Both the position numbers and the translations under genes were made by a program. From the NCBI RefSeq assembly GCF_041080815.1, contig NZ_CP160205.1, forward strand, positions 1,860,001 to 1,924,000: a stretch of DNA of 64,000 nucleotides. The letters are read 5' to 3'. The stretch comes from Mucilaginibacter yixingensis. Lineage in GTDB: Bacteria > Bacteroidota > Bacteroidia > Sphingobacteriales > Sphingobacteriaceae. The notes beneath the pieces are model-generated. The model searched no databases and was not told where the DNA came from. It was given only the letters and a program-made list of their open reading frames with translations. Shown here piece by piece: positions 1 through 64,000 of the stretch. The first letter of the stretch is position 1. The number at the start of each line of letters is the position of its first letter.

Positions 1-54
1 CGCTTTTTTCAAAAAAATACCCAATCTCCAAAGTATTAAAAATTAGCTTCTTTA

Positions 55-90
55 GTGCGTCAGGCAAAAAGTGCGTCATTTAATGCGTCA
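55..90 (+). repeat. Short direct repeats overlapping the integrase start
   Basis: GTGCGTCA occurs at 55-62 and 71-78 and ATGCGTCA at 83-90, spaced 16 and 12 bp. The same heptamer recurs twice (10004-10010 and 10019-10025) next to the broken tRNA-Lys at the other end of the element. Tyrosine-recombinase elements usually carry short arm-type integrase-binding repeats near both ends, so I read these as arm sites. Their overlap with the first codons of the integrase gene would let the integrase repress itself; that part is inference. Confidence 0.55.
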
Positions 91-94
91 GTTT

Positions 95-1255
95 ATGCCT
101 GTTTTTGACATTGAACCTAAAATTGTTGCTAGCAAAAGCCTTAAAAATCGCTCTTACATTTTGTATTATTTAGATGGTGTTAGATATCGTTTATACAACG
201 GGAACGCCATAAATGTTGATATACACCCCAATCGTGCTGGCACCATTGCTGAACGTAATCGTCAATTAAGTAAGCTTCTCTATGAAGTTTACAAAGCCTT
301 TGATTCTTGCGTCACTCAAACAAGTAGTCAGCCTATTGTCCCAAAAGTAAAGTCTGCGCCCGTTTTAAAGTCGGTAGAGCAGGCGTTTAAAGAGGTTGAA
401 GCAGATAAGCTACTTACTCCATTGAGTATAATGTATCATAGGCAACTGCAATCACTTGTATATAGGTTTCTTACTTTTCTTACTAAAGCGGAAAGAGCAT
501 CCGATATAGGCACTTTAGCTCAAGAACGTGTTGAAGCGTTTCTCAACCAATATAAGTCAACCAGTACCTATTATATGAGTACCAGACGGTTGTTAGGGGT
601 TTTCTTTTCGGAGTTTATCAGGAGAAAATACACCGATACCAATCTTAGCAAGGCGGCCCCCCGACTAAAAGTCAAGGCAGCGCTACATAAAACTTATACC
701 AAAGAACAACTCACTAATATCCTGCAATACCTCAAAACTGCAAATGCAGATTTGTATTTGTGCTGCCTGTTATCTTATAGCTGCCTACTGCGTCCGCACC
801 GGGAAATCAGGGTACTTAAATTAAAACACTTTTCAGAAGACTATTCAATTGTATCATTATCTGGCTCCGAAAACAAGAGCGCCCGTGTCCGGGTTGTCGG
901 CATACCTGATTACTTGCAAAATATCATACGTGAGCGTTTATCTACAGTTGTCGACCCGGAGGCAAACATTTTTAGCTTAAAACGTGGCGGGTACAATGAA
1001 TACTACTTCAACCTTATTTGGACACGGCTTAGGCCAATCATGATAAAAAGGGGTTTGCTGCAACCTGAGCAAACAATCTATTCGTTTCGCCATAGTGCGG
1101 CGGTAGATGTTTACAATCGGACTAAGGATGTCCACATAGTGCAACAGTTGATGGGACATTCTACTATGGTTGTTACTTTGAAATACTTACGTGGATTGGG
1201 AGAAATGAACAGCCGACAGCTAAAGGATCTATTGCCAGTGTTGGAATTAGCTTAA
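95..1255 (+). CDS. Tyrosine recombinase / phage-type integrase
   Basis: Site-specific recombinase expected to excise and integrate the element that ends at the tRNA-Lys near 10.2 kb. The C-terminal half has the catalytic pattern of the family: an Arg in LLRPHREIR, the FRHSAA box (HxxR), the LMGHS box and the nucleophile Tyr in TLKYLR close to the C-terminus. The N-terminal part contains a SAM-like core-binding region (roughly residues 100-200), preceded by an arm-binding type domain. An in-frame GTG at 71 and ATG at 83 lie inside the GTGCGTCA repeats, so I prefer ATG 95 (MPVFDIEP), giving 386 residues, a normal length for Bacteroidetes integrases. It stands alone at the left edge and is transcribed toward the primase gene, which converges on it. 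Confidence 0.9.
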   Translation: MPVFDIEPKIVASKSLKNRSYILYYLDGVRYRLYNGNAINVDIHPNRAGTIAERNRQLSKLLYEVYKAFDSCVTQTSSQPIVPKVKSAPVLKSVEQAFKEVEADKLLTPLSIMYHRQLQSLVYRFLTFLTKAERASDIGTLAQERVEAFLNQYKSTSTYYMSTRRLLGVFFSEFIRRKYTDTNLSKAAPRLKVKAALHKTYTKEQLTNILQYLKTANADLYLCCLLSYSCLLRPHREIRVLKLKHFSEDYSIVSLSGSENKSARVRVVGIPDYLQNIIRERLSTVVDPEANIFSLKRGGYNEYYFNLIWTRLRPIMIKRGLLQPEQTIYSFRHSAAVDVYNRTKDVHIVQQLMGHSTMVVTLKYLRGLGEMNSRQLKDLLPVLELA

Positions 1256-1428
1256 CTGAGGGGTATCCTAGTATGGGAAACACCGGTCCCTTGGGCAAAG
1301 GGGGGATGTGAGGGCGTTTCTGAACCCGACCAGTTTTTTGATTTTAAAAGTTCGAATTTTAAAATTTCAATTTCATTCCTTGAATTTGCAGGTTCTTCAA
1401 AATTTTTTTTATCCAATTTTTTAAAAGA

Positions 1429-1467
1429 AAAACCCCATCAGTAGTTAAATTTTCCGATGGGGCTTTT
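1429..1467 (-). terminator. Hairpin terminator of the primase-helicase gene
   Basis: CCCCATC (1433-1439) pairs with GATGGGG (1456-1462), flanked by A and T tracts, directly after the stop of the minus-strand primase gene. The T-tract on the minus strand fits intrinsic termination of that gene. The 1256-1428 stretch next to it is very AT-rich and shows no gene. Confidence 0.6.
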
Positions 1468-1475
1468 CAGTAGTG

Positions 1476-3860
1476 TTAGTGAATGTAAATTGCTTGGAGT
1501 AATGGGAAATTTGAGAACAGCCGTACAGTTGAATTAGTTCGTATCAAACGCCCCCTATGCACACACTGCAATAATTCTCCCTCAACCTGTTCCAAATGCA
1601 ATTTCTGCATTTCAGGGTGAGTAAATGTTTTAAACCAAAACCGTCGCCCTTTATATGACACCTGTAGATTTTTCGTTTCAAAATTATCGCATTCAATCAT
1701 TAGCGTGTCTGCCAAGAACCTGTAATACATCGGATGATACATCATGGTACCGACAACACAAAAGTCTTTTCCTTCCAGTTTATTTGAACCAATAGCATTG
1801 CCAAAATGTAATGTATCAACCGGATTCTTGAAATATTTCTTGTAGTCATTTAATGTTATTACTGGTGAATCGCCAACTATAGCCGATACCGTTTCATGAT
1901 ATTTATCCAGTCCGCTTTTTGAACAGCTTCTAGACGTATCCTGTATAATCTTCCCCTGTAGCTCTATGTCAGATATATTTATTATTTCCAACCTATCACC
2001 AAACACTTTTTCAAGTAAAGAGATAGAAGCTGTAGCATCTAAAAAAATAAGTTTTTTATTTGATGGCAATTTTGACAAGTGGTTAACCTGATAGTGTATG
2101 TAACCGTCTTCTATTAAGAAGCTGGACGATTGAAAAAACTTCAGCACATTGCTATTGAAATGATTTCCCCGCACAATTTCTTTTAGGATAAAGTGGATGT
2201 TTCCAAAGTTAGGGGTGCTATGTACGCCTGAATCTTTAATATTTAAAATATCTTCCCAAGCATCGGTGTTAATGCCCCTAATCTTCAAATGATTTATCAC
2301 CATTGAAACATCTTGTATAGTAGTTTTTAGCTGTTCAAACAATGAACCAAAAGTATTTTCATCAAAAACATAAGTATCCTGACCAAAAGATTGATACAGC
2401 ATCCTTGAATGCGTTGTAAAGACGGTTGAACCGGAATCTATATTACTTATTTGTTTATTCTTTATACCATCAGCTAAAATGGGGTTTCCTTTTGCCAAAT
2501 CTTTAATCAAGAAGCTGGCGACTTCACCTAATCCTTTTTGATATAGCTTGTTGAGACACTCCTTTACTGGGGCGCTAAAATTAGCCAAAGCTTCCGGGGT
2601 AACTACTTTTTCGTGCTCTCCTAATACGGATGCGGCATAATGTTCATCTTTAAGCTTGTTATTTGGAAAGCCTATTACGACACCTTTTTGATTTCGCCAA
2701 TACGATGTTTTGCCAAGCCCCGGCGGTACCATAATTAAATACACCTTATTGTTCTTAGCAGTGCGCACCCGCTCATTTTCCATGAATAGCTTTGCTTCGG
2801 CATCTTGCAATGTAAGTATATCATGTTTATACGTCGGGTCAATATCAACCCTTCCCCGTTTCTTCAATATCTCAGGGAACGTTTGGTCTGGATTGTCTTG
2901 GTCTTCTTTAAATGGAGAATAATTACCAATCAGACAAGTATTCCAACTGTTTTGATTACGTAACCACGAAATCTTATAATACTTCTCTTTTGCGTATTTT
3001 GGATTTTTAGACAAGCATTCTTTGTATAGTTTATCCCCGCCGAGAAGTCCCATCAGGTTTGAAGCCATACAAAGAAGCTCTCTGTCCGTAAGTTTACATT
3101 TTAATTCAGGCGTACCATTGCCCTCGAAAAAGACTTTAAATAGCTTGCATTGAAACAGGTCTTCCAGTTTCCAATTATCTATTAATTTGCCACCTTTCTT
3201 AGATTCGTCGAAAAAAGAGGGAATATCAGTAATCCTATAAGTATATTGTATAGAATTAACACTATTCCCCTTATTTTTAATTTTATCAGGATTGAATAGT
3301 TTTCTTTTTCTCCCCCCGGCTAACGAGTATTTGAGTTCGTTAGCAATTTTAAACAAATCGGTAGGGTTAAAAGTTGAACCAGCTGTTCCCGGAAATATTT
3401 CCTTGTTGGTACCTGACCACACTCTTGCCAAATCCAAACATCCAGTGTCGTTTTTGCTGTTGAAAATCAACGTTAACACCTTGTAAATATCCGATGCAAG
3501 GTCAGCATCCCTTACTTCACCATCGCAAACAAACACCAAACGAAATCTTGGTTTAGTTTCGGTATGACGATAGGTATAGTAGCCAAACAAATAGTTCAAC
3601 CCAAAATCCCGGCAAATATCATCCGCTTCGGCTAGGGTTAAGCCCCCGTCAAAATCCAGCGCAAAAATAGTTTGTGCTATAAAATTATTTGTATGACGTT
3701 TGCCCTCATACACTTGGGCGGTAAATGGAAATCCCCGCTCAATACGTTTAATTAATTCTTCCTCCGATGTTTTACAATACGAGAATTCTAGTTTAGCTAT
3801 CTCTTTATCGGTAGGTTTGATGTGAAAGGAATGTTCACTCTTGGAGTAAATTAAGTCCAC
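1476..3860 (-). CDS. Primase-helicase of a mobile element (AEP-like + SF2-like)
   Basis: A 794-residue replication protein. Residues about 1-190 resemble an archaeo-eukaryotic-type primase or BT4734-like domain: an acidic strand ALDFDGG, then YYTYRHTETKPRFRLVF, a typical DxD...RFR layout. The middle and C-terminal parts carry helicase motifs: Walker A PPGLGKTS, a DE box in YVFDEN, LIFLDATAS (motif III-like) and a motif VI-like HRGRLIR close to the C-terminus. A fused primase and helicase usually initiates replication of plasmids or excised integrative elements. It is followed by a hairpin at 1429-1467 and preceded by a 285-bp gap and a regulator gene on the same strand. The family assignment of the N-terminal domain is by motif only. 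Confidence 0.7.
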   Translation of the reverse strand: MDLIYSKSEHSFHIKPTDKEIAKLEFSYCKTSEEELIKRIERGFPFTAQVYEGKRHTNNFIAQTIFALDFDGGLTLAEADDICRDFGLNYLFGYYTYRHTETKPRFRLVFVCDGEVRDADLASDIYKVLTLIFNSKNDTGCLDLARVWSGTNKEIFPGTAGSTFNPTDLFKIANELKYSLAGGRKRKLFNPDKIKNKGNSVNSIQYTYRITDIPSFFDESKKGGKLIDNWKLEDLFQCKLFKVFFEGNGTPELKCKLTDRELLCMASNLMGLLGGDKLYKECLSKNPKYAKEKYYKISWLRNQNSWNTCLIGNYSPFKEDQDNPDQTFPEILKKRGRVDIDPTYKHDILTLQDAEAKLFMENERVRTAKNNKVYLIMVPPGLGKTSYWRNQKGVVIGFPNNKLKDEHYAASVLGEHEKVVTPEALANFSAPVKECLNKLYQKGLGEVASFLIKDLAKGNPILADGIKNKQISNIDSGSTVFTTHSRMLYQSFGQDTYVFDENTFGSLFEQLKTTIQDVSMVINHLKIRGINTDAWEDILNIKDSGVHSTPNFGNIHFILKEIVRGNHFNSNVLKFFQSSSFLIEDGYIHYQVNHLSKLPSNKKLIFLDATASISLLEKVFGDRLEIINISDIELQGKIIQDTSRSCSKSGLDKYHETVSAIVGDSPVITLNDYKKYFKNPVDTLHFGNAIGSNKLEGKDFCVVGTMMYHPMYYRFLADTLMIECDNFETKNLQVSYKGRRFWFKTFTHPEMQKLHLEQVEGELLQCVHRGRLIRTNSTVRLFSNFPLLQAIYIH

Positions 3861-4145
3861 TTTTCATAAATCGCTGTAAGTTCTCTTTAATACTTCTTGA
3901 AGAAGCGAAAGACGGCAGGCAATAGTTCAGTGAACTTAGTAGTGCTATTGCCTGTGTACCCGTCTCAATTATAAATACTTTGAAAATTCGTTTTTTACAG
4001 ATTTTTCTTATAAAAACTCCTTGACTGCAAAGATACTTTAGAAAAAAAAAATTGCCAGTTTTAATTGGAGATTCTTGTTAATAGCAACGGTAACTGGATA
4101 AGACCGCGTCATAGTTATTGCTAAGAAGAAGAGGGGAAATAATAC
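3861..4145. other. Non-coding gap between primase and regulator genes
   Basis: This stretch is AT-rich with A-runs near 4050. I see no ORF with family signal and no strong hairpin. It probably holds the promoter of the primase-helicase gene. Confidence 0.4.
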
Positions 4146-4385
4146 CTACATAGGCTGTTCTGGTAGGAAATCGCGAGGGCTACAGTTAAATATTTTGGCG
4201 AGTTTGTTAAGGTGAGCAATGTTATATTTTGCTCGGTGTTTTGGGTTTTCAATTTGCGCGAAGAAGCCATTTGAGATTTCAAGTTTTGATGCAATTACTG
4301 CCTGTGACCATTTCTTTTGGGCGCGCATTTCTTTTACTCGCTGCACAATAAATAGATCTAAATCAGTCTTTTTTGCTTCCGCCAT
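4146..4385 (-). CDS. XRE/Cro-C1 family transcriptional regulator
   Basis: A 79-residue single-domain helix-turn-helix protein. The pattern VKEMRAQKKWSQAVIASKL followed by SNGFFAQIENPK and HLNKLAKIFNCSPRDFL is the classic five-helix XRE fold; in Bacteroidetes such small proteins control integrative elements or restriction genes. It is divergent from the small gene at 4485 across a 99-bp promoter region that contains a 14-bp perfect palindrome (4424-4437). It is therefore probably an autoregulator and a switch for the cargo genes. Start at 4385 (ATG) is well supported by the domain boundary. Confidence 0.85.
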   Translation of the reverse strand: MAEAKKTDLDLFIVQRVKEMRAQKKWSQAVIASKLEISNGFFAQIENPKHRAKYNIAHLNKLAKIFNCSPRDFLPEQPM

Positions 4386-4423
4386 TCAGACTGCAAATTC
4401 CTTAACATTTAAACACGAGGTGT

Positions 4424-4437
4424 AAGTACATGTACTT
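4424..4437. promoter_or_regulatory. Palindromic operator between divergent genes
   Basis: AAGTACATGTACTT is a perfect 14-bp palindrome, 38 bp upstream of the XRE regulator start and about 48 bp upstream of the divergent gene at 4485. The location and symmetry fit a binding site for the dimeric XRE protein. Binding itself is inferred. Confidence 0.6.
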
Positions 4438-4484
4438 GTATGTGTGATCTTTTTTCACTATCTTAGCTTAAAAAAAACGATATA

Positions 4485-4697
4485 ATGGCGATGTATGAAC
4501 ACCTTGTAGTAGAGGAAGAGAACATAAGCACCTTTACACAAAAATTAGACGATGCTGCTGACGAAGGATTTAAAGTCATTTCTTCAAACTCTTTTTATAT
4601 GAGGCATGATGTTAACGGCAGGGCAATCTATGAGACGACGTATTATGCATTGTTGGTAAGGTCTAGTGATGACAATGACGAAGAAGATGACTATTAA
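4485..4697 (+). CDS. Small DUF4177-like protein
   Basis: A 70-residue acidic protein with layout MYEHLVVEEEN...LDDAADEGFKVISSNSF...YYALLVRSS and an acidic tail. The pattern of a short strand, a helix with a 'DAADEGF' turn and a final YYALL strand resembles DUF4177 and other small 'sprouty' domains. Function unknown. It is 18 bp upstream of the membrane protein gene at 4716 and probably co-transcribed, under the palindrome at 4424-4437. Confidence 0.6.
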   Translation: MAMYEHLVVEEENISTFTQKLDDAADEGFKVISSNSFYMRHDVNGRAIYETTYYALLVRSSDDNDEEDDY

Positions 4698-4715
4698 TTA
4701 TAATAAATTAAATCA

Positions 4716-5072
4716 ATGGATAAACTCATTAGATTTCTGATTGGTACAGCTGTAGCGTTGGTGGTAATGTATATCATCGGCATTATTGTTTCTTTAATAC
4801 TGATAGGCATTATAAGTGTCGTTTTAAAAATAACCGATAAATATCGTCCAGAATGGAGTGACTGGGAGTTTGATAGAGCAATGTCACCGTTAGTTACTAA
4901 AATCAATGGACAGGAGTTTTTTCAGGAGCGAACAGTGGTAGTTCGTAGTAATCGAAAGACGGGGGAGGTACAAACTAAAATGATAACCTCCCCAAATCAA
5001 AAACCGGTAAGTGAAGCTTCAAGATTAGAGGATCTTATCTTTTTTGCCAATAGGTGTTCACGACTTGTATAA
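4716..5072 (+). CDS. Small membrane protein of the mobile element
   Basis: A 118-residue protein with one long hydrophobic N-terminal segment (about residues 7-40, possibly two short helices) followed by a soluble polar tail with many charged residues. I recognise no family. It is downstream of the DUF4177-like gene in the same orientation and probably part of that cargo operon. The 105 bp between its stop and the IS end at 5178 show no gene. Confidence 0.55.
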   Translation: MDKLIRFLIGTAVALVVMYIIGIIVSLILIGIISVVLKITDKYRPEWSDWEFDRAMSPLVTKINGQEFFQERTVVVRSNRKTGEVQTKMITSPNQKPVSEASRLEDLIFFANRCSRLV

Positions 5073-5177
5073 TAATTAAGGAGGGGGAAATTGCTATCAT
5101 AATCGCCTTTTAGGGGGCTTAATAGAGAGTCATCTCTTTTCTGTTTTGCAGGGGTATATTGTATAATACGGAGAAGT

Positions 5178-5209
5178 TGACCAGGTGATTCCGTGGCAAA
5201 TTGACCACC
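5178..5209. repeat. IS21 left-end repeats
   Basis: Two TGACC-A/C octamers begin at 5178 and 5202. They are inverted relative to the right-end GGTGGTCA copies and mark the left boundary of the element. Confidence 0.7.
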
Positions 5210-5267
5210 CAAAGTGCTGGCGAACGAGCGCAGCGAACGCTGTAGAAGCGTTGTCAAAAGTAGTTAT

Positions 5268-6029
5268 TTAAAGTGTGTTTTGCAGATAGCTTTTTTCGGG
5301 CTCTGCGGGCCTTCTTTTTCTCATCGACTCTCCCTTTAGTTCCATCCGGTGCGCATCATGCACGATGCGGTCGAGGATAGCATCAGCGATCGTCTTTTCA
5401 CCAATGACCTCATACCATTTACTGACCGGCAGCTGAGAGGTGATGATCAGGGATGTCTTACCGTGCCTGTCCTCAATGATCTCCATCAGTGCGGCCCTGC
5501 TCTGCGCATCAAAAGGTTGTATACCGAAGTCATCCAGGATCAGTAGTTGCTGGCGTTCCAGTTTGGCTACATCCTTCATGTAGGAACCATCTGCCTTGGC
5601 CATCTTCAGCTTAGCAAAGAGTTTGGGTGTGCTGGCATAGAACACGCGGTAACCCAGTATGCAGGCTTGGTGTCCGATAGCAGAAGCGATATAGCTTTTG
5701 CCGATACCGGTGCTGCCTGTGATCAACAGGTTCTCATTCCGGTCAATAAAGTGGCAGTCTGCCAGGCGCATTACCTGATTGCGGTCGATACTACGGTCGG
5801 CATGGTAGTGGATGTTCTCTACCGAGGCCTTATAGCGGAACTTAGCATACATGATCGTACGCTCTATGCGCCTGTTCTGCCGGTCGTCCCATTCGGCCTC
5901 TACCAGGTGGGCCAGCAGTTCATCAGTGGTGTATTCTGCGGTCTGTCCCGTTTCCAGGCAGCTTTTAAAGGCATGGTACATGCCATAGAACTTCAGTTTG
6001 CGAAGTTTGTCTAAGGTGTTCGTGTTCAT
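5268..6029 (-). CDS. istB: IS21 helper ATPase IstB
   Basis: AAA+ ATPase that partners with IstA and directs IS21 transposition. At 253 residues it has the usual length. It shows Walker A ITGSTGIGKSYIA, Walker B LLILDDFGI, a conserved sensor segment LIITSQLP, and the DnaC/IstB-like N-terminus (LRKLKFYGMYHAF). It follows istA by 20 bp on the same strand, so the two are one operon. The reading frame is intact and the protein is likely functional. Confidence 0.95.
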   Translation of the reverse strand: MNTNTLDKLRKLKFYGMYHAFKSCLETGQTAEYTTDELLAHLVEAEWDDRQNRRIERTIMYAKFRYKASVENIHYHADRSIDRNQVMRLADCHFIDRNENLLITGSTGIGKSYIASAIGHQACILGYRVFYASTPKLFAKLKMAKADGSYMKDVAKLERQQLLILDDFGIQPFDAQSRAALMEIIEDRHGKTSLIITSQLPVSKWYEVIGEKTIADAILDRIVHDAHRMELKGESMRKRRPAEPEKSYLQNTL

Positions 6030-6049
6030 ATCGATCTGTTCATTAATGG

Positions 6050-7600
6050 TTATTTATAGTAGTTCTCTCCCCGGATATTGTCATGGCTGGGCATAGGCAG
6101 CTCGTCAGCAAATAAGCTTTCCTCGTAGCTGTCCATCTTGTTCTCCAGTATCTGCTGTATGGTCTTGTAGTTGTACACGCCATAGCCGAGCGCACGCCTG
6201 CAAGCGCTGGCCAGCCTTTCGTTACCTGCCTTGCGCGCCAGGCTGAGGATACCGATACAGGAGCGGTAAGCTTGTTCCGGATGTTGCTTTCGGTCCAGTA
6301 TCTTCAGGATGTAAAGCCTCACATCCTCGTGAATGGATGCTGCCCATTCCAGGAACTTATCGGGTGTCCATTCGGTCATAAAGCGGTGTGTCGAAGCCAG
6401 GTGATCTTTATCCGTTGTGTAGCTGTAAGGGCTTTTGATGCGCCTGTGCATGGCGATGCGTTCATAGTGGTAGTAGACTTCTACGTTGGTGCGGGAATAC
6501 AGCAGTTTGACCTTCCTGCCGATAAAGCGGTACGGTACGCTGTAGTAGTGTTTGTCGATACCCAGACAAACATGTCCGTTCTTCATTACAGTGGCCTGGT
6601 GCTGCCGTTTGAACTCATAACGTAATGCCGGTAATGGCGAGAGTGCCTGGCGTTCTATCTCCTCGAACTGGAGCTTTCTGCTGTAATTGCGGCCTTTCAG
6701 CGGCTGGCTGTTATGTGCTTCTAAAGCGACCTTGATCGCGATATTCAGTTCTGCAAGGGTATGATAGGCCTCTTTGCGAACAGGTGCGTAGATACGGCTG
6801 TAAACGATCTTAACGGCTCCTTCTACCAGTGCTTTGTCACGAGGGTGGTACGCCCTCGCTGGTAAGATGGTCGTTCCGTAATGGTCGGCAAAGTCAGCAA
6901 AGGTCTCGTTCAGCGTTGGCTCATAGCGGTTACTCTTGGTAACGGCAGCCTTCAGGTTGTCGGGAACGATGGCGGCAGGTACGCCGCCATAAAAGTGCAG
7001 GGCATTCTCACAGGCTGCTATAAAGTCTTCTTTCTGCTGGCTCAGCACAGCTTCTACGTAAGTTAGTTGGCTGGCGCCAAGGATAGCAACGAACACCTCG
7101 GCCTCGATGACCTCACCGGTATCCTTGTCCGCTATGCTTAGCTTTTCACCGGCAAAGTCCACATACAGCTTTTCACCGGCTTTATGATCCAGGTGCATCG
7201 TGGGGTTCACGCGGGCTTTCCACTGGTTGTAATAAAAGCAGAATTGGGTGTACTTGAACCCGTCAGGGAACTCTTTGATATAAGCTTCCCACAGGATGCG
7301 GCGGTTCATACCGACACGCTTTAACTCTTTATCTATCTGCGGGAAACAGCGTTGCAGGGCCACCATTCGCTTGTCCGGGGGACGTTCACTGCTTTTGCCA
7401 AAGAAGTCCTCCAGCTCCTTATCATTAAGGGTATTGATTTCCTCGAACGTAAAGCCGCTGGCATCGAACGCAATAAGGTACTTCTTTGCGGTATTGCGTG
7501 ACACGCCGGTCTGGGCCGCTATCGATAGCTTGCTGCGGCCCTGGCTGTACATCCTGAGGATCTGTCTTATCTTACTCATGCTTATCGTAGTGTTGGCCAT
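6050..7600 (-). CDS. istA: IS21 transposase IstA
   Basis: DDE-type transposase of 516 residues, the normal IstA length. An N-terminal helix-turn-helix (RQILRMYSQGRSKLSIAAQTG...) precedes an RNase-H-like integrase core, with Asp in LYVDFAGEKL, Asp in AAIVPDNLKAAV and Glu in PRDKALVEGAVK as the catalytic triad. A Mu-transposase C-terminal-like region follows (HKHYYSVPYRFIGRKVKLL). It reads through without interruption. Transcription runs leftward into istB. The 139 bp upstream (7601-7739) is the right IS end with its four binding repeats. Confidence 0.95.
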   Translation of the reverse strand: MANTTISMSKIRQILRMYSQGRSKLSIAAQTGVSRNTAKKYLIAFDASGFTFEEINTLNDKELEDFFGKSSERPPDKRMVALQRCFPQIDKELKRVGMNRRILWEAYIKEFPDGFKYTQFCFYYNQWKARVNPTMHLDHKAGEKLYVDFAGEKLSIADKDTGEVIEAEVFVAILGASQLTYVEAVLSQQKEDFIAACENALHFYGGVPAAIVPDNLKAAVTKSNRYEPTLNETFADFADHYGTTILPARAYHPRDKALVEGAVKIVYSRIYAPVRKEAYHTLAELNIAIKVALEAHNSQPLKGRNYSRKLQFEEIERQALSPLPALRYEFKRQHQATVMKNGHVCLGIDKHYYSVPYRFIGRKVKLLYSRTNVEVYYHYERIAMHRRIKSPYSYTTDKDHLASTHRFMTEWTPDKFLEWAASIHEDVRLYILKILDRKQHPEQAYRSCIGILSLARKAGNERLASACRRALGYGVYNYKTIQQILENKMDSYEESLFADELPMPSHDNIRGENYYK

Positions 7601-7660
7601 TAGTGAAGTTGTTAAACCTCAAAAATAGGCCTGCTTCTACAGCATATGTGGCTCGTTCGG

Positions 7661-7739
7661 GGTGGTCAGTTTCCTCCGAAATCAGGTGGTCACTTTCCCG
7701 CGGAATCGGTGGTCAGTTTGCGCCGAAATCAGGTGGTCA
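7661..7739. repeat. IS21 right-end transposase-binding repeats
   Basis: Four GGTGGTCA octamers begin at 7661, 7685, 7708 and 7732, spaced 23-24 bp. The element ends at 7739 exactly on a codon boundary of the downstream reading frame, so that frame stays open through the IS end from a GTG at 7662. Confidence 0.8.
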
Positions 7740-8324
7740 ATATCAGCGAATTCTCCATTAGAAGAAGAGAAAATTCTATCACGAAAGCTTTTAGAGAGTT
7801 CGGACATTGAACAAACAGATATTTTAGATTTTATAGAATTTCCAGACACAATACGTTACGACGATAAGAACTATATAAATCTTTCAATTTCATTTCCCAA
7901 TCACTTCCTTTTTAAAAGATTTAGAGAGAGAACCTTAGATTTACCTCACATTAATTGGTGTGTTTTGAAAATCAATCCTAAGTATATTTATTGTACTAAC
8001 ACTTTGTTTTCAGTAACAAATGCAGCATCTTCAATCGCAAAAAATCTGTACGGCATATCCGGTGACCTCTCAAAATTCAAACAATTATTTGATGATAATA
8101 TAACATCTAAATCTGGTGTAATCCCGAGGGGGATTTTAAATAAAAAATATCCTACGGATGTGCAAGCTGAGGTTCTAGTAAAAGATGAGATACTTGTTTC
8201 GGATGTATTGAGTATATGCTTTAAAGACGAGGAAAGCTTAGCTTCTGGAAAAGCCTCATTGTCTGGATATGATACGTCTAAATTCGTGATTGATTCATCC
8301 GTATTCTCAAATTTAAGAACATAG
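7740..8324 (+). pseudogene. DarT-like ADP-ribosyltransferase lacking its N-terminus
   Basis: The residues downstream of the IS end match the DarT/DUF4433 family as I know it: ILSRKLLE, then RYDDKNYINLSISFPN, INWCVLKINP, a TNAASS block, and KYPTDVQAEVLVKDEI with the conserved Glu of the ADP-ribosyltransferase fold. DarT toxins modify thymidine in single-stranded DNA with NAD. The family's first 20-30 residues (the IYHFT...ENL-type segment with the NAD-contacting His) are absent because the IS21 end sits there. The frame continues into the IS (GTG 7662), adding 26 foreign residues. The stop is 3 nt before the ADP-ribosylglycohydrolase start, so the two genes form one operon. It is probably an inactivated toxin; family assignment is by motif. 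Confidence 0.65.
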
Positions 8325-8327
8325 TTA

Positions 8328-9860
8328 ATGAAGCCGGAAACGAAATATAAAGGAAGTTTAAAACTATCTGCTATAGGTGATGCATTAGGATGGATGACAG
8401 AATTTGAAAAGACAGCCGATAGTGTTCTAAATAGATTTGGGGTGCCTAAAATTGAACGTTTTTATAATTGGGAAAAAAAAGTTGGCGGACGTTTTTACGG
8501 TTTTGTAGATAAAATTAAGGCTGGCTCTTATTCAGATGACACGCAATTACTTATGGCTGTAGCGAGAAGTATTAAAAGCGATGGCACCACAGATCACAAT
8601 TATTTCGCTAAAACAGAACTTCCCAATTGGCTGGACTATGCCCGTGGAGGGGGGCGAACTGTTAAAGCTGCCGCTCAAAAAATTTCGAGAAAATCAGCTC
8701 AGTGGAATGCTAATTTTTTTCTTTACAAGGCAGGAGAAGAAACATTTGATTATAAGCAAAGTGGAGCTAATGGCGCCGCAATGAGAGTATTGCCGATAGC
8801 TTTAGCAAATATTGGTAACATTGAAAAAATAAAAGAAGATATATTTTGTAATAGTATAATTACCCACGGACACCCTCGTGCTATCATAGGTGCGATGCTA
8901 TACGGGTATGCTATTAATCAAATCATTGTCTGCCGTCCTGAAAAATTCAATTGGGAATCCTTTTTAATTCAAATTGGGTCCGATTTTCAAGATAAGTTTA
9001 ACCTGTCTTTTTTTAAAAATCCATATTTAAAAGCTTGGTTAAACGAATGGAATAAATCAAGTGTAGAAAGATTTGAAACTTCGTACGATGCCACTTTATT
9101 AGAGGTTCAAAACCAACTACGATATATTTATCAAAGTCTTAAACATGGGATTTCGATAGAAGAAACTTTGTTAAAATTAGGTTGCATATCTAGAGAGACA
9201 AAAGGCTCTGGAACTGCCACTGTGCTTGCCGGATTATATTTCACTTTGAAATTCCATGACAAACCTTTGGTAGGCATTATAGAAGCTGTTAATAGTTTAG
9301 GAACTGACACTGATTCAATCGCATCGTTTACAGGCGGATTGATTGGTGCATTACATGGACAAAATATTATTCCCGATAAATGGCAAGTAGTTCAAGATGA
9401 GAAATATCTTAATACATTAGCAGAACGGTTATTGCAAATTTCTGAAGACCGTTTGAAAGAGCCCCCCCCACAAGTAACTTTTAATCTTAAAAGACTTAAT
9501 GATGCTCCAATAGATGATTTTAATGAAAACGATTTTGTGGAATTTTTTCCTTTAGGAAAAGGAGTTATAACCAATATTGAAAGGCAACCCACATTAACAA
9601 AGGGCAAGTATAATTTGATAATGGAAATTAAGTTTGATTCAGAGCAAACCATCATTTTTTCAAAATTATATGAAAACCCAGATGTCGCTAAAAACCCAAA
9701 TCAACTCCATTATAAAAGCGACTTAGATATAATTACACTTGCAAAAAAAAAGTTAGAACCAGAGATTTTTAACAGAGTTAAAGATTTTCTAAATAAAAAG
9801 GCTCCTAAAGACTTAATAGATGTTTTAAGTTTAATATTTCAAAGTAAGAACTGGAATTAA
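8328..9860 (+). CDS. ADP-ribosylglycohydrolase, probable antitoxin of the DarT-like gene
   Basis: Removes ADP-ribose from a modified target. The family signatures are all present: AIGDALGWM near residue 15-23, metal-binding YSDDTQ (S69-D70-D71-T72), GANGAAMRVLP, ITHGHPRAI, and the second metal site GTDTDSIAS (residues 325-333). A non-catalytic tail of about 125 residues (from about 385) follows the enzyme domain and resembles nothing I know; it might bind the toxin or DNA. The gene begins 3 nt after the DarT-like remnant. Known DarT partners are DarG macrodomains or NADAR proteins; an ARH-fold partner is an inferred third arrangement. The enzyme itself appears complete. Confidence 0.88.
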   Translation: MKPETKYKGSLKLSAIGDALGWMTEFEKTADSVLNRFGVPKIERFYNWEKKVGGRFYGFVDKIKAGSYSDDTQLLMAVARSIKSDGTTDHNYFAKTELPNWLDYARGGGRTVKAAAQKISRKSAQWNANFFLYKAGEETFDYKQSGANGAAMRVLPIALANIGNIEKIKEDIFCNSIITHGHPRAIIGAMLYGYAINQIIVCRPEKFNWESFLIQIGSDFQDKFNLSFFKNPYLKAWLNEWNKSSVERFETSYDATLLEVQNQLRYIYQSLKHGISIEETLLKLGCISRETKGSGTATVLAGLYFTLKFHDKPLVGIIEAVNSLGTDTDSIASFTGGLIGALHGQNIIPDKWQVVQDEKYLNTLAERLLQISEDRLKEPPPQVTFNLKRLNDAPIDDFNENDFVEFFPLGKGVITNIERQPTLTKGKYNLIMEIKFDSEQTIIFSKLYENPDVAKNPNQLHYKSDLDIITLAKKKLEPEIFNRVKDFLNKKAPKDLIDVLSLIFQSKNWN

Positions 9861-9900
9861 ATAAAATGAGTTTAGGGTCCAATCTAAACTCATTTTATTT
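9859..9900. terminator. Strong bidirectional terminator
   Basis: A perfect 17-bp inverted repeat (9859-9875 and 9884-9900) with an 8-nt loop, bounded by A and T tracts, overlapping the stop codon of the ADP-ribosylglycohydrolase gene. It should end the toxin-antitoxin transcript. Confidence 0.85.
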
Positions 9901-9933
9901 ATACCAATGTGCATGTTTTTACTGAGTTAAAAG

Positions 9934-9965
9934 TGACCCCGGAGAGGCTCGAACTCTCGACCCAT
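9934..9965 (-). pseudogene. 3' half of a tRNA-Lys (T arm and acceptor strand)
   Basis: Read on the minus strand this has a T arm GAGAG-TTCGAGC-CTCTC followed by acceptor strand CGGGGTC and discriminator A. The acceptor strand pairs fully (one G-T) with the 5' half at 10156-10194. The bases just before it (TTTTAT) do not restore the anticodon stem. This is a detached 3' tRNA half, typical of an att-site duplication left by an integrative element. Confidence 0.75.
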
Positions 9966-10003
9966 AAAAGGGGAAGGCAGAACTTTAAAATCACCTCTAT
10001 TAA

Positions 10004-10026
10004 GTGCGTCTTCAAACAGTGCGTCA
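10004..10026. repeat. GTGCGTC pair, putative integrase arm sites
   Basis: GTGCGTC at 10004 and GTGCGTCA at 10019, 15 bp apart, in the same orientation as the repeats at the integrase start (55-90). Together they suggest the two ends of one element. Confidence 0.55.
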
Positions 10027-10047
10027 CTAAGCCCCAAAATATTTGAA

Positions 10048-10094
10048 AATCAGGCTAAAATTTCCTACCTTTAAGGCAAGCATTTAGCCTGATT
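10048..10094. repeat. 12-bp perfect inverted repeat inside the tRNA insert
   Basis: AATCAGGCTAAA at 10048-10059 and its exact reverse complement at 10083-10094, with a 23-bp loop. It lies inside the roughly 190-bp segment that splits the tRNA-Lys. It could be a terminator or a structured recombination site. Confidence 0.6.
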
Positions 10095-10155
10095 CTGTAT
10101 CAAAAATGCTGTTTTTACTACTTTAGACCGGGAAGCTTTTTACAACCTCCTCTCC

Positions 10156-10194
10156 ATTAAGAGTCATTTGCTCTACCAGCTGAGCTACGGAGTC
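10156..10194 (-). tRNA. 5' half of tRNA-Lys(CTT), interrupted after position 39
   Basis: On the minus strand: acceptor GACTCCG, D arm GCTC-AGCTGGTA-GAGC, anticodon stem AATGA and loop CTCTTAA with anticodon CTT (Lys). After T39 the sequence leaves the tRNA consensus, and the matching T arm is found only about 190 bp downstream at 9934-9965. As it stands the gene cannot give a normal tRNA unless the insert is removed. Another intact copy is expected elsewhere. Confidence 0.7.
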
Positions 10195-10199
10195 TGGTG

Positions 10200-10221
10200 C
10201 TCCCCGCAATTTGGCGGGGAG
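10200..10221. terminator. GC-rich hairpin upstream of the tRNA remnant
   Basis: CTCCCCGC (10200-10207) pairs with GCGGGGAG (10214-10221) with a 6-nt loop. It may terminate a transcript entering from either side; no T-run follows it, so function is uncertain. Confidence 0.45.
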
Positions 10222-10411
10222 TCAAATATACATTAATCAAAATGAAACCATCAAGTGTTGTTTTTACTTTGGTAGCATTATGGTAATATCAAATTAACCC
10301 ATGGTTGCTGTTGGTGCCCGGTAAAGAGCGCAACAAACCATGGCAATTTCTTGCAATAAAAAATAATGAGGTAGGGAGTACCCTTGGTTTATAAATTTAA
10401 GACAGTAAAAA

Positions 10412-10696
10412 TTAAGCGTGTTCAATCACCAGGTCACCTAATGAAATGTGTAGCAGGCTGCAAATTTCAGTAAGGGTTTCCAGGGTCATGTCGCGGGTGC
10501 CAGATAAGAAATCTCTTACCGAATGCAGTTCTGTGCGTATGCGCTCACCAAATTGCTGGCGGGTAAGGCCGGTTTCTTTTAGCAGGTGTTCAACCCTGTC
10601 GGCTACAGCTAAGCGGTGCTCGCCGTGCAGCAAATCTGATGGATTTAGTTTGTGAAAGATGTGCTCAAAAAATGAGCTGATGTTTTCCGTTTTCAT
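10412..10696 (-). CDS. XRE family helix-turn-helix protein
   Basis: The domain is ADRVEHLLKETGLTRQQFGERI...SVRDFLSGTRDMTLETLTEICSLL, a typical helix-turn-helix of the Cro/C1 class with a C-terminal dimerisation segment. I chose the start at 10696 (MKTENISSFFEHIF), giving 94 residues, because the upstream extension to 10735 is a weak, non-conserved stretch. It stands alone between the element border and the glycan genes, in the opposite orientation to GH31. It could be a HigA-like antitoxin without an adjacent toxin or a solitary regulator; there is no evidence to decide. Confidence 0.75.
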   Translation of the reverse strand: MKTENISSFFEHIFHKLNPSDLLHGEHRLAVADRVEHLLKETGLTRQQFGERIRTELHSVRDFLSGTRDMTLETLTEICSLLHISLGDLVIEHA

Positions 10697-11003
10697 AGCG
10701 TTCATGTAGATGTTTATGCACAAATTAGTAAACACATTTTACAATGCCAAGCTTTTAACATGAAATTTAGATGAAAATGTTGTAAAGTTATTGAGTCTTA
10801 GAGGTGTAGGGCAATGGGAACTGTGGCCAACGCGTACACAGCCTAAATTAGTAGATAAAATTGTACACAATAGGGCAAAAATGGTATAGCGTCTTTTAAA
10901 TGGATAATGCCAAATTTGTTAACGGCGGTAAGCGAAAAAAACAGTCTAGCCGTTGTAAAAACCAATTATTATAAGCCTACATCTGCATTAAATAAAGCAA
11001 AGT
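10697..11003. other. Intergenic promoter region before GH31
   Basis: About 300 AT-rich bases between two divergent genes. Complementary segments AACGGC (about 10920) and GCCGTT (about 10950) could form a weak hairpin. No further ORF is supported. Promoters for both neighbours should lie here. Confidence 0.35.
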
Positions 11004-13565
11004 ATGGACACTCCACGTAGCATCATTTGGCAACAAGCGAATAATCGTGTTATTATAAATACTGACGATGGTTTTTTGACCATTTATTTGTTAGACGAAG
11101 GCGCCGCACGGGTGCGATTTACCCGTACAAGCGAAGATCCATCGCCCAGTCTGATATTAGAGAACTGCGTTTTCAACCCTTCTTTTAAGGTGAAAGAGGA
11201 GGATCAAAAGTTATCTATCAATTTAAAGAAACTCAAAGTAGTTTTTGATCAAACAACCAACGCACTTACCTTTTACGACGGACAAGAGAACCTGCTGTTA
11301 GCCGAAAAGCCTAACAGTCGTCAATTGAGTGAAAGCACTATTCAAGGCGAGGCTTGCCTGGCTGCCGAACAGCAATTTCTATCAGACCCTACAGAAAAGA
11401 TTTTCGGTATGGGGCAGTTTCAGGATGGGTACCTTGATATAAAAGGCCTACCGCGCCGGTTAACACAGGTAAACTCACAGATTGCTATTCCGTTTTATAC
11501 CTCTAATAAGGGCTATGCTTTATTGTGGCACAACTACGGTTTAACAGATTTTAATCCGGCTGATGAGCAGATTACATTCAGTAAGTCGGCCACAAGGATC
11601 AGCTCGCCAGAAAAGATTTTAGTAACCACCGCCGAAGGTACGCAAGAAGAAACCCGGTTGGAAGGCTTATTTACAGCCGAATTTGAAACGAAGGAAACCG
11701 GCAAGTACGCTTTCCTGCTCGATGTTGGCCAGAAAATGGCACGCGGCTACCGCGTTACGGTAGATCGACGCGCAGTTATTGATTACAAGAATTTTTGGCT
11801 GCCGCCTACCATCAGTTGGTTTGATGATTTGGAAGGTGGCATGCACGATGTCACTTTTACAGGGCAGGAGAGTGATGCGCCTGTTATTTATTACCGTAAA
11901 GTTGAACATACAACCACCCTGCGTTCGCCTGTTGCTGATGCCGTGGATTACGTGGTTTTTGCCGGCAAGGCTGACGAAGCGATAGGTAGTTATCGTCGTC
12001 TGGCCGGACCGATGCCTATGCTACCGCAGTGGGCGCTGGGTTATATTCATTGTCGCGAACGCTATAAATCGCAGGATGAAATTCTGGATAATACCCGCCA
12101 GTTTCGCGAGCGTAATTTGCCCATGGACATGATTGTGCAGGATTGGCAGTACTGGGGCAAATACGGCTGGAACGCCATGCAGTTTGATGAACAGCATTAT
12201 CCTGACCCCGAGAAGATGGTGCAGGATATTCATAGCCTGAACGCCAGGTTAATGGTATCGGTATGGTCTAAAATTGATCCAACATCAGAGGTGGGGCAGG
12301 AGTTTACCCGTCGTGATCTTTTTATAAAAGATACCCAGTGGGTTGATTTTTACAAGCCGGAGGCTGCCGCTTTGTATTGGGAGCAGTTCAGCAAGCGCTT
12401 ACTCTCTACCGGCATTGATGCCTGGTGGCAGGATGCTACCGAGCCCGAGAATGACGATCTGGAGGGTCGCCGCATTGGGGAGGGGCAAATTCCTGGCGAA
12501 ACCTACCGACTCATCTATCCACTATTGGTTACCAAAACCGTTTACGAGGGTTCGCGGCGTGATAGGCCGGGGCAGCGCGTCTTTATCCTCTCGCGCAGTG
12601 CTTATCCCGGCGCGCAGCGTTATGCCGTGGCCACTTGGTCTGGCGATATTGGTAACGATTGGGAAGCCATGCGCAAACAACTGGCCGCGGGCCTGAGTTA
12701 CATGGCATCGGGCATGCCATGGTGGACGTTTGATGCAGGCGGTTTCTTCCGCCCGGGCGATGGACAATATAAGGATCCTGATTATCACGAGACATTTTTA
12801 CGCTGGTTGCAGCTATCTGTATTTATGCCATTAATGCGTGTACATGGTTACATGACCGATACCGAATTTTGGCACTACGGAGAGGCTGTTACCACACATG
12901 CCCGCAACTACCTCAATCTGCGTTACCGCTTGTTGCCTTATATCTATAGTGAAGCAGCCCGCGTTAATAATGGCTATACGCTGATGCGCCCGCTGGTTAT
13001 GGATTTTGCTGCTGACGATATTGCAACCGGTCTGACGGATCAGTTTATGTTCGGGCCATCAATCATGGTGGCACCGGTCTTACGTCCGGCGGTGGCCGAA
13101 CGCAGCGTTTATTTGCCTGCGCACAAAGGCGGCTGGATTGATTTCTGGACCGGGCAGCGGTATGAAGGCGAAACGGATGTAGACGCCACCGCTACTTTAG
13201 ATCATATACCTTTATTTATTAAAGCAGGGGGCATCATCCCAATGGGGCCGGTAAAGCAGTATGCTGCCCAGTACCCTGATGCACCTGTCGAACTACATAT
13301 TTATACCGGCGCCAGTGGCATGTTTACCCTTTATGAAGATGATGGCGAAACATTTGCCTATGAAGATCGTGCCCATGCATCCATCAAAATAACCTGGAAC
13401 GAGGAAGATCAGCATCTAAAGATAGGAAAGCGTGAAGGCAGCTTTGAAGGAATGCCCGCTACAAAAACTTTCCATATTATTTGGGTGACCCAAGGCTTCG
13501 GCAGGGATGTTGAGGCAGAGGAAGTGATTTATAATGGAGAAGAGGTCATTATCATAAAGTCTTGA
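11004..13565 (+). CDS. GH31 alpha-xylosidase/alpha-glucosidase with PA14 insert
   Basis: Retaining glycoside hydrolase of 853 residues. The N-terminal beta-sandwich (about 1-210) is followed by a PA14-like insert (about 215-305, GLFTAEFETKETGKYAF) of the kind found in Bacteroides xyloglucan alpha-xylosidase. Then comes the TIM barrel with QDWQYWGKYGWN, the nucleophile Asp477 in WWQDATEPE and the probable acid/base Asp548 in WSGDIG, and C-terminal beta domains. No signal peptide is visible (MDTPRSIIWQQ), so it may act in the cytoplasm on imported oligosaccharides. The PA14 insert favours xyloglucan-type alpha-xylosides as substrate, but substrate is inference. A hairpin terminator follows. Confidence 0.9.
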   Translation: MDTPRSIIWQQANNRVIINTDDGFLTIYLLDEGAARVRFTRTSEDPSPSLILENCVFNPSFKVKEEDQKLSINLKKLKVVFDQTTNALTFYDGQENLLLAEKPNSRQLSESTIQGEACLAAEQQFLSDPTEKIFGMGQFQDGYLDIKGLPRRLTQVNSQIAIPFYTSNKGYALLWHNYGLTDFNPADEQITFSKSATRISSPEKILVTTAEGTQEETRLEGLFTAEFETKETGKYAFLLDVGQKMARGYRVTVDRRAVIDYKNFWLPPTISWFDDLEGGMHDVTFTGQESDAPVIYYRKVEHTTTLRSPVADAVDYVVFAGKADEAIGSYRRLAGPMPMLPQWALGYIHCRERYKSQDEILDNTRQFRERNLPMDMIVQDWQYWGKYGWNAMQFDEQHYPDPEKMVQDIHSLNARLMVSVWSKIDPTSEVGQEFTRRDLFIKDTQWVDFYKPEAAALYWEQFSKRLLSTGIDAWWQDATEPENDDLEGRRIGEGQIPGETYRLIYPLLVTKTVYEGSRRDRPGQRVFILSRSAYPGAQRYAVATWSGDIGNDWEAMRKQLAAGLSYMASGMPWWTFDAGGFFRPGDGQYKDPDYHETFLRWLQLSVFMPLMRVHGYMTDTEFWHYGEAVTTHARNYLNLRYRLLPYIYSEAARVNNGYTLMRPLVMDFAADDIATGLTDQFMFGPSIMVAPVLRPAVAERSVYLPAHKGGWIDFWTGQRYEGETDVDATATLDHIPLFIKAGGIIPMGPVKQYAAQYPDAPVELHIYTGASGMFTLYEDDGETFAYEDRAHASIKITWNEEDQHLKIGKREGSFEGMPATKTFHIIWVTQGFGRDVEAEEVIYNGEEVIIIKS

Positions 13566-13590
13566 TAGATTAATTTGTTAAAGTATTTAG

Positions 13591-13619
13591 AAGGCCGGCT
13601 GAAATATGCTGGCCTTTTT
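13591..13619 (+). terminator. Terminator after GH31
   Basis: AAGGCCGGC pairs with GCTGGCCTT (one G-T) around an 8-nt loop, followed by a T run. It lies 26 bp past the GH31 stop. Confidence 0.75.
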
Positions 13620-13728
13620 GGTTTGAAATAGCGGAACTGTAGTTAGGTTTTTTAGGCTGATAGTATTTGAACCTTTTAGGTCAGATTTTTGACTTCGGGA
13701 AATTCATCAGAAAATATATTTGCAATAT

Positions 13729-13742
13729 TACAATCGATTGTA
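13729..13742. promoter_or_regulatory. Palindrome with central CG upstream of GH95
   Basis: TACAATCGATTGTA is a perfect 14-bp palindrome 78 bp before the GH95 start. A symmetric AT-rich site with central CG is the usual form of LacI-family operators, which control sugar catabolism. No LacI gene is in the window. Confidence 0.45.
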
Positions 13743-13803
13743 TTTTTAACAGCAAATTATAACCAATCGCCTTTAAAGATGACATCTTAATGTGGCGTAA
13801 CAT

Positions 13804-13818
13804 AAACCTAAAATAAAC
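13804..13818 (+). promoter_or_regulatory. A-rich leader shared with the PL22-like gene
   Basis: AAACCTAAAATAAAC ends 1 nt before the GTG start of GH95. The identical 15-mer occurs at 41209-41223, 5 nt before the PL22-like gene. A-rich leaders take the place of Shine-Dalgarno sites in Bacteroidetes; the identity suggests a common leader of glycan genes. Confidence 0.45.
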
Positions 13819-13819
13819 T

Positions 13820-16291
13820 GTGAGCAAAAAGAATCACCTTTTGTTATTGGCGGCGGGCATAGCTTTGTCGTTAAGCGCCCGGGCGCAGCAAAGCCTTACT
13901 TTATGGTACAACAAACCAGCCGTGAGCTGGAACGAAGCGTTACCTATTGGCAATGGCCGGCTGGCGGGCATGATATTCGGTCAGCCCGATAACGAGCAAA
14001 TTCAGCTAAATGAAGAGACTGTTTGGGCCGGCGGACCGCACAACAACGTTAACCCCGATGCCGGCGCTGTAGTGCCCGAATTACGTAAGCTGATCTACGA
14101 GAAGAAATTTGTAGAAGCGCAAGCCCTGGCCAACGCCAAAATGTTTTCCAAACAAAATGGGATGCCTTACCAAACTGTGGGTAGCCTGTTTATTAAATTT
14201 CCGGGGGCGGGCGAGGCAACTGGCTATCGCCGCGATTTGGATATTAGCAAGGCCATAGCCAGCGTAAGTTTTACCCGCAACGGCGTTCATTTTAAACGTG
14301 AGATGTTTGCCTCATTTACAGATCAGGCTATCATTGTTCGCCTAACGGCAGATAGACCAAACGCTATCACCTGCGATCTGCATTTTGAAACACCAATGCT
14401 TATTCATCGGGCATCAGTATCAAATAATAAGCTCATACTTGATGGCACAGGCGGCGACAGGAGCGAGATAGCCGGTGCGGTAAAATACCAGGCGCAAGTA
14501 AAAGCGCTGACCGACGGTGGTAAAGTAACCTATGCCGATTCTACCGTCAGCATCAGCAAAGCAACCACGGCTACCATCTATATAGCCATGGGCAGCAACT
14601 TTAAAAACTATCACGATGTTAGCGGTAATGCCGAAGCTAAAACCACCGCTTATCTGGATAAAGCCATTAAGGTGCCTTATCAGCAGGCTATCAGCAGTCA
14701 TACCGCTTTTTATAAGCGCTATTTTGATCGTGTTAAATTCAATTTGGGTGATGCCAAAACGCCGGATGCGCCTACCGATGAAAGGATAGACAATTTTGGT
14801 AAAAATCATGACCTCTCGCTCGTAACGCTTTATTACCAATTTGGGCGTTACTTGCTCATCAGTGCATCGCAGCCGGGTAACCAGGCCGCCAACCTGCAGG
14901 GCAAGTGGAATGATAAAGTATCGCCGCCGTGGGGTGGCAAGTATACCATCAACATTAATACCGAGATGAACTACTGGCCGGCCGAGGAAACCAACCTTTC
15001 GGAACTGACCGAACCGCTGGTACATTTGATCAAAGATCTGTCTGTGACCGGGCAGCAAAGTGCTACCCAGATGTACCATGCACGTGGCTGGATGGCGCAT
15101 CACAATACCGATATCTGGCGTATTTCTGGCCAGGTTGACAAAGCTTTTTATGGCATCTTCCCAACCGGTGGCGCCTGGCTTACCCAGCACCTGTGGGAGC
15201 ATTACCTGTATACCGGCGATAAGCAATTTCTGCGCGATATTTACCCGGTGCTAAAAGGCGCATCAACTTATTTTGTAGACGCCCTGCAAGAGGAGCCAGA
15301 TCATCATTGGCTGGTGGTATCGCCGTCCATGTCGCCTGAGCATAATTTCCTGAGCGATAAAACGGTGGGAGCCGTGTCGTTAACATCAGGCACAACGATG
15401 GATAACCAGATCTTGTTCGATCTGTTTAACAATACCATCGCGGCAGCAAAAACTTTAAATACCGACGCTGCTTTTGCCGATACGTTGAAAACCAAGCTTG
15501 ACAGACTGCCGCCTATGCAAATTGGCAAATGGGGACAACTGCAGGAGTGGATGCAGGATTGGGACATTAAAGGCGATCAGCATCGTCATATCTCGCAATT
15601 GTTTGGTCTGTTTCCGGGCAAGCAAGTGTCGCCTTACAAGCACCCTGAACTTTCTGAAGCTTCAAAAAATATGTTGAACAGCAGGGGAGATCAATCTACC
15701 GGATGGTCTATGGGCTGGAAGGTTAATTTCTGGGCCCGCCTGTTGGATGGTAACCATGCCTGGAAACTAATTACAGATCAGCTGCGCCTGGTATCACCGT
15801 CGGTTACCTCTGGTCAGGGAGGTGGTACCTATCCAAATATGTTTGACGCGCACCCGCCGTTCCAGATTGATGGCAACTTTGGCTGTACTGCCGGTATGAC
15901 CGAGATGTTGATGCAAAGTTATGACGGAGACATTCACCTGCTACCGGCTTTGCCTGACGAGTGGAAAAGTGGCTCTATCTCTGGCCTGGTTACCCGTGGC
16001 GGTTTTGTGTTGGATATAGACTGGGCAAACGGAAAGATCACCAAGCTTAAAATTACATCACGCATTGGCGGCAACTGCCGTTTGCGCGTAAACAATACTT
16101 TGAAACCATCCGGTAACTTTAAGCTGGAAACAGCTAATGGCACCAACAGCAATCCACTGTTTCAGACGGCCGATATTAAGGAGCCGGTTATTGTAGATAA
16201 AAGTCAGCTGAAAGGTTACCCGGTTAATAACGGTCAGCTTTATGACCTGCAAACGCAACCCGGCATGAGCTATACACTCATTGGCGGTTAA
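13820..16291 (+). CDS. GH95 family glycosidase (alpha-L-fucosidase/galactosidase type)
   Basis: Exported enzyme of 823 residues. A GTG start gives MSKKNHLLLLAAGIALSLSARAQ, a clear signal peptide. The mature N-terminus has the GH95 signature LPIGNGRLAGMIFG and QLNEETVWAGGP, then the alpha/alpha-toroid with NLQGKWND, NTEMNYWPAEETNL, and GWKVNFWARLLDGNHAW and QIDGNFGCTAGMTEML near the C-terminus. GH95 enzymes release alpha-1,2-L-fucose from xyloglucan or glycans, and some act on L-galactose of rhamnogalacturonan II. Pectin-related neighbours (CE8, GH106) fit the plant cell wall. It is followed by a hairpin terminator, so it is probably monocistronic. Confidence 0.92.
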   Translation: MSKKNHLLLLAAGIALSLSARAQQSLTLWYNKPAVSWNEALPIGNGRLAGMIFGQPDNEQIQLNEETVWAGGPHNNVNPDAGAVVPELRKLIYEKKFVEAQALANAKMFSKQNGMPYQTVGSLFIKFPGAGEATGYRRDLDISKAIASVSFTRNGVHFKREMFASFTDQAIIVRLTADRPNAITCDLHFETPMLIHRASVSNNKLILDGTGGDRSEIAGAVKYQAQVKALTDGGKVTYADSTVSISKATTATIYIAMGSNFKNYHDVSGNAEAKTTAYLDKAIKVPYQQAISSHTAFYKRYFDRVKFNLGDAKTPDAPTDERIDNFGKNHDLSLVTLYYQFGRYLLISASQPGNQAANLQGKWNDKVSPPWGGKYTININTEMNYWPAEETNLSELTEPLVHLIKDLSVTGQQSATQMYHARGWMAHHNTDIWRISGQVDKAFYGIFPTGGAWLTQHLWEHYLYTGDKQFLRDIYPVLKGASTYFVDALQEEPDHHWLVVSPSMSPEHNFLSDKTVGAVSLTSGTTMDNQILFDLFNNTIAAAKTLNTDAAFADTLKTKLDRLPPMQIGKWGQLQEWMQDWDIKGDQHRHISQLFGLFPGKQVSPYKHPELSEASKNMLNSRGDQSTGWSMGWKVNFWARLLDGNHAWKLITDQLRLVSPSVTSGQGGGTYPNMFDAHPPFQIDGNFGCTAGMTEMLMQSYDGDIHLLPALPDEWKSGSISGLVTRGGFVLDIDWANGKITKLKITSRIGGNCRLRVNNTLKPSGNFKLETANGTNSNPLFQTADIKEPVIVDKSQLKGYPVNNGQLYDLQTQPGMSYTLIGG

Positions 16292-16309
16292 TATTTTTTG
16301 GAACAAAAA

Positions 16310-16348
16310 AACAAAAGCCATGTGATATGCCATCGCATGGCTTTTGTT
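16310..16348 (+). terminator. Terminator after GH95
   Basis: AACAAAAGCCATG (16310-16322) pairs perfectly with 16336-16348; a T-rich 3' arm follows. It sits 19 bp past the GH95 stop. Confidence 0.8.
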
Positions 16349-16471
16349 TAAAACCGGGGAAATAACAAATCGGATGTAACCCCCGCCCTGAGGGCAAAAT
16401 TGTTGTTACTCAGCTCAGCCTCGGTGATAAAAAATCTAACTTAACACCCCCATAATAACCAAACCGAAAAC

Positions 16472-17821
16472 ATGAGTTCTAAATTTTTTATAGGTATTGC
16501 TGCGGCGTTATGCCTATTTGCTGCAAAGCCTGCCCTGGCGCAAAGCTATGATGTGGTAGTTGCTCAAGATGGCAGTGGCAAGTACACCAGCGTTCAGGCT
16601 GCAATTAATGCTGCGCCTTCTAATGGCACAAAACCCTATCGCATTTTTATTAAACACGGTGTATATAACGAGAAGCTTACTATCCCACAGGATAAAACCT
16701 TTCTGGAGTTTGTGGGTGAGAACGTGGCCAACACCATACTCACTTATGGCGATGGTAAAGGTGGTACCTCGGCTACCATCATTAATGCTGATGATGTGTT
16801 TTTTAAGGACCTTACGCTGGTCAACTCACAGGGCGCTATAGCCGATGGCCCGCAATCGCAAGCGGTTAGAACCACGCGAGATAGGGCAGTGTTCTTCAAT
16901 TGCCGTTTTATTAGCGGGCAAGATACCATGTACCTGGTGCGGGGCAAAACACGCGCCTATTTCCTGGCCTGCTACATTGACGGCAATACCGATTACATTT
17001 ATGGCGATGCCATAGGCTTGTTTGATAACTGCGTGATCTATGCACGCGATCGTCTGGATGGCAGCACCGGTGGGTACATTACTGCAGCCAGTACCAAACC
17101 AGATCAGCCTTATGGGTTAGTGTTTAGAAACTGCTTGTTGCCTGATAATCACGGTATCACCAACTATACCCTTGGCCGCCCATGGCAAAACGACAAGAAC
17201 ACGCGCGATAACGAGCTTCGCCGTGCGCATAACAAAACGGTGTTTCTAAACACTAAAATGGGTAGCTCGATTAAGCCCGAAGGCTGGTCGGCCTGGAACG
17301 ACGGCACCGACACCACAATTATCACCTATGCCGAGTACAACTCGCGTAAGTTTAACGGTGCACCGGTTGATGTGAGCCGCCGCCGTAGCTGGACACAGCA
17401 ATTAACTGCCGAGCAAGCCGCTCCATATTTTAAAGACGAAAATATCCTGGGCGACTGGAACCCATTTAAAACCTGGGCAGATTTGCCAGCTAAATCAACT
17501 GCCGCCGGTCAACAAGCCATCAGCAACCTGCTGGCGCGTGATAATGGCGGCAATATGTTATTGCAGTTCAATACCAGCTGGCCGGCCAGCGATGCATCGT
17601 TTGTGCTTTACAAAAGCGATGATAAAAAGACATTCAAAAAAGCAGACCAGCTGAAAGCTGGTAAAAATGATGTGATAGCTTTTCAGTTTAAAGATAAAGC
17701 TCCTGCTGATGGTCAGCATAGTTACTATGTCATCAGTGCAACCCAGGGCAAACAAACTTTTAGCTCTGATACACTTGATGTAAGCGGAGGTAAGTTGTTT
17801 CCGATGAAGAAGGGTAGATAA
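16472..17821 (+). CDS. CE8 pectinesterase
   Basis: De-esterifies methylated homogalacturonan, exposing carboxylates for lyases. The protein is 449 residues with a signal peptide (cleavage near LAQ-SYD). It shows the right-handed beta-helix and all CE8 signatures: Asp151 in GQDTMY and Asp174 in GNTDYIYGDA as catalytic acid and nucleophile, and Arg236 in LGRPW. GPQSQAV provides the oxyanion Gln. The last 100 residues form an extra beta domain resembling fibronectin III. It converges with the DUF5703 gene over a shared perfect terminator. Confidence 0.95.
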   Translation: MSSKFFIGIAAALCLFAAKPALAQSYDVVVAQDGSGKYTSVQAAINAAPSNGTKPYRIFIKHGVYNEKLTIPQDKTFLEFVGENVANTILTYGDGKGGTSATIINADDVFFKDLTLVNSQGAIADGPQSQAVRTTRDRAVFFNCRFISGQDTMYLVRGKTRAYFLACYIDGNTDYIYGDAIGLFDNCVIYARDRLDGSTGGYITAASTKPDQPYGLVFRNCLLPDNHGITNYTLGRPWQNDKNTRDNELRRAHNKTVFLNTKMGSSIKPEGWSAWNDGTDTTIITYAEYNSRKFNGAPVDVSRRRSWTQQLTAEQAAPYFKDENILGDWNPFKTWADLPAKSTAAGQQAISNLLARDNGGNMLLQFNTSWPASDASFVLYKSDDKKTFKKADQLKAGKNDVIAFQFKDKAPADGQHSYYVISATQGKQTFSSDTLDVSGGKLFPMKKGR

Positions 17822-17824
17822 ACA

Positions 17825-17880
17825 ATCCTGCATAAACTAAGAAGGCGCCTGTTTGGGCGCCTTCTTAGTTTATGCAGGAT
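17825..17880. terminator. Perfect bidirectional terminator
   Basis: A 25-bp perfect inverted repeat (17825-17849 and 17856-17880) with a 6-nt loop, lying between two converging genes. The GC-rich tip GGCGCC and the TTAGTTTATG flank serve both directions. Confidence 0.9.
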
Positions 17881-17887
17881 GCTCAAA

Positions 17888-20194
17888 TCAATTCCTGGCC
17901 TTCACAATCACCACATCAGCAGCGCGGCTGGCAGGGCTAACGTGCAGCTTGGTTACTTTACCTTTTTCTACGTGGGCCTCAATAGTGGTTTGGTAGGGGG
18001 CATGCAGTTTAAAGTCGGCTGTCCAATCACTTGGCCAGGCTGGGGTAAGTTGTATGCGTTTGCCATCACATTGGATCAGCATGTTTTGCAAGGTAATCAT
18101 ACCGTCGCCCCCGTTATCCAGATCGGGGATGTAATCATGCGCTGGTTTCCAAAACCATTTGAAACGTTGATCGCCATAGTTGTTAAACTCTGCAATGGCT
18201 GCTTTTTTGGCTTCAGATGTTAAACCGAGGATAGAGCTTTGGGTACCATCCTGTCCCCAGCAGGTGTTTTGCGGTGAACGACGGGCGGCATAAGTGTCTT
18301 GTGCTAACTCTAAACCTGGTTTACCTACGCCGTAGATGCGGTAAGGGAAGGCCACATATAGCTCGGGGTTTTCTGAGTTTCCTGGCTTGCCATATTTCTC
18401 GGCGGGCAAAATAGTTGGTTTGCCATCCGGATCACCCTCGCCCAGCGGTGGCAGTTTCCCTTTGGCGGTTTTGCCCACGGGTATTGGCGGCAGGTCATGC
18501 AGTGTCTTTGCCCATGCGGTACGTTGTTCCGCTGTGGTTAAGTCTGAAGGCAGGGCCAAGAGACGCGGAATGATGCTCATTAAACCGGCAATGTCCGGCG
18601 TTGGGTTAACGGCTGTAAGCTGATAAGTTTCCAATGATTGAGTTGGCGATATATTGATCTTACCATTAGCATCCCGTTGCCAGTGCAAATCATAATAAGT
18701 AACAATGGCATCAGCAAATGGTACCAATGACGCGCGAACAAAGGCTTTATCACCATAGTAATCATACTGATCCAGCATCTGGGCAATTACTTCCAGAGTG
18801 CCTTGTATGTGGTACTTCTGCCAGTGACTTACAATTTCGTTAGTAGGGTTATCCTTGCCAAAATCGCCTAAGCGGGGCATGCCCCAAAACTGCATAGTTT
18901 CCGGGTAGCTGGCACCAGCATGATGATAGTACAATTGGTTACGGTCTTTTTGGAAAGCCAGCGGTTTGGTATACATAGTAAACCACGGTTGCAACAAGTC
19001 GGTATCGCCGGTAGCAATCAGCGGCCAGTAGAGCAGACGATTATTCTGGTTCCAGTAGCTTTCGCCCCAGGCGCGGTAATCTGGCGAGTGGTTGTCTTTA
19101 TCCTCTTTGCCCTCTGCCATATCATGCCCCACGGTAAACAGGCCGCCATTAAATTTGGCCGGAATTTCGCCGCGCGATGAGGCCGCCACCATGAAACGTT
19201 GAATAGCATAGCCTTGCGACACTTTTTGCGCTTCTTCGCTACCAGACACGTGTACCCAGCTACGGTTCCAAAAATCAGCCCACCATTGATCGTGCGCTTT
19301 ACGGGCAGCGGTTAAATCTATGCTTGAAGCATTGTCCGCCAGTTTCATGATATGCTGATGCCAGCTGGCAGGCGATGCGGCTGCTGTTTCGCCCAATGCC
19401 ACAATATCCAGGCGTAATGATTGCTGGGCTTTGGCAGATGTTAGTGTGTTTGCATCCGTCTTTACAAATCCTTGTCCGCTTAGTACAGCACCGAAGGCGC
19501 GCTGATAAAGCGGGTCCGGGTATTTCTTTAGCAAACTCTCCAGGTGCTCCTGTTTCATCAGGTAAGGGTAGTAGCTATCGGCATTGTAATGGCACCAGGC
19601 TACGCGGTTGGCATCGGCCGGGAAGGTAACATCAGGCTTTAGTCTTGGCTGATGTTGGCCGCTCATCACAGCGGCAAAAGATGAATCTTGTGCGAAGGCC
19701 GAAATGGGCTCAGTTTTACGCCAAAACTCTGCGGTGGCGCTCATCTTACCGGCTGTTGCCAGTGCTGCCTGTACGTGTACTACCGGGTTGTTGGCATCAA
19801 TCCAAACAGAGATTTTGTTTTGCCCGCGATTGATCTCTATGCCTCCGCGTTCCAATTGCAGGGTCTGTGTAAAGCCAACGGTATCCGCAAATGGGTTTGG
19901 CGCGAGCTTGATACGTACACGGCCCAGTTTTACAATTTGGCCGTTTTCTGCCCAGGCATCAGCCTTGGCCAGTAAAATAATTAGGTCGCCGTTTTGCTCG
20001 GTCCACACGTTGGCGGCAATATCGCCATTGCCCAGCGGCATCGAGTCGTTCTCATTAGTGCCCAGCGTGTGCCAGGTAACATTGTTGGCTGTGGGTTGAG
20101 GATTGGTAGCAGGTTTCGCCGTTTGCGCCAAGGCTACAGAGCCTAGCGAAAGTAAAGAGAGTGTTAGAAGTGATCTGGAAAGTTTTAAATACAT
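17888..20194 (-). CDS. DUF5703 domain protein, GH95-like toroid enzyme
   Basis: A secreted 768-residue protein. The signal peptide is MYLKLSRSLLTLSLLSLGSVALAQ-like. The N-terminus has MPLGNGDIAANVWTEQNGDL, which parallels the GH95 start motif and marks DUF5703. The rest is an alpha/alpha-toroid-like region rich in Trp, with YRAWGESYWNQNNRLLYW and SHWQKYHIQGTLEVIAQML. DUF5703 proteins occur in polysaccharide utilisation loci, and the fold suggests glycoside hydrolase activity, but the substrate is unknown. It converges on the pectinesterase, so both may belong to the same pectin-responsive set. Alternative: a carbohydrate-binding or isomerase-like toroid. Confidence 0.75.
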   Translation of the reverse strand: MYLKLSRSLLTLSLLSLGSVALAQTAKPATNPQPTANNVTWHTLGTNENDSMPLGNGDIAANVWTEQNGDLIILLAKADAWAENGQIVKLGRVRIKLAPNPFADTVGFTQTLQLERGGIEINRGQNKISVWIDANNPVVHVQAALATAGKMSATAEFWRKTEPISAFAQDSSFAAVMSGQHQPRLKPDVTFPADANRVAWCHYNADSYYPYLMKQEHLESLLKKYPDPLYQRAFGAVLSGQGFVKTDANTLTSAKAQQSLRLDIVALGETAAASPASWHQHIMKLADNASSIDLTAARKAHDQWWADFWNRSWVHVSGSEEAQKVSQGYAIQRFMVAASSRGEIPAKFNGGLFTVGHDMAEGKEDKDNHSPDYRAWGESYWNQNNRLLYWPLIATGDTDLLQPWFTMYTKPLAFQKDRNQLYYHHAGASYPETMQFWGMPRLGDFGKDNPTNEIVSHWQKYHIQGTLEVIAQMLDQYDYYGDKAFVRASLVPFADAIVTYYDLHWQRDANGKINISPTQSLETYQLTAVNPTPDIAGLMSIIPRLLALPSDLTTAEQRTAWAKTLHDLPPIPVGKTAKGKLPPLGEGDPDGKPTILPAEKYGKPGNSENPELYVAFPYRIYGVGKPGLELAQDTYAARRSPQNTCWGQDGTQSSILGLTSEAKKAAIAEFNNYGDQRFKWFWKPAHDYIPDLDNGGDGMITLQNMLIQCDGKRIQLTPAWPSDWTADFKLHAPYQTTIEAHVEKGKVTKLHVSPASRAADVVIVKARN

Positions 20195-20398
20195 GTAGGA
20201 TTAATTGGTGTTGTGAATTTAGATAACAAACCTAAATGAAGTGCATAGCCTATAGGTCTATTATTTGCCCGATAAGGTTGAAAAAACATCAGTAACAGGA
20301 ATGTTGCGTTGGCGGCTGGCAGTTTTTCTGATTAAATGGGCACTTATATTCTGTTTTACTAAATCATTATTAATTTGCCAATGCTTTATCACGACGTA

Positions 20399-21586
20399 AT
20401 GAAAATAACCGACGCCATTGATCTGCTTAAATCATACAAAGGGCCAGATAGATTGACTTTCCGCCCACCCGCAAGCGAAGAGCTAATTGCCGGTTTTGAG
20501 CAGTCTTTTGGTGTTGCCCTGCCTGGTGATTTCAAAACTTTCTATCGGTTTGCCAACGGCTTTGAAGGAGAGGAGGACATGTTTAATATGATATCTCTTG
20601 AAGAGATACACGTAGATAAATCCGATAACAATGGTTTTCCTATAGCCGAATACATGATCTATAGTGATAGCTGGGAACTGCAAGTTAATCCGCTGAATGA
20701 AAACGGATATGTAATTTCTTATAGCGGTCTTGAACTAACGCATTCGCTCGGAGAGTTTATTGGCCGTTTTTTAAAAGGAGGAGTGCTTGGAGGTTATGGT
20801 CTCTATTTTTGGCACGATGAAATGCGTGCAAAGCACAACGGTCCATCTAAACCAGAGAAGTTTGCAAGGCTCTTAGCTATATTCAGGTGGGGGCTTATTA
20901 ACCGTATTATCGAAATTGAACAGGTAAAGGACTGGGCAGATCATATAGTACTGACAGAAGAGGAGCCGGACTACTTCTTTATGGAACTATCGATGGCGAA
21001 AGATGCTAATGGGGTGATAGCCCTTCTTGATACGCAGAAACGCGAAGAAGATGTGATATTTAGGCGGGTGCTTTTTGGACTGATCTATAATTGTCTTATA
21101 AAAGCACCTATAGCCCCTTCGGATGCTATGGATATGCTATATCGCCTCAATTCTATTGATGTTCTTACGTATGCCGAATTTAGCAGTATTATCAATATTG
21201 AAGATGCATTTGATTGTGGGGAGATTGAGGCTAAAGATGATATTCTTGTTTTCTTAGAACAGTATAAATCTTTTAGTCTCTTTAATTATGATATGTGGGA
21301 GTGTTATAATAGAAAATTAGAGGAAGAGTTTAGTGTTGTAGAACGCGATAATAGTCGAAAAGCTGCCTGGCAGGCATTGGTTTCCAAAGAGAGAGCTAAG
21401 CCACTTACCAAATCAAAAGCATTTGCAGTGATTGGATTATTGGCTGTAGTTTTTATGAGCCTGGCTTACTTGGCATCTATGTATCGCGATAGTTTTGGAA
21501 ACCCAATAGCGTTATCACCAATTATAACGTTACTGCTTATGCTATTCTTTTTATCAGCCAAGGCCACCATAAAAAGGATTTATTAA
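20399..21586 (+). CDS. SMI1/KNR4 (SUKH) protein with C-terminal membrane anchor
   Basis: Residues 1-130 match the SUKH superfamily (RPPASEELIAGFEQSFGVALPGDFKTFYRFANGFEGEEDM). In bacteria this fold often serves as an immunity protein against polymorphic toxins, or as a scaffold. A long helical middle follows, then two hydrophobic segments near the C-terminus (FAVIGLLAVVFMSLAYLASM and IALSPIITLLLMLFFLSA), which put the SUKH domain on the membrane. In-frame starts exist at 20375 (TTG), 20381 and 20399; I prefer 20399 (MKITDAIDLL). No toxin partner is visible. The gene is isolated between the DUF5703 promoter region and the OmpA lipoprotein. Confidence 0.75.
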   Translation: MKITDAIDLLKSYKGPDRLTFRPPASEELIAGFEQSFGVALPGDFKTFYRFANGFEGEEDMFNMISLEEIHVDKSDNNGFPIAEYMIYSDSWELQVNPLNENGYVISYSGLELTHSLGEFIGRFLKGGVLGGYGLYFWHDEMRAKHNGPSKPEKFARLLAIFRWGLINRIIEIEQVKDWADHIVLTEEEPDYFFMELSMAKDANGVIALLDTQKREEDVIFRRVLFGLIYNCLIKAPIAPSDAMDMLYRLNSIDVLTYAEFSSIINIEDAFDCGEIEAKDDILVFLEQYKSFSLFNYDMWECYNRKLEEEFSVVERDNSRKAAWQALVSKERAKPLTKSKAFAVIGLLAVVFMSLAYLASMYRDSFGNPIALSPIITLLLMLFFLSAKATIKRIY

Positions 21587-21660
21587 TTAACGATGTGATA
21601 GCAAATTCATACTAAACGCCCTGCATCCCCGTTCTAACCCAAACCAGAATCATCATAACT

Positions 21661-22191
21661 ATGAAAACATTAAATAATCTTTTAACCATAGCAGCGCTTG
21701 CCGTTGCGCTTACGTTTTCGGCTTGTAAGGCCAAAAAGATAGTTGCTAAAACAGAGCCGAAACCGGCGCCAGCGTCAGAAGCACAACAGGCAGCGCCGCC
21801 TGTGCAGCAAGCAGCTCCGGCACAGGCCGAAGAATCAGCTCCGGCTCCGGTAAAAGCTAACTACAGCTTCGCTAACATTCAGTTTGAGTTTGACTCTGGT
21901 GTGCTAAAAACCGATTCATACCCCGCGCTGGATAAAGCTGCTGCGGAGATGAAGAAAGATCAGTCGGTAACTTTCCTGCTGGCGGGTAACTCATCTGCCG
22001 AGGGTAGCGACGAGCACAATATGATGCTGTCTGTAGAACGTGCCAACGCGGTAAAAACCTACCTGGTAAACAGCGGTGTAAAAGCTGATAACCTGACAGT
22101 GAAAGGTTTTGGCGAAAGCAAGCCGATTGCAGATAACAAAACAGAGGCCGGCAGGGTACTGAACCGCAGGGTAGAGATTAAGAAACAATAG
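21661..22191 (+). CDS. OmpA-family lipoprotein
   Basis: A 176-residue lipoprotein. The N-terminal signal ends at a lipobox (FSAC) around residue 20, then a Pro/Ala/Gln linker, then the peptidoglycan-binding OmpA C-terminal domain (FEFDSGVLKTDSYPALDKAA, SVERANAVKTYLVNSGV, KPIADNKTEAGRVLNRRVEI). It resembles Pal-type proteins that tie the outer membrane to the cell wall. It is followed by a perfect terminator at 22213, so it is a single-gene unit. Confidence 0.92.
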   Translation: MKTLNNLLTIAALAVALTFSACKAKKIVAKTEPKPAPASEAQQAAPPVQQAAPAQAEESAPAPVKANYSFANIQFEFDSGVLKTDSYPALDKAAAEMKKDQSVTFLLAGNSSAEGSDEHNMMLSVERANAVKTYLVNSGVKADNLTVKGFGESKPIADNKTEAGRVLNRRVEIKKQ

Positions 22192-22212
22192 TGTTATATC
22201 TAGATATAATTG

Positions 22213-22242
22213 AACGGCCCGAAATGTATATTTCGGGCCGTT
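22213..22242 (+). terminator. Terminator after the OmpA gene
   Basis: A 13-bp perfect stem (AACGGCCCGAAAT and its complement) with a 4-nt loop and a T-rich tail. Confidence 0.9.
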
Positions 22243-22347
22243 TTGTTTTTAGCCGGTCGGCCTCCCAAACATGCGCAGCAGTAAATGTTGAATAAATAGA
22301 TTTGCTTATCAACGCCAACAATCGTTTACTTTGAAACAAAAAACATC

Positions 22348-23125
22348 ATGCCAGAACTACCCGACCTGCAGGCCTTCAGTCATAACCTTACTAAAAGGCT
22401 CAAAGGCAAAACGCTGAAAGAAGTGATTGTGACCGTTGATAAGAAATTGAAAGCATCAGCAACAGAGCTGAACGACGCACTTGCCGGTCATGAGTTAGAA
22501 AAAGTGGAGCGTGCCGGTAAAGAACTGCGCATTGATTTTAAAGGCGGCCATAGCCTGGGCCTGCACCTGATGCTCCACGGCAACCTGGCACTATACAACG
22601 AGGGCGATGATAAACCCAAATTTGAGATCATTACCCTGGCATTTAAAGACGGCACCCATCTGGCCATGACTGATTTTCAGAAAGCAGCAACGCCAACCCT
22701 CGACCCGGAAGAAAGCAAGGTGCCCGACGCGCTGGATGCCGACGCTAGTGCTCTCGCCGCCAGGTTTGCCAAAACTAAAACGCCGGTTAAAACTGTGCTG
22801 ATGGATCAGAAAGTATTACGGGGGCATTGGCAACGCCTATGCCGATGAAATTTTGTGGCATGCCCGTGTTTCGCCCTTCTCGCCGGCCAATAAAATACCG
22901 GCGGATAAGGTGAAAGTGCTGGTAAAGTCTATTAAAGACGTGTTAAACAATGCCCTGGAACAGATATTGAAGGCCCAGCCCGACATCATCAGCGGCGAGG
23001 TACGCGATTTTCTGGTGGTGCATCAGCCGCGCAAAAAGGAAACACCGGGTGGCAAAACTATTCATCAGAACGAAATAGGCGGCCGTAAAACTTATTATAC
23101 CGATGAGCAGGAAGTGTTTGAATAA
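22348..23125 (+). pseudogene. Fpg/Nei DNA glycosylase broken by a single-base frameshift
   Basis: Base-excision repair glycosylase reading in two frames, 22348-22848 and 22853-23125. The N-terminus is MPELPDLQ with the catalytic Pro2-Glu3 pair. Frame 1 ends with LMDQKVLRG, then a wrong tail; frame 2 continues with GNAYADEILWHARVSP, the family's helix-two-turns-helix. The break coincides with a run of five G's at 22820-22824; removing one G rejoins GIGN. The C-terminus (GGRKTYYTDEQE) has no Cys4 zinc finger, so this is a 'zincless' type. It may be a true mutation or a homopolymer sequencing error. Confidence 0.85.
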
Positions 23126-23200
23126 GTTGCTTCGAACTGATTTGCGCATCTCATAAATCAGCCTTATTTTTAGGGGCTTGCAATTAAAAGCCTACAGCTA

Positions 23201-23902
23201 GTGAATGATTACCTGCTTTTTATAGATACCGAGGCATCGGGCCTGCCCCAAAATTGGTCTGAACCTTTAACCAATACTGCCAACTGGCCCAATGCCGTAC
23301 AGGTGGCCTGGGTGCTTTATGATAAAAACAGGAACGAAGTAAAGCGTCAGAACCATTACATCAGCAATAATGATTTTACCATCAGTGCTGATGCGCAGCG
23401 CATTCACGGTCTAACGGTTGATTTTCTGGCCACAAATGGCGAGAGCAGGGCAGAGGTGCTAAAAAAGCTGACTGCCGATATAGAGCAATACAAACCCATG
23501 CTGGTGGGCCACTTCTTAAAGCTGGATTATTACGTGCTGAGTGCAGACTATAATCGCGAGGAGATGGCCAACCCGATGGATAAGTTGCCGATGTTTTGTA
23601 CCATGCTTTCAAGCCGGTACCTGGCGCGCAACCCTATGCCTCGGCAAATGCGGTTGGATGAGCTGTATAGTATCCTTTTTCGTACCGAACTGCAAAACTC
23701 GCATCAGGCGCAGCATGATGCAGAGGCCACAGCCAGGTGTTTCTTTGAGTTACAGGAGAGCGGAGAGATTAACAGCAAACTGATCCGTGAGCAAAACGCC
23801 GATGCTCAAAAGTGGAAAGAACCCACGGTAAATACCCAGGGCTGCTTTATTCCAGCATTAATGCTGGCACTTACCGGCATCATAATTTATCTTTTGATAT
23901 GA
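23201..23902 (+). CDS. DEDDh 3'-5' exonuclease with C-terminal membrane segment
   Basis: A 233-residue protein starting with GTG. Exonuclease motifs: FIDTEASG (D-x-E, Exo I), VGHFLKLDYYVL (Exo II Asp) and HQAQHDAEAT (H....D, Exo III), as in DnaQ-like enzymes. A hydrophobic segment at the very end (PALMLALTGIIIYLLI) is unusual and suggests membrane tethering. The stop overlaps the next gene's start in an ATGA, so the two are translationally coupled. Confidence 0.85.
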   Translation: MNDYLLFIDTEASGLPQNWSEPLTNTANWPNAVQVAWVLYDKNRNEVKRQNHYISNNDFTISADAQRIHGLTVDFLATNGESRAEVLKKLTADIEQYKPMLVGHFLKLDYYVLSADYNREEMANPMDKLPMFCTMLSSRYLARNPMPRQMRLDELYSILFRTELQNSHQAQHDAEATARCFFELQESGEINSKLIREQNADAQKWKEPTVNTQGCFIPALMLALTGIIIYLLI

Positions 23903-25806
23903 ACGAACGCGCAGATTTTCTGAAAACCGTAGCACCCTTTGATACCTTGCCCGACGAGGTGTTAGAGACTGTTGCTGCCCAGTTGCAGGAGATCAGCTTC
24001 AAAAAAGATACCATCATTTACCAGGAAGGGGTGTCTAAAATGAAAGGCGTTGATATTATTGTGAAAGGGAGCTATGAGTCTTTCTTTTATGATAGTATGC
24101 AAAACAAACGCCTGCCCGAAGAACATGGCCCGGGTTTTTGTTATGGCGGCGTATCCATATTGCTGAACCGCCGCCAATCGTTACGCACGGTGATGGCCAC
24201 CAAGGGTACGCTGGTTTACTTTCTTCACCGTCGCGATTTCAGGACTTTGTGCCGCACTTATGAATCGTTTTTTCATCATTTCAGCGCCGAGTTTGGTAAA
24301 CGGATGCAAAACGAGGAGTTTGCGCATTTCTTTAAGCGCCCCGCCAATTTTGAAGAAAGCTACCTGGCTGCAGATCAGCTTTATACGCGGAAGATTGGAA
24401 GTGTAGAATACCGGTCAATAGTGCAATGTAAAGATAGTACGCCCATTTTTGAAGCGGCCAAAGTAATGGCTAAGCAAAAGGTAAGCTGCTTGTTTGTAAC
24501 AGATGATGCCGGTAAAATTATAGGCTATGTAACCGATATTACCCTGCGCGATCTGGTAATTGCCCAAAAGCGCAACCCAGACGACGCTGTGCAAACTATA
24601 ATGGCCAACCCGGTGGTAAGTGTTGACGCCGGCGCCTATGTGTATGAGGCGTTGCTGATGATGTTCAGCACTAAAACACGTTATCTGTTGGTAGAGCGCG
24701 ATGGCGAGTTTATTGGCTCGCTGAGCCGGAACAAACTGTTAAGCGAAGAGGCTGAATCGCCGCTGGTGTTTGTGCAGGCAGTAAAATCGGCTGTGTCTGA
24801 CGAGGAACTGAAGAAGAAATGGGAGGCCGTGCCTGCCTTTGTGAACCAATTGCTGCAACGCGGGGTTAATGCGCAGATAGCCAATCAGGTAATTACCACT
24901 ATTGCCGATACCATTGCCCAAAAAGTAATAGAGCAGGTAATAGCCGATATGGGCCCACCGCCCGCGCGTTTTGTGTTTATGGTGCTGGGTAGCGAGGGCC
25001 GTAAAGAGCAAACTTTTAAAACCGATCAGGATAACGCCATTATTTACGAGGATAAGGCCAATGAGCATAGGGAAGAGGTACGCGCCTATTTCCTGGAACT
25101 GGCCGACCGCGTATCTACACGACTTAATAACACGGGCTTTGTATTTTGCAGCGGTGGCTTTATGGCCAAAAATCCTAAATGGACACACTCACTATCGCAC
25201 TGGAAACGCAATTATGAGTACTGGATGGATGAATCGATTCCCGAAACGGTGATTAATTTCTCTACCTTCTTTGATTGCCGTTCTATTTATGGCGATGAAT
25301 CTATCATTACCGAACTGCACGATTTTATTAAAGAACTGCTGCAGAAGCCGTTGGATAAGCTCTTCTTCCACATGGCTAAAAATGCGTTGCAGTATGAGCC
25401 GCCGCTCACCTTCTTCCGCAATATCCGCACGTTTACTAAAGGCTCTCGCGAGGTGTTTGATATCAAACGAACCATGTCGCCTATAGTAGATATGATCCGC
25501 GTGTACGCGCTCAAGCATAGTATCTTCAAGGTAAATACCGGCGAACGTTTAAAAGCGCTTTATGAGAAAGGCATTTTTAACGAGGCCGACTATCATGAGC
25601 TAAGTCAATCGTACTATTTCCTGATGAGCATGCGCCTCAAAAAGCAGGCCCGCCAGCTGATGTATGATCATACGGATCCGGATAATTATATTGACATCAA
25701 TGGCCTTACCAATATTGAACAAGTAACACTTAAAGAAATTTTCAGGGTAATCCAGCAATTCCAGTCGCGCCTGAAAATGAGTTTCACTAATAGCCTACTC
25801 GGCTAG
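23899..25806 (+). CDS. CNMP-binding, CBS-pair, DUF294 nucleotidyltransferase-like protein
   Basis: A 635-residue cytosolic protein. The start at 23899 (MNERADFLKTVAPF) is used, since upstream in-frame codons lie inside the exonuclease gene. Domains in order: cyclic-nucleotide-binding fold (about 1-130), tandem CBS domains (about 160-285), then a DUF294 putative nucleotidyltransferase (GSEGRKEQTFKTDQDNAI) and its all-alpha C-terminal domain. The family is related to GlnD uridylyltransferases and probably senses small molecules. Overlap of 4 bp with the exonuclease suggests a joint function, such as controlled nucleic-acid turnover; that is inference. Confidence 0.9.
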   Translation: MNERADFLKTVAPFDTLPDEVLETVAAQLQEISFKKDTIIYQEGVSKMKGVDIIVKGSYESFFYDSMQNKRLPEEHGPGFCYGGVSILLNRRQSLRTVMATKGTLVYFLHRRDFRTLCRTYESFFHHFSAEFGKRMQNEEFAHFFKRPANFEESYLAADQLYTRKIGSVEYRSIVQCKDSTPIFEAAKVMAKQKVSCLFVTDDAGKIIGYVTDITLRDLVIAQKRNPDDAVQTIMANPVVSVDAGAYVYEALLMMFSTKTRYLLVERDGEFIGSLSRNKLLSEEAESPLVFVQAVKSAVSDEELKKKWEAVPAFVNQLLQRGVNAQIANQVITTIADTIAQKVIEQVIADMGPPPARFVFMVLGSEGRKEQTFKTDQDNAIIYEDKANEHREEVRAYFLELADRVSTRLNNTGFVFCSGGFMAKNPKWTHSLSHWKRNYEYWMDESIPETVINFSTFFDCRSIYGDESIITELHDFIKELLQKPLDKLFFHMAKNALQYEPPLTFFRNIRTFTKGSREVFDIKRTMSPIVDMIRVYALKHSIFKVNTGERLKALYEKGIFNEADYHELSQSYYFLMSMRLKKQARQLMYDHTDPDNYIDINGLTNIEQVTLKEIFRVIQQFQSRLKMSFTNSLLG

Positions 25807-26040
25807 TCAGCCATCTTTTTTCTTCTTTTTTCCTCTCAAGGCTACCTCTTTTTGCCTATCGATGAAAAATTAACCGTTGTCTTTGTGTTTTGGAAGTTAA
25901 TTTAATTTCTATTAGTTAAAACTAATTAATATTAGATAAAATTTTAATTAAAAATTAGGTTTTATTCTAAAAAGTTTTAAATATTGTAAAACAATCCCAA
26001 ATGGTGGTTGTACTACCTATCCATCTATCTAATTAATGCA
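25807..26040. other. AT-rich intergenic stretch
   Basis: Strongly AT-rich (25900-25990) with no open reading frame showing family signal. It ends at the start of the small membrane ORF. Promoter activity is plausible, with nothing more specific visible. Confidence 0.4.
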
Positions 26041-26151
26041 ATGCCGGTAAGAGACAGAAAATATGAAAACAGACTGCAGTGGCTGTTAGGTCTACTCATC
26101 TGGGCTGTAATTTTATGCCAGGTTATCTTTGTGCTTGTTAAGCATCATTAA
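26041..26151 (+). CDS. Small single-span membrane protein (36 residues)
   Basis: ATG to TAA frame with a charged N-terminus (MPVRDRKYENRLQ) followed by one hydrophobic helix of about 20 residues and ending in KHH. The pattern of positive-inside charge and a clean transmembrane helix resembles genuine small membrane proteins. It is not known to me and has no conserved neighbour in the window. It could be chance, since the frame is short. Confidence 0.4.
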   Translation: MPVRDRKYENRLQWLLGLLIWAVILCQVIFVLVKHH

Positions 26152-26380
26152 AGTCTATAACCCGGTAGTTTGGCAGGTTTACCTTCTTTAGGCTGCCGTT
26201 ATCTTTTCGCCTGATGAAGACGGGGCTATTAGGATAAGTTACGAGCAAAGTCCAGCGCAACAAAATGACCGATGCCCAGGCAAACACTATCCCACAGGGC
26301 AGGACGGTTTTGTGCCAATTATGTGTTTAATTTGATGCAAAACCAATGCCTGTAAACCGGGCAACCCAATAATCATTAAT
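26152..26380. promoter_or_regulatory. Promoter region of the GH106 gene
   Basis: Contains GCAGGACGGTTT at 26299-26310 and ACCAATG at 26342-26348. The same two elements with nearly the same spacing (43 versus 40 bp) occur before the PL22-like gene. The 12-mer ends 71 bp before the GH106 start. Confidence 0.5.
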
Positions 26381-28942
26381 ATGAACCTTTATTTCAACCG
26401 TTTTAAAATATCGGCGTGCTTTTTATCGTGCCTGTTGCTTTTTTGTGGCAAGCAAGCGCACAGCCAGCAAGTAAATACCGAGAAACCCTGGAGTTTCTGG
26501 TGGTGGATGGGCAATGCCGTTAACGAGAAGGACATTAAATACAACCTGGAGCATTTTAAAAATGCCGGACTGGGTGGTGTGCACATCATTCCTATTTATG
26601 GCGTGAAGGGCACTGAGAAACAGTTTTTGCCTTTCCTGGGCGATAGGTACATGAAGATGGTAAAATATACCATTGCCGAAGCTAAAAAGCTTGGCCTGGG
26701 CGTAGATATGACCACCGGCACCGGCTGGCCCTTCGGCGGACCGAATATTACCAAGGCCGAGAGTGCCGAGAAATGGGTGTACAACAATGGTCAGTTTACC
26801 GGCACCAGCACCAAACAGCAGGTAAAGCGTGCCGCTCCCGGTGGCGAGGGCTACGTGCTCGATCCGTATAGCGCTCCGCTGATGGAGCATTACTTGGCCA
26901 GGTTTGATAGCGCTTTTGCTAAGAAGAACCCCGGTCTGCGCGCCATGTATCAGGACTCGTACGAGGTGTATGGTGCAAACTGGTCGGCCAATTTCCTAAC
27001 AGAGTTTAAAAAACGCAGGGGCTATGACCTGCGCGATGTTGCCAAAATATTCCTGGATAGTACCGATAATCCACAAGGCCGACTGGTGAAAATGGATTAC
27101 CAGCAAACACTTTCAGAAATGCTGTATGATGCCAATAAGGTATGGACAGAGTGGAGCACCAAACGTGGGATGATCACCCGCTACCAGGCGCATGGTTCAC
27201 CAGGTAACCTGTTGGATCTGTATAGTTTAGCTAATGTTCCGGAAACGGAAGCTTTCGGTAGCAGTAATTTCCCTATCCCGGGTTTGCGTGTAGATCATGA
27301 TTACCGCGATTGGTCATCTGGCAGGCCAAATCCGCTGTTGATGAAGTTTGCTTCGTCAGCTTCGGATTTGTACGGAAAGAAACTGACCAGTTCAGAAACT
27401 TTTACATGGTTGGCCAATCACTTTAAAGTATCATTGTCTCAGGCCAAGCCACAGGCTGATGAAGTTTTTACAGCGGGCATCAATCACATTTTCTTCCACG
27501 GTACCACTTACTCACCGCAGAATGATCCATATCCGGGTTGGTTGTTCTATGCGTCAACTCACTTCGGGCCAACATCGCATTTTTACAATCAACTACCGTT
27601 ATTTACCAAATACATTCAGAACTGTCAGCATATTTTGCAAAACAGCAAGCCTGATAACGATGTGCTGATCTATTTTCCAATCCAGGATGTTTGGGCCGAG
27701 CAAGGCGGCAAGCTGAGCACGGCCTACCAGTTAGATGCACATCACACCGAGATCTGGCTAAACAGCCATCCGTTTGGCAAACTGAGTGGTCAGTTAAAGA
27801 AAGAAGGTTACTCGTTTGATTACGCTTCAGATCGCGTGCTGGGCAACCTGAAAGTAGTGGGCGGTAAACTGGTAGCGCCAGGCGCAAGCTACAAAGTGCT
27901 GGTAGTGCCTGCATGTAACTACATGCCGCTGGCAACTTTAGACCGATTGCTGCAGTTGGGCAAACAAGGTGCAACCATCATCTTTGAAAACAATCTGCCT
28001 AAAGAAGTAATGGGCTACGGCGATCATGAAGGTAAAACCAAACAGTTTGAGCAGCAAAAAGGTGCCATGAAAGCCGATGAAAGCCATTTCATGGTAACTG
28101 GCAATGTAGAGAAAGTGCTGAACGGTAAAGGTGTGTTGCAGGAGATGATAGGGGGCGAGGGCTTATCCTTCATCCGTAAAAATCAGAACGGACATAAGGT
28201 ATATTTTATAACCAACCTGGGCAATCAGTTTAAAGAGGGTTGGGTGAGCCTGACTGCGGGTGATGCCGCGCATCTTTCAGGCTATGACCCGCTGACTGGT
28301 CGCAAGTTTAACTTTGCTGGTCGTAAGCATGGTGCTCAGTCGCAAATCTGGTTGCAATTGCTGCCGGGGCAGTCATGCTTTGTGATGCAGGATGCCGCTA
28401 CTCATTTGGTAAGCACTGCCGCGCCAAAAGATTACGCCGCGTTTAAGGTAGATACCAAATGGACGCTGCAGTTTTTACAAGGTCGCCCGGCTTATCACCA
28501 GTCGTTCCATATTGATACGCTGCAATCATGGACAAATTTGAGCGATACCGCTAAGTTTTATACCGGCACCGCGCGTTATTCGGCATCGTTTAATGTGCCA
28601 AAATCTGTTACTGATAAAAAAGATCTGGTGATTGATCTGGGTACAGTTAACGAGTCGGCTTCTGTGAAAATAAACGGTAAGGCTATCGGTACAGCCTGGA
28701 GCATTCCGTTCCGCCTTAAGATACCTTCGGGCATGTTGGCTGCGGGCAAAAACACTATTGAAATTACCGTTACCAACTTGTCTTCCAACTATATGCGTGT
28801 GTATGATAAAGAGCACCCTGAGTGGAAGAAGTTTTATGATATTAACATTGCCGATATTGCTTATACGCCATTTGACGCATCTAAGTGGCCAATTATGCCT
28901 TCGGGTATATCAGCCAACAACTTGAAGATATTGTACAGGTAG
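26381..28942 (+). CDS. GH106 alpha-L-rhamnosidase
   Basis: Exported enzyme of 853 residues with signal peptide (cut near AHSQQ). GH106-type features: WSFWWWMGNAVNEKDIKYNLEHFK and LGVDMTTGTGWPFGGP at the N-terminus, MYQDSYEVYGANW (about 189-201), then a jelly-roll near the C-terminus (ARYSASFNVP, SVKINGKAIGTAW). GH106 enzymes remove rhamnose from rhamnogalacturonan. Typical members are near 1,100 residues, so this one seems to lack an accessory beta domain; the catalytic core looks complete. A terminator follows after 23 bp. Confidence 0.9.
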   Translation: MNLYFNRFKISACFLSCLLLFCGKQAHSQQVNTEKPWSFWWWMGNAVNEKDIKYNLEHFKNAGLGGVHIIPIYGVKGTEKQFLPFLGDRYMKMVKYTIAEAKKLGLGVDMTTGTGWPFGGPNITKAESAEKWVYNNGQFTGTSTKQQVKRAAPGGEGYVLDPYSAPLMEHYLARFDSAFAKKNPGLRAMYQDSYEVYGANWSANFLTEFKKRRGYDLRDVAKIFLDSTDNPQGRLVKMDYQQTLSEMLYDANKVWTEWSTKRGMITRYQAHGSPGNLLDLYSLANVPETEAFGSSNFPIPGLRVDHDYRDWSSGRPNPLLMKFASSASDLYGKKLTSSETFTWLANHFKVSLSQAKPQADEVFTAGINHIFFHGTTYSPQNDPYPGWLFYASTHFGPTSHFYNQLPLFTKYIQNCQHILQNSKPDNDVLIYFPIQDVWAEQGGKLSTAYQLDAHHTEIWLNSHPFGKLSGQLKKEGYSFDYASDRVLGNLKVVGGKLVAPGASYKVLVVPACNYMPLATLDRLLQLGKQGATIIFENNLPKEVMGYGDHEGKTKQFEQQKGAMKADESHFMVTGNVEKVLNGKGVLQEMIGGEGLSFIRKNQNGHKVYFITNLGNQFKEGWVSLTAGDAAHLSGYDPLTGRKFNFAGRKHGAQSQIWLQLLPGQSCFVMQDAATHLVSTAAPKDYAAFKVDTKWTLQFLQGRPAYHQSFHIDTLQSWTNLSDTAKFYTGTARYSASFNVPKSVTDKKDLVIDLGTVNESASVKINGKAIGTAWSIPFRLKIPSGMLAAGKNTIEITVTNLSSNYMRVYDKEHPEWKKFYDINIADIAYTPFDASKWPIMPSGISANNLKILYR

Positions 28943-28965
28943 AAAGATTGCTACATAGTGAAACT

Positions 28966-29004
28966 AAAAAACGGTTTAATCGTAAAAAGATTAAACCGTT
29001 TTTT
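28966..29004 (+). terminator. Terminator hairpin abutting the histidine kinase start
   Basis: AAAAAACGGTTTAATC (28966-28981) pairs perfectly with 28989-29004 around a 7-nt loop, with a T-run at the 3' side. It is 24 bp after the GH106 stop. The next gene's ATG follows directly at 29005. Confidence 0.9.
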
Positions 29005-30966
29005 ATGCGCTGGGTAACGCTGTTGCTTTTATTTCTTTCCGTAAGTTTATTGGCCTTTCAATCTGCAGATGAACTGCATGGTTCTTCTAATTCCCAATCA
29101 GATAGTTCGAGGGTTGCTGCATATCTTAATTTAAGTAAGGATTATACAGCAAATCAGCCAGATTCTGCCGTAGAGTATTGCAACCGTGGCCTGCAACTGG
29201 CCGAAAGGGAGAATAATCAACATGCGCAGGGTTTGTTTTTGTTGCAACTGGGTATTATCAATAGCACACATCATCATGCGGGCCTGGCGCGTAAGTTTTT
29301 TAATGAAGCTATCTCTGTATTCAGGCATCAGCATGATAAAGAGGACTTGGCTAAAGCCTATGATGAGCTTGGTGTTTTGGATGCCGACCAGAAAAACGAT
29401 AAACAAGCGCTAAGAGAGTTTAACTACTCTATGAATTACTATCGTGACGCGCAGGATACCAGCGGCATCCTGGAGACCTATCATGGCTTAGGCGCCGTAT
29501 TTGAGCAGGCAGGCGATACTGAGAAGGCGCTAAGCTATTACCTGCGGGCATTGGTGCAGTATGAGCATAGATCAACCAAAAGCGCAGCCTATTTCTCATT
29601 GTTGGACAGGATTGGTCATTTATACCTGAAGAAGGGTAATACCCTGATTGCGCTGCGCTATTTGCAGGAGGGGGTTGATAGTAGCAACACGCCTGCCGCA
29701 CGCGATACCCAGCTTACTATGCTGGATGAAGAAGGTAGTGTTTACGAGCGTGAAGGCCAACGTGATAAGGCCCTGGCTTATTACAAACAGGAGCTACTTG
29801 AGGCCAAACGCTATAAGAAACCGGAAGACCAGGTAAAGGCGCTCATTAGTATTGCCAGGGTGCTAAAAGGCAATAACTCGGTGCAAAGCTTACAGGATTT
29901 GAAATCGGCCCTGAAAATTGCGTCTGGACTGCACGAGCCACGATTGGAAGCCAGCATTTTTGAGGCTATGGCAGCCGTTTACCAGCAGCAGAATGATTTT
30001 CGGGAGGCTATGTTTGCGCTGGAAGAACAGCATCACCTGCTGGACAGTTTGCTCAATGCCGATACCGCTAAAGATATTGTAGCGCTTGATAACAGCTATA
30101 AGCTGGAAACATCGCAAGAGAGGATCAGCGATCTGCAGCAGACGAACAAGAAAGAGACCCGCGAGCTTTACCTTGGCTGGGTGGTGCTGGCTGCTACGAT
30201 TATTATTCTAGGCATCTTTTGGGCCTATTTACGCAAGGTGCGCAAGTTGAATGATGAATTGAAGGCTTCTAACCGGATAAAAGACACGCTGTTCTCTATC
30301 ATTGGTCACGATTTGAAAGGTCCGGCCGGCAGCGCGGCTCAGATGTTTGCTATTATGGAGACAGAGCATTTCAGCGAGGAAGAACTGCGGGTAATGATTG
30401 GCGAACTGCGAAAGCAAACCGAAGCTTCTTTTGATCTGCTTAACGCCTTGTTTGAGTGGGGCAAAGCACAGCTAAATGGCGTAAAGGTAAAAGCCGAAGA
30501 CGTGAACCTGCAGGAGTTTGCCGAGCGTACGGTGAGTTTGTTATCGTCATCAGCATCGGCAAAAAACATCAGTATTTATAACAACATCCAAACGCCGGCC
30601 TGGGTAAATGCAGATCCGCACCACGTAGATTTTGTGCTGCGTAACCTGATCTCAAATGCTATCAAATTTACGTTTGATGGCGGCAGCATCGAAATTAACC
30701 TGGAGACTGACGGTGATGCCATCATTTCTGTAAAAGACACAGGTAAAGGCATTAGCGCCGCCCAGCAGGAAGAATTTGCCAAGGGTAATATCGAAGTATC
30801 ATTTGGTACCAAAGGCGAGAAAGGAAGCGGCCTGGGGCTGTTATTAACCAAAGAATTTATAGCGGCCAATAACGGCCGGGTCTGGTTGAACAGCCGCGAG
30901 GGAAAAGGTACTACATTTTCATTCTCGTTACCGTTAATTAAACAGCCCGAGCCTGTGGGTGTATAA
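29005..30966 (+). CDS. TPR-containing sensor histidine kinase
   Basis: A 653-residue kinase. I chose ATG 29005 (MRWVTLLLLFLSVSLLAF) because it opens a signal peptide; upstream codons lie inside GH106 and the terminator. Periplasmic part: tetratricopeptide repeats (about 55-380). A transmembrane helix LGWVVLAATIIILGIFWAYL precedes the HisKA box (FSIIGHDLKGPAG) and HATPase motifs NLISNAIKF, DTGKGIS and GSGLGL. No receiver or HTH domain, so it needs a separate response regulator. Neighbour GH106 suggests, without proof, a sugar signal. Confidence 0.88.
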   Translation: MRWVTLLLLFLSVSLLAFQSADELHGSSNSQSDSSRVAAYLNLSKDYTANQPDSAVEYCNRGLQLAERENNQHAQGLFLLQLGIINSTHHHAGLARKFFNEAISVFRHQHDKEDLAKAYDELGVLDADQKNDKQALREFNYSMNYYRDAQDTSGILETYHGLGAVFEQAGDTEKALSYYLRALVQYEHRSTKSAAYFSLLDRIGHLYLKKGNTLIALRYLQEGVDSSNTPAARDTQLTMLDEEGSVYEREGQRDKALAYYKQELLEAKRYKKPEDQVKALISIARVLKGNNSVQSLQDLKSALKIASGLHEPRLEASIFEAMAAVYQQQNDFREAMFALEEQHHLLDSLLNADTAKDIVALDNSYKLETSQERISDLQQTNKKETRELYLGWVVLAATIIILGIFWAYLRKVRKLNDELKASNRIKDTLFSIIGHDLKGPAGSAAQMFAIMETEHFSEEELRVMIGELRKQTEASFDLLNALFEWGKAQLNGVKVKAEDVNLQEFAERTVSLLSSSASAKNISIYNNIQTPAWVNADPHHVDFVLRNLISNAIKFTFDGGSIEINLETDGDAIISVKDTGKGISAAQQEEFAKGNIEVSFGTKGEKGSGLGLLLTKEFIAANNGRVWLNSREGKGTTFSFSLPLIKQPEPVGV

Positions 30967-33268
30967 TATCTACCCGTAAGGCTTTCAGGCCAATTACGCC
31001 GGGTAGTTCTTCTACCTCCAAATGCTCAATGGTTTTACCCAAAATGTTTTTGGCTTGCATTGTTGCAATGTATTGCAGGTATTCGGCTTCATCGGCCTCA
31101 TTGGCATAAACTATGGTGATTTTGCCTACGTCTACAATACGCTCTTGTGTGCCTGCTATATGGGCCTTGTCTATGCGTTTTTTCACCATGGCAAAACGCG
31201 CATTATAGGTGCCGTCCACATCAAAATGCTTTTCGTCCATACGGAAACGGATAGACAGCGTAGAGTTGAAAGCCAGTATCAGCGTGGTTACTTCAAGCGG
31301 GTAGGGTAGCATCGGTTTTATTTTATGATGCTTGTATTCCATTTCGCAAAGCGTCTGTAACTGCCATAGCCGTAATTTGCGCACATACTCGTCCTGGAAA
31401 CGTTTGGTAGGCATAATGGAAGCGCCTATGTACAGGTTATGCTCAACACCGTCGGTTTTAAAACGCTCATAATAATGCGGGAATATGGCCTGGGCGTCTT
31501 TCTGCTTTTCATCAAGCAGTAAAGTGAGCTTTTGGTTGATGATGGATACCGAAGCATCATACTGCCGGCGATAGTGGAAAAACTCCCCCAGCTCTTTATC
31601 CAGCTGATCAAAATAGCCTTCAATTTCTCCGGCCAGTTCATGCCCTTCTTGCTGTGCCCTGCGCAGCATTGGGTTAATGCGTGTTTCTATCAGGTGATGG
31701 ATGTGCTCTTCTTTATCAGTACGCACGGGCAGTGAAAAGTCAGTGAGGATTTGGGCAAATTCGCCTAAATCACGCATGTCTTCAAGCAAAGCTTCATCGT
31801 TAGATAAGTTAAACTTCTGCATTAACGGAATGAGGATATTCAATTGATTGTGAATATCTTTTTGTACACTATAGTTACGAACGTCTGATGATCCGCGGAT
31901 ATCAATCTGTCCGTACAGAGGGTGCACTTCTTCAAAAACAATCTCTTTGAGTACATATTCATTACCCATCTGCCGGTTCTGGATGAACTTCTTGGCCTCA
32001 TGTCTGAACTTCCATTGCACGCTGGGGTGAATGGTGGTGTACTCATTCTGAATCACTGCCTGGATCTGGTTGTGGTACTCGGTAATAGCCCGATCAATGG
32101 TATCGGTAATATACGGCATCACTATGCCCAGTTTATTGGCGTTAACGCTGTGCAGCGCCCGTTTCTCTAACGATACCACTTCTAGTACACCCAACAATAC
32201 GCCGTTTTTTACTATCGGCGCCAGGATGAAACTTTTGATCTTTTGCTTCACAAAATGTTTGAGCAGTTTACTTTCCGGATATTGCTTAGATAGCGCAACA
32301 CCGTCAGACACGGCCAGGTATTGCTCTTTAACAATTAATGTTTCAAATGATGACGGCATCAGCATTTCATCGCATTTACACGAGATGTTTTCGCTCAGCA
32401 TATAGCTTTGTATGCGATGCGTGAATGCGGCAGGGGTAAACTTGTTCTCCTCGTTAAGGTATGAGGTAAAGCCCACTCTGATGCTATTTACGTTGAAGAT
32501 AGAACGGAAGATGGTCTCTAAATCATTTTTTAACGAGCTGTATTTGGCCGGGTTAAGCAATTTACCTTTCAGTATGGATACCGCGTTCTCAACCGTTGCA
32601 TCCACCAGGTTCATAATGGCAAAGCCTTTTAGCGTATAACTTTCTTTAGGGAATTTTGATTTCCAAAGCTTCAGGTCATGATAGTTATCCAACAGGTTGT
32701 CTATCTCTTCCGGAGTAAGTAATGGGGGCTCGCCGTTAGGCACAATTTCCAGGAAATCGGCATTGTATAAAATGCGGTAATGTTTAATAATGCCCTCAGC
32801 ATTGGGGATATCATAAAACAACGGTCTGCTAAAATCAAACTTGGTGCCGTACAGCTCGTTGAGGATCAGGCAACAGCTGGTGATATACGATTGATGCTGA
32901 TCAAAGTCTCTGATGGCAAAAGTAAAATCGGGGCCGGCCGCATTGAGTATTTTTTTGAAACGCTCGGTATGATTAAAGATCAGTTCAATATAGGGCAAAC
33001 ACACTGCCTTGATCTCGTTAAAAGTGAGGGCTGTAGGGAAAATATCTTTTAGCAGACGATGGATGAGCGGTGCATTATCTGTAATCTGCTCCATCTGCTC
33101 AATGCCATTGCGCAGTTCTGGGTGTTTAGCTATTTCGGCCAATAACTCCCGGGCTTCTATGGCCTCGGCACCGTCAGATTGGGCTGCAACTTTTTCCAGT
33201 CTTTCTATCAATGGGTAAAAAGAGAACTCAATACGATAGGGTGAATCTGGAAAAGCTGGCAGTTTCAT
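30938..33268 (-). CDS. GAF-domain protein of unknown role
   Basis: A 776-residue protein with the start at MKLPAFPDSPYRIEF (33268); extending to 33406 would run into the upstream gene. The central part (about residues 290-400) holds a GAF-like domain (ILAPIVKNGVLLGVLEVVSLEKRALHSV), flanked by large helical regions with no family I recognise. It may sense a small molecule. It is the fourth gene of a minus-strand operon after HD-PycTM, ppk1 and the SdiA-regulated lipoprotein (41-nt gap). Its 3' end overlaps the histidine kinase end by 29 bp, convergently. Confidence 0.65.
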   Translation of the reverse strand: MKLPAFPDSPYRIEFSFYPLIERLEKVAAQSDGAEAIEARELLAEIAKHPELRNGIEQMEQITDNAPLIHRLLKDIFPTALTFNEIKAVCLPYIELIFNHTERFKKILNAAGPDFTFAIRDFDQHQSYITSCCLILNELYGTKFDFSRPLFYDIPNAEGIIKHYRILYNADFLEIVPNGEPPLLTPEEIDNLLDNYHDLKLWKSKFPKESYTLKGFAIMNLVDATVENAVSILKGKLLNPAKYSSLKNDLETIFRSIFNVNSIRVGFTSYLNEENKFTPAAFTHRIQSYMLSENISCKCDEMLMPSSFETLIVKEQYLAVSDGVALSKQYPESKLLKHFVKQKIKSFILAPIVKNGVLLGVLEVVSLEKRALHSVNANKLGIVMPYITDTIDRAITEYHNQIQAVIQNEYTTIHPSVQWKFRHEAKKFIQNRQMGNEYVLKEIVFEEVHPLYGQIDIRGSSDVRNYSVQKDIHNQLNILIPLMQKFNLSNDEALLEDMRDLGEFAQILTDFSLPVRTDKEEHIHHLIETRINPMLRRAQQEGHELAGEIEGYFDQLDKELGEFFHYRRQYDASVSIINQKLTLLLDEKQKDAQAIFPHYYERFKTDGVEHNLYIGASIMPTKRFQDEYVRKLRLWQLQTLCEMEYKHHKIKPMLPYPLEVTTLILAFNSTLSIRFRMDEKHFDVDGTYNARFAMVKKRIDKAHIAGTQERIVDVGKITIVYANEADEAEYLQYIATMQAKNILGKTIEHLEVEELPGVIGLKALRVDIIHPQARAV

Positions 33269-33308
33269 GTTTTTCTGTAGTATGGAATCGATGTTGTTTA
33301 TGATGATG

Positions 33309-34193
33309 TTATGGTTGCGCGTTATACTTAAACCTGAGTATAGTGCCGGGGGTAATTTTGTCGCCCTCGTTAGAGATATAAAGGTTTCCCTGTTTGTCAA
33401 AAACAATGCCTTCGGGCTGTAAAAATGCCGGATGTGTTAATTTATAAACTGATTTTACTTTCCAGTTGCCGTCTGTAACCACCAGCATCTTGTTAACTGA
33501 CGATAAGATGTACCAATCTTTAGTCAGCGGATGCCTTGCCATGGCAGATGGGCGGAAATCTGTCCGCTGCGTGCCGCTCAGTTTGTCAATCTCCTTTACG
33601 TCGATGCTGAACGTGCCGGCTGCTGATAGCGAACCATCTGCACCTACATTGAGCATATACCCATCGCAGATTTTGCGTTGGTGGCCTTCTGCCACGTGTT
33701 TGGCTACCATGTAAAGTTTGCCGCCATCAGCAAAAAGGCTTTCGTACTCGCCGGGGGGAATTAGGTTTTTAAATTCCTGTACACCTGATGCCTCAGGTTT
33801 GCCCAGCTCGCTGAATGGGAAGGTGTAAAATTTGCCATCGCTGCGCAGCATAATTACGTAGTTGCCGCTTAGGGCTATATCTTCAAAATCGCCAGGCTTG
33901 GCAAATTTGGTGGTCTTGGTTTTTTGTTCACCTAACTTGATCTGGTATACTTTGCCCGCTTCGTCCTGCTCGGTATAAACCACAGAGGGGTCAAGGTTAC
34001 GGAAGGCAATACCGGATATCTCCACCAGTTCATCGGGCATATTGAACTTTTGCGGCGCGTTCAGATTGTAAGGACCGGTTGATTTGGCACTCACTACATT
34101 AGTGTTATTGTCACCGTTGTCCTTTGATCTGTCTTTGCAAGAAATTCCTAAGATAAATATCGATACTAAGCTTAATGTCAATAATTTACTCAT
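33309..34193 (-). CDS. SdiA-regulated-like lipoprotein (beta-propeller)
   Basis: A 294-residue lipoprotein with signal and lipobox ILGISC. The mature part has repeated 4-strand blades typical of the SdiA-regulated family (FNMPDELVEISGIAFRN, FEDIALSGNYVIML, FLQPEGIVFDKQGNLYISNEGD). It is expected to sit in the periplasm or outer membrane. It follows ppk1 by one base on the same strand, so it is co-transcribed with it. Function unknown. Confidence 0.78.
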   Translation of the reverse strand: MSKLLTLSLVSIFILGISCKDRSKDNGDNNTNVVSAKSTGPYNLNAPQKFNMPDELVEISGIAFRNLDPSVVYTEQDEAGKVYQIKLGEQKTKTTKFAKPGDFEDIALSGNYVIMLRSDGKFYTFPFSELGKPEASGVQEFKNLIPPGEYESLFADGGKLYMVAKHVAEGHQRKICDGYMLNVGADGSLSAAGTFSIDVKEIDKLSGTQRTDFRPSAMARHPLTKDWYILSSVNKMLVVTDGNWKVKSVYKLTHPAFLQPEGIVFDKQGNLYISNEGDKITPGTILRFKYNAQP

Positions 34194-34194
34194 T

Positions 34195-36243
34195 TTACCT
34201 GTTCGTTTTCTTTAGTAATTCATAAATGGCCTGTTGCGAACTGATGGCTGGTTCTGTATGCTCAACCGGTACGTTTTGTAACTGACTGTTTAGCCAAACG
34301 GCCTGCCTGTTATCATGCCATTGAAGATCGAGCATTTGGATCAGTTCCTGCTTTATAGCTACGTTTTTTACCGGAAAGCAGACTTCAATACGGTGGTGTA
34401 TATTACGGTTCATCCAATCGGCCGAACCGAGATATACTTCTTTGTTACCATCGTTGCTAAACATAAAAACGCGGCCATGTTCCAGGTATCTGTCAACAAT
34501 GCGTTTGATGGTAATGTTTTCGCTCATGCCCGGTACGCCAGGTATCAGGCAGCAAATACTGCGTACAATCAGCTCAATTTTTACACCTGCTTGTGATGCT
34601 TCGTAAAGCTTTTTAATGAGCACCTGTTCTTCCAGGTTGTTGAGTTTGATGCGGATATGGGCGGGTTTGCCCTGCCGGGCAAAAGCAATCTCCCGGTCTA
34701 TCATCGCCATAAAACGTTGCTGCAAATTAAATTGCGCCACCAGTATCTGCTCAAAGTTGATGGCCGTTGCCGGAGATGGCTTCTCGCGTCGCGCAAGGAA
34801 GATGAACAACAATTCCACTTCGCGCAGTATCTCCTTATCGGCTGTGAACAGCACATGGTCGGTATAAAAGCGCGCAGTGCCCTCGTTAAAGTTGCCTGTG
34901 GCTAATAAGCCGGTATAAACCATTCGGTTACCATGACGGGTTTTTATGAGGCCTACTTTGGCGTGGATCTTTAGCGCGGTAACACTGTAGATGATCTTTA
35001 CGCCGGCGTCCTTCATCTTTTTGGCCCATTTCAGGTTGTTGGCTTCGTCAAAGCGGGCTTTCAGTTCTACCACCACCTGTACCTTTTTGCCGTTTTTAGC
35101 GGCAGAGATAAGCGCATTGACAATCCGTGAGTCGCTGGCAACGCGGTATAGGGTGATGTAAATTTCTTCTACATCCGGATTGTTTGCCGCCTCATTAAAG
35201 AAACGCAGCACGCTTTGGTAAGAGTGATACGGCGTATGGATAATGATATCCTCTTCGGCAATCATTTGCGCCATGGTACGGTTGGTATCAGCGGCACGTT
35301 TAAGGGGCGTCCATCGGTCATATTCAGCACCGGATATTTTGATGGGCAAGCTGCCCAGATCTTTCATGTTATGGTACCGGCCGCCCTCAACTGCGTTAGC
35401 CTTTTGCATGTTAAATTGCGAACGCAAGGTTTCCAGCAAACGCAGCGGCATACCTTGTTGAAAAAGGAATCGGGTGGCTTTCCCAAGGTCGCGCTTACTC
35501 AATTGTTTTTCCAACTGGTCAGACAGGTCTTCACCGTACTCATCGTTAAGATCCAACTCCGCATCACGGGTAATTTTGAAGCTGTAACAATGCGCTACTT
35601 TTAAGCCTGGAAAAAGCCGGTTAATGTTAAAACAGATGATGTCGTCTAGAAATATAATAAACTGTCTATCATTTATATTAATGCTATAGAAGCGAGGTAA
35701 TACTTCAGATGGAATATGCAGGATATAAACTTTTTCTTTACCATCGGCATCAAGCGCCTGAACAATAAAATACAGCTGATTATTCTCTGGGAAAAAGCCC
35801 GAATCTTCTGTTAACAATTGTGGTTGCAGGTAGGCCAAAACATCTGTCAGGAAATACTCGTCAACTGCCGGGCGTAGTTCATCTGGCAGGTCTTTATTGT
35901 ACAGCAGGTGGATGTTTTGGGCTTCGAGTAAAGGCAGTAATTCAGTGGTCAGCACCTGCCCGAAGCGTTTTTGCTGTTGCATAACAATTTGCTCGGCCTG
36001 GCGCACGTTGGCGGTTTGCTCGTCAAAGTCAATGTTGTTATCGTCCTTCTCGCTAATCTTTTGTAAGGCTTTTAGCACGGGCATCCGCACTCGGTAAAAC
36101 TCATCCAGGTTAGATGAAAAGATGCCCAGAAACCGGAAGCGCTCTAAAATAGGCACTTGAGGGTTGGCAGCTTCTTCCAGTACCCGGCTATTGAAGTATA
36201 ACCAGCTCAGATCGCGGTTAAAAAATTTTTCTTCGATTGCCAT
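34195..36243 (-). CDS. ppk1: Polyphosphate kinase 1
   Basis: Transfers the gamma-phosphate of ATP to a polyphosphate chain. The 682-residue protein has the family's N, head and catalytic domains: RDLSWLYFNSRVLEEA at the N-terminus, KIHAKVGLIK with the phosphorylated His, and NIHHRIEVCFPV at the second active-site His. Length is typical. Its ATG overlaps the stop of the HD-PycTM gene (TAATG), so it is translationally coupled downstream of that gene. Confidence 0.95.
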   Translation of the reverse strand: MAIEEKFFNRDLSWLYFNSRVLEEAANPQVPILERFRFLGIFSSNLDEFYRVRMPVLKALQKISEKDDNNIDFDEQTANVRQAEQIVMQQQKRFGQVLTTELLPLLEAQNIHLLYNKDLPDELRPAVDEYFLTDVLAYLQPQLLTEDSGFFPENNQLYFIVQALDADGKEKVYILHIPSEVLPRFYSININDRQFIIFLDDIICFNINRLFPGLKVAHCYSFKITRDAELDLNDEYGEDLSDQLEKQLSKRDLGKATRFLFQQGMPLRLLETLRSQFNMQKANAVEGGRYHNMKDLGSLPIKISGAEYDRWTPLKRAADTNRTMAQMIAEEDIIIHTPYHSYQSVLRFFNEAANNPDVEEIYITLYRVASDSRIVNALISAAKNGKKVQVVVELKARFDEANNLKWAKKMKDAGVKIIYSVTALKIHAKVGLIKTRHGNRMVYTGLLATGNFNEGTARFYTDHVLFTADKEILREVELLFIFLARREKPSPATAINFEQILVAQFNLQQRFMAMIDREIAFARQGKPAHIRIKLNNLEEQVLIKKLYEASQAGVKIELIVRSICCLIPGVPGMSENITIKRIVDRYLEHGRVFMFSNDGNKEVYLGSADWMNRNIHHRIEVCFPVKNVAIKQELIQMLDLQWHDNRQAVWLNSQLQNVPVEHTEPAISSQQAIYELLKKTNR

Positions 36244-37526
36244 TACGCTGGAACTACTTGGGTATTAAAAGCAGCCGCCAGAACAAAGGCCAATACAGAG
36301 GCAATTAACCCGAACATAAAGATGTTGTAGGAGATGCGCAGCAGGCGATATTTTTTGCCCAGCACTACGCCCTGCGCGTACACGTCGCGAATGAGGCTAC
36401 CGTACAGAAACTCGCGGTCTTCCATCATCTTCTCCATACCGTAGGTATAGTCGGCAAGAGACATTTTATAGAAGTTGCCAAAGAACAGCAGATTAACGTG
36501 TTTCTGGTTCACATCGTCGCGGGTAAAAGTTCCCGGTGGGATGGAAGGGCGGGTGGAAAGTATGGCAAAGGTCATGGCCAGCAAACTAATGGCCAGCAAG
36601 ATGCAAGTTGGGATCAACAGGTAATGATACTCATTTAAACGGCGTAGCAGTAAACTGATAATGGCCGAGAGTATAATAGAGTTAACCGTGATCATGATGT
36701 GGGCCTTGTTATCGGCCATATCACTCAAGCGCTGGTGGTTACCCGAGCTGATCCTGAACATGGTTTCGATGCCTTTATCGGGGCGATCTCTTTTGCCTTT
36801 CTTCTCTTTTTTACCGGTTGATTCAGCTGTATTGCTGTCTGTTTCGGTTGGCAGAATGGTGCTTGTCTGATCTATAACCTGGTCTAACTTGCTATCGGCT
36901 TTGGCTTGTTCTTTTTGTGCTTCGGCTTCGTTTTTGGCAATTTTGTCTTTAACCATCTGTATGTTTTTCTCTTTGCCGGCGGTAAGTTTCAGACGGCAAT
37001 ATTCGGTGTGGAAATGGTGCATTTCCAGAAATTCAATAGTCTTTTTATGCCATTCCTGTTTGCTCAGATCCAATCCGTAAAGCAGGTTTACCTCTTTACG
37101 TAATTGTTTGTCTTTCTTTTCAAAATCATCTGTACCTAAATGATATACGTCAGCATCGCAAATAATTTCTTCAAGTAAACCGGTAGGTTTTTGCGGCATT
37201 TGCGTGGCCATGATGCATTTCTTTACGTCATCAATATCCTCAGCATTGGCCTCATGGGTTTTCAGAAATTCTTCTGCTATGTTAGCGCCATGTGTCTCGT
37301 GCTCTTTGACATCGGTCATATAGCCCAGATCATGAAACCAGGCGGCTGCTATGACTATAAAAAACTCGCGGTCATTCAGCTGGTAGTGATTGGCAATTTG
37401 CACGGCGTGGTCTACCACATCATTGGTATGGTTCAGGTTATGATAAATGAGATTGTCGCTGTTATGTGTTTGATAGTAGTAGCGCACATATTCGCCAATC
37501 TCTTCTAAAAGCTGCTGATAATTCAT
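36243..37526 (-). CDS. HD-domain protein with PycTM-like transmembrane module
   Basis: A 427-residue protein. Residues 1-190 carry an HD phosphohydrolase domain (YHNLNHTNDVVDHA, then AAAWFHDLGYMTD with the HD pair). A charged Lys/Glu linker (about 205-250) leads to a C-terminal module of about 165 residues with three hydrophobic segments (AHIMITVNSIILSAIISLLL, LLIPTCILLAISLLAMTF, NIFMFGLIASVLAFVLAAAF), which resembles the Pycsar effector PycTM/DUF5706. In defence, PycTM is gated by cyclic pyrimidine nucleotides. Here it lies first in an operon with ppk1 and shares a TAATG with it, so it may link nucleotide hydrolysis or sensing to polyphosphate. No cyclase gene is visible, so a Pycsar role is unsupported. 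Confidence 0.75.
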   Translation of the reverse strand: MNYQQLLEEIGEYVRYYYQTHNSDNLIYHNLNHTNDVVDHAVQIANHYQLNDREFFIVIAAAWFHDLGYMTDVKEHETHGANIAEEFLKTHEANAEDIDDVKKCIMATQMPQKPTGLLEEIICDADVYHLGTDDFEKKDKQLRKEVNLLYGLDLSKQEWHKKTIEFLEMHHFHTEYCRLKLTAGKEKNIQMVKDKIAKNEAEAQKEQAKADSKLDQVIDQTSTILPTETDSNTAESTGKKEKKGKRDRPDKGIETMFRISSGNHQRLSDMADNKAHIMITVNSIILSAIISLLLRRLNEYHYLLIPTCILLAISLLAMTFAILSTRPSIPPGTFTRDDVNQKHVNLLFFGNFYKMSLADYTYGMEKMMEDREFLYGSLIRDVYAQGVVLGKKYRLLRISYNIFMFGLIASVLAFVLAAAFNTQVVPA

Positions 37527-37602
37527 TTATGTAGATGATTTATAATTCTAAGTTAGGTTAAATTTTCCTCGTATTATTGTAGCTGAACACCTGCCAAGCC
37601 AC

Positions 37603-38217
37603 ATGCAACAAAAAAGATGCCTCCGGCCCATGTTATTTGCTGCCACTATGCAGCTGCTATTGTTGTTAAATATCGCAACACCGGCCCAAGCACAATCGCC
37701 TATACAAAAGTTTGACGATAGGGTGATGATAGACCTGATGGAACACCGCACGCCAGAGAAAACCGGTTTCTTCCGTTTTATGACCAACACTTGCAACTAT
37801 GGCAATTTGGGTATCCCTGCCGGGCTGTTTATCGGTGGCGTACTTGGTCATGATCAGGCTATGCGTCAAAATTCCCTTTATGTGGCCAGTAGCACATTGA
37901 TTAGTTTCGGTTTTACTACGCTCATTAAACAAATAGTTAAACGCCCGAGGCCGTTTGTACAGAATATTCAAATTGTACCTGTTTATCGCGCCGGTGGTTA
38001 TTCTTTTCCATCGGGCCATACTTCATCAACCATTTCTACCGCTACTGCGCTCTCAATTGCTTATCCTAAGTGGTATGTTATCGCGCCATCATTTTTATGG
38101 GCTGGCACCGTTAGCTACTCGCGCATGTACCTCGGCGTACATTACCCAACTGATGTTACGGCCGGAGCCGTGTTAGGGGCGGGTAGTGCTGTATCGATGT
38201 CTTTCCTTCGGAAGTAA
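37603..38217 (+). CDS. PAP2 family membrane-associated phosphatase
   Basis: A 204-residue exported or membrane protein. Phosphatase motifs: KQIVKRPRP (K......RP), YSFPSGHTSS (PSGH) and SYSRMYLGVHYPTD (SR....H...D). It likely dephosphorylates a lipid such as undecaprenyl pyrophosphate or phosphatidate. N-terminal signal sequence with AQAQ cleavage. It converges on the gene at 38220 with a gap of only 2 bases, so the two share the 3' end region. Confidence 0.9.
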   Translation: MQQKRCLRPMLFAATMQLLLLLNIATPAQAQSPIQKFDDRVMIDLMEHRTPEKTGFFRFMTNTCNYGNLGIPAGLFIGGVLGHDQAMRQNSLYVASSTLISFGFTTLIKQIVKRPRPFVQNIQIVPVYRAGGYSFPSGHTSSTISTATALSIAYPKWYVIAPSFLWAGTVSYSRMYLGVHYPTDVTAGAVLGAGSAVSMSFLRK

Positions 38218-38219
38218 CC

Positions 38220-40784
38220 TCATATCCTAAAGTTCATCGAAAAATACGGATACCAGCCTTCGTTTGAGTGGCCTGCCAGCAGTTGCACCACAATAAGTGA
38301 TGCCGGGGCGAAGTAAACGCCGCCACCCGTGCCCGTATGCCAAACGTCAGAGTGCTGACCGTTTACCCACACGCGACCGGCGTCAAAAAAGCCGGTAACA
38401 CCCAATTGACCCGGTAAAATGTAGCCTGCAATATTGGCTAGTTTCCAACGCGCCTGCAGGTTGTTGTACAGTATGTGCTGTCCGGCGAATCGGTTTTGTA
38501 AATAGCCCAATAGGTTACCTTGTCCGCCCAAAAACATGGATTGATAAAATGCTGGCTTACCCACGGTAGCACCGCCACCTACGCGGTCTGATAACACTCC
38601 GTTAGAGAATAGTTTTTGATAAAAAGTAAACTCGGCCGTTGCTTGTGCAAATGAGTTTGAATAATCATTTAATCCTTTATAGCCCTGTAATTGTATCGAC
38701 AGATAATAACCTTTTGAAGGCAACACCGGGTTATTACGATGATTGCTGATATAGTTTAGCACCAAGCCCAGATGCGCTTTGTTACGATTGATATAGGCGC
38801 TGTCATAGGAGTGCAGCTGTGCGGTTTGGTTGATAAACCGGCCGGTATTTTCATTAGCGTCAAAGCTGTAAAACTGTAACGACGGACCGACGCTGAACGT
38901 GCTTAAACTATCCGGATGGAAGCGTAGCGCCGGATCAAATTGATACTCGTTAAAACGCGTGCGGTAAAAGCGTCTGTATCCTGGCTGTTTATTAAGCGGG
39001 GTTTCATTACCCAAACCAAAGAAATTCATGGTGTTATCAGGCGCCTGTATATAAGATTGCAAGGTGAAATCGGCTTTGCCTACCGCCTGCATCCACTCGC
39101 CATTATATTTAATGCGGAAGGCATTGGTGGCAAATGAGTGCGTAACCATAAAACTTTGCATGCTGGTGTATGGCAGCTTACGGAAGCCCTGCTGATTGAT
39201 ATAACGGAAACCTGCACCCAGCAAAAAACCATCGTCGGCATTTAAACCGGCAGTTGCCAGTGGCATCCAAATATCATAACGATTGGCGCGAACGAAGGAT
39301 ACTTCGCCCGTATCGCGTGAGAGGTGCTTGCGAAACAAACTGGCATCACCGGTAAATTTAATGCTGTCGGGCTTGTCATACAGCTTTACATCGTGTGCGG
39401 TATTCTTTACTTCGTATTCCTTCTCACCGTGACCGCCAATCAGCCTGATATGGATAGGCGAGTGGTTGTCTACAATTACACGGTCATTGCCCTCTTGCAG
39501 ATAGATGCGGATTTCTTTGGTAATATCCGGGCGATAAACTACATCCATCAGTTTCTGCTCGGTATCGCCAGATTTATCAATCTTTTTCACCACCACCCGC
39601 AGGCCACCCTCGGCATCGGTTAATTTTACCTGCTCGTTTTTATTGCTCAGACGGATGTCGACAATCTTATTGATGAAGCGGTAGTAATCATCCATGGCCG
39701 CAGGCACAGCATCGCGGCGGGCTTTAAATTTAGTAAGCAGTTCATCATGGCGCAGGCGATAGCTTTCAGCCGGCAGTAGTTTTAAGCTGGCTTCCAGCAC
39801 ATCGTTGGTTTCGGCTTTGGTAAACTCGTGCACCACGCGCATATAGTCGTCATAATTATATTGCGCATCAGGATAAGGCTGAATGTATCGTGTCTTGAAC
39901 AGCGAATAACGCACGCGGGGAATAGTACCGTTAAAATCATCCAGCGTAGGATCTATAAAAGACCACCCGGCGATGCTGGGAAACAAACCCTGACGCACAT
40001 GGAAAACCTGATCACGGTCACGCGGTACGCCGGTATAGAATTTCTTTTTGCCGTCTTTTTTTACAGCCCAGCGCCATTGGTCTTCATGGCGGTCCCAATC
40101 GCCCACCATTAAATCCAGCATACGGGCCTTCAGGAAGTTGTCCTTGTCAAAGCGGTTATCATTGTCTTTAACCAGGTTATCCATCATCTTGTCGGTATTG
40201 TCAGAGTCGCCGTTGGGTTCGCGTTCTTCCAGCAAACAGAGGATGCCGGCAAATACCTTTTTATATTCTCCCAACACCGGGTCATCAGCAACTAAACCAA
40301 TCACAGGATTGGTGTGCGGTACGTTTACGGCCTTGGCCAGTGGCGGCATCACCAGGGCAGAGTAGGGGTGCTGGGCGCTCAGCGCATCGTCAATCCAATC
40401 AATAGCAAAGGTTTCGCGCAGGTTGGGAGGGAGCAATTTGTCTGGTGTTTTTTCTACGCTGCGTAATACCCATTCCTTGCCGTTCTTATCAACCAAGCGT
40501 AATGATTTTGACTGCATGCCACCACCTTCTTTAACCGGAGTTAAACCGCCATAAACGGTAGAGAGGTGGATAACAGGCAGCTTAACCGGTTGCGCCCATT
40601 CTTTACGGTAATTCTCGCCAAACAGCCAACGGTGGGTTTTGGTCACCTTATCATATATGGGGTGGGCTTTTACCACCACACTGTCCTGGAAGTATTTTTT
40701 ATTTTCTACCGGAATCTGCGCCGCGGAGTGTAGGGCGGGCAGCATGCCGGCTGCAAGTAACAGCAATTGTAAGTTTTTAGGCAT
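38220..40784 (-). CDS. Kinase-like domain fused to an outer-membrane barrel
   Basis: An 854-residue protein with signal peptide (LHSAAQ). Residues about 85-265 contain GGGMQSKSLRLVDKNGKEWV, then GDWDRHEDQWRW (228-239) and PRDRDQVF (254-261). A 'DRH' with a nearby second acidic motif resembles HipA-, Fam20- and CotH-type atypical kinases. The C-terminal half (about 500-854) ends in a BamA/TamA-like Omp85 surface-antigen barrel: DDGFLLGAGFRYINQQ, GNLLGYLQNRF and FFDAGRVW. Typical barrel proteins of this group in Bacteroidetes lack this N-terminal domain as I read it. Kinase activity is inference from motifs. Confidence 0.65.
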   Translation of the reverse strand: MPKNLQLLLLAAGMLPALHSAAQIPVENKKYFQDSVVVKAHPIYDKVTKTHRWLFGENYRKEWAQPVKLPVIHLSTVYGGLTPVKEGGGMQSKSLRLVDKNGKEWVLRSVEKTPDKLLPPNLRETFAIDWIDDALSAQHPYSALVMPPLAKAVNVPHTNPVIGLVADDPVLGEYKKVFAGILCLLEEREPNGDSDNTDKMMDNLVKDNDNRFDKDNFLKARMLDLMVGDWDRHEDQWRWAVKKDGKKKFYTGVPRDRDQVFHVRQGLFPSIAGWSFIDPTLDDFNGTIPRVRYSLFKTRYIQPYPDAQYNYDDYMRVVHEFTKAETNDVLEASLKLLPAESYRLRHDELLTKFKARRDAVPAAMDDYYRFINKIVDIRLSNKNEQVKLTDAEGGLRVVVKKIDKSGDTEQKLMDVVYRPDITKEIRIYLQEGNDRVIVDNHSPIHIRLIGGHGEKEYEVKNTAHDVKLYDKPDSIKFTGDASLFRKHLSRDTGEVSFVRANRYDIWMPLATAGLNADDGFLLGAGFRYINQQGFRKLPYTSMQSFMVTHSFATNAFRIKYNGEWMQAVGKADFTLQSYIQAPDNTMNFFGLGNETPLNKQPGYRRFYRTRFNEYQFDPALRFHPDSLSTFSVGPSLQFYSFDANENTGRFINQTAQLHSYDSAYINRNKAHLGLVLNYISNHRNNPVLPSKGYYLSIQLQGYKGLNDYSNSFAQATAEFTFYQKLFSNGVLSDRVGGGATVGKPAFYQSMFLGGQGNLLGYLQNRFAGQHILYNNLQARWKLANIAGYILPGQLGVTGFFDAGRVWVNGQHSDVWHTGTGGGVYFAPASLIVVQLLAGHSNEGWYPYFSMNFRI

Positions 40785-41228
40785 AGGGATAATAGTTTTG
40801 GTTAACGAAGCCAGCAGACCACGATGTAAAATTGCAGCAAAAAACCGTTAAAAACGTTGACATTGATCAATAAATAATTAATCGCCGGCTTTTGTTTGTT
40901 TCGTTGGCAACCGTATCAAAGTTACAAATGAATTTATGTTATTGTATTGAAAAATAGATAGATATAGTGATTGCTGCAATGGCTTGATAAATAAGAACTT
41001 GGCTTGCATGCATAATGCTTTGTGCTGAAGTAGTTGTGGCTGTTTTAAACACATTACTTTCTTCTGGATCAGGCGTGGCCAATAGTAGTGATGTATTAAG
41101 ACCGTTACAAAACTCAGGACAGAAAGCAGGACGGTTTCTCTTATTTGTGCGGTAAATTAGCTAATACCAATGTATGGGTGTTTTGAACCGATGATGGTCA
41201 AAATCACCAAACCTAAAATAAACCACGT
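40785..41228. promoter_or_regulatory. Divergent promoter region before the PL22-like gene
   Basis: A 444-bp region. GCAGGACGGTTT (41126-41137) and ACCAATG (41166-41172) repeat the module upstream of GH106; AAACCTAAAATAAAC (41209-41223) repeats the GH95 leader. The part near 40860-41000 is AT-rich and probably contains the promoter of the outer-membrane gene. Confidence 0.5.
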
Positions 41229-42602
41229 ATGAAAAAAACTTTACTTGCTGCAGCCATGCTGGGCAGTGTTGCTGCATTTTCTTTAAATGCGCAGGCACAA
41301 ATAGGCAGGCGTTTTCCATCTGAAAAAAAGATAGTGAAAGACCCGGTAACCGGCACTATGCTCACCTTTTTAACCAGCACCCCGGCTGGCGATTCAAAGA
41401 TATACCAAACGCACCCACAATGGACGTCGGACGGGCAATGGGTAGTTTTTCGGTCTGATCGTGCCCGTAATGAGGCTTTTGCCGTGAACGAGAAAAACGG
41501 CGATATTGTACAGATTACCGAAGGCGGCTACACTGGCATGCTGTGTCTTGCCCGCAAATCAATGAAATTGTATTACTTGCGCTATGTACCTGGCCAGGAG
41601 CCCGAAGAACAAAACGCAGGCCGTGGTCGTGGTACTGCATTGCAATTAGTTGAAGATGATTTGGGCAAACTACTTGCCGATAGTAAAGCTGGCAAAATGC
41701 AACCCGCCAGTGCCTACCTGCGAGTTTGTGGTACTATCCCTGCGTCTATGACTCCCGGTAATGATATGGCTTTAGATGCCGATGAGCAAGTGGTTTATTG
41801 TCGTGTTGGGCATGATGAGGCGGCCAAACACCTTGCGCCAAACACCAAGGTTGAAGCCAACTTTGGCCCGCGCAATATGGGAGCGGGGCCTGCCGGATTA
41901 ATCAGCATGGATATTAAGACCGGTAACATCAAATACATAGTTTCTGTACCGTTCCAGATTGGGCACGTGCAAACCAACCCATGGGTACCTGGCGAGATTG
42001 TGTTTTGTTGGGAAACCGGCGGCAAATCGCCACAACGCACCTGGACGGTAATGGCCGATGGCACCGGCTTGCGTCCGCTTTATCCAGAAGCGCCATTTGA
42101 GTGGGTAACACACGAAGCTGTAATTACAAAAGACGAAGTTGCTATTGCCATTATGGGCCACCGCAAAGTTAATCCGGCTGAGGATAAACCGTTTGATGCG
42201 GTTACGAACCCCGGTGTGCAGGCCGGTTGGGGCTCATCAGGCACCCGCGAAAAGCCTACCGGTTTAGGCATTGTTAACCTGCGCACCCGCGAAATGGTGA
42301 TTATTGGCCAAACACCAAAAGGCAGTGGTTTGTGGCACGTTAATGGTTCTGGCGACGGCCGTTGGGCCGTGGGTGATGATTTTTCGCGCAGCATCTATTT
42401 GATTGACCGCCATACCCGCGAGATGATCATGCTTTCTACCGGTCATAAAGAAACAGCTACAGATCACCCGCACCCTACGTTTAGTCCGGATGGTACCCGT
42501 ATTGAGATCGAGTCGGCTATGCTATCGGCAGACAATAAATCGATGAATATCTGCATTATTCCGGTACCGGAGTCATGGCTGAAAAGGCGGTATAAGGATT
42601 GA
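41229..42602 (+). CDS. Oligogalacturonate lyase-like beta-propeller (PL22-like)
   Basis: Secreted, 457 residues with a signal peptide (SLNAQAQ). The pattern TSTPAGDSKIYQTHPQWTSDGQWVVFRSDR, then GHVQTNPWVPGEIVFCWETGG, EWVTHEAVI and ATDHPHPTFSPDGT is that of oligogalacturonate lyases: several His residues lie on the inner face of a seven-bladed propeller and coordinate Mn. Such enzymes split unsaturated digalacturonate, which would use pectin fragments produced after CE8 action. It shares promoter and leader elements with GH106 and GH95. A TolB-like binding protein is the alternative. Confidence 0.62.
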   Translation: MKKTLLAAAMLGSVAAFSLNAQAQIGRRFPSEKKIVKDPVTGTMLTFLTSTPAGDSKIYQTHPQWTSDGQWVVFRSDRARNEAFAVNEKNGDIVQITEGGYTGMLCLARKSMKLYYLRYVPGQEPEEQNAGRGRGTALQLVEDDLGKLLADSKAGKMQPASAYLRVCGTIPASMTPGNDMALDADEQVVYCRVGHDEAAKHLAPNTKVEANFGPRNMGAGPAGLISMDIKTGNIKYIVSVPFQIGHVQTNPWVPGEIVFCWETGGKSPQRTWTVMADGTGLRPLYPEAPFEWVTHEAVITKDEVAIAIMGHRKVNPAEDKPFDAVTNPGVQAGWGSSGTREKPTGLGIVNLRTREMVIIGQTPKGSGLWHVNGSGDGRWAVGDDFSRSIYLIDRHTREMIMLSTGHKETATDHPHPTFSPDGTRIEIESAMLSADNKSMNICIIPVPESWLKRRYKD

Positions 42603-42613
42603 TCGTAAATAAT

Positions 42614-42671
42614 TTGTCATTGCGGGTAGGGCACTTGAATGATGCTTCGTTGTTCCTTCTCGCAATGACAA
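42614..42671. repeat. Inverted repeat TTGTCATTGCG
   Basis: TTGTCATTGCG at 42614-42624 and its complement at 42661-42671. GTCATTGCG...CGCAATGAC motifs are a frequent intergenic palindrome in Bacteroidetes; here it may act as a terminator between two converging genes. Confidence 0.55.
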
Positions 42672-42705
42672 CGTTTTTATTTCTGTAGAGTATTTTGCGA
42701 TGATC

Positions 42706-44697
42706 TCAGTCTTGGACGCCTTCCAACGGAAGCTCAAAAATAAAGGTTGAACCCTCGCCCGGGGTGCTTTTCACCCACAGGCGACCTTTATGCCGGCCTA
42801 CGATCTCCTTACAGATATAAAGTCCAATACCCAATCCTGAGATATGTTGGGCAACATTTTGCGCGCGGTAAAAGCGGGAGAAGATATGCTTTTGCTGCTC
42901 CTGGTCTATCCCGATGCCAAAATCCTGTACAGATAATGTTGCCCATGTATCGGTATGATGCATGCTAATAATCACCTGGGTTTTTGGCGCTGAGTACTTA
43001 ATGGCATTTGAGATGAGGTTGATAATCACCTGTTCAACGCGCTCGCGGTCGGCGTTTACCTCAAGAATAGGGTGCTCGCAGTCGCAGATAATCTGGTGAT
43101 TGCCATTGCTGTGCTGCATTAGCTCCGTTACCTCTTTGGCAAGTTCAACAAGGTCAAATTTGGTGTAGTTAAGCGGGAGCTGGCCGCTTTGTATTTTAGA
43201 TACATCCAGCAGTTCGGTAATTAATCCCGAAAGGCGATTGATCTGGTTTCTGGCTTTTTGGGCAAATGAACGCGTAACACTATCAGCTTCCAGTCGCGAC
43301 TCAATAATCTGCAGATAGCCATTTATACTGGTAACCGGCGTTTTTAACTCGTGACTGGCCAACCCTATAAATTCATCTTTTCTTTCGTTTAGCGTCTGCA
43401 CCTCGCGGTAAAGCTGGGCATTATCCAGAGCTGTAGCGGCCAGGGATGATAAGGCCGATATCAAGTCCTCATGTTCTTTAGTAAACATGCCCGGTTTAGG
43501 GTGTCCGTAAAACAGACCGCCTATTACCTCGCCGGTTTTTGATATAACCGGAATAGCCAGGTAACTCACCACCGGCAAGTGTCCTTTGGGCATGCCGTGG
43601 TGTGGTGCATTATGGCCGTAACGAGGGTCTTTAGTAATATCGTCAACACGAATGATGCCCTGTCCGGTAAAAGTAGGGCGGAAGACATCGGTGTTTCTCG
43701 GCATTCCAAAATTCTCAAACGCAGATCGGGGGGCGCCGGATAGTGTATAAAGGGTGTATGCTTCGCCGGTTTCATTAACCACATTGTAAAAGAACGCGCC
43801 GAAGGCTGCACCGCTTAGCTGCGTGGTGGCATCAGTTACCTTTTGCAATATGGCCTCTACGTCCATATCCTCGGCAATAGATTTACCAATGCTATTGAGG
43901 GTTTCCAGGTTTTCGGCATAGCGTTGCAATTGCGCGGCCGATTTAATCTGACGGGTAATATCCCGCGCTATTTTTGACGCGCCGATAATCTCGCCCTGCT
44001 CATTTTTTAAGGGTGATATGGTGAGCGATACGTTCAGCTCCTGCCCATCTTTAGTAAGACGTATGGTTTCAAAATGATCTACACGCTCACCTTTTAATAT
44101 TTTACCAATGATGTGATTCTCTTCATCCAGCCGTTCCTCCGGGATCAGTATGGTGATGGATTTGCCTACAACTTCGTCTTCGGTATAGCCAAAAATCCGG
44201 GTAGCACCCTGGTTCCAGCTGGTAATAATACCTTTGGTAGATTTGCTGATAATGGCATCATCGGATGAATCAATAATAGCCGATTGGATCAGTTGCTTGC
44301 GCTCTAAATCTTTCTGTAGCGTAATATCGCGGGCAATCATCATTACCGATTTGACCTGGCCGGCATCGTCCGTTATCGGTATCAGCGTGCGCTTCAACGT
44401 CACTAAACTGCCGTTTTTATGCCTGCGCACAATCTCGTTACCGGTGATAGTTTCGCCCGCGCCTACACGTTCTATAATCCTGTCTTCTACATCCTGAAAT
44501 ATCTCTGGAATAATAATATTGTCAGACGTGCCAATCATTTCTTCGGCCGTGTACCCCAATATCTTTTCTGCAGCGTTGTTCCAACTTAAAAACGTGCCAT
44601 CGGGTGCCTTAGTGACAATGGCGTCTTCGCTGGCGTCTATAATAACGCTCAACTGCTGAAGACTGATGGCAGGCTGGTTGAAAGTTGGATTTAACAT
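42706..44697 (-). CDS. PAS-PAS-GAF sensor histidine kinase
   Basis: Cytosolic, 663 residues, no transmembrane segment. Two PAS domains (about 12-130 and 135-255; TAEEMIG and GYTEDEVVG), a GAF domain (about 270-415), then HisKA with LASHELKTPVTSING and HATPase with NLISNAIKYS, DFGIGID and GLGIGLYI. It could sense redox or a small ligand through PAS/GAF. No response regulator is adjacent, so its partner is elsewhere. Start ATG 44697 is supported by the domain boundary. Confidence 0.92.
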   Translation of the reverse strand: MLNPTFNQPAISLQQLSVIIDASEDAIVTKAPDGTFLSWNNAAEKILGYTAEEMIGTSDNIIIPEIFQDVEDRIIERVGAGETITGNEIVRRHKNGSLVTLKRTLIPITDDAGQVKSVMMIARDITLQKDLERKQLIQSAIIDSSDDAIISKSTKGIITSWNQGATRIFGYTEDEVVGKSITILIPEERLDEENHIIGKILKGERVDHFETIRLTKDGQELNVSLTISPLKNEQGEIIGASKIARDITRQIKSAAQLQRYAENLETLNSIGKSIAEDMDVEAILQKVTDATTQLSGAAFGAFFYNVVNETGEAYTLYTLSGAPRSAFENFGMPRNTDVFRPTFTGQGIIRVDDITKDPRYGHNAPHHGMPKGHLPVVSYLAIPVISKTGEVIGGLFYGHPKPGMFTKEHEDLISALSSLAATALDNAQLYREVQTLNERKDEFIGLASHELKTPVTSINGYLQIIESRLEADSVTRSFAQKARNQINRLSGLITELLDVSKIQSGQLPLNYTKFDLVELAKEVTELMQHSNGNHQIICDCEHPILEVNADRERVEQVIINLISNAIKYSAPKTQVIISMHHTDTWATLSVQDFGIGIDQEQQKHIFSRFYRAQNVAQHISGLGIGLYICKEIVGRHKGRLWVKSTPGEGSTFIFELPLEGVQD

Positions 44698-44905
44698 GGC
44701 TAATCCAAATTTAAAGAAAGTAAGATACTAAATAAAGTGTATTGCCGGAATATAATAGTGGTAATACATCTTTTTACTACGAAACAGAGTAATGAGCAGC
44801 GTTTATCCATACAAAGCAGCCATTCATCGATACTCGGTTGGCTATTGGTAAGGTGCTCCTTAACTTCATATCAACAATTAATAACGCCTAATAATAACAA
44901 AACAC
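44698..44905. other. Intergenic region
   Basis: About 208 AT-rich bases between divergent genes; probable promoters of the PAS-kinase and the PepSY-like lipoprotein. No gene seen. Confidence 0.35.
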
Positions 44906-45838
44906 ATGAAGAAATTAATCACGCACCCCTTTGTGATGATTGCTTTGGTGGCAGCTGGCCTGCTATCAGCCTGTAAGAAAAACAGCTCGGTCAATACTTC
45001 GAGCAATAGCGCCGCCAACAGCTCTACAGGTACCGTAGCAACCATAGCAGCCGGAAATATTGCGATAGCACTTTCCAGCTCAGTTAAAGCAGATTCAGTT
45101 GTATTAATGCACGCCTGTACGCCGGGTGTTAGGCCAGATACCGTGGCTTTTAGTGCGCTACCTGCATCTGTCGGCACTTATTTAACAGCTAATTACGCTG
45201 GTTATACTAAACAAAAAGCATTTAAGGTACTAGATCGTACCGGAGCACTTACAGGCTACGTAGTAGTAATTAACTTCAACGGCAAACCAGTAGGCTTACG
45301 CTTTGATACCACTGGTACTTTTGTGAGCGTACTTGAACAGCGCGAGCGTCAGGATGAGGACGATGACAATCCAGGATGGCACAAAGGCGGCCGTTTTGAT
45401 GACCGCGATGGTATGCATTTAGATACTGTTGCCATTAGCGCACTGCCAACGACTATCAAAACCTACTTTGCTACTAACTACGCTACCGATACACTGGTGC
45501 ATGCCGTGGTGACTAAAGACACCAGCTATATTGTGTTTAGCGTAAACAAAGGCATGTTTGCAACTGCGTTCTCGTCAAAACTGGCGTTTATTAAACGTGT
45601 GCAGTTAAACCCTCGTCCGGTTAAAAAGCATACGGCTATCGCACAATCTGCGCTGCCGGTTGCCATTACCACTTACCTGACCAAAACTTACCCAGGTTAT
45701 GCGTTTGACAAAGCTTTTGCCGAAACAACCAATGGTGTGGTTGACCGCTACGTGGTACTGATTGACGCCAGCGGAACGCGCTATGGCCTGGTGTTCGATA
45801 TGTCGGGCACGTTTGTAAAAAGTATTCCCGTGAAATAA
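44906..45838 (+). CDS. PepSY-like lipoprotein with three degenerate repeats
   Basis: A 310-residue lipoprotein (lipobox LLSACKK), with a Ser/Ala/Thr linker. Three PepSY-like modules begin near ALPASVGTYLTANYAGY, ALPTTIKTYFATNY and ALPVAITTYLTKTYPGY, each ending in a strand such as GLRFDTTGTFVSV. The family is common and poorly characterised in Bacteroidetes; it is periplasmic or surface-anchored. The middle copy is the most degenerate. A hairpin terminator follows. Confidence 0.75.
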   Translation: MKKLITHPFVMIALVAAGLLSACKKNSSVNTSSNSAANSSTGTVATIAAGNIAIALSSSVKADSVVLMHACTPGVRPDTVAFSALPASVGTYLTANYAGYTKQKAFKVLDRTGALTGYVVVINFNGKPVGLRFDTTGTFVSVLEQRERQDEDDDNPGWHKGGRFDDRDGMHLDTVAISALPTTIKTYFATNYATDTLVHAVVTKDTSYIVFSVNKGMFATAFSSKLAFIKRVQLNPRPVKKHTAIAQSALPVAITTYLTKTYPGYAFDKAFAETTNGVVDRYVVLIDASGTRYGLVFDMSGTFVKSIPVK

Positions 45839-45871
45839 GATCTTCACTTTCTATATCAACGTTCCAATGTT

Positions 45872-45907
45872 AAAGCCGACTCCTATCCCCTGGGAGCGGC
45901 TTTTTTG
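45872..45907 (+). terminator. Terminator after the PepSY gene
   Basis: AAAGCCGACTCC pairs with GGGAGCGGCTTT (one internal mismatch), followed by a run of T's. Confidence 0.75.
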
Positions 45908-45967
45908 TTGTTATCCTTAGCTAAAAAGGGATGTTGGTGGTAGCTTTTTCTTAGCTTTACCGCTACC

Positions 45968-46537
45968 ATGTTTGAACCTTTACTACAACACATCAATCGT
46001 TTTGTGCAGCTGACCGATGCCGATAGGCAATTAATCGCGCAGCATTTTACCTACAAACGTTTAAGCAAAAAGGGTTTTTTATTAAGTGAGGGCGACGTTT
46101 GTACCGATAGTTATTTTGTATTGAATGGCCTGCTGCGCATGTATTTTATAAGAGATAAGGGGCAAAACCAATTGATCCAGTTTGCGCTGGAAAACTGGTG
46201 GATAACAGATCAGACCAGTCTGGATATGCAAAAGCCTTCCATCTTTTTTATTGATGCGGTAGAAGATACGGAAGTTGCTGTGCTAAGTAAGAAGAGTATG
46301 GAAGAACTGCTGGCTGCCATGCCCCAGATGGAAAGATATTTCAGGCTGGTTATGCAGCGACACGTTGCTGCAGTGCAAATGCGTTTAACCTATTTTCTCG
46401 ACCAATCTGCCGAGGAGCGCTACCGTTTCTTTAGCAAACTTTTCCCCGGCTTTGTGCAGCGGATACCGCAATATATGCTGGCTTCATATCTTAATATAAC
46501 ACCCGAGGTGTTGAGTAAGATCAGGTCGAAGAAGTGA
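45968..46537 (+). CDS. Crp/Fnr family transcriptional regulator
   Basis: A 189-residue protein with a cyclic-nucleotide-type jelly roll (LLSEGDVCTDSYFVLNGLLRMY) and a C-terminal winged helix that ends early (QYMLASYLNITPEVLSKIRSKK), as in the short Crp/Fnr regulators of Bacteroidetes. No Cys motif for an iron-sulfur cluster. It is 130 bp past the PepSY gene and stands alone. Confidence 0.88.
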   Translation: MFEPLLQHINRFVQLTDADRQLIAQHFTYKRLSKKGFLLSEGDVCTDSYFVLNGLLRMYFIRDKGQNQLIQFALENWWITDQTSLDMQKPSIFFIDAVEDTEVAVLSKKSMEELLAAMPQMERYFRLVMQRHVAAVQMRLTYFLDQSAEERYRFFSKLFPGFVQRIPQYMLASYLNITPEVLSKIRSKK

Positions 46538-46550
46538 GAGTCCTTTCTCT

Positions 46551-47771
46551 TTAAGATAGAAATTCGCCAAGGTCGTCTTTCTCTTCGCTGATAATCTCTT
46601 TGGATGGAATGGAGAATGTCTTTTGGCGGGCTTGTTCAATATGGTCATCTATCTCTGGTAATTTTGAATCCATAGCGCGGGCCTTTTCCAGAAGTTCTAG
46701 TGCCAATTTACTATCGCCATACTTCAGGTGATAAAGACCGAGGTTACCGTGGGTGTAGGCGCTAGTATTATCAAGCTGTAACGATTGATTGATTGCCTTC
46801 AGGGCTTCTTCTTGCCTGTTAAGGTAAATTAGGGCGTGCCCTCTATTGTTGTGCGCAACCGCAGAATTTTTATCAAGACATATTACCTGGTCTAAGTCGT
46901 CCAAGCCTCTTTGGTAGTCATCTATTAAAAGATAACAGTGCGCCCTGCCAATAAATAGATTGGCATTTTCTTTACATGAAGTAATGCCTTGCGTATAAAG
47001 ATGTATGGCTTCATTATATTGCTTACATTCTGCGTATATGGAGCCCATCAGTATGTAGTCATTGGCGCATAAAAGCTTTGCAGGAATGTGTACCAGAGTC
47101 TTTTTAATGTACTCAATTCCTTTTTGATGCTGTTCTAGAAAGCAATAGCATGATATATTAAAAAGGAATATGAACACATCGCCTTTTGGATGCTCAAATT
47201 GCTCAAATATTTCCAGTGCTTTCTCATATTCTTTATCGTTTGCAAGTTTAATAGCACTACTAATTTGATCCCAACTTTTACGACGCTTAATGATTGTCTG
47301 TAATTGAAAGCCATCGTTGAAATAACCTTGGCCGCCTGAAATTTCTATTACTTTATTTTTGGGCCATAGATTATTAAAAAGACTTATGAGCGATGATATA
47401 AATACGATAGCTATTAATATTTCTATACTTCCATCTAGTTTTACGCAGCTGGCAAATACAACGGTAGCTAAAGCTATTAAAAATGTAAATAGGGGACCTG
47501 ATATCAAAACGATGAGGTTTTGACAAAAACCATAAACAGATTCATGCCTGCATCCGCCTCCGCCAAAAAAAGATGGTCGCGGATTAATATTGAATGTAAT
47601 TTTCCCTAACCTAAATCTAATTTGTTTACCGTCTCCGTAGCTTCCTATAAAAATTTCGGCCGGTTGACCTGTAAAAATAATAGCGGGAATGGCATGGCCT
47701 AGTTCATGTAGAGTTACATTGATGAACCTTGATATCAAGAAGAAAATATAGCCAATAATTAGGTCGATCAT
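46551..47771 (-). CDS. M50-type metalloprotease-like membrane protein with TPR tail
   Basis: A 406-residue protein. The zinc motif H22-E-L-G-H26 lies in the first transmembrane helix (NVTLHELGHAIPA), followed by three more hydrophobic segments (about 80-125) and a long TPR region (about 145-390). It suggests an intramembrane protease with protein-binding repeats, function unknown. The C-terminal tail DDLGEFLS closely resembles the tail DLDEFLS of the upstream TsaC protein, and the bases after the stop are alike too. It is 51 bp downstream of tsaC, likely one operon. Confidence 0.7.
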   Translation of the reverse strand: MIDLIIGYIFFLISRFINVTLHELGHAIPAIIFTGQPAEIFIGSYGDGKQIRFRLGKITFNINPRPSFFGGGGCRHESVYGFCQNLIVLISGPLFTFLIALATVVFASCVKLDGSIEILIAIVFISSLISLFNNLWPKNKVIEISGGQGYFNDGFQLQTIIKRRKSWDQISSAIKLANDKEYEKALEIFEQFEHPKGDVFIFLFNISCYCFLEQHQKGIEYIKKTLVHIPAKLLCANDYILMGSIYAECKQYNEAIHLYTQGITSCKENANLFIGRAHCYLLIDDYQRGLDDLDQVICLDKNSAVAHNNRGHALIYLNRQEEALKAINQSLQLDNTSAYTHGNLGLYHLKYGDSKLALELLEKARAMDSKLPEIDDHIEQARQKTFSIPSKEIISEEKDDLGEFLS

Positions 47772-47822
47772 GCGTATCTATTGTGTAAGGATTGACACAA
47801 TAATAAGCAAATAGCTCCGGCT

Positions 47823-48446
47823 TTAAGATAGAAACTCATCCAGATCACCCTTACCCTCGCGGATGATCTCAAAATCGCCTTCGGTGCAATCTACTACTGT
47901 GGATGCAATGTTGCCGCCATAGCCGCCATCAATTACAATATCTACCAGTCCTTCATATTTCTCGTGGATCAGTTCGGGGTCTGTCGTGTATTCAATGATG
48001 TCATCATCATCGCGAATAGAGGTGGATAGAATAGGGTTGCCCAACTCTTTTACAATGCAACGAGCTATGTTATTGTCGGGCACGCGGATGCCCACCGTTT
48101 TTTTATTAGAGCTGAGTAGCTTAGGCACCTGGCCGCTGGCATTAAAAATAAAAGTAAAAGGGCCCGGTAATGCTTTCTTGAGCACGCGGTAAGTGGCATT
48201 GTCAATCGGCTTAATGTAGTCTGAAATATGGCTCAGGTCATAACAGATAAAAGAGAAGTTGGCCTTCTCTGGTTTAATCCGTCGTAAACGCGCCACGGCT
48301 TCAATAGCACGATGATTGGTAATATCGCAACCCAGACCGTAAACGGTATCGGTAGGGTAGATGATGAGTCCACCTTTGCGCAGTACTTCTACCACTTGTT
48401 GTATGGCACGTTCGTTTGGGTTTTCCGGATAGATTTTTAGGAGCAT
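47823..48446 (-). CDS. tsaC: L-threonylcarbamoyladenylate synthase
   Basis: Makes threonylcarbamoyl-AMP for the t6A modification of ANN-decoding tRNAs. At 207 residues it has the SUA5/YciO/YrdC core: GGLIIYPTDTVYGLGCDI and RRIKPEKANFSFICYDLSHIS, with the KxR-type motifs. The tail DLDEFLS is shared with the downstream M50 protein. It shows no SUA5 C-terminal domain, so a YrdC/TsaC or YciO type. Confidence 0.88.
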   Translation of the reverse strand: MLLKIYPENPNERAIQQVVEVLRKGGLIIYPTDTVYGLGCDITNHRAIEAVARLRRIKPEKANFSFICYDLSHISDYIKPIDNATYRVLKKALPGPFTFIFNASGQVPKLLSSNKKTVGIRVPDNNIARCIVKELGNPILSTSIRDDDDIIEYTTDPELIHEKYEGLVDIVIDGGYGGNIASTVVDCTEGDFEIIREGKGDLDEFLS

Positions 48447-48459
48447 CTCTTTTGATTTG

Positions 48460-48651
48460 GGATTTCGAATTTTCGATTTCGGATTTCGTTTTTGTTGGGG
48501 ATACCGGATATTCGAATTTATCTAAAACAAAAATTCCGATTTCTGATCCGTCAACCTATATAAAGCTCAAAACCTGAAATAGTTTTAGCTTGATTGATAA
48601 ATCAAAAATCGGAACTATAGATGCAAATCCGAAATCGAAATTTCGAATTCC
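48460..48651. repeat. Long inverted repeat between tsaC and yceI
   Basis: 27 bp at 48460-48486 match the reverse complement of 48625-48651 with two differences; the motif units are GATTTCG-like and repeat within each arm. The loop is about 138 bp and AT-rich. It is probably a degenerate intergenic repeat element. Confidence 0.7.
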
Positions 48652-48659
48652 TACATCAA

Positions 48660-49196
48660 TTACGCTTCTTTAGCAAACTGAGTATTGATGATCAGTTTAA
48701 TCTCGTCACCCAGTACAATTGAACCGGCTTCGGTAATGCCGTCCCAGGTCAGGCCGAAATCTTTACGGTTAATTTTACCGGTTACTTCAAAACCTGCTTT
48801 GGTGTTGCCATAAAAGTCGGTAGCAATACCACCGTGCTCTACGTTAAGATTTACCGGTTTGGTAACGCCTTTAATGGTCAGGTCGCCGGCTAGTTTATAC
48901 TCATCATCACCGGTTTTGGTGAAAGAGGTTGATTTGAAAGTAATTTTAGGGTGATTCTCTACGTCGAAGAAATCACCGGCTTTCAGGTGACCGTCGCGCT
49001 GTTCCTGGTTGGTGTCGATGCTGTCAACATCCAGCGAGAACTCAATCTGTGCGTCGCTGAAATCTTCTTCGTTAGCTTCAAACGAGCCTTCAAATGATTT
49101 AAATGAACCGGTTACAGTAGAAATAACCAGGTGTTTAACTTTAAACTGTACTTCTGAGTGCATTGGGTCTAATACCCATTTGGTTACTGTAGACAT
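48660..49196 (-). CDS. YceI family protein
   Basis: A 178-residue lipocalin-like protein without a signal peptide, so cytoplasmic. Signatures: WVLDPMHSEVQFKVKHLVIS, HPKITFKSTSF, LAGDLTIKGVTKPVNLNVE and GKINRKDFGLTW. Members bind isoprenoid quinones or similar lipids and are often induced by stress. A 12-bp palindrome 39 bp upstream may be the operator. Confidence 0.9.
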   Translation of the reverse strand: MSTVTKWVLDPMHSEVQFKVKHLVISTVTGSFKSFEGSFEANEEDFSDAQIEFSLDVDSIDTNQEQRDGHLKAGDFFDVENHPKITFKSTSFTKTGDDEYKLAGDLTIKGVTKPVNLNVEHGGIATDFYGNTKAGFEVTGKINRKDFGLTWDGITEAGSIVLGDEIKLIINTQFAKEA

Positions 49197-49234
49197 AGCT
49201 TGATTGTTTTGTTAGATCAAAGGTATATAAATAA

Positions 49235-49246
49235 ATGTTTAAACAT
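49235..49246. promoter_or_regulatory. Palindrome upstream of yceI
   Basis: ATGTTTAAACAT is a perfect palindrome 39 bp before the YceI start. It is like the operators of MarR-type regulators that often accompany yceI; no such regulator is in the window. Confidence 0.4.
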
Positions 49247-49575
49247 CTATTCTGATTTCATTAATTACAATTGGCAGACATTTGGTGTTGTAACAACTAA
49301 ATAACGCCGTAATTGTGTGTTTAATATTAACTTCTTTTTAAATATTTAAGATTAACAGTTGAGGCAGGAGTGAGAGAGGCACTCAACTGGAGTAGGTAAT
49401 GATAACGAAAGCAGATGACCTTATCCCTTAAGTCACATAAAGTTATTGTTGCGCCATTGTTGTTAAATTGTTGACTAGCCTGTTATTAGTTAGCGGTAAG
49501 TTGAAGTAAACTTAATCTGCCTTTTAATATTTAGATAACGTAACGGGGTACCTTTGTGGCATAAGAATTTTGCCT
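49247..49575. other. AT-rich intergenic stretch
   Basis: About 330 bases with no supported gene; promoter of the gene at 49576 is expected near 49520-49560. No other structure is seen. Confidence 0.35.
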
Positions 49576-50424
49576 ATGCTACAGCGAACGACAAGGTTCC
49601 GAACGGATAGCCCCTCCGGACTAAAACTACTGATCATCACCCTTGCTGCTACCGCGGCACTGATCTCTAGCCCCGCTAAACTTTCCGCCCAAACCATCCC
49701 CCTCGCCAACGGCTTTGCCCACAATGATTACTGGCACAAACGCCCTCTGTTTGATGCACTGGAGAATGGTTTTCGCTATATCGAGGCTGATATATTCCTG
49801 CTTCACGATCGGTTGATTGTTGCCCATACCTTTCCTTTTTTTAAGACCGACCGCACGCTGGACAGGCTCTACCTGAAACCGCTGGCAAACTATATTAAAA
49901 ATCACCCTGATGACGGTTATCCTATTACTCTGATGATCGACATTAAAACCAGTGGCAACAACACCTATGATGCCTTGAAGCCAATATTGGATAAATATGC
50001 CGATATCATCTCCGGATACGAGGACGGACATTTCATTCAGCGCAGGCTTACCGTTGTGCTATCGGGCCATAAACCATTCAAAATGGTACGGAAGGAGCAG
50101 AGCCGCATGGTATTTATTGATGAAGACCTGCGCAAAATGGACCGCGATAACATGGGCAGCGAGATGTACCCCATGGCCAGTTGCCCCTACAAAGCCCTGC
50201 TACAATGGGATGGCAATGGTCACATGCCCGACGCTGAACGCAAGCTACTGACATCATACGTTTTAAAAGCTCATAAACTGGGTAAAAAGGTGCGCCTGTG
50301 GGCTTCGCCAGAAAATAAGACGGTATGGACGGAGTTGTTGAGCTGCGGTGTAGACCTTATCAATACAGATCAATTGGCCATGTTGCGGGAGTTTTTGAAT
50401 ACTTCTTATGCTGCTGCTAAGTAG
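49576..50424 (+). CDS. PI-PLC/GDPD-like phosphodiesterase (AIM6-like)
   Basis: A 282-residue exported protein: TTG at 49570 is possible, but ATG 49576 is preferred. The signal-like segment ends near LSAQTIPL. Catalytic elements of the PI-PLC/GDPD fold: GFAHNDYWHKRPL (His), GFRYIEADIFL (Glu-Asp metal ligands), LIVAHTFPF (second His), TLMIDIKTSG (Asp). Likely cleaves glycerophosphodiesters or phosphoinositides. Alone, no operon. Confidence 0.78.
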   Translation: MLQRTTRFRTDSPSGLKLLIITLAATAALISSPAKLSAQTIPLANGFAHNDYWHKRPLFDALENGFRYIEADIFLLHDRLIVAHTFPFFKTDRTLDRLYLKPLANYIKNHPDDGYPITLMIDIKTSGNNTYDALKPILDKYADIISGYEDGHFIQRRLTVVLSGHKPFKMVRKEQSRMVFIDEDLRKMDRDNMGSEMYPMASCPYKALLQWDGNGHMPDAERKLLTSYVLKAHKLGKKVRLWASPENKTVWTELLSCGVDLINTDQLAMLREFLNTSYAAAK

Positions 50425-51182
50425 GTGGTAGATTTTTATTGTTTTGCATTGACTGTTAGTGCTTTTATCAAAGGTCCGTTCTATAGTTAACGTTTGTCCG
50501 CTCATTGCCGCGGAGGCTATTTCTTTTTTTCGTGTATTAATTTGTTTTTTTTAGGTACTCAAGAGGGCTTCGCCGTTTGCTTGATCAAAAAGAAACAAAA
50601 ACTGAGCGATAGCGAACTCATGAAGGCCTATTAAAAACAAATTAAACTCCTGAATAAATCAAGTCAGAACAATCCTTCCGCCCGCCCTGCGATTTTTTAT
50701 TCTCGCACAGCTCGATAAAAAATTAGCATTCCCGCCAACGCTGGCCCGGTGTTCTGACTGGCCTGCGCTTTTAGAACCAGGATTTACAAGATTGCAGGAT
50801 TTTAGGAAATATTTTTCTACTGGAATCCTGTAAATCCTAAAAATTCGTTTAACCCTAGTTCCCCGACAGCGGGCAGCTTCTGGGCGAAATCAGGCAGAAT
50901 AAGCTGGCTTTGTGCGGTTGCAGAGGGCATTCATCCTCATCGCCTGAAGCGCAGGGTACGTGTGTAGCGCAAGCGGAGGCGTTGAGGTGGCGCCCTGTGG
51001 TTCTGACTGATTTGCAGGGCAAAGGCTAGTGTGGCAAAAGAAGCATTTCCGCTGTCTTGATTTTTTGGTTACTTTTTTATCAAGAAAAAAGTAACGAGCC
51101 CTCCCGCGGCGATTGAGCGGGATGGAAGAACCTAATGGCACGAACCGAACATCAGAGAAAGAACACGAAGCCCCACCCAACA
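50425..51182. repeat. Intergenic repeat-rich region, no gene
   Basis: About 760 bases. It contains 11-bp complementary segments at 51068-51078 and 51085-51095 (GTTACTTTTTT and its complement), and GC-rich stretches with features of repeated intergenic elements of this group. A minus-strand frame at 50890-51198 has Cys/Ser/Pro-rich, low-quality coding and is not believed. Confidence 0.45.
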
Positions 51183-51214
51183 AAAAAAGCCGCTCCAAAA
51201 TGGAACGGCTTTTT
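51183..51214 (-). terminator. Terminator of sucC
   Basis: AAAAAGCCGCTCC pairs with GGAACGGCTTTTT (one mismatch) around AAAAT. It serves the minus-strand sucC, which stops at 51237. Confidence 0.85.
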
Positions 51215-51236
51215 ATATCTAAGGGGTAAGTAAAAC

Positions 51237-52427
51237 TTACGCTAATACTTCTTTCACACGCTCTGCAGCTTCTTTCAGCAGGATAGCTGAGAATACTTTC
51301 AGGCCAGAGTTGTCAATCAGTTCTTTAGCTTCAACAGCGTTGGTGCCTTGTAAGCGAACGATGATTGGCACCGGGATGTTACCCATTTCTTTGTAAGCAT
51401 CAATAACACCTTGAGCAACACGGTCACAACGTACAATACCACCGAAGATGTTTACCAGGATAGCTTTAACGTTAGGATCGCTCAGGATGATGTTGAAACC
51501 AGCCTTAACAGTCTGTGCGTTAGCAGTACCACCTACGTCAAGGAAGTTTGCAGGCTCGCCACCAGCTAGTTTGATGATATCCATTGTAGCCATAGCTAAA
51601 CCGGCACCGTTTACCATACAACCTACGTTACCATCAAGTTTTACGTAGTTCAGGTTGCTTTTGCTAGCTTCAACCTCTGTTGGATCTTCCTCAGCGGTAT
51701 CGCGCATTGCAGCATAGTCAGCATGACGGTACAGGGCGTTGTCGTCAAGGTTTACTTTGGCGTCAACAGCTAATATTTTATTGTCAGATGTTTTCAGAAC
51801 AGGGTTGATCTCAAACATTGAAGAGTCTGTAGCTTCATAAGCTTTGTACAGCGCAGCCACAAATTTGGTCATCTCTTTTAAAGCTTCGCCGCTTACGCCC
51901 AGGTTAAAGGCAATTTTGCGGGTTTGGAAGCCTTGCAAACCAACTTTAGGATCAACTTCTTCTTTAAAGATCAGGTGCGGAGTGTGCTCAGCAACTTCTT
52001 CAATATCCATACCGCCTTCGGTACTGTACATGATGATGTTACGGCCTTTAGCACGATCGAGCAGTACGCTCATGTAAAATTCTTTGGTTTCGCTTTCGCC
52101 AGGGTAATAAACATCCTGAGCTACCAGCACTTTGCTTACCAATTTACCTTCCGGACCGGTTTGCGGGGTTACCAGCTGCATGCCCAAAATATTGGTTGCG
52201 CGCTCTTTAACCTCGTCTAAGTTTTTGGCCAACTTCACACCGCCGCCTTTACCGCGACCGCCGGCATGAATCTGGGCTTTAATTACTACCCAGTCCGAAC
52301 CAAAATCTTCTTTCATTTTTTTTGCAGCTTCAACAGCCTGCTCAGGAGTTTCGGCAAGGATGCCTTCCTGAACCCTAACGCCAAAGCTCTTTAAAATCGC
52401 TTTGCCCTGGTATTCGTGAATATTCAT
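51237..52427 (-). CDS. sucC: Succinyl-CoA synthetase beta subunit
   Basis: TCA-cycle enzyme with an ATP-grasp fold, 396 residues as usual. Markers: [35 protein letters not shown] (nucleotide binding), [34 protein letters not shown] and [10 protein letters not shown] (CoA/phosphate loop). It is monocistronic here; sucD is not adjacent. Its upstream region carries the iteron hairpin array that starts 205 bp away. Confidence 0.97.
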
Positions 52428-52631
52428 TGTGCTTAGTAGAATTTCCGGTAAAGCTACACTTTTTCATCAAAGAGCACAGTCCAAATGCTAAAAAAGTTTC
52501 AATTTCTATAAAAAACATTACTGCTTTTAGAAAAATAGCAGAATTTGAGAGCTGAAATTGTAAAATATATAATAAATATCAGTTTCAATACCCCCATTAT
52601 GGCGATATGGTAAATTATTTCGGGCCTACTG
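52428..52631. promoter_or_regulatory. sucC promoter region
   Basis: AT-rich 200 bases without an ORF, leading into the repeat array at 52632. Confidence 0.4.
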
Positions 52632-53351
52632 CTGTCACGCGGTGTCACGGCTGTCACGCGTGTCACACACCGTGACACTTCAGTATTTAGTAATCGGAGA
52701 GAGAGAGTTAAGAATAAAGATGAAGTATATAAATATTACTATATAGATTACATCAATTGGCTGTCACGCCTGTCACGCTTGTCTTACACTATTACACGCG
52801 TGACAAGTGTGACAGTTCAGTATTTAGTAATCAGATAGAGAATTAAGAATAAAGATGAAGTATATATAATAGTAAGTCTTAAATCTCCTCAGTCTAAAGT
52901 ATCACTGTCACGCCTGTCACGCTTGTCTTACACTATTACACGCGTGACAGCCGTGACAGTTCATGATCTATAATTAATGAGATGATATAGAATGATGATA
53001 ATGTATATAATATATAGTATAAAAAATCAGATGCCGGATAGCTGGGGTTGGTTGTCACGGCTGTCACGCTTATTATAGTGTATGACGAGCGTGACAACCG
53101 TGACAGTTCATGATTTATAATTAAAGAGATGATATAGAATGATGATAAAGTATATAATATATAATATAAAAAATCAAATAATAGATAACTTGAGTTGATT
53201 GTCACGCTGTCACGGCTGTCACGCTTATTATAGTGTATGGCGAGCGTGACAAGCGTGACAGTTGAATAATGAGTAATAGTAAACAATTGCAAATGGCTGT
53301 CACGGCTGTCACGATTGTCACGGTGCGTGACAATCGTGACAGCCGTGACAG
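52632..53351. repeat. Six-unit array of TGTCACG iteron hairpins
   Basis: Six palindromic heads at 52632-52678, 52761-52815, 52905-52959, 53052-53106, 53199-53261 and 53297-53351, separated by AT-rich spacers. Start-to-start distance is 129, 144, 147, 147 and 98 bp. Each head is made of 9-bp CTGTCACGC-like iterons, inverted around a loop. In unit 6 the two 26-bp arms (53297-53322 and 53326-53351) pair perfectly around GTG. Units 2 and 3 share a loop, and units 4 and 5 share another; spacers 1-2 and 3-4 are alike. No cas genes, no spacer diversity and no convincing coding capacity. It is a protein-binding cluster or a structured repeat; function unknown. Confidence 0.9.
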
Positions 53352-53421
53352 TTGGGTATCTGCTGCAACAAACACTCACTATTCACCCCTCACAACTCAC
53401 TAAAATCCCTACATTTGCAGC

Positions 53422-54075
53422 ATGCTCAGGGCACAGGCAATACATAAATCATACGGCAAACTGCATATCCTGAAAGGGGTAGACCTTCAGGTAGAGAAAG
53501 GCGAAATTGTGGCTATTGTAGGCGCTTCGGGTGCCGGCAAAAGTTCGTTGCTTAACATCCTGAGTACGCTGGATAAGCCCGATTCTGGTCAGGTGTTTTT
53601 TGATGGATACAACATCAGTAAGCTGAGCCATAGTCATGTAAGCGAGTTCAGGAACCGTAAAATTGGGTTCATCTTTCAGTTTCATCACCTGCTGGCCGAG
53701 TTTAACGCACTGGAGAATGTGTGTATCCCCGCCTTTATTGCCGGCACACCAAAGGTTGTGGCCGAAAAACGGGCGACCGAACTACTGGAAAAACTGGGAT
53801 TGGATGCCCGCAAACATCATAAGCCCAACCAACTGTCGGGTGGCGAGCAGCAGCGTGTGGCGGTGGCCAGGGCGTTGATTAACAATCCGTCGCTTATTTT
53901 TGCTGATGAGCCATCGGGTAACCTCGACTCTAATAATGCGCGCGAGCTGCATGAGCTTTTTATCAGGCTGCGGGCAGAGTTTAATCAAACCTTCGTTATT
54001 GTAACCCACAACGAAGATCTGGCCGGGCTGGCCGACAGGCAAATCATCATGAAAGACGGCCTGATTACCAACTAA
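53422..54075 (+). CDS. ABC transporter ATPase, LolD-like
   Basis: A 217-residue ATPase of the MacB/LolD/FtsE type. Walker [11 protein letters not shown]-loop FIFQFHHLL, signature LSGGEQQR, Walker [14 protein letters not shown]-loop VTHNED. LolD supports release of outer-membrane lipoproteins; the permease partner is not adjacent, so LolD is a tentative call. It starts 70 bp past the sixth hairpin and heads a possible operon with the next two genes. Confidence 0.9.
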
Positions 54076-54087
54076 GTTTTAATCATT

Positions 54088-54399
54088 TTGAAAGTATTAA
54101 TAACAGGCGCCTCCTCAGCGGCGGCATATCAGCTGAAAAGTAAAATAGGGGCACAACAGGTTATCCTGGGCGATTATACCGATCTGCCCGGCGTAATGCT
54201 GCAATCGGGCCAGATGATTAAACTTCCAGAACCTGCAGATCCGGCCTATGTACACAAAATACTCAGTTTGTGCATGGATAGGGGCATCACCCACGTTTAT
54301 ACTACGCAGCAAACAGAGTTTGAATTACTGCATCAAGCCAATCAACTATTTGAAGAATACGGAATAAACATACTAGCTGCTACTGATGAAATACGCTGA
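54088..54399 (+). CDS. Short pre-ATP-grasp-like (Rossmann) protein
   Basis: A 103-residue protein with TTG start. MKVLITGASSAAAYQLKSKIG opens like the N-terminal domain of ATP-grasp enzymes (PylC/CarB-like), and the remaining segments (LGDYTDLPGVML, HVYTTQQTEFELLHQA, NILAATDEIR) support a Rossmann fold; the ATP-grasp domain itself is missing. It overlaps the HAD gene by 14 bp in another frame and follows the ABC gene by 12 bp. It may be a stand-alone domain or a truncated enzyme. Confidence 0.55.
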   Translation: MKVLITGASSAAAYQLKSKIGAQQVILGDYTDLPGVMLQSGQMIKLPEPADPAYVHKILSLCMDRGITHVYTTQQTEFELLHQANQLFEEYGINILAATDEIR

Positions 54400-55003
54400 T
54401 ATTGACCAACGCAAAAACGCTTTTATATTTGAGCTGGATGATGTGCTTTATCCGGAGAAAGATTACCTGTACCAGATCTACTACCTGTTTGCGTCATTTT
54501 TAGAATATACCGAACTGCTGGACGGCAAAGTGCTGACAGACCTGATGGTAAAAACTTATGAAGAGGAGGGGCGCGATATAGTGTTTGACCGTGTGCAGGA
54601 GCGTTTTCAGTTTGATAAAAACTATCGTGAAAACTTTGACCGCCTGCACCTTACTGCCCGCTTGCCGCTAAAGCTATTGCTTTACGCAGATATGCTGGAG
54701 CTGCTGCAACAAATTGTTGTAGACCGTAAAAAGATCTTCATTGTTACCAACGGTAACCCCGAGCAGCAGCTCAATAAAATAAGGCAGATTGAGTGGAACG
54801 GGCTGGAGAAATACCTGGTATGTTATTTTGCCGATGAAATAGCTGCCAAGCCAGAGCCCGATACCATCTACAAACTCATTAATGACCATGGGTTGCAACG
54901 CCGCGAAATGGTGATTGCCGGTAATACCGAAGCCGATGTGCTTTGCGCTCAGGCCTGCGGTATAGATTTTATCTACTCAGAGGAGTTTTTGTCTTCACAA
55001 TAA
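54386..55003 (+). CDS. HAD-family hydrolase
   Basis: A 205-residue phosphatase-like protein. Motif I FIFELDDVLYPEK (D-D of DxD is ELDDV; the first Asp is replaced by Glu), motif II IVTNGNPEQQ (T/S-N-G), motif III AKPEPDTIY (K-P), motif IV AGNTEADVLCA (D). The Glu at the position of the nucleophile Asp is unusual. It may be catalytically weak or a binding protein. It overlaps the upstream gene, indicating coupled translation. Confidence 0.75.
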   Translation: MKYADIDQRKNAFIFELDDVLYPEKDYLYQIYYLFASFLEYTELLDGKVLTDLMVKTYEEEGRDIVFDRVQERFQFDKNYRENFDRLHLTARLPLKLLLYADMLELLQQIVVDRKKIFIVTNGNPEQQLNKIRQIEWNGLEKYLVCYFADEIAAKPEPDTIYKLINDHGLQRREMVIAGNTEADVLCAQACGIDFIYSEEFLSSQ

Positions 55004-55164
55004 CCTCATCTTCAATATGTACGTTTAAGTAGAATAATTGGTAACTTTAATAAAGCATGCAATATAAACCGTTGGTCGGTTCATATTACCGGCTCATCGA
55101 CAAATAAAAAGAGCCTGACATACTTTTTTGTAGTTTGCTGCGTATAATATAGCTTATATTGAAG

Positions 55165-56730
55165 ATGAAAAAAGTATTACTGTGTATTTGCATGGGTTTG
55201 TTTCTTTTCTCTGCATGCAGTAAAAAGAAGAGCGATCCTACGCCCGATTCGTCTAATACACCACCGGCAGATGGCTCTACTTTAGATAAGATTAGAGACT
55301 CTGTATTTCTTTATGCCAAAGAAGATTACTATTGGTATGATGCCTTGCCGAGCTACGTCAACTTTAATCCGCGAGGCTATACCTCAACCACCAGCGATCT
55401 GGACGCACTTACCAAAGAGTTGAATGCTATTTCTCAGCTCAAAATCAATCCGGCAACGGGGCAACCGTATGAGTATTACTCACTATCGCCTGGCCAGGCC
55501 AAATATTCATTTATAGATGAAGGACAGGCATCAGGCAAATTGAATGCCGTAACAGGCGATTTTGGATTTGCACCGCTGTATGCGTCCACCAATGATCTGC
55601 GCATCAAATATGTTTATCCCGGGTCGCCGGCTGGTTTGGCAGGCTTACGTCGTGGCGATCAGATCACCGCAATAAACGGCCGTACCAGCTTGAGTTATGA
55701 TGGCAACACCACGTCTACCAACGTAAACTTTGTAATTAATGCTTACGCCTACAGCAGCACCATCAGCATGACCCTCCAACGGGTTGACGCCAGTAATAAC
55801 GTTACCACTTTCAGCGTCAGCCTGAATGCGGCCAGCTATACCATCAACCCAATTTTGGCCACTAAAACCATTACCGTTAATGCCAGTAAAAAGGTTGGCT
55901 ACATTATGTTTAACAGTTTTGTGAACCTTACCAATGTGCAAACGGCTCTAAGCACCGCCTTTAGCAGCTTTGCAGGCAGCGGTATTACAGACCTGGTGGT
56001 GGATTTACGTTATAATGGTGGCGGATATGTAGAAACAGCCATTTATCTGGATAATTTGATTGCGCCATCATCTGCTAACGGGCAGTTAATGTTTAATACT
56101 TATTATAATTCTAATCTTACCAGCGGTAATACAGCTATGCTGAAAAACCAGGTGCGCACCAATACGCAAGGCACTTACAATCTTTCGCAGGTTGACTATA
56201 CTTTGGCGTCACAATATAATAAAGTGACTTTTGGCAAAGTGGGCTCGTTGAACAACCTGCAGCACGTATTCTTTATTGTAACCGGCTCAACAGCTTCGGC
56301 TGCCGAGTTGACCATCAACAACCTGCGCCCATACATGAATGTGCAACTGATTGGTAGTACCACTTACGGTAAACCGGTAGGCTTTTTTGAAATTGATATT
56401 AATAAGTATCAGATGTATATCCCTGAGTTTGAAACTAAAAACGCTTCAAACCAGGGTGGCTATTTTACAGGAATGGTACCTGGTTCTGCAGATTATCCCG
56501 GCAAAGTAGCAACTGACGACCCAACCCACGATTTTGGCGATGTAAACGAGAATTTGTTGAAGCAAGCCATTAACTTTGTAACCAACGGCACGTATGCTAC
56601 AGATAATTTAGCCATACAAAGTACTGGCGGTGTAACTTTTACGTTAACAGATCAGGATAATTTTGTTAAGAGAGACAATGTCCGTAAATTTAATGGCATG
56701 GTTATGCAGAACTTAAAATTGAAACAATAA
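55165..56730 (+). CDS. S41 family C-terminal processing protease, lipoprotein
   Basis: A 521-residue lipoprotein. The start is taken as ATG 55165 (TTG 55159 also in frame); lipobox FSACSKK. A PDZ-like domain is visible (VYPGSPAGLAGLRRGDQITAING, about 150-175), then the peptidase core with ITDLVVDLRYNGGGYVETA, and the catalytic Ser in TGSTASAAELTINNLRP; the Lys comes later (STTYGKPVG). It probably cleaves periplasmic or outer-membrane proteins. Isolated gene. Confidence 0.92.
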   Translation: MKKVLLCICMGLFLFSACSKKKSDPTPDSSNTPPADGSTLDKIRDSVFLYAKEDYYWYDALPSYVNFNPRGYTSTTSDLDALTKELNAISQLKINPATGQPYEYYSLSPGQAKYSFIDEGQASGKLNAVTGDFGFAPLYASTNDLRIKYVYPGSPAGLAGLRRGDQITAINGRTSLSYDGNTTSTNVNFVINAYAYSSTISMTLQRVDASNNVTTFSVSLNAASYTINPILATKTITVNASKKVGYIMFNSFVNLTNVQTALSTAFSSFAGSGITDLVVDLRYNGGGYVETAIYLDNLIAPSSANGQLMFNTYYNSNLTSGNTAMLKNQVRTNTQGTYNLSQVDYTLASQYNKVTFGKVGSLNNLQHVFFIVTGSTASAAELTINNLRPYMNVQLIGSTTYGKPVGFFEIDINKYQMYIPEFETKNASNQGGYFTGMVPGSADYPGKVATDDPTHDFGDVNENLLKQAINFVTNGTYATDNLAIQSTGGVTFTLTDQDNFVKRDNVRKFNGMVMQNLKLKQ

Positions 56731-57042
56731 CAATTCAAACAATAAGTTAAGCTTCGTTTGCTTCGGCAGGCGGGGCTTTTTTGTTTGTCTGAACCTGGAT
56801 TCTAAGGATTTTTGAGATTTATAGGATGCTGGCGTTAGCCATACGTCATGCCGAACTTGTTTCGGCACCCCACGTGCCAAGTAAGCGCAGGCGCGGAAGA
56901 GAAACTACTCTCTTGAGCGATAGCGAAAAATCTTAGCCCCCGTGCAAAGGGCCGGTAATGCGTCTAAGATTTCTCCTCACACCGTCACACAGGTCAGCGC
57001 TTGTTCGTTCGAAATGACAAAAGCCGACTACGCAAGCAACCC
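56731..57042. repeat. Intergenic REP-like region
   Basis: About 310 bases with repetitive pieces: CGTCATGCCGAACTTG near 56840 and TTCGAAATGAC near 57010 are the kind of palindromic edges common in this group of bacteria. No gene is supported. Confidence 0.5.
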
Positions 57043-60000
57043 TTAATCTGCCAACTCCCTCAAATCCACAGGTACTACGCGCGATACACCTTGCTCAACC
57101 ATGGTTACACCGTAAATAATGTCGGTGCTGGCAATGGTGCGCTTGTTGTGCGATACGATGATAAACTGCGAGCTGTCTGAAAACTTGCGGATGATGTTAT
57201 TGAACTTATCAATATTGGTATCATCCAGCGGGGCATCAACCTCATCAAAAATACAGAACGGGGCCGGTTTCAATAAATAAAGTGAGAAGAGGATAGCTGT
57301 AGCCGTCAACGTCTTTTCACCGCCCGAAAGCTGGTTGATAGACAGGGGGCGCTTACCCTTTGGTTTGGCAATAATATCAATATCAGAGTCGAGCGGGTTT
57401 TGTGGATCGGTGAGGATCAAATCGCAAGAGTCTTCCTCGTTAAACAGCGAACGGAACACGTGGATAAAGTTTTCGCGCACGTTGATAAAGGCCGTCATGA
57501 ACTTCTCGCGGGCCGTATCGTCAATCTCCTGAATGGTAGCCAATAGTGATGTTTTGGCTTCAATCAGGTCGCGCTTTTGGTTTTGGATGAAGGTGTAACG
57601 CTCGTTCATCTCGTTGTAGGCCTCCACCGCCATCGGGTTAATGGCGCCGAAGTCATCCAACTGGCGTTTCATCTTATCGGTTTTATCGCGCAGCTCATCT
57701 TCGTTTTCATTTTCAGGTGGCTCTACGTTCAGCAGTTCCTCAATATCAATGTTAAACTCAACCGATAGGCGTTCCTTCATCGAGTTCAGATCAACACGCA
57801 GGTTGGTGCGTTTATCGCGCAGTTCGCTTTCAATCAGCTCCACATTGTCTTTACGTCGGCGCAGTTGCGAGATGTTGTTCTCAGCCTCGGTAATCAGGCC
57901 TTTCCAAGAGTAGTATTCCTGTTCTGCCTGGCGGGCGGCTTTTTCCAGCTCTTCTTTCTGGGCATACATTTCCAGCAAATCCTCGTCAGATGTATCTGAG
58001 AGTTGCAGTATCTCGTGTATGGCGGCCTTAACCGTAGTCAGCTCGGCACTGTTGGTGGTAATGCGCTTATCCAGACCTTCCTGCTGCGTTTCGCGGTAAT
58101 CAAGGTCTTTCATTAGCCCCGATACCTTATTCTGCTGCTGATGGAAGCGGATGTTCTCCTGGTTATAACTGTTTGATTGTACAGTAAGCTGCTCGTTCAG
58201 TTCGTTAAAGATCTCCTGTTTTTCCAGCAGCAAGCCAGCCTGTTCTTCTTTTTGCGACTTGAAATCAATCACTTGCGGCTGCAGCGTTTGCATTTCGGTT
58301 TTAATGCCTTCAATTTTGCGGGCAATATCCTCTTTGCGGTTGCGGCTGTTCTCAATAAAGGCCTGGTATTGTTCCTGCCGGGTTTTAACAGTTACCAGTT
58401 CGGTATTTAATTGGTTGAGCGCCTGTTGTTTCTGACGGATTTCTTCGGCCTTGCCTGCGGCACGCAGTTCTACCAGTGTATGCTGCAGTTCTTCAGCGCG
58501 GGCTTTTAGTTTTTCAACCTGTATCTCGCTTTGCTTAATCTCTTTAGCAAGGTTTTCCAAATTCTTGGCGCGACCGATACGTTTACCCTCAAATAAGCCT
58601 ACAGAGCCACCTGCCATGGTCAATTTGGTTTTATTGAACTTGCCGCTCTTGCCCAGTACTATAGAGCCGCTGGGCAGGGTAGCGGTATCTAAGCCGTTAT
58701 CGGCACCGTCATCAATCAGGTAAACATTTTTGAGCAGGTGATTACACAGCGGGCGGTATTTGGCTTCCACCTCAATCACACTGAGGGCAGGCAGCCAGTC
58801 GGCCGGTACATCATCTGTTGGGGGAGTGGTGGCATCAGTATAATTTTCCAGAATGAAAAACTGCGCCCTGCCACGCGATGCATTGCTCAGCAACTGGATG
58901 GCGCTGATAGCCTCCTGATAATTGGCCACCACATAGTGGTTCATCATCGGTTCCAGGTAGTTCTCAATGGCCACACGGTATTCTTCACGGCAAAATAGCA
59001 CGTCGCTAAACAGTGGCGCATTTTTGGCCCATTCCTGGTTCTTTTTCAAAAAGCGGATAGACTCCGGGAAACCTTCCAGGTTATCTACCAAGCTTTTGGT
59101 GAGGTTATATTCGTTCTGTTTGGCGTCAAGCTTGCGGCTTTCTACCACGGCAGTATCTTTTACGCGGGTTAGTTCTTCGTCGGCGGTTTTAATCTGTTCC
59201 TGCAGCTTTTCTTCGGCCGTCACGGCAACGCTCAGTTCGGTTTGCAGCGCTTCGGTGCGCTGCTGCAAGTCGGCCACTACCTCGTTAAAGTGAGAGAGTT
59301 CTACCTCTTTGCCTTCCGCATCTTCCATGTTACGCAGGCTTTCCTGCTCTAGCGCTTGTTCCTGAATACGCAAGATGTCCAGATCTTTCTCGGCCTTGTA
59401 GATCTGATTTTGTAAGCGGTTGTTAATGCTTGTTAGCTCATTAAGCTGATTACGCGAGTCGGTTTGTTCGGCACGCAGGTTGTCTACGGCTTCTTTCAGA
59501 TCGGCTACCCGGGTTTTTACCTGCTCCAGTGTTTCTTCCTCCTGCAGGCGCTCTTCGCTGAGGCGCTTGATGTTGTAGAGCACGTGGTTCAGCTGGTTAC
59601 GATCCTGCTCCAATTCGCTGCTCAGACGTGTTTCTTTATCCTGCTGAAATTTTAACTGTTCGTTCTTGATCTTCTTCTCACTCTCGTAAGCTCTGATCTT
59701 TGATACGTACTCGTTAGTTGCTTTTTGCTGGATAGACAGATTTTTCTCTTTGGTAACGCTGTCCAGCTTTTGTTTTTGCAGCTCGGCTTCGAGCGAGTCA
59801 ATCTGGGTAAGTACGCCGCTCTTTTCTTCTTTCTGACGTTGTTCCTGCTGCTCAATATCTGCCAGCGATTGGCTGAACATAGCAATTCTGAAAGAGGCCA
59901 GCGTAATGCTCAGCGCTTTATATTGTTCTTTAAGGCGATAGTAACGCTCCGTTTTGCGTGCCTGGTTTTCTAAAGTTTTGAGGTTTTTCTCAATCTCGAA

Positions 60001-60585
60001 CAATAGATCTTCCACTCGTTCCAGATCGGCCTCGGTATCCTTTAACTTATTAAATGTCTGTTTTTTGCGGAGTTTATATTTAGAGATGCCCGATGCCTCT
60101 TCAAACAGCGATCGGCGCGAGCCTTCTTTATTGGTAATGATCTCGTCAATCATCTTTAACTCGATGATCGAGTAGGAGTCAGCGCCGATACCCGTATCAA
60201 GAAATAAATCAGTAATGTCCTTCAATCGGCATTGCACATCGTTCAGGCGGTACTCGCTCTCACCGGTACGGTACAGCTTACGGGTAAGCGTTACCTGCGA
60301 GTAATCAGTCGGCAGGATGTTCTTGGTGTTATCAAAAGTAAGCGAAACTTCGGCCAGGTTGGCGGGTTTACGTGTTCTGTTGCCGTTAAAGATGATGTTC
60401 TCCATCTTTTCAGACCGCAGCATACGGGTGCTCTGCTCACCCAAAACCCAGCGAATGGAATCCACCACGTTAGACTTTCCGCAACCATTCGGGCCCACAA
60501 TGGCCGTAACCCCCTCGTCAAAATTAATGACGATTTTATCTCCAAAACTCTTAAAACCCTTGATTTCCAGCCGTGTTAGCTTCAT
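57043..60585 (-). CDS. smc: Chromosome segregation protein SMC
   Basis: Structural-maintenance-of-chromosomes ATPase, 1,180 residues. Start taken at MKLTRLEIKGFKSFG (60585), since the extra 19 codons upstream are unlikely. Walker A VGPNGCGKSN near residue 30, two long coiled coils around a flexible hinge (about 510-660, with GRAQFFILE), signature LSGGEKTLTA and Walker B FCIFDEVDAPLDD at the C-terminus. Full-length and intact. It forms a condensin-like ring with ScpA/ScpB, not present here. Confidence 0.96.
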   Translation of the reverse strand: MKLTRLEIKGFKSFGDKIVINFDEGVTAIVGPNGCGKSNVVDSIRWVLGEQSTRMLRSEKMENIIFNGNRTRKPANLAEVSLTFDNTKNILPTDYSQVTLTRKLYRTGESEYRLNDVQCRLKDITDLFLDTGIGADSYSIIELKMIDEIITNKEGSRRSLFEEASGISKYKLRKKQTFNKLKDTEADLERVEDLLFEIEKNLKTLENQARKTERYYRLKEQYKALSITLASFRIAMFSQSLADIEQQEQRQKEEKSGVLTQIDSLEAELQKQKLDSVTKEKNLSIQQKATNEYVSKIRAYESEKKIKNEQLKFQQDKETRLSSELEQDRNQLNHVLYNIKRLSEERLQEEETLEQVKTRVADLKEAVDNLRAEQTDSRNQLNELTSINNRLQNQIYKAEKDLDILRIQEQALEQESLRNMEDAEGKEVELSHFNEVVADLQQRTEALQTELSVAVTAEEKLQEQIKTADEELTRVKDTAVVESRKLDAKQNEYNLTKSLVDNLEGFPESIRFLKKNQEWAKNAPLFSDVLFCREEYRVAIENYLEPMMNHYVVANYQEAISAIQLLSNASRGRAQFFILENYTDATTPPTDDVPADWLPALSVIEVEAKYRPLCNHLLKNVYLIDDGADNGLDTATLPSGSIVLGKSGKFNKTKLTMAGGSVGLFEGKRIGRAKNLENLAKEIKQSEIQVEKLKARAEELQHTLVELRAAGKAEEIRQKQQALNQLNTELVTVKTRQEQYQAFIENSRNRKEDIARKIEGIKTEMQTLQPQVIDFKSQKEEQAGLLLEKQEIFNELNEQLTVQSNSYNQENIRFHQQQNKVSGLMKDLDYRETQQEGLDKRITTNSAELTTVKAAIHEILQLSDTSDEDLLEMYAQKEELEKAARQAEQEYYSWKGLITEAENNISQLRRRKDNVELIESELRDKRTNLRVDLNSMKERLSVEFNIDIEELLNVEPPENENEDELRDKTDKMKRQLDDFGAINPMAVEAYNEMNERYTFIQNQKRDLIEAKTSLLATIQEIDDTAREKFMTAFINVRENFIHVFRSLFNEEDSCDLILTDPQNPLDSDIDIIAKPKGKRPLSINQLSGGEKTLTATAILFSLYLLKPAPFCIFDEVDAPLDDTNIDKFNNIIRKFSDSSQFIIVSHNKRTIASTDIIYGVTMVEQGVSRVVPVDLRELAD

Positions 60586-60756
60586 TCTTTCTCCTAATGG
60601 TTTATGGTTGATGGTTGGGCACATCCGGGCGCACCTTACCACATAAACGAACGCGAAAGATACGTGTTATCTGCAAATTTTTAGCTATAGAGTTATGACT
60701 CAGTTGATAATATGATGTTGTGACGTGAAACGTTTATTGACTACGATAATTAATTG

Positions 60757-61089
60757 CTACTTAGAGTTGTACTTGTCAATTATTTGCCCAGTTTGTGCAT
60801 CTACAATTACCGCTGTATCGCACCAGTTAAAAAGCGTAATATGACCATTTTTATGATTGTCTAGCCCAATATAGGGGCAATCATCGCCTTCGTAAAACAA
60901 TGGTACCCTGGGTATCCGCCATAAAAAATCACCAGAAGTACTGAACGCGAAAACGTTTTGATCATACTTTTCCTTAGGCGGAATTGTTAAGCGGATAATT
61001 ATAACGTCGTCTACTATTAGGTGTTGGCCAACCGGATGATCAAACGTTAAAGTGTAACCATTGCTAAAAACAAACTGGTTCTCATTCAT
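60757..61089 (-). CDS. Unknown 110-residue protein
   Basis: A small protein without signal or transmembrane segments. Beta-rich composition: FSNGYTLTFDHPVGQHLIVDD, VIIRLTIPPKEKYDQNVFAFS, LDNHKNGHITLFNW. Not recognised. It follows the PhzF gene by 9 bp on the same strand and is probably co-transcribed. Confidence 0.5.
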   Translation of the reverse strand: MNENQFVFSNGYTLTFDHPVGQHLIVDDVIIIRLTIPPKEKYDQNVFAFSTSGDFLWRIPRVPLFYEGDDCPYIGLDNHKNGHITLFNWCDTAVIVDAQTGQIIDKYNSK

Positions 61090-61098
61090 ATAAGCCGC

Positions 61099-61884
61099 TT
61101 AAACATAAATCTCGCCCTTCATATAAGTAACCGCCTTGCCACTCATCAGCACCCGGTCGCCTTTTAACTCGCACCACAACTCGCCTTTACGGGCCGACAG
61201 TTGATAGGCGTGCAACTGGTTTTTGCCCAGTTTCTCAGCCCAATAAGGGATGAGATTGCAATGTGCCGAACCAGTTACCGGATCTTCAGGAATACCGGCG
61301 GCGGGAGCGAAGAAGCGGGAAACAAAATCAGCTGTTTTGCCGCGGGCGGTTACAATAATACCCACGGCATCCACTTTAGCCAGGAAGCCGAAATCGGGCG
61401 TCATAGCGGTGATAATTTCCTCGTTCTCATACACCAGCATGTAATCGCGCGAGCGGAAAACAGCCAGCGGACGGGCGTCACTTAATGCAGGAATCAATCC
61501 CTCTGGTGCATCAGCAGCCAAAGCCGGTCGCGATGGAAAGTCAAGCGCGTATTTATCGCCATTGCGGGCTACTTTCAATACCCCGGCTTTTACGGTTTCA
61601 AATTGAATCTCGTTGCCGGTGTAAGCTAGCTCGGTATATAAAATATGAGCTGCGGCCAGGGTGGCGTGTCCGCACAGGTCAATTTCAAACTCAGGGGTAA
61701 ACCAGCGTAGCTTGTAGCCAGCACCGGTCTTTACAAAAAAGGCGGTTTCTGCCAGGTTGTTCTCAATGGCAATTTTCTGCATCACGTCGTCGGGCAGCCA
61801 TTCCGTTAGCGGGCAAATAGCCGCCGGATTGCCGCCAAACAGGGTATCGGTAAAGGCATCGGCCTGGTATATAGGAAGGTTCAT
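61099..61884 (-). CDS. PhzF family epimerase/isomerase
   Basis: A 261-residue protein with the diaminopimelate-epimerase-like fold: IYQADAFTDTLFGGNPAAICPL at the N-terminus, NLAETAFFVK (catalytic Glu), WFTPEFEIDLCGHATLAAAH, and EDPVTGSAHCNLIPYW. Physiological substrate unknown. Complete; heads a small operon with the next gene. Confidence 0.95.
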   Translation of the reverse strand: MNLPIYQADAFTDTLFGGNPAAICPLTEWLPDDVMQKIAIENNLAETAFFVKTGAGYKLRWFTPEFEIDLCGHATLAAAHILYTELAYTGNEIQFETVKAGVLKVARNGDKYALDFPSRPALAADAPEGLIPALSDARPLAVFRSRDYMLVYENEEIITAMTPDFGFLAKVDAVGIIVTARGKTADFVSRFFAPAAGIPEDPVTGSAHCNLIPYWAEKLGKNQLHAYQLSARKGELWCELKGDRVLMSGKAVTYMKGEIYV

Positions 61885-61957
61885 AACATCGTAAGGATTG
61901 GTTAATTGCTAAGATAGCAGATATTTTATCAGCTTAAAATCCCATGAAGAAATGGTT

Positions 61958-62476
61958 TTACTTAAGCCTGAGGCCCAGCATAATATTGAGGATGCCGGTA
62001 ATCAAAAAGGCCAGCGCCACCCATAGCACAAGCGTCATGGATCCGAATACCGGGTTAAACCAGATCATGCCCACAAACAACAGCGTAATCAAGGCGCCCA
62101 ATATTACCCACCAGGAGCCTCCGGCAGCTTTGCGGAAGCTAAAGATGATTAAGCCTCTGAAAAGGAAATAAAACCCGATAACGATACGCAAAATGGTTAT
62201 GCTGGCACCCAGATGCGTCATGAGGATGATGCCCAGTATCAGATCTATAATGCCTGTGAAAAGGTGCCAGCCCCGGTCGCCTTGATCCCGATCCTGGTAG
62301 GCCCGCAATAAATCAGCAATACCGGCAAGGAAGATGATCAGACCAAACGTGAAGCCCAGCGCTATTAAGCCGCTAACCGGAGCCGCCAGCAAATAGATAC
62401 CTAGCAATAAAAATAATATACCGCGCAGCACAAACACCCACCAGAGCCTTATACCGCGACCAACTGTGATTTCCAT
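61958..62476 (-). CDS. HdeD/DUF308 membrane protein
   Basis: A 172-residue integral membrane protein with six predicted hydrophobic segments in three hairpins (LWWVFVLRGILFLLLGIYLL, IALGFTFGLIIFLAGIADLL, LFTGIIDLILGIILM...). The 'LRGILFLLLG' and 'DLILGI' repeats typify HdeD, an acid-stress protein family. Isolated gene. Start ATG 62476. Confidence 0.9.
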   Translation of the reverse strand: MEITVGRGIRLWWVFVLRGILFLLLGIYLLAAPVSGLIALGFTFGLIIFLAGIADLLRAYQDRDQGDRGWHLFTGIIDLILGIILMTHLGASITILRIVIGFYFLFRGLIIFSFRKAAGGSWWVILGALITLLFVGMIWFNPVFGSMTLVLWVALAFLITGILNIMLGLRLK

Positions 62477-62588
62477 AGTTAATAGTTTATTATTTGAACC
62501 TGATTTTTGGTTAAAAGGTTTTAAAACAAACAGTTAATAATGGCGTCGCCCCAGTCCATCTTAAAAAGGCGAGGGGCTTTGAAAAAGG

Positions 62589-62618
62589 AAAGGCGATAAA
62601 CAGATGTTTATCGCCTTT
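62589..62618. terminator. Terminator hairpin after the arginine decarboxylase
   Basis: A perfect 13-bp stem (AAAGGCGATAAAC and its complement) with loop AGAT. It sits 69 bp beyond the stop of the minus-strand decarboxylase. Confidence 0.8.
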
Positions 62619-62686
62619 AAGCTTTATTACGATAGTTGGGTAGCAAAACATTCACTACTCACCACTCACCACTCATCATTCACTCA

Positions 62687-64000
62687 TTAGGTGGTATAAC
62701 CCAGAATCTTCAATACTTGCTTGCTGTTCTGTTCTTCGCCAAATACCTCGAAGTTGAATGTCTCATCGCGGTTACGGCGGATGATTACATGTTTAGGCGA
62801 TGGCAGCAGACAGTGGTGGATACCGCCGTAGCCGCTCAGTACCTCCTGGTAAGCGCCGGTGTTAAAGAAGCCCAGGTATTGCACTTTACGGGTTTTGGGC
62901 ATAAACACACTGTTCATGTGTGCCTCCTGGTTGTAATAGTCCTGACCATCGCAGGTGATACCGCCGAGGTTTACACGCTCGTATTCAGAATCCCAGTTGT
63001 TGATCGGTAACAATATGTATTTTTGGTTCAAAGCCCAAACATCCGGCAGGTTGGTAATGAAAGATCCATCCAGCATCAGCCAGCGCTCACGATCATTCTG
63101 TTGCTTACGGCCCAGTACTTTATAAAGGATGCCTGAAGCTTCGGCCACGGTATATTTACCAAACTCGGTAATAATATCTGGTTCAACCACGTCATGCTCG
63201 GCGCAGATTTCTTTGATACGGCTCACAATCTCGTTGATCATGTACTCGTAGTCAAAATCAAACACCAGCGAGTCTTTGAAAGGCATGCCGCCGCCAATAT
63301 CCAGCGTATCCAGATCAGGGTTAATCTTTTTAAACTTGCAGTATAGCGTTACGTATTTCTCCAACTCGTTCCAGTAGTAAGGGGTATCAGATATACCAGA
63401 GTTGATAAAGAAGTGCAGCAGCTTTACCTTAAAGTTAGGATTTTTCTCAATCTTGTTGGTATAGAAATCAATAACGTCCTCCATACGCAAACCCAGGCGT
63501 GAGGTATAGAACTGCGAGTTAGGCTGCTCCTCTGCCGCTATACGGATACCAAGGTTGCAAGGCGTGTCCATCTCAATCTCATCATCGTAGATGTTAAACT
63601 CCTCTTTGTTATCCAGCACCGGGATGATGTTTTTAAACCCATCATGCAGCATATCAACAATATACTGCTTGTACTGGAAGGTTTTAAAACCATTACAAAT
63701 CACGGTAATATCCTTGTTCAACACGCCTTTTTTCTCCAACGTGTCAATCATAGGCATATCAAAGGCCGACGATGTTTCCAGGTGTATCTCGTTGCGCAGG
63801 GCCTCTTCTACAATGTGCTTAAAGTGCGAGCTTTTGGTACAGTAGCAATATTTATAGCTGCCGCGATAGTTGTTTTTAATAATAGCCTGCTGGAAAAGCA
63901 GTTTAGCCTGCTGGATCTTTTTAGAGATCATGGGCAGGTACGTGAAACGCAGGGGGGTACCATACGTTTCAATCATTTCCATCAGGTTAAGATCCTGAAA
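62687..64000 (-). CDS. speA: Arginine decarboxylase (PLP, alanine-racemase fold), partial
   Basis: Makes agmatine for polyamine synthesis. The frame runs through the window edge, so the N-terminus is missing; the apparent first Met (63982) is internal, because the frame upstream (FQDLNL) stays open to base 64000. Fold-type III features: KYCYCTKSSHF with the PLP Lys, a glycine-rich LDIGGGMPFKDS and a C-terminal domain with QNDRERWLMLDGSF. The closest known type is the Bacteroidetes biosynthetic arginine decarboxylase. Substrate choice (arginine) is by family. Confidence 0.85.
   Translation of the reverse strand, partial: FQDLNLMEMIETYGTPLRFTYLPMISKKIQQAKLLFQQAIIKNNYRGSYKYCYCTKSSHFKHIVEEALRNEIHLETSSAFDMPMIDTLEKKGVLNKDITVICNGFKTFQYKQYIVDMLHDGFKNIIPVLDNKEEFNIYDDEIEMDTPCNLGIRIAAEEQPNSQFYTSRLGLRMEDVIDFYTNKIEKNPNFKVKLLHFFINSGISDTPYYWNELEKYVTLYCKFKKINPDLDTLDIGGGMPFKDSLVFDFDYEYMINEIVSRIKEICAEHDVVEPDIITEFGKYTVAEASGILYKVLGRKQQNDRERWLMLDGSFITNLPDVWALNQKYILLPINNWDSEYERVNLGGITCDGQDYYNQEAHMNSVFMPKTRKVQYLGFFNTGAYQEVLSGYGGIHHCLLPSPKHVIIRRNRDETFNFEVFGEEQNSKQVLKILGYTT

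Follow-up and report, generated by a model that had tools for sequence, protein, structure and literature searches.

Six heads, made of 9-bp words that share a TGTCACG core and run in both orientations, form an array of 720 bp between the sucC and lolD genes of Mucilaginibacter yixingensis; this array is probably an orphan, amplified cluster of iterons from an origin of the phage, satellite or plasmid type, standing without a replication gene. Its derivation from such a replicon is proposed from the sequence comparisons given below, and the orphan array may be a relic, may act as a decoy or may be replicated in trans. The window in which it was analysed is a stretch of 64,000 nucleotides, to which positions refer unless they are given for the chromosome. 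The two neighbouring genes are divergent, and the array occupies the gap between them:

51237-52427, minus strand: sucC, ADP-forming succinate-CoA ligase beta (NF001913, above cutoff); left neighbour, outside the array
52632-52679: head 1, four plus iterons (TGTCACGCG, TGTCACGGC, TGTCACGCG, TGTCACACA) and one minus iteron; weak hairpin
52680-52760: spacer 1, AT-rich, 26% GC
52761-52816: head 2, two plus and two minus iterons flanking TTACACTATTACAC
52817-52904: spacer 2, AT-rich, 25% GC, 78% identical to spacer 1
52905-52960: head 3, with a loop identical to that of head 2
52961-53051: spacer 3, AT-rich, 28% GC
53052-53107: head 4, loop TTATTATAGTGTATGACGAG
53108-53199: spacer 4, AT-rich, 16% GC
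53200-53262: head 5, three plus and two minus iterons, with nearly the loop of head 4
53263-53296: spacer 5, short, AT-rich, 24% GC
53297-53352: head 6, three plus and three minus iterons; perfect 26-bp stem with a 3-nt loop
53422-54075, plus strand: LolD-like ABC ATPase (best family LolD, below its cutoff); right neighbour, outside the array

The six-head array described by the first-pass annotation is real and lies where it was placed, with a clustering of words far above chance. The 720 bp hold 26 exact TGTCACG cores compared to 28 in the whole window, TGTCACGNNTGTCACG gives 14 matches at up to two mismatches against 0.13 expected by chance, and the array is the densest 7-mer cluster in a 464-kb sample of the M. 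yixingensis genome, the sample on which the genome-wide counts of mirrored words rest. The recurrence of 144-147 bp that had been assigned to the central four units applies to two of their start-to-start intervals (144 and 147 bp) and fails for the others, which measure 155 and then 90 bp; from unit 1 to unit 2 the interval is 119-129 bp, depending on the choice of anchor. The perfect stem and short loop of unit 6 were borne out. DNA folding z-scores relative to shuffled DNA range from -4.4 to -11.5 for units 2-6 and reach -1.3 for unit 1, which has only one right-hand iteron and is a poor hairpin. A 147-aa minus-strand open reading frame across the array (52936-53379) is repeat-encoded and was not taken as a gene.

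The units are clearly duplicated. Across 147 bp, units 3 and 4 share 84% identity, and kinship among the units is mosaic: spacer 1 resembles spacer 2 and spacer 3 resembles spacer 4, while one loop is common to heads 2 and 3 and another to heads 4 and 5, in agreement with the stepwise duplication read from the loops by the first-pass annotation. The spacers are direct rather than inverted repeats of one another. Against this background of duplication, the words themselves have changed little. Among the 28 iterons compared (29 matches were listed, one of which is an overlap artefact), the 7-bp core shows only two clear changes and the two linker bases are highly variable. Core divergence between the neighbouring units 2/3, 3/4 and 4/5 amounts to 0-4% of positions, compared to a spacer divergence of 22% between units 1 and 2 and 43% between units 2 and 3; the spacers of units 3/4 and 4/5, scored in a class labelled 'headother', differ by 20% and 38%. 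A near-invariant core between varying linkers and spacers upholds the earlier view of the heads as iteron-like candidate binding sites under selection. Furthermore, the stem mismatches in units 2-5 fall mainly at linkers. With the core kept and the stem broken at linkers, putative protein-binding sites fit the heads better than an RNA hairpin does. This constraint may have been imposed in a donor element and not in the present chromosome.

Duplicated units are also what a neutral palindromic minisatellite would leave, in which a word is mirrored via template switching and amplified by slippage or recombination, and agrees only by chance with an iteron word of phages. This reading is possible, though on balance unlikely, and the near-constant core amid diverging linkers and spacers argues against it. 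The relatives give it further support. The pattern is absent from all 99 other genomes of one sample and from all 394 other Bacteroidota genomes of a second, although Alistipes metagenome-assembled genomes (MAGs) do have it; when 150 genus genomes were searched at the DNA level, just two marginal matches fell outside the genome of the array. Among the sampled genomes the array is thus species-specific, and the syntenic sucC-lolD gap, which spans 994 bp in M. yixingensis, mostly measures 157-315 bp in relatives. In six of the 22 syntenic relatives (L018, L019, L029, L030, L034 and L041) this gap contains mirrored short words of other sequence, so that mirroring is not in itself unique to the array and some general process makes palindromic minisatellites there; these words, however, mostly have a 7-bp period instead of 9. 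Mirrored periodic words of other sequence also occur once within 400 kb of the own genome. At ~1.6265 Mb of the chromosome (L252, 6532-6615) a mirrored periodic hairpin consists of TGAGTGG-like words with perfect 27-bp arms, and at ~4.874 Mb (L264, 14189-14837) a dense cluster of CAGCAAC/CAGCAGC 7-mers covers ~650 bp and is possibly a repetitive coding region. The first-pass annotation had held that absence from close relatives would mark the array as neutral repeat expansion. Relatives do lack it, and by that measure it would be neutral, but the recent acquisition of mobile DNA also fits the absence.

Within the 5.36-Mb chromosome all 12 exact double words belong to the array locus; a second TGTCACG locus is absent, with the remainder of the genome at background even at two mismatches. 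The suggestion of a mobile REP-like palindrome fails on this single locus, as REP and REPIN sequences would have dispersed copies, and on the distance to a RAYT-type partner: the genome has three Y1_Tnp genes, the nearest ~1.05 Mb from the array. A nucleoid or segregation site, which had also been considered, is not supported by the parS motif TGTTTCACGTGAAACA, absent from the array and present as a single perfect site at chromosomal position 4,982,906, nor by location: in sampled GC skew the origin falls close to the start of the contig and the terminus at ~2.4-2.9 Mb, and the array, at position 1.91 Mb, lies at neither. A chromosomal origin or terminus was rejected as well. A CRISPR array was rejected because the spacers are homologous to each other and not unrelated. 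Compared with integron attC sites, palindromes are present, and the spacers (33-92 bp) are too short for gene cassettes. Cyanobacterial short tandemly repeated repetitive (STRR) sequences are short intergenic tandem words dispersed over many loci; the array likewise consists of short tandem words between genes, but it is mirrored and confined to one locus. At curated thresholds Rfam gave no match to the array. Elsewhere in the window, an IS21 element (5268-7750) comprises IstB (5268-6029) and a transposase (6050-7600), and 24-bp tandem repeats of GGTGGTCAGTTTCCCCCGAAATCA in 3-4 copies (7661-7750) presumably form its end.

The position between divergent genes and the iteron-like constraint on the core would also suit a cluster of binding sites through which a regulator or nucleoid protein resident in the cell controls sucC or lolD. 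We regard this as extremely improbable, given that no other genomic copy rises above background, even at two mismatches, and that relatives keep the gene pair, with its mostly 157-315-bp gap, in the absence of such sites.

The preferred reading as an orphan iteron cluster draws on the occurrence of the same words at phage-type replication genes. Using a query pattern of two words and one mirrored word, all 9-mers, mirrored TGTCACG was found in 86 viral-contig stretches, which are partly redundant and include a Delftia/Comamonas group resembling one repeated coding sequence, and in 55 genome stretches, whereas four scrambled-word controls gave 6, 6, 3 and 0 in viral contigs. The words lie at or inside the 3' end of a helicase/primase gene (-500 to +300 bp from that end) in 43 of the 46 matched loci that hold a homologue of the query set; as this set came from word-bearing loci, it is the 3'-end position that is informative, and the mere presence of the gene is not. 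Of the first ten such proteins, nine contain AAA_25 (PF13481), often fused to Prim-Pol or Toprim, and in several other loci the words lie within or behind O-like, DUF1376, DUF3987 or DUF927 replication genes. At the phage loci L114 and L167, too, the words form mirrored groups separated by AT-rich spacers. More generally, the putative origins at AAA_25, Prim-Pol and O-like genes (for example L114, L167, L073, L104 and L045) share the word TGTCACGNN and its mirrored order with the array, and some of them its AT-rich spacers, but they adjoin or overlap the replication gene or sit in a phage genome, whereas the array stands alone between housekeeping genes. The strong enrichment of the exact word at replication regions relative to scrambled words also speaks against a neutral minisatellite. 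Nevertheless, a coincidental 7-bp match produced by a minisatellite process that is evidently active in the genus is the main rival and our strongest doubt.

The layout was at first thought to belong to no described family, which proves too strong, since it matches the replication-iteron clusters of phage-type helicase/primase replicons. As in iteron origins generally, the array has multiple short repeats with a conserved core (28 iterons) and adjacent AT-rich DNA (all spacers at 16-28% GC, compared to ~45% genome-wide). A cognate initiator or helicase gene, which iteron origins have next to them, is missing: sucC and lolD are the only flanking genes, and no replication, integrase or phage gene adjoins the array. 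DnaA boxes (TTWTNCACA), present in many iteron origins but not in all, number zero in the array. SaPI origins are of the iteron type and lie downstream of a rep gene. In SGI1, a Salmonella genomic island, the oriV iterons lie immediately downstream of rep (PMC7433901). In SGI1 oriV as in the array, short iterons in tandem and stretches of AT-rich DNA occur together in a chromosomal element; the array differs in its 9-bp mirrored words and six heads, and in having no rep, integrase or island. The PLE satellite of Vibrio cholerae has iterons and a repeat-based origin that is used in phage infection (PMC7145576); like the array it is chromosomal and repeat-based, but it carries a RepA_N initiator of its own among other genes. 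As a nucleotide query against plasmid and phage collections, the array, spacers included, gave zero matches, and in relatives its spacers gave no more than marginal ones; these searches found no donor element, and a literature search for the word returned nothing relevant.

The helicase 3'-end rule predicts words at the AAA_25 gene of M. yixingensis itself, and this was borne out with a different word. The best AAA_25 match of the genome (~5.26 Mb; L232/L352) is followed, 11 bp beyond the stop codon, by mirrored TGTTGCA words, and the same gene at ~5.263 Mb has further TGTTGCA words near its 5' end and a transposase-like open reading frame next door. In viral contigs mirrored TGTTGCA occurs in 74 stretches, a count that has no scrambled control of its own, and it lies at the 3' end of a helicase homologue in 15 of the 17 loci with such a gene. 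Among the 150 genus genomes three carry mirrored TGTTGCA: that of M. yixingensis, one in which it is linked to AAA_25 and one in which it is gene-less. In one genus relative the words follow an AAA_25-like gene by 16 bp, and in another (L350, 1490-1610) a gene-less TGTTGCA array lies between fumarase-like and hsdM-like genes, as named from their translations. In the genus, the 3' flank of a gene for a 373-aa ATPase of the AAA_25 type (L240) has mirrored AAACCTTA words around a CCCCTATATATATAGGGG palindrome, a layout resembling the TGTCACG-CCCTATAGGG sites of phage loci.

Gene-less copies are also found with the TGTCAC-type heads of Alistipes, where units bounded by inverted repeats occur at L045 (4090-5910), L219 (1479-2272) and L229 (1295-2094), one of them with a single AAA_25 gene. 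In the L045 unit this gene is framed by ~200-bp inverted repeats that include the heads, and the same MAG holds related gene-less copies at other intergenic sites; a second Alistipes MAG has a gene-less array between gyrB and a HAD-type gene. Such modules do, then, lose or lack their gene. The Alistipes inverted-repeat units are possibly an undescribed mobile element. A reading of the M. yixingensis array as a terminal-inverted-repeat element of the L045 kind is not supported, as its spacers are direct repeats.

If the array is an orphan origin module, a cognate initiator would bind the 9-bp TGTCACGNN words in tandem, the mirrored groups would load it in both orientations, and the AT-rich spacers would serve as unwinding elements. 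The cognate gene is deemed missing from the chromosome because the one AAA_25 gene that is comparable has TGTTGCA words instead, and the array would normally be silent. Upon entry of a TGTCACG-type element, it could titrate the initiator of that element or undergo unwinding in trans; the binding and unwinding of the array, like any consequence for an invader, are predictions. A chromosomal decoy, kept to titrate the replication initiators of invading TGTCACG-type phages, would agree with the multiplied heads and constrained cores, and has a conceptual precedent in ectopic copies of the lambda origin, which block lambda (PMC4488673). However, those copies were engineered and plasmid-borne, unlike a natural chromosomal array, which here is a single locus in one genome that is not conserved in relatives, and phages of this host are not known to use TGTCACG. 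A decoy function in this strict sense is accordingly very unlikely. The wider proposal, that the chromosome keeps a gene-less amplified phage-origin module acting in trans on invading phages, either by soaking up their initiator or as a minimal, non-coding satellite that is unwound and copied, is speculative and has a small chance of being right.

Were the derivation from phage-type origins correct, mirrored 9-bp iterons such as TGTCACGNN and TGTTGCANN, when they lie immediately behind a helicase/primase gene, would mark where many phages and mobile elements start replication, which would help to find phage origins from sequence alone. Gene-less copies of such origin modules would then sit in bacterial chromosomes, and the existence of natural origin decoys or minimal satellites would become an experimental question.
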